From an uncultured Flavobacterium sp. (GTDB lineage Bacteria; Bacteroidota; Bacteroidia; Flavobacteriales; Flavobacteriaceae): a stretch of 7,933 nucleotides of DNA. The notes under the pieces were generated by a model. That model worked only from the letters and a program-made list of their open reading frames with translations, did not search any database and was not told the origin of the DNA. Below, one piece after another: positions 1 through 7,933 of this stretch; the first letter of the stretch is position 1; every line of letters begins with the position of its first letter. The stretch lies in NCBI GenBank assembly GCA_946480635.1, contig CAMLKV010000092.1, positions 1 to 7,933 on the forward strand. Reading direction: 5' to 3'. A program made the position numbers and the translations under genes.

Positions 1-1637
1 ATCCTTCAACCGAAAAACTTGCTAATAAAGGTATTTCAAATAAAGTTGTAAATAAAATGATGCAACAGCTTTTTATTGAAACGCATGCTTTATTTACAGA
101 AACATTACCAACATATCTTTTAGAAGAACTACAATTGATTGCTAAAAATGCGGCATTATTTAATATACATTTTCCTAAAAGTCAAGAACTTTTATCTAAA
201 GCTCAATTCCGATTAAAGTTTGAAGAATTGTTCTTCATACAACTGCAATTAATTTCTAAAAATCTTATTCGTAAACATAAAATTAAAGGACATGCATTTG
301 AAAATGTAGGGTATTATTTTAATGAATTTTATACAAAACATTTAACCAATGCGCAAAAAAAAGTACTAAAGGAAATCCGAAACGATTTAGGTAATCCTGC
401 TCAAATGAATCGCTTGCTACAAGGTGATGTGGGTTCAGGAAAAACAATTGTAGCTTTAATGAGTATGCTTTTGGCCATCGATAATGGTTTTCAAGCTTGT
501 ATCATGGCACCAACCGAAATTCTTGCAACACAACATTTTAATGGAATTTCAGAATTAGCTGAGTCTCTAGGTTTAAATATAAAATTATTGACTGGTTCTA
601 CTAAAACTGCTGACAGAAGAATCATTCATGAAGAGCTTGAAAATGGTTCTTTGCATATTCTTGTTGGCACTCATGCTTTATTGGAAGACAAGGTTAAATT
701 TAAAAATCTAGGACTTGCCATAATTGATGAGCAACATCGATTTGGTGTTGAGCAAAGAAGCAAACTTTGGAAGAAAAACGAAATTCCACCACATGTTTTG
801 GTAATGACCGCTACTCCTATTCCGCGTACTCTTGCAATGAGTTTGTATGGTGATTTAGACATTTCGGTTATTGATGAATTACCTCCTGGTAGAAAACCTA
901 TTCAAACGGTGCATCGTTATGACAGTAACCGATTAAAAGTTTGGAAGTTTATTCGAGATGAAATCGAAAAAGGTCGCCAAATATATATTGTTTATCCATT
1001 AATTCAAGAATCTGAAACCTTAGATTATAAAGATTTAATGGATGGTTATGAAGGTATTTCTCGTGATTTTCCACTTCCTAAATATTCAGTTTCTATTGTT
1101 CATGGAAAAATGAAACCTGCGGAAAAGGATGCAGAAATGCAACGTTTTTCTGAAGGAAAAACCAATATAATGGTAGCCACCACAGTAATTGAAGTAGGTG
1201 TAAACGTTCCTAATGCCTCTGTAATGATTATTGAAAGTGCCGAACGTTTTGGACTTTCTCAATTGCATCAGTTACGTGGTCGTGTTGGTCGTGGTGCAGA
1301 GCAAAGTTATTGTATTTTAATGACTGGACACAAACTGAGCAACGAAAGTAAAATCCGTTTGGAAACCATGTGTAAAACCAATGACGGTTTTGAGATTGCT
1401 GAAGTAGATTTAAAGCTACGTGGACCTGGCGACATTATGGGAACACAGCAAAGTGGTGTGCTAAATCTTCAAATAGCCGATTTAGTAAAGGACAAAGATA
1501 TTCTTCAATTGGCTCGCCATTATGCCATAAAATTGCTAAAAAATGATCCTTCAATGACAAAACCTGAACACCAAAAATTACGTGAGGTTTTTATAGAACT
1601 TGGGAAAAAGAAAAATATTTGGAATTATATAAGCTAA
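1..1637 (+). CDS. recG: ATP-dependent DNA helicase RecG (5' end cut by window edge)
   Basis: Superfamily 2 helicase that remodels stalled replication forks and Holliday junctions in the cytoplasm. The frame is open to the left edge (first full codon at 3), and the residues before the first ATG at 57 still read as RecG (PSTEKLANKG), so that ATG is internal. About 544 residues are visible against roughly 700 in the family; the missing part is most of the N-terminal wedge domain. Counting from the ATG at 57: Walker A GDVGSGKT at 123-130, motif II DEQHRFG at 224-230, motif III TATPIPRT at 251-258, motif V VATTVIEVGVNVP at 373-385, motif VI QLRGRVGRG at 405-413, and the RecG-specific TRG region DLKLRGPGDIMGTQQSG at 451-467. 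All key motifs are intact. The next gene begins 3 nt after the stop, so the two are probably cotranscribed. Identification is secure. Confidence 0.97.
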   Translation, partial: PSTEKLANKGISNKVVNKMMQQLFIETHALFTETLPTYLLEELQLIAKNAALFNIHFPKSQELLSKAQFRLKFEELFFIQLQLISKNLIRKHKIKGHAFENVGYYFNEFYTKHLTNAQKKVLKEIRNDLGNPAQMNRLLQGDVGSGKTIVALMSMLLAIDNGFQACIMAPTEILATQHFNGISELAESLGLNIKLLTGSTKTADRRIIHEELENGSLHILVGTHALLEDKVKFKNLGLAIIDEQHRFGVEQRSKLWKKNEIPPHVLVMTATPIPRTLAMSLYGDLDISVIDELPPGRKPIQTVHRYDSNRLKVWKFIRDEIEKGRQIYIVYPLIQESETLDYKDLMDGYEGISRDFPLPKYSVSIVHGKMKPAEKDAEMQRFSEGKTNIMVATTVIEVGVNVPNASVMIIESAERFGLSQLHQLRGRVGRGAEQSYCILMTGHKLSNESKIRLETMCKTNDGFEIAEVDLKLRGPGDIMGTQQSGVLNLQIADLVKDKDILQLARHYAIKLLKNDPSMTKPEHQKLREVFIELGKKKNIWNYIS

Positions 1638-1640
1638 ATA

Positions 1641-2477
1641 ATGAAATTCAAAACTTTAGAAAACACATCTATCTCAGAAATTGTAGAAGCTTTCAATCTT
1701 GCATTTTCTGATTATGTGACTCCTTTACAATTAACATTGCAACAATTACAGAATAAAATAATTGCTGAAGATCTTAATCTACATTGGTCTGCTGGAGCTT
1801 TTAAGAATGATAAACTTGTTGGATATATTCTCCATGGCCTTAGAGACAATACACTATATAATGGCGGAACTGGCGTAGTTCCTGAATTTAGAGGGAAACA
1901 AATTACCAAAAAACTATATGCTTTTATTTTTGAAAAAATAAAAAACAGTGACATTTCGAGTATTCAACTTGAAGTTATTACAGAAAACAAAAAAGCAATA
2001 AATATTTATGAGCAAGTAGGATTTGAAAAAGTTAGAACCCTAAATTGTTATAAAGGAGTTTTAAATTTTGAATCATTTATTTCATCCAAGGATGACTTAG
2101 AGTTTGTTGAAACAGATTTAAAAAGTATTGATTCAACTTTAGATTATAATGCTTCTTGGCAAAACAATAATAGTTCCTTATATAATCTTTCAAAACTCGA
2201 AGACATAAAATGTTTTCATTTATTACATGAGAAAAAAAACATAGGCTTTGTAATTTACAACAACACTTCCAGAAAAATTCATCAAATCAAAATCTGTCAG
2301 AATGATTTTGACAGAGAAATAATTTCAAAAGAATTATTTCATTTCCTGTCAAAAAAGTATTCTAATTCTTTTGTTGCTACAAATATTGACAATTCTTCTA
2401 GAATTACAAACGAAATTTTTGAATCAGTTAAACTAGAGTGTTTCTTACAACAATATGAAATGATAATGAAATTATAA
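1641..2477 (+). CDS. GNAT-family N-acetyltransferase with two GNAT-like halves
   Basis: Predicted cytoplasmic acetyl-CoA-dependent N-acetyltransferase of 278 residues; the substrate cannot be told from sequence. The N-terminal half (about 1-140) is a recognisable GNAT fold: the beta4/motif A stretch NGGTGVVPEFRGKQIT at 74-89 and the motif B stretch ENKKAINIYEQVGFEKV at 115-131. The acetyl-CoA loop is unusual, because the two small positions of the usual R-x-x-G-x-G/A pattern are Q87 and T89. The C-terminal half (about 150-278) has a weak GNAT-like strand/helix pattern (IGFVIYNN at 201-208) and ends with LECFLQQYEMIMKL, like the last strands of a GNAT domain. I read it as a degenerate second repeat. 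The ATG lies 3 nt after the recG stop, which suggests the same transcript but not a shared function. A terminator follows directly. Confidence 0.85.
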   Translation: MKFKTLENTSISEIVEAFNLAFSDYVTPLQLTLQQLQNKIIAEDLNLHWSAGAFKNDKLVGYILHGLRDNTLYNGGTGVVPEFRGKQITKKLYAFIFEKIKNSDISSIQLEVITENKKAINIYEQVGFEKVRTLNCYKGVLNFESFISSKDDLEFVETDLKSIDSTLDYNASWQNNNSSLYNLSKLEDIKCFHLLHEKKNIGFVIYNNTSRKIHQIKICQNDFDREIISKELFHFLSKKYSNSFVATNIDNSSRITNEIFESVKLECFLQQYEMIMKL

Positions 2478-2481
2478 TAAT

Positions 2482-2510
2482 AAAGCCTAAGATTTACTTA
2501 GGCTTTTTTT
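2482..2510 (+). terminator. Rho-independent terminator after the GNAT gene
   Basis: A perfect 10-bp inverted repeat (AAAGCCTAAG, 5-nt loop ATTTA, CTTAGGCTTT) starts 4 nt after the acetyltransferase stop and runs into a T tract at 2504-2510. It lies between two convergent genes. In the opposite direction the hairpin is followed by a T-rich but interrupted tract, so it may also weakly stop transcripts of the DUF2911 gene. Confidence 0.9.
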
Positions 2511-2529
2511 AAAATATTGTAATCGCAGA

Positions 2530-3375
2530 TTATTTCTTACTCCATTCTTTGATACTATCTTCATTCATTTTCACATAATCAGCATTATTAGCACCTTTTG
2601 CAGCTTCTAAAGAAATTTTAGCTGTTTCAACTGCTGCTTTTTTATCTCCTAATTTAGCTTGAATTTGAGATTTTAAACGTGAATACCAATATGGCTTTTT
2701 CTCATGCATATCATATGCCTTAGATACATAAGTTAATGCTTTGTTTAAATCTCCGTTTGAAGTAAAATAATAATTAGCAGCATTATAGTAATCAACTGCT
2801 GAAGGACCTGCTAAAACTTTATCAATACTTTCCATTGCGATTTTTTGAGTTGGTACTTCAAATTTTAACGCTACTAAAGTTTTTTCCCATGAAAATTCTA
2901 AATTGGCAAAATTATTATCTGTATTATTAATTCCAATTGTAAAGGTTTCAACATGTCTATTTAATAATTCAGTTTTAGCTGAAGCTTTAAGAGCTACTTT
3001 ACTATCATCCCATTTTTCAGGATTCCCCCAATTGTTTGTATCTGTATAGAAAAAAATCTCCCATTCATCAGCCTTAGGAGTTACATAAAGAGCATATTTT
3101 CCTTTTTTCAAAGTAGCTCCATTTATTACAACATCTTCAGAAAAAGATATTGTAGTATTAGCATTGGCACCGGTTCTCCATACTTTTCCAAAAGGAACTA
3201 AATCTCCAAAAATTACGCGCCCTTTTGCACTAGGTCTAGAATACTCAATTTCAACATCAGTTAATCCAACTTTTTGAATTAAAGTTGATTTTGGACTAGC
3301 TTGAGGAACTTTAATTTGTGCTTCAACAGACAAAGAAGCAATAAAAACTGCAATAGCTACAATAAATCGTATCAT
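2530..3375 (-). CDS. Exported DUF2911 protein with C-terminal TPR-like repeats
   Basis: A 281-residue protein with a clear signal peptide at 1-20 (hydrophobic FIVAIAVFIASLSV, then EAQ, a typical Bacteroidota signal-peptidase I site), so it is probably periplasmic. Residues about 21-175 match the DUF2911 pattern that I recognise in Bacteroidota: IEYSRPSAKGRVIFG at 43-57, PFGKVWRTGANANTTI at 61-76, LKKGKYALYVTP at 89-100, and the DEWEIFFYTDTNNWG region at 103-117. Residues about 190-278 form helical pairs with TPR character (DYYNAANYYFTSNGDLNKAL at 195-214, then KPYWYSRLKSQIQAKLGDKK at 227-246). Biochemical function is unknown. The gene is monocistronic by layout, transcribed away from the SRPBCC-photolyase operon and towards the GNAT gene. 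The start is supported by the signal peptide and by a -7 element at 3401-3408. Confidence 0.88.
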   Translation of the reverse strand: MIRFIVAIAVFIASLSVEAQIKVPQASPKSTLIQKVGLTDVEIEYSRPSAKGRVIFGDLVPFGKVWRTGANANTTISFSEDVVINGATLKKGKYALYVTPKADEWEIFFYTDTNNWGNPEKWDDSKVALKASAKTELLNRHVETFTIGINNTDNNFANLEFSWEKTLVALKFEVPTQKIAMESIDKVLAGPSAVDYYNAANYYFTSNGDLNKALTYVSKAYDMHEKKPYWYSRLKSQIQAKLGDKKAAVETAKISLEAAKGANNADYVKMNEDSIKEWSKK

Positions 3376-3400
3376 TTTATAAATTAATTTGTTTATTTAT

Positions 3401-3408
3401 CAAAGATA
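3401..3408 (-). promoter_or_regulatory. -7 promoter element of the DUF2911 gene
   Basis: On the minus strand this reads TATCTTTG, a perfect match to the Bacteroidota consensus TAnnTTTG, ending 25 nt before the ATG. No clear TTG -33 element is present at the usual distance upstream; that stretch is A/T-rich. Confidence 0.7.
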
Positions 3409-3475
3409 AGTTTCTGGACTTTTTTTTATTGTTAATAAAACTATAAAATAAAAAGATTATTGTTTAATTTATTTT

Positions 3476-3483
3476 TAATTTTG
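3476..3483 (+). promoter_or_regulatory. -7 promoter element of the SRPBCC-photolyase operon
   Basis: TAATTTTG matches TAnnTTTG exactly and ends 17 nt before the ATG at 3501, implying a leader of only about 10-13 nt. The nearest upstream TTG (3460-3462) is 13 nt from the -7 element, shorter than usual, so the -33 region is weak. With 3401-3408 this makes the 125-bp gap 3376-3500 a divergent promoter region; nothing else was seen in it. Confidence 0.65.
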
Positions 3484-3500
3484 TTAAACAATTTATCTAA

Positions 3501-3962
3501 ATGAAGTTATATTCTATACATACAAAACAAAAATTTCCTATTACAATAGATACTGCTTGGGAATTTTTCAGTGATCCTAAAAATTTGAATACAATCACTC
3601 CCGATTCCATGAAGTTTATCACACTTTCTGGTGATGACAAAAAGATGTTTTCAGGACAAATTATTCATTATAAAATATCACCGTTTCCATTCATAACGAT
3701 GCAGTGGGTTACCGAAATAACTCATGTTGAAGACAAAAAGTTTTTTGTCGATGAACAACGATTTGGACCGTACGCCTTTTGGCATCATAAACATTTTTTT
3801 ACTGAAATAGAAGGAGGAATTTTAATGGAAGATATAGTACATTATAAAGTCCCTTTTGGGATAATTGGTCAGCTTTTTCATCCTTTGCTTGTTAGACCTA
3901 AATTGGAAGAAATTTTCACTTTCAGAAAACAAAAGTTAACCGAAATATTTGGAGTATTATGA
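3501..3962 (+). CDS. SRPBCC-fold (START/Bet v1-like) protein paired with photolyase
   Basis: A 153-residue soluble protein of the SRPBCC superfamily, the COG4276-like group sometimes mislabelled 'cell division inhibitor'. Family hallmarks: the opening strand and helix FPITIDTAWEFFSDPKNLNTITP at 12-34, the central strands around QWVTEITHVEDKKFFVDEQRFGPYAFWHHKHFF at 68-100, the strand GILMEDIVHYKVPFG at 106-120, and the long C-terminal helix VRPKLEEIFTFRKQKLTEIF at 131-150. The fold usually encloses a hydrophobic ligand; none is known for this group. An in-frame TAA directly precedes the ATG at 3501, so this is the first possible ATG start. The stop overlaps the photolyase start as ATGA (3959-3962), so translation of the two is probably coupled. 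The pairing suggests an accessory role in light-dependent repair, which is inference only. Confidence 0.82.
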   Translation: MKLYSIHTKQKFPITIDTAWEFFSDPKNLNTITPDSMKFITLSGDDKKMFSGQIIHYKISPFPFITMQWVTEITHVEDKKFFVDEQRFGPYAFWHHKHFFTEIEGGILMEDIVHYKVPFGIIGQLFHPLLVRPKLEEIFTFRKQKLTEIFGVL

Positions 3963-5245
3963 CAATTTTTTGGTTTAGACGTGATTTACGATTAGAAGAT
4001 AATGTTGGTCTTTTTCATTCCTTATTTGAAAATGAACAAGTTCTACCCATATTTATATTTGATACCACTATCTTATCACAACTATCGAAAAATGATGCGC
4101 GAGTTACTTTTATACATGAATTATTATCTGAGATTCAAAAGAAATTAAAACTTAAAAATAAATCGCTAGCTCTATTTTATGGCAAACCGAAAGAAGTTTT
4201 TGAGAAACTAATTTCTGAAAATAAAATAACTTCTGTTTATACCAATCATGATTATGAGCCATATGCTCGTAAGCGTGACAAAGAATTAAATGATTTCTTC
4301 AAAACAAATGGAATTTCATTCAAAACTTGCAAAGATCAGGTTGTTTTCGAAAAAAGCGAAGTCATTAAAGATGATGGAACTCCTTATGTTGTTTATACTC
4401 CCTATTCAAAAAAATGGAAAGAGAAATTAAGCAAATCAACAATTAAAAATTTCCCTTCAGACGAATATTTAGATAAGATTATAAATCATGATTATCCGTT
4501 TCTTTTATTAGAAAACATTGGGTTTTCAAAATCTGATATAAAAGTTCCAGATTACAACATTAAAAAATCTTTAATCAATAATTATCAGGATACCAGAAAC
4601 TTTCCGGCTATTGAAGGAACTTCTCACTTAGCTCCTCACCTTCGATTTGGTAGTGTCTCAATAAGAAAATTGGTTCTTAATGCTCTTGAATTTCAAAATC
4701 AAACATTTTTAAACGAATTGATTTGGAGGGAGTTCTTCATGCAAATCCTTTGGCATTTTCCACATACTATAAACAAAAGTTTCAAAGAAAAGTACGATTA
4801 CATTAAGTGGGAAAACGATGAAGATAATTTCAAAAAATGGTGTGAAGGAAAAACTGGTTATCCATTTGTAGATGCAGGAATGAGGGAGCTAAATGCGACA
4901 GGACACATGCATAATCGTGTTCGTATGATTGTAGCCAGCTTTTTATGCAAACATCTATTGATAGACTGGCGCTGGGGAGAAGCTTATTTTGCAAACAAAC
5001 TTCTGGATTACGAACAATCGAGCAATGTTGGAAATTGGCAATGGGCAGCTGGAAGTGGTGTTGATGCTGCTCCATATTTCAGGATTTTTAATCCAACTGA
5101 ACAAATCAAAAAGTTCGACAAAGACTTAAAATACATCAAAAAATGGATTCCTGAACTTGAAACTTCAAGATACCCATCACCTATAGTTAATCACAAAGAA
5201 GCCAGAGAAAAGTGTTTAAAAGTATATAAAGAAGCTGTGGGCTAA
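3959..5245 (+). CDS. phrB: Deoxyribodipyrimidine (CPD) photolyase, class I, FAD-dependent
   Basis: Light-driven flavoenzyme that splits cyclobutane pyrimidine dimers. The N-terminal alpha/beta antenna domain begins MTIFWFRRDLRLEDN; the FAD domain includes TSHLAPHLRFGSVS at 221-234, WREFF at 256-260, GYPFVDAGMRELNATGHMHNRVR around 300-322, and NWQWAAGSGVDAAPYFRIFNP at 359-379. By hand alignment to E. coli PhrB, the electron-transfer tryptophan triad is conserved (W284, W337, W360 for W306, W359, W382), as are lesion-contact residues (E253, W256, M323, W362 for E274, W277, M345, W384). This favours a repair enzyme over a cryptochrome. At 428 residues it is shorter than E. coli PhrB; part of the difference is a missing loop near the C terminus, between IPEL and YPSPIV. 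The antenna cofactor cannot be assigned. It is second in a two-gene operon with the SRPBCC gene, overlapping by 4 nt. Confidence 0.95.
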   Translation: MTIFWFRRDLRLEDNVGLFHSLFENEQVLPIFIFDTTILSQLSKNDARVTFIHELLSEIQKKLKLKNKSLALFYGKPKEVFEKLISENKITSVYTNHDYEPYARKRDKELNDFFKTNGISFKTCKDQVVFEKSEVIKDDGTPYVVYTPYSKKWKEKLSKSTIKNFPSDEYLDKIINHDYPFLLLENIGFSKSDIKVPDYNIKKSLINNYQDTRNFPAIEGTSHLAPHLRFGSVSIRKLVLNALEFQNQTFLNELIWREFFMQILWHFPHTINKSFKEKYDYIKWENDEDNFKKWCEGKTGYPFVDAGMRELNATGHMHNRVRMIVASFLCKHLLIDWRWGEAYFANKLLDYEQSSNVGNWQWAAGSGVDAAPYFRIFNPTEQIKKFDKDLKYIKKWIPELETSRYPSPIVNHKEAREKCLKVYKEAVG

Positions 5246-5259
5246 TATTCCCACAACTT
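5232..5259. terminator. Hairpin between photolyase and HAD genes, possible terminator
   Basis: AAG-c-TGTGGG, an 8-nt loop, then CCCACA-a-CTT: a 6-bp core stem extended by 3 bp across one mismatch. The photolyase stop codon (5243-5245) sits in the loop. The following tracts are only moderately T-rich on either strand, so it is a weaker candidate than the other two terminators here. It is the only hairpin seen between these convergent genes. Confidence 0.5.
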
Positions 5260-5264
5260 TAAAT

Positions 5265-5909
5265 TTATAGAGAATTTACATCAATTTCATCAAAATGTTT
5301 TATCACTCTATCTGCAAGAGATAAATCTTGATGCTTAGAATTAAAACTATCATAACCTATACAGTAGATATCTGCAGCTTTTGCGGCAATCACACCATTT
5401 GTACTGTCTTCAATCACCACACAATTCTCTTTAGGTGCTATAGAAAGTGATGCTGCATGTAAAAAAATAGCTGGATCAGGTTTCGATTTTGGAAAATCTT
5501 CACCACTAACTTTATGAGTAAAGTATTGGTTTAAATCAAATCGGTTAAAAACTCTATTTATAGTACTATTTGAAGCGGATGAAGCTAAAATTAACTGAAT
5601 TCCATTAAAATGTAGTTTCTTGATTAAATCTAAAACACCATCAATTAATTCTAAATCGGGCTTAGTATCAAAAGCTTCATTGAATAAATGACGCTTACGC
5701 AGAATTAAATCTTCAACATCATGTTCTAAATTAAAATGTCCTTTTATTTTCTGAAAAACATTTCGAGTAGAATTCCCTGTAAAAGACGAGTACATTTCCT
5801 CTGAAACTTCAATTCCTAATTCAACAAAGTGTTGGTCGTATGCATATTTATGAACGGGTTCTGTATCTACAATTACGCCATCCATGTCAAAAATTACAGT
5901 CTTTATCAT
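5265..5909 (-). CDS. HAD-superfamily phosphatase, beta-phosphoglucomutase-like
   Basis: A 214-residue cytoplasmic HAD hydrolase of subfamily I with a helical cap. Motif I is VIFDMDGVIVDTEP at 5-18, with nucleophile D8 and acid/base D10. The cap lies at about 16-85. Motif II is LASSAS at 108-113, motif III Lys is K143 in KSKPDP, and motif IV is VVIEDSTNGV at 164-173 with E167/D168 for Mg2+. The DGVIVDTEP and EDSTNG signatures are those of sugar-phosphate phosphatases and beta-phosphoglucomutases; the exact substrate cannot be told. I choose the ATG at 5909. An in-frame TTG at 5924 would add five residues but lies about where transcription should begin given the -7 element at 5930-5937, and HAD proteins normally start just before motif I. 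The gene is monocistronic, divergent from the sigma operon and convergent with the photolyase. Confidence 0.9.
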   Translation of the reverse strand: MIKTVIFDMDGVIVDTEPVHKYAYDQHFVELGIEVSEEMYSSFTGNSTRNVFQKIKGHFNLEHDVEDLILRKRHLFNEAFDTKPDLELIDGVLDLIKKLHFNGIQLILASSASNSTINRVFNRFDLNQYFTHKVSGEDFPKSKPDPAIFLHAASLSIAPKENCVVIEDSTNGVIAAKAADIYCIGYDSFNSKHQDLSLADRVIKHFDEIDVNSL

Positions 5910-5929
5910 TACCTTTATTTGCAAAGTGA

Positions 5930-5937
5930 CAAAGATA
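5930..5937 (-). promoter_or_regulatory. -7 promoter element of the HAD gene
   Basis: The minus strand reads TATCTTTG, a perfect TAnnTTTG and the same octamer as the one before the DUF2911 gene. It ends 20 nt before the ATG at 5909 and so helps to decide that start over the in-frame TTG at 5924. No TTG lies at the usual -33 distance. Confidence 0.65.
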
Positions 5938-5962
5938 CAAAGTCAAAAGTTTTTTCATCTCT

Positions 5963-5995
5963 AATTAAACCTTTTTAAATATCTTTAGTCAAACA
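5963..5995 (+). promoter_or_regulatory. Putative ECF-type promoter of the sigma operon, copy A
   Basis: AATTAAACCTTTT (5963-5975), 12 nt, GTCAAACA (5988-5995). The AAC to GTC spacing is 17 nt, as in ECF promoters. The same two blocks recur at identical spacing at 6549-6581. A near-match to the housekeeping -7 element (TATCTTTA, 5980-5987) overlaps, so dual use is possible. A transcript starting 6-8 nt after GTC would begin at about 5997, leaving a leader of roughly 15 nt before the TTG start at 6012. Confidence 0.6.
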
Positions 5996-6011
5996 GATTA
6001 AATTACCTCAA

Positions 6012-6554
6012 TTGCAGGACGAAAAAGCATTTATAAACGAATTATTAAATCCAAAAACGCAAAATGAAGCGTTTCGGAAATTAGTACGTGAATACCAACG
6101 TCCGTTATACGCACATGTTCGTAACATGGTGCTAAATCACGATGATGCCGATGATGTTTTGCAAAATACTTTTGTAAAAATTTTTCAGAATTTAAAGAAT
6201 TTTAAAGGTGAGAGTAAATTATATTCCTGGATGTATCGAATTGCAACTAACGAAGCGATAAATTTTATTAATACCAGAAGTAAAAAAAGTGGAATTTCAA
6301 ACGAAGAATTAAAAGAAAAATTAGTCAAAAATTTAGAATCTGATGTTGATTATGACGGTGATGAAATTCAGTTGAAACTGCAAAACGCTGTTGCAACATT
6401 ACCAGAAAAACAACAGCAAGTATTTAAAATGAAATATTTTGAAGAACTGAAATATGAAGAAATAAGCGAAATATTAGGAACTTCTGTAGGAGCATTAAAA
6501 GCATCTTATTTTCATGCAGTAAAAAAAATAGAGGATTTTTTAAATTCGAATTAA
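6012..6554 (+). CDS. ECF-type RNA polymerase sigma-70 family factor
   Basis: A 180-residue sigma factor of the extracytoplasmic-function type, with only regions 2 and 4. Region 2 is at about 20-90: FRKLVREYQRPLYAHVRNMV (core binding), the acidic DDADDVLQNTFVKIF at 44-58, and the -10-recognition helix FKGESKLYSWMYRIATNEAI at 64-83. The linker at about 90-120 is charged. Region 4 is at about 121-178: LPEKQQQVFKMKYFEELKYEEISEILG, then the helix-turn-helix recognition helix SVGALKASYFHAVKKI at 158-173. Start: no ATG exists between the in-frame stop at 5976-5978 and M39, and TTG at 6012 gives a normal N terminus, so a TTG start is chosen; it may limit expression. It is the first gene of an operon with a single-pass membrane protein and an exported sensor-like protein, presumably its regulators. 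ECF-like motifs at 5963 and 6549 suggest autoregulation. Confidence 0.92.
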   Translation: MQDEKAFINELLNPKTQNEAFRKLVREYQRPLYAHVRNMVLNHDDADDVLQNTFVKIFQNLKNFKGESKLYSWMYRIATNEAINFINTRSKKSGISNEELKEKLVKNLESDVDYDGDEIQLKLQNAVATLPEKQQQVFKMKYFEELKYEEISEILGTSVGALKASYFHAVKKIEDFLNSN

Positions 6555-6581
6555 ACCTTTTCCGTTTAATTTTGTCAAACA
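6549..6581 (+). promoter_or_regulatory. Putative ECF-type promoter, copy B, inside the sigma operon
   Basis: AATTAAACCTTTT (6549-6561), 12 nt, GTCAAACA (6574-6581), matching copy A in both blocks and in spacing. The sigma stop codon (6552-6554) lies inside the upstream block. A perfect housekeeping -7 element, TAATTTTG (6567-6574), overlaps the GTC block. A start 6-8 nt after GTC would fall at about 6582-6584, directly before the ATG at 6585, predicting a leaderless or nearly leaderless mRNA for the membrane protein and sensor. Confidence 0.6.
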
Positions 6582-6584
6582 AAT

Positions 6585-6974
6585 ATGAAAAAGATAGATT
6601 TAGAAAACGATAAAAAAATAGAATCTGGTTTCAGAATACCAGATAACTACTTCGATTCTTTTGAAGACAGATTAATGCAACGCATATCTGAAGAAGAAAA
6701 AACTGTAAAGGTAATCTCTTTGTGGCAACGCAAATCAGTTTGGATATCAGGAATTGCAGCTGCAGTTGTAATATCAATTGGAACATGGATGTATTTTGAA
6801 CAACAAAAAACTGAAAATATAGAAATATCACAAGAATATCTTGCATACGAAAATGATATCACCACAGAAGATATTGCGAAACATTTAACCGACGAAGAAT
6901 TAACAAACTTAGAATTAGAAATAACTGATTTTGATACACAAACAGAATCTTATATAAATGAATACTTAAACTAA
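6585..6974 (+). CDS. Single-pass membrane protein, candidate anti-sigma factor
   Basis: I do not recognise a named family. The 129-residue protein has a charged N-terminal segment at 1-50 with a conserved-looking IPDNYFDSFEDRLMQRI at 18-34, one transmembrane helix at about 51-71 (SVWISGIAAAVVISIGTWMYF) and an acidic C-terminal segment at 72-129. Basic residues just before the helix (K42, R49, K50) and the acidic tail predict N-in/C-out. This places about 50 residues in the cytoplasm, enough for a short helical anti-sigma domain as in CnrY. There is no cysteine, so it is not a zinc-binding anti-sigma (HxxxCxxC) protein. It starts 30 nt after the sigma gene and ends 1 nt before the sensor gene. 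The anti-sigma role is inferred from topology and position; an accessory membrane anchor is the alternative. Confidence 0.8.
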   Translation: MKKIDLENDKKIESGFRIPDNYFDSFEDRLMQRISEEEKTVKVISLWQRKSVWISGIAAAVVISIGTWMYFEQQKTENIEISQEYLAYENDITTEDIAKHLTDEELTNLELEITDFDTQTESYINEYLN

Positions 6975-6975
6975 A

Positions 6976-7422
6976 ATGAAACAACTTTTTATTATATTAT
7001 TTCTACTGTTTAACACTTTTATTTTTAGTCAAGATAGGGATGAAAGAATTGAACGTGTTAAGGCTTTAAGAGTAGCATATATTTCTGATAGATTAGATTT
7101 GACTCCGGAAGAAGCGCAAAAGTTTTGGCCAGTTTTTAATCAATTTGATGATAAAATGGATGATTTGCATAAACAAAAAAGACAATTAATGTTCAAATTA
7201 CGTCCAGAAAATGCATCTAATTTATCAGAAAAAGAATCGGCTCAACTAATGGCTGAGGATGACAGAATAGAAACTGAAATTCAGAACAATAAAAAACAAC
7301 TGGTAAAAAATTTACAAGGAGTAATTCCAAATCAGAAGATTCTAATGCTTCGTCAAATAGAAATTGAGTTCAAGCAAAAACTTTTAAAACAAATAAAAAA
7401 TCGCAGAGAATTTAGAAAATAA
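6976..7422 (+). CDS. Exported Spy/CpxP-like helical protein, probable ECF sensor
   Basis: A 148-residue protein with a signal peptide at 1-19 (KQLFIILFLLFNTFIFSQ) and a mature all-helical, highly charged domain. Residues 36-58 (ISDRLDLTPEEAQKFWPVFNQFD) and the later IPNQKILMLRQIEIEFKQ at 117-134 form a two-fold helical-hook pattern like the LTxxQ repeats of the Spy/CpxP/CnrX group. Residues 59-112 are probably a long coiled-coil-like helix pair. I recall such proteins next to flavobacterial ECF genes being annotated 'sensor of ECF-type sigma factor'; the signal sensed is not known. The mature part has no cysteine and a single histidine (H65), so metal sensing as in CnrX is not supported. The ATG lies 1 nt after the stop of the membrane-protein gene, so cotranscription is near certain. 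The stop codon lies inside the terminator stem. Confidence 0.85.
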   Translation: MKQLFIILFLLFNTFIFSQDRDERIERVKALRVAYISDRLDLTPEEAQKFWPVFNQFDDKMDDLHKQKRQLMFKLRPENASNLSEKESAQLMAEDDRIETEIQNNKKQLVKNLQGVIPNQKILMLRQIEIEFKQKLLKQIKNRREFRK

Positions 7423-7448
7423 AAAGAGCCTAACGGCTCTTTTTATTT
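7417..7448. terminator. Bidirectional terminator containing both convergent stop codons
   Basis: A perfect 14-bp stem (7417-7430 with 7435-7448) closed by the tetraloop TAAC; the GC core is AGAGCC/GGCTCT. Its A-rich and T-rich outer arms supply a T tract in both directions. The stop of the sensor gene (7420-7422) and that of the minus-strand beta-propeller gene (7443-7445) lie opposite each other in the stem and base-pair. Confidence 0.93.
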
Positions 7449-7933
7449 AAATGTTAATTTTATTATTCGATTTTTACCAGTCGCCACTGCTGATTTTTCA
7501 TCAATGAATCGAAACGTCAGTAAATCTTTATCTTCTGCAAGTTTTGTCCAACTCTCTCCAGAGTCATTAGAATAAAAAATTCCGTTTGCTCCTACTTCTA
7601 CAATTCCTTTTCCTTCGCTATTAGGAACATATTGGATACATGAAGCATAACCAAAACCCTCATTATTAGCTACAATCCTCCAGGTTTTCCCTCCATCATT
7701 AGTAATTGCTTTATTTTGAGAATTCTGTAAAGGTTTTTCGTAGTCTCCTCCAGCGATAATTCCTATTAAATCGTTATAAAAATCGGCACAGAAAGCACCT
7801 GTCATAGTTCCTCCTTGAATAATTGGAGTTTCATGTATTATCCAATTCTCTCCTTTATCAGCAGAAACAGCAACTCTAGATTTTTTTCCACCAGATACCA
7901 TAAGCATGGTTTTATTTCTCAAAATTAAATTTG
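7443..7933 (-). CDS. BNR/Asp-box beta-propeller protein, C-terminal part (N terminus beyond right edge)
   Basis: The C-terminal 162 residues of a repeat protein whose frame is open to the right window edge. An in-frame TTG at 7922 is not taken as the start, because the protein begins inside a propeller blade and the two in-frame ATGs in the first 20 codons lie inside a blade strand (TMLMVSGGKKSRVAVS). Three Asp-box motifs of the S/T-x-D-x-G-x-x-W type are visible: SADKGENW, TNDGGKTW and SNDSGESW, spaced about 44-54 residues, as in sialidase-like and YCF48-like propellers. Flavobacterial homologues are often annotated loosely as 'oxidoreductase' or 'glycosyl hydrolase'; no catalytic residues support either. 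A full length of about 350 residues is typical, and export is likely but the signal peptide is outside the window. It is convergent with the sigma operon and shares its terminator. Confidence 0.85.
   Translation of the reverse strand, partial: NLILRNKTMLMVSGGKKSRVAVSADKGENWIIHETPIIQGGTMTGAFCADFYNDLIGIIAGGDYEKPLQNSQNKAITNDGGKTWRIVANNEGFGYASCIQYVPNSEGKGIVEVGANGIFYSNDSGESWTKLAEDKDLLTFRFIDEKSAVATGKNRIIKLTFK

Follow-up and report, generated by a model that had tools for sequence, protein, structure and literature searches.

ECF-type promoter-like sites paired around a sigma factor gene of an uncultured Flavobacterium, and a matching motif before envelope genes of the Flavobacteriaceae

A three-gene locus with two promoter-like sites

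The DNA analyzed here, referred to as the window, is a stretch of 7,933 nt from an uncultured Flavobacterium sp. Its open reading frames (ORFs) place genes for a sigma factor, a candidate anti-sigma factor and a sensor-like protein in this order on the forward strand (Table 1), with a HAD-type hydrolase gene upstream of the operon in divergent orientation. A domain scan of the sigma protein found region 2 at residues 29-95 and region 4 at residues 126-178 of 185 aa, and no family for region 1 or region 3; a sigma-70 protein with regions 2 and 4 only is an ECF (group IV) factor. Judged by sequence, the putative operon has the content of a CnrYXH-type system, with a sigma factor, a probable anti-sigma factor and a periplasmic sensor-like protein encoded together. 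Elsewhere in the window, positions 3501-5245 hold a DNA photolyase gene and a gene for a small protein without a Pfam match, which overlap by 4 bases and have no motif site. No Rfam family reached its gathering score anywhere in the window.

Table 1. Coordinates of the sigma factor operon and its associated sites in the window
Feature	Position	Strand	Details
P1, ECF-type promoter of the sigma gene (putative)	5963..5995	+	−35 block ATTAAACCTTTT; −10 GTC at 5988-5990; exact pattern match
ECF sigma factor gene	6012..6554	+	ORF; TTG start; stop TAA at 6552-6554; Sigma70_r2 and Sigma70_r4_2
P2, second ECF-type promoter (putative)	6549..6581	+	−10 GTC at 6574-6576; exact match; −35 block holds the sigma stop codon
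Probable anti-sigma factor gene	6585..6974	+	ORF, 129 aa; short N-terminal part with a GFxxPxxYF motif, long helix, C-terminal part
Periplasmic sensor-like protein gene	6976..7422	+	ORF, 148 aa; signal peptide by eye; all-helical, CnrX/Spy-like
Likely intrinsic terminator, end of the three-gene operon	7422..7443	+	Hairpin by eye; absent from the list of the terminator scan

A sequence-only reading of the window had described two identical copies of a pair of blocks with 12 nt between them. The pattern AATTAAACCTTTT-N12-GTCAAACA matches both P1 and P2 with 0 mismatches, and had 0 matches in 200 dinucleotide shuffles of the window. The same reading had seen no third copy, and a search allowing up to 3 mismatches returned none in the window. 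The spacers, TAAATATCTTTA at 5976-5987 in P1 and CCGTTTAATTTT at 6562-6573 in P2, agree at 4 of 12 positions on direct reading, as had been counted by eye, and the base count of the AAC-N17-GTC core was also correct. E. coli sigma-E promoters have this same AAC-N17-GTC geometry. At the level of sequence, the AAC-type −35 element and GTC-type −10 element before the sigma gene are those of an ECF factor's own promoter. By a rule of thumb for start positions taken from the E. coli sigma-E promoters, transcription is predicted to start near 6000 from P1, and at the ATG at 6585 or within a few bases of it from P2.

The second gene probably encodes an inhibitor of the sigma factor, a role that its place in the gene order fits. 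The window protein has no Pfam or NCBIfam family, and among 46 anti-sigma candidates from this and related loci no Pfam family was common to more than 2. In the accessible part of one survey, a class I anti-sigma domain (ASDI) lies beside only 6% of Bacteroidetes ECF factors (PMC7406223). Alignment of the candidates revealed a shared GFxxPxxYF module. Copies were counted as matches to P..(A)Y(F/L) within residues 1-90: the 24 Flavobacterium-type rows had one copy in 21 cases, two in 2 and none in 1, and 21 of the 22 rows from other Flavobacteriaceae had two. The window candidate has one long predicted helix, modeled with modest confidence (model pTM 0.30), which we take to be a membrane span; its short N-terminal part would fit a CnrY-like class II factor, in which a brief cytoplasmic segment wraps around sigma2 and sigma4, with the same pTM of only 0.30. 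One UniRef relative carries the name anti-sigma factor.

The third gene would encode the protein that senses the signal. Its AlphaFold model has a mean pLDDT of 91.9, and the top Foldseek match of the model is CnrX, a weak match (E 0.14); in the VIA-align rows many helical bundles tie. Several relatives of the protein are named "sensor of ECF-type sigma factor." The Spy/LTXXQ family (PF07813) was matched by 7 of 50 sensor sequences at E ≤ 0.01 (best 1.2e-4), the window protein not being one of them, and PDB sequence searches yielded no credible hit either for the sensor or for the two profiles.

Conservation of the two sites in orthologous loci

The sites were followed through the best 80 of 575 relatives, which together with the window make 81 loci. 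The 80 relatives have sigma proteins 70-83% identical to that of the window, and nearly all are labeled Flavobacterium or Flavobacteriaceae. P2 was found in 81/81 loci and P1 in 78/81, with one spacing throughout; at every P1 and P2 found, 16 bases lie between TTAAACC and NTC. The finder required TTAAAC and TC at a set distance, and those columns are fixed by construction. In the three loci without P1 (L043, L049 and L071), nothing better than 3 mismatches was present within 600 bases, and P2 was kept. Orthologous operons lacking both blocks had been named beforehand as the observation that would speak against the pair; there are 0 among the 81. Moreover, the TAA stop codon of the sigma gene lies inside the −35 block of P2 in all 81 loci.

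The consensus of the sites across these loci is ATTAAACC(T)TT(T)-N12-(G)TC(T/C/A)(A/T)A. Immediately ahead of TC, the 81 P2 sites carry either G (56) or A (25), and the 78 P1 sites carry T (43), G (25), A (9) or C (1). Given that the G of GTC is replaced by T in 43 of 78 cases, P1 may be weak in many species. In the window the second block is identical along its whole length in both copies, as the sequence-only reading had stated; across orthologues only NTC(T/C/A)(A/T)A is kept. The related claim that selection acts on the blocks and not on the spacer holds for P2, where the spacer is free. The P1 spacer, by contrast, keeps three positions (A16 in 70, T19 in 75 and A22 in 66 of 78 loci), a conservation absent from P2 in the 81 loci and from 57 unlinked sites described below. 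These positions belong to a partly conserved A(A/T)NT(T/C)NA element in the P1 spacer (window 5976-5987 and L001-L080), which is possibly a basal housekeeping start overlapping P1.

Further features of the close relatives concern translation. The sigma gene begins with a non-ATG codon in every one of the 81 loci (80 TTG, 1 GTG), suggesting that the sigma factor is weakly translated. From the G of GTC in P2 to the ATG of the anti-sigma gene the distance is mostly 11 nt (26/81) or 14 nt (39/81), and the mRNA of the anti-sigma gene should therefore be nearly leaderless. In F. psychrophilum, the leaderless class makes up 5.5% of the mRNAs examined, according to the accessible part of the study (PMC9723704). 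Judged by size and position only, ORFs fitting both downstream genes are present in 107/110 loci. Behind the P2 of L015, L027 and L028, no ORF of a size suited to an anti-sigma gene was picked up by the automatic search; in L015 the first ATG there is soon followed by a stop.

The pair also persists at greater distances. Among 30 further Flavobacteriaceae loci, with at most 1 mismatch of 11 core bases, P1 is present in 25, P2 in 22 and both in 19, and P2 lies over the sigma stop codon in 20 of the 22 loci that carry it. The 24 most distant loci (L265-L288, 44-66% identity) have P1 in 15, P2 in 12 and both in 9 at the same limit, against a control rate of 0.17% in 4800 shuffled upstream regions; half of these loci are without P2 within 1 mismatch. 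Pairs of sites are kept in a good part of these orthologues, extending to about 45% protein identity.

A genome-wide motif and a putative regulon

The sequence-only reading had offered the motif as a search pattern for a regulon. With the pattern TTAAACCNTT-N13-GTCNNA, 21 Flavobacterium-type genomes gave 87 matches at the exact spacing versus 16 for the reversed pattern. Four shorter spacings summed to 21 matches versus 70 reversed, and four longer spacings to 13 versus 50 reversed, such that the eight neighboring spacings together gave 34 matches versus the 87 at exact spacing. The forward pattern peaks at a single spacing, and the reversed pattern has no such peak. An excess was also seen in 59 further genomes of the family (131 matches versus 31 reversed).

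For 110 sites the downstream genes were read: 21 exact-spacing loci (of 29), 59 sites from 56/60 regions, and 30 loci from the 131 matches in the 59 family genomes. Gene families seen at least 3 times follow 88 of the 110 sites, and 65 of these are outside the sigma and anti-sigma genes. The commonest class is that of Spy/LTXXQ-like secreted proteins (19/110), followed by the anti-sigma gene (12/110), the sigma gene (11/110, one of them, L187, a paralogue), a lipoprotein family without a Pfam match (9/110), a beta-lactamase-fold lipoprotein (7/110), DUF1800 proteins (7/110), di-haem CCP_MauG lipoproteins (6/110) and outer-membrane barrels (5/110). GLPGLI proteins, RND adaptors, a further secreted family and a small lipoprotein account for 3/110 sites each. 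The remaining 22/110 sites, 12 before rarer genes (singletons or one pair) and 10 before no gene, may be due to chance. A length filter dropped four regions (L146, L175, L178 and L181) from this regulon table; two lie before di-haem-type genes, one before a lipoprotein like the 9-member family and one before another gene. Pfam and NCBIfam were compared with one or two proteins per scanned family, the remaining members being joined by BLAST, and the LTXXQ and MbnH matches of the scanned representatives fall below their cut-offs. In the three DUF1800 genes checked, the next gene downstream encodes 388 aa and presumably belongs to DUF1501. Two of the GLPGLI genes are followed by a gene for a protein of about 800 aa that by eye is of outer-membrane type.

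The distance to the start codon was tabulated for 57 of the 65 unlinked family sites (those of L144, L147, L150, L190 and L237 are left out); in this table the columns belonging to the search pattern are preset. For 50 of the 57, the ATG follows at 22-42 nt from the G of GTC. The sites of the GLPGLI and RND-adaptor genes are 63-150 nt from the ATG, and these are less secure members. G143 is the nearest relative for which a genome was found (sigma factor 92% identical; the locus 84-86% identical over most of 2152-7933), and its sites precede the genes for the sigma factor, the anti-sigma factor, a beta-lactamase-fold-type lipoprotein, a Spy-like protein and a GLPGLI-like protein.

Two further observations concern single kinds of locus. 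Four loci (L082, L089, L099 and L102) carry, ahead of a miaB-like gene, a sequence that closely resembles the motif but has two bases fewer in its spacing; it was kept out of the regulon. In L187 (genome G021) a paralogous second ECF sigma gene has a site in front of it and two small genes behind it, which may represent a sigma cascade.

Across the phylum, the motif tracks the sigma orthologue, in a comparison confounded by kinship. A relative of the sigma factor at E ≤ 1e-30 is present in 58/118 genomes. Motif matches numbered 56 versus 9 reversed where an orthologue reached E ≤ 1e-45 (25 genomes), 5 versus 8 where the relative was weaker (33 genomes), and 5 versus 5 where none reached E ≤ 1e-30 (60 genomes). 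Three of the last 5 matches fall in one genome, G195, where a 39% identical sigma gene has a site in front of it. Within the family, an orthologue at E ≤ 1e-50 is present in 54/60 Flavobacteriaceae genomes; of the other six, G043 carries 2 sites and G085 a single one, the latter before a Spy-like gene, versus 2 reversed matches in all 6.

Reading of the sites and the proposed circuit

The occurrence of 21 identical bases twice in one window might reflect a recent local duplication, or a repeat without a promoter role. However, relatives have the same pair around other spacer sequences, and copies elsewhere in the genomes stand before other genes; this conservation contradicts a duplication, which we reject as having next to no chance of being correct. 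It is also very improbable that the sites are housekeeping promoters recognized by a TAnnTTTG −7 box, with the shared upstream block being an activator site or chance. While the P2 of the window contains TAATTTTG, an exact TAnnTTTG, its P1 contains TATCTTTA, one base off, and the three conserved positions of the P1 spacer loosely resemble the box, an exact TAnnTTTG is present in only 1/78 P1 and 11/81 P2 sites of the close-relative set. Moreover, the spacers of the 57 unlinked sites have no TAnnTTTG-like box, while the AACC/GTC geometry is kept. The housekeeping reading was rejected because the box is not conserved.

A metal-response regulator like CnrYXH, with a metal as its signal, is suggested by the structural search, in which the third protein matched CnrX best, and by motif sites before an enzyme of the di-haem CCP_MauG family (MbnH-like, below the MbnH cut-off) and before an RND adaptor with a CusB/HlyD-type domain. 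CnrX, which has metal-bound entries among the structural matches, binds metals through His/Cys-type ligands, whereas no column in the 50 sensor sequences has His or Cys in at least 15 of them. This lack of conserved His or Cys weakens the case for metal sensing, and among the unlinked targets Spy/LTXXQ-like proteins and lipoproteins are the most frequent; we regard a metal signal as unlikely. A different, paralogous ECF factor, or several, might mainly read P1 and P2, given that a Flavobacteriaceae genome holds up to 42 matches to the sigma protein, that one motif site precedes a second ECF gene, and that F. psychrophilum has 7 ECF factors whose regulons may overlap, as its authors warn in the accessible part of their study (PMC9723704). 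This is unlikely, in that throughout the family the sites are found at this very sigma gene and follow its presence, and SM6 of F. psychrophilum has a CGT −10 box and a different gene set, with type IX secretion and band-7 targets, in the portions available of the same study (PMC9723704). SM6 nevertheless resembles the present case in having ECF-type promoters in the same genus, one of them before a sigma/anti-sigma pair, and the authors noted that other ECF starts may remain undiscovered.

The fixed spacing, the spacing-specific enrichment, the constant distance to the ATG of most recurring targets and the tracking of the sigma orthologue, confounded by kinship, fit the view that the ECF factor of the operon reads both sites. 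We consider it highly probable that this factor activates its own gene and gives a separate boost to the genes for the anti-sigma factor and the CnrX-like sensor, as the sequence-only reading had proposed; spacing, conservation and enrichment support the proposal, and the regulation itself we infer from them. Free sigma factor would read P1 to yield more sigma factor, anti-sigma factor and sensor, a positive autoregulation. From P2, with its −35 element over the sigma stop codon, a shorter, nearly leaderless transcript would serve the anti-sigma factor and sensor alone, such that each burst of sigma activity would refill its own brake. On a signal, probably envelope or misfolding stress, the periplasmic sensor would release the anti-sigma factor, and the released sigma factor would also switch on the unlinked envelope genes via the same motif. 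The weak sigma start codon and the separate P2 transcript would together keep the brake in excess, allowing a quick shut-off.

Self-activated ECF factors are textbook knowledge, and many readers will know ECF systems with autoregulation; of the published systems that we found, CnrYXH and CirYZ-spy come closest. RpoE-RseA of E. coli is likewise a self-activated envelope-stress ECF system with the AAC-N17-GTC geometry, but has a class I anti-sigma domain, sensing through RseB and proteases, and no Spy-like sensor in the operon. CnrYXH of Cupriavidus metallidurans shares with the present locus an ECF factor, a small membrane anti-sigma factor and a periplasmic sensor encoded together, the sensor model here resembling CnrX; it also has a promoter directly downstream of the sigma gene (the cnrC start) and an RND pump among its targets, in the accessible parts of two studies (PMC4598750, PMC4803752). 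The order of the genes differs, and the second promoter feeds an efflux pump there and the inhibitor here. CirY/CirZ-spy of Phocaeicola vulgatus, in the same phylum and compared by gene order, has the same succession of sigma factor, anti-sigma factor and Spy-like gene, and its sigma and spy genes are induced upon loss of the anti-sigma factor; its regulon, as the accessible part of the source describes it, consists mainly of local genes, whereas many unlinked genes carry the motif here (PMC13114119). Reo (PMC13114119) and the Dma1-type systems (PMC13088901) of Bacteroidales are also Bacteroidota ECF envelope circuits, but their anti-sigma factors span both membranes, in the portions of these sources available, whereas the candidate anti-sigma ORFs here encode 118-208 aa.

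A description of this motif or regulon was not found in the open-access literature, searched by titles and the starts of abstracts, with most subscription papers outside that scope. We propose tentatively, and at somewhat short of even chances, that the locus represents a widespread, missed envelope-stress system of the Bacteroidota, with an ECF factor translated from a weak UUG start, a second self-read promoter over its stop codon, a nearly leaderless mRNA, an anti-sigma factor of an unrecognized class (GFxxPxxYF), a CnrX-like sensor without conserved metal ligands and a portable regulon motif. If this is true, one of the missing anti-sigma classes would be supplied in a phylum where few ECF factors have a recognized one. 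In tens of genomes, one motif connects the conserved gene of the sigma factor with its probable brake and sensor and with envelope genes that form a coherent set. The motif can serve to search further genomes, the second protein is a candidate for an anti-sigma class of its own, and the proposed circuit is a simple design for feedback, in which the brake would be driven by the sigma factor's own second promoter.
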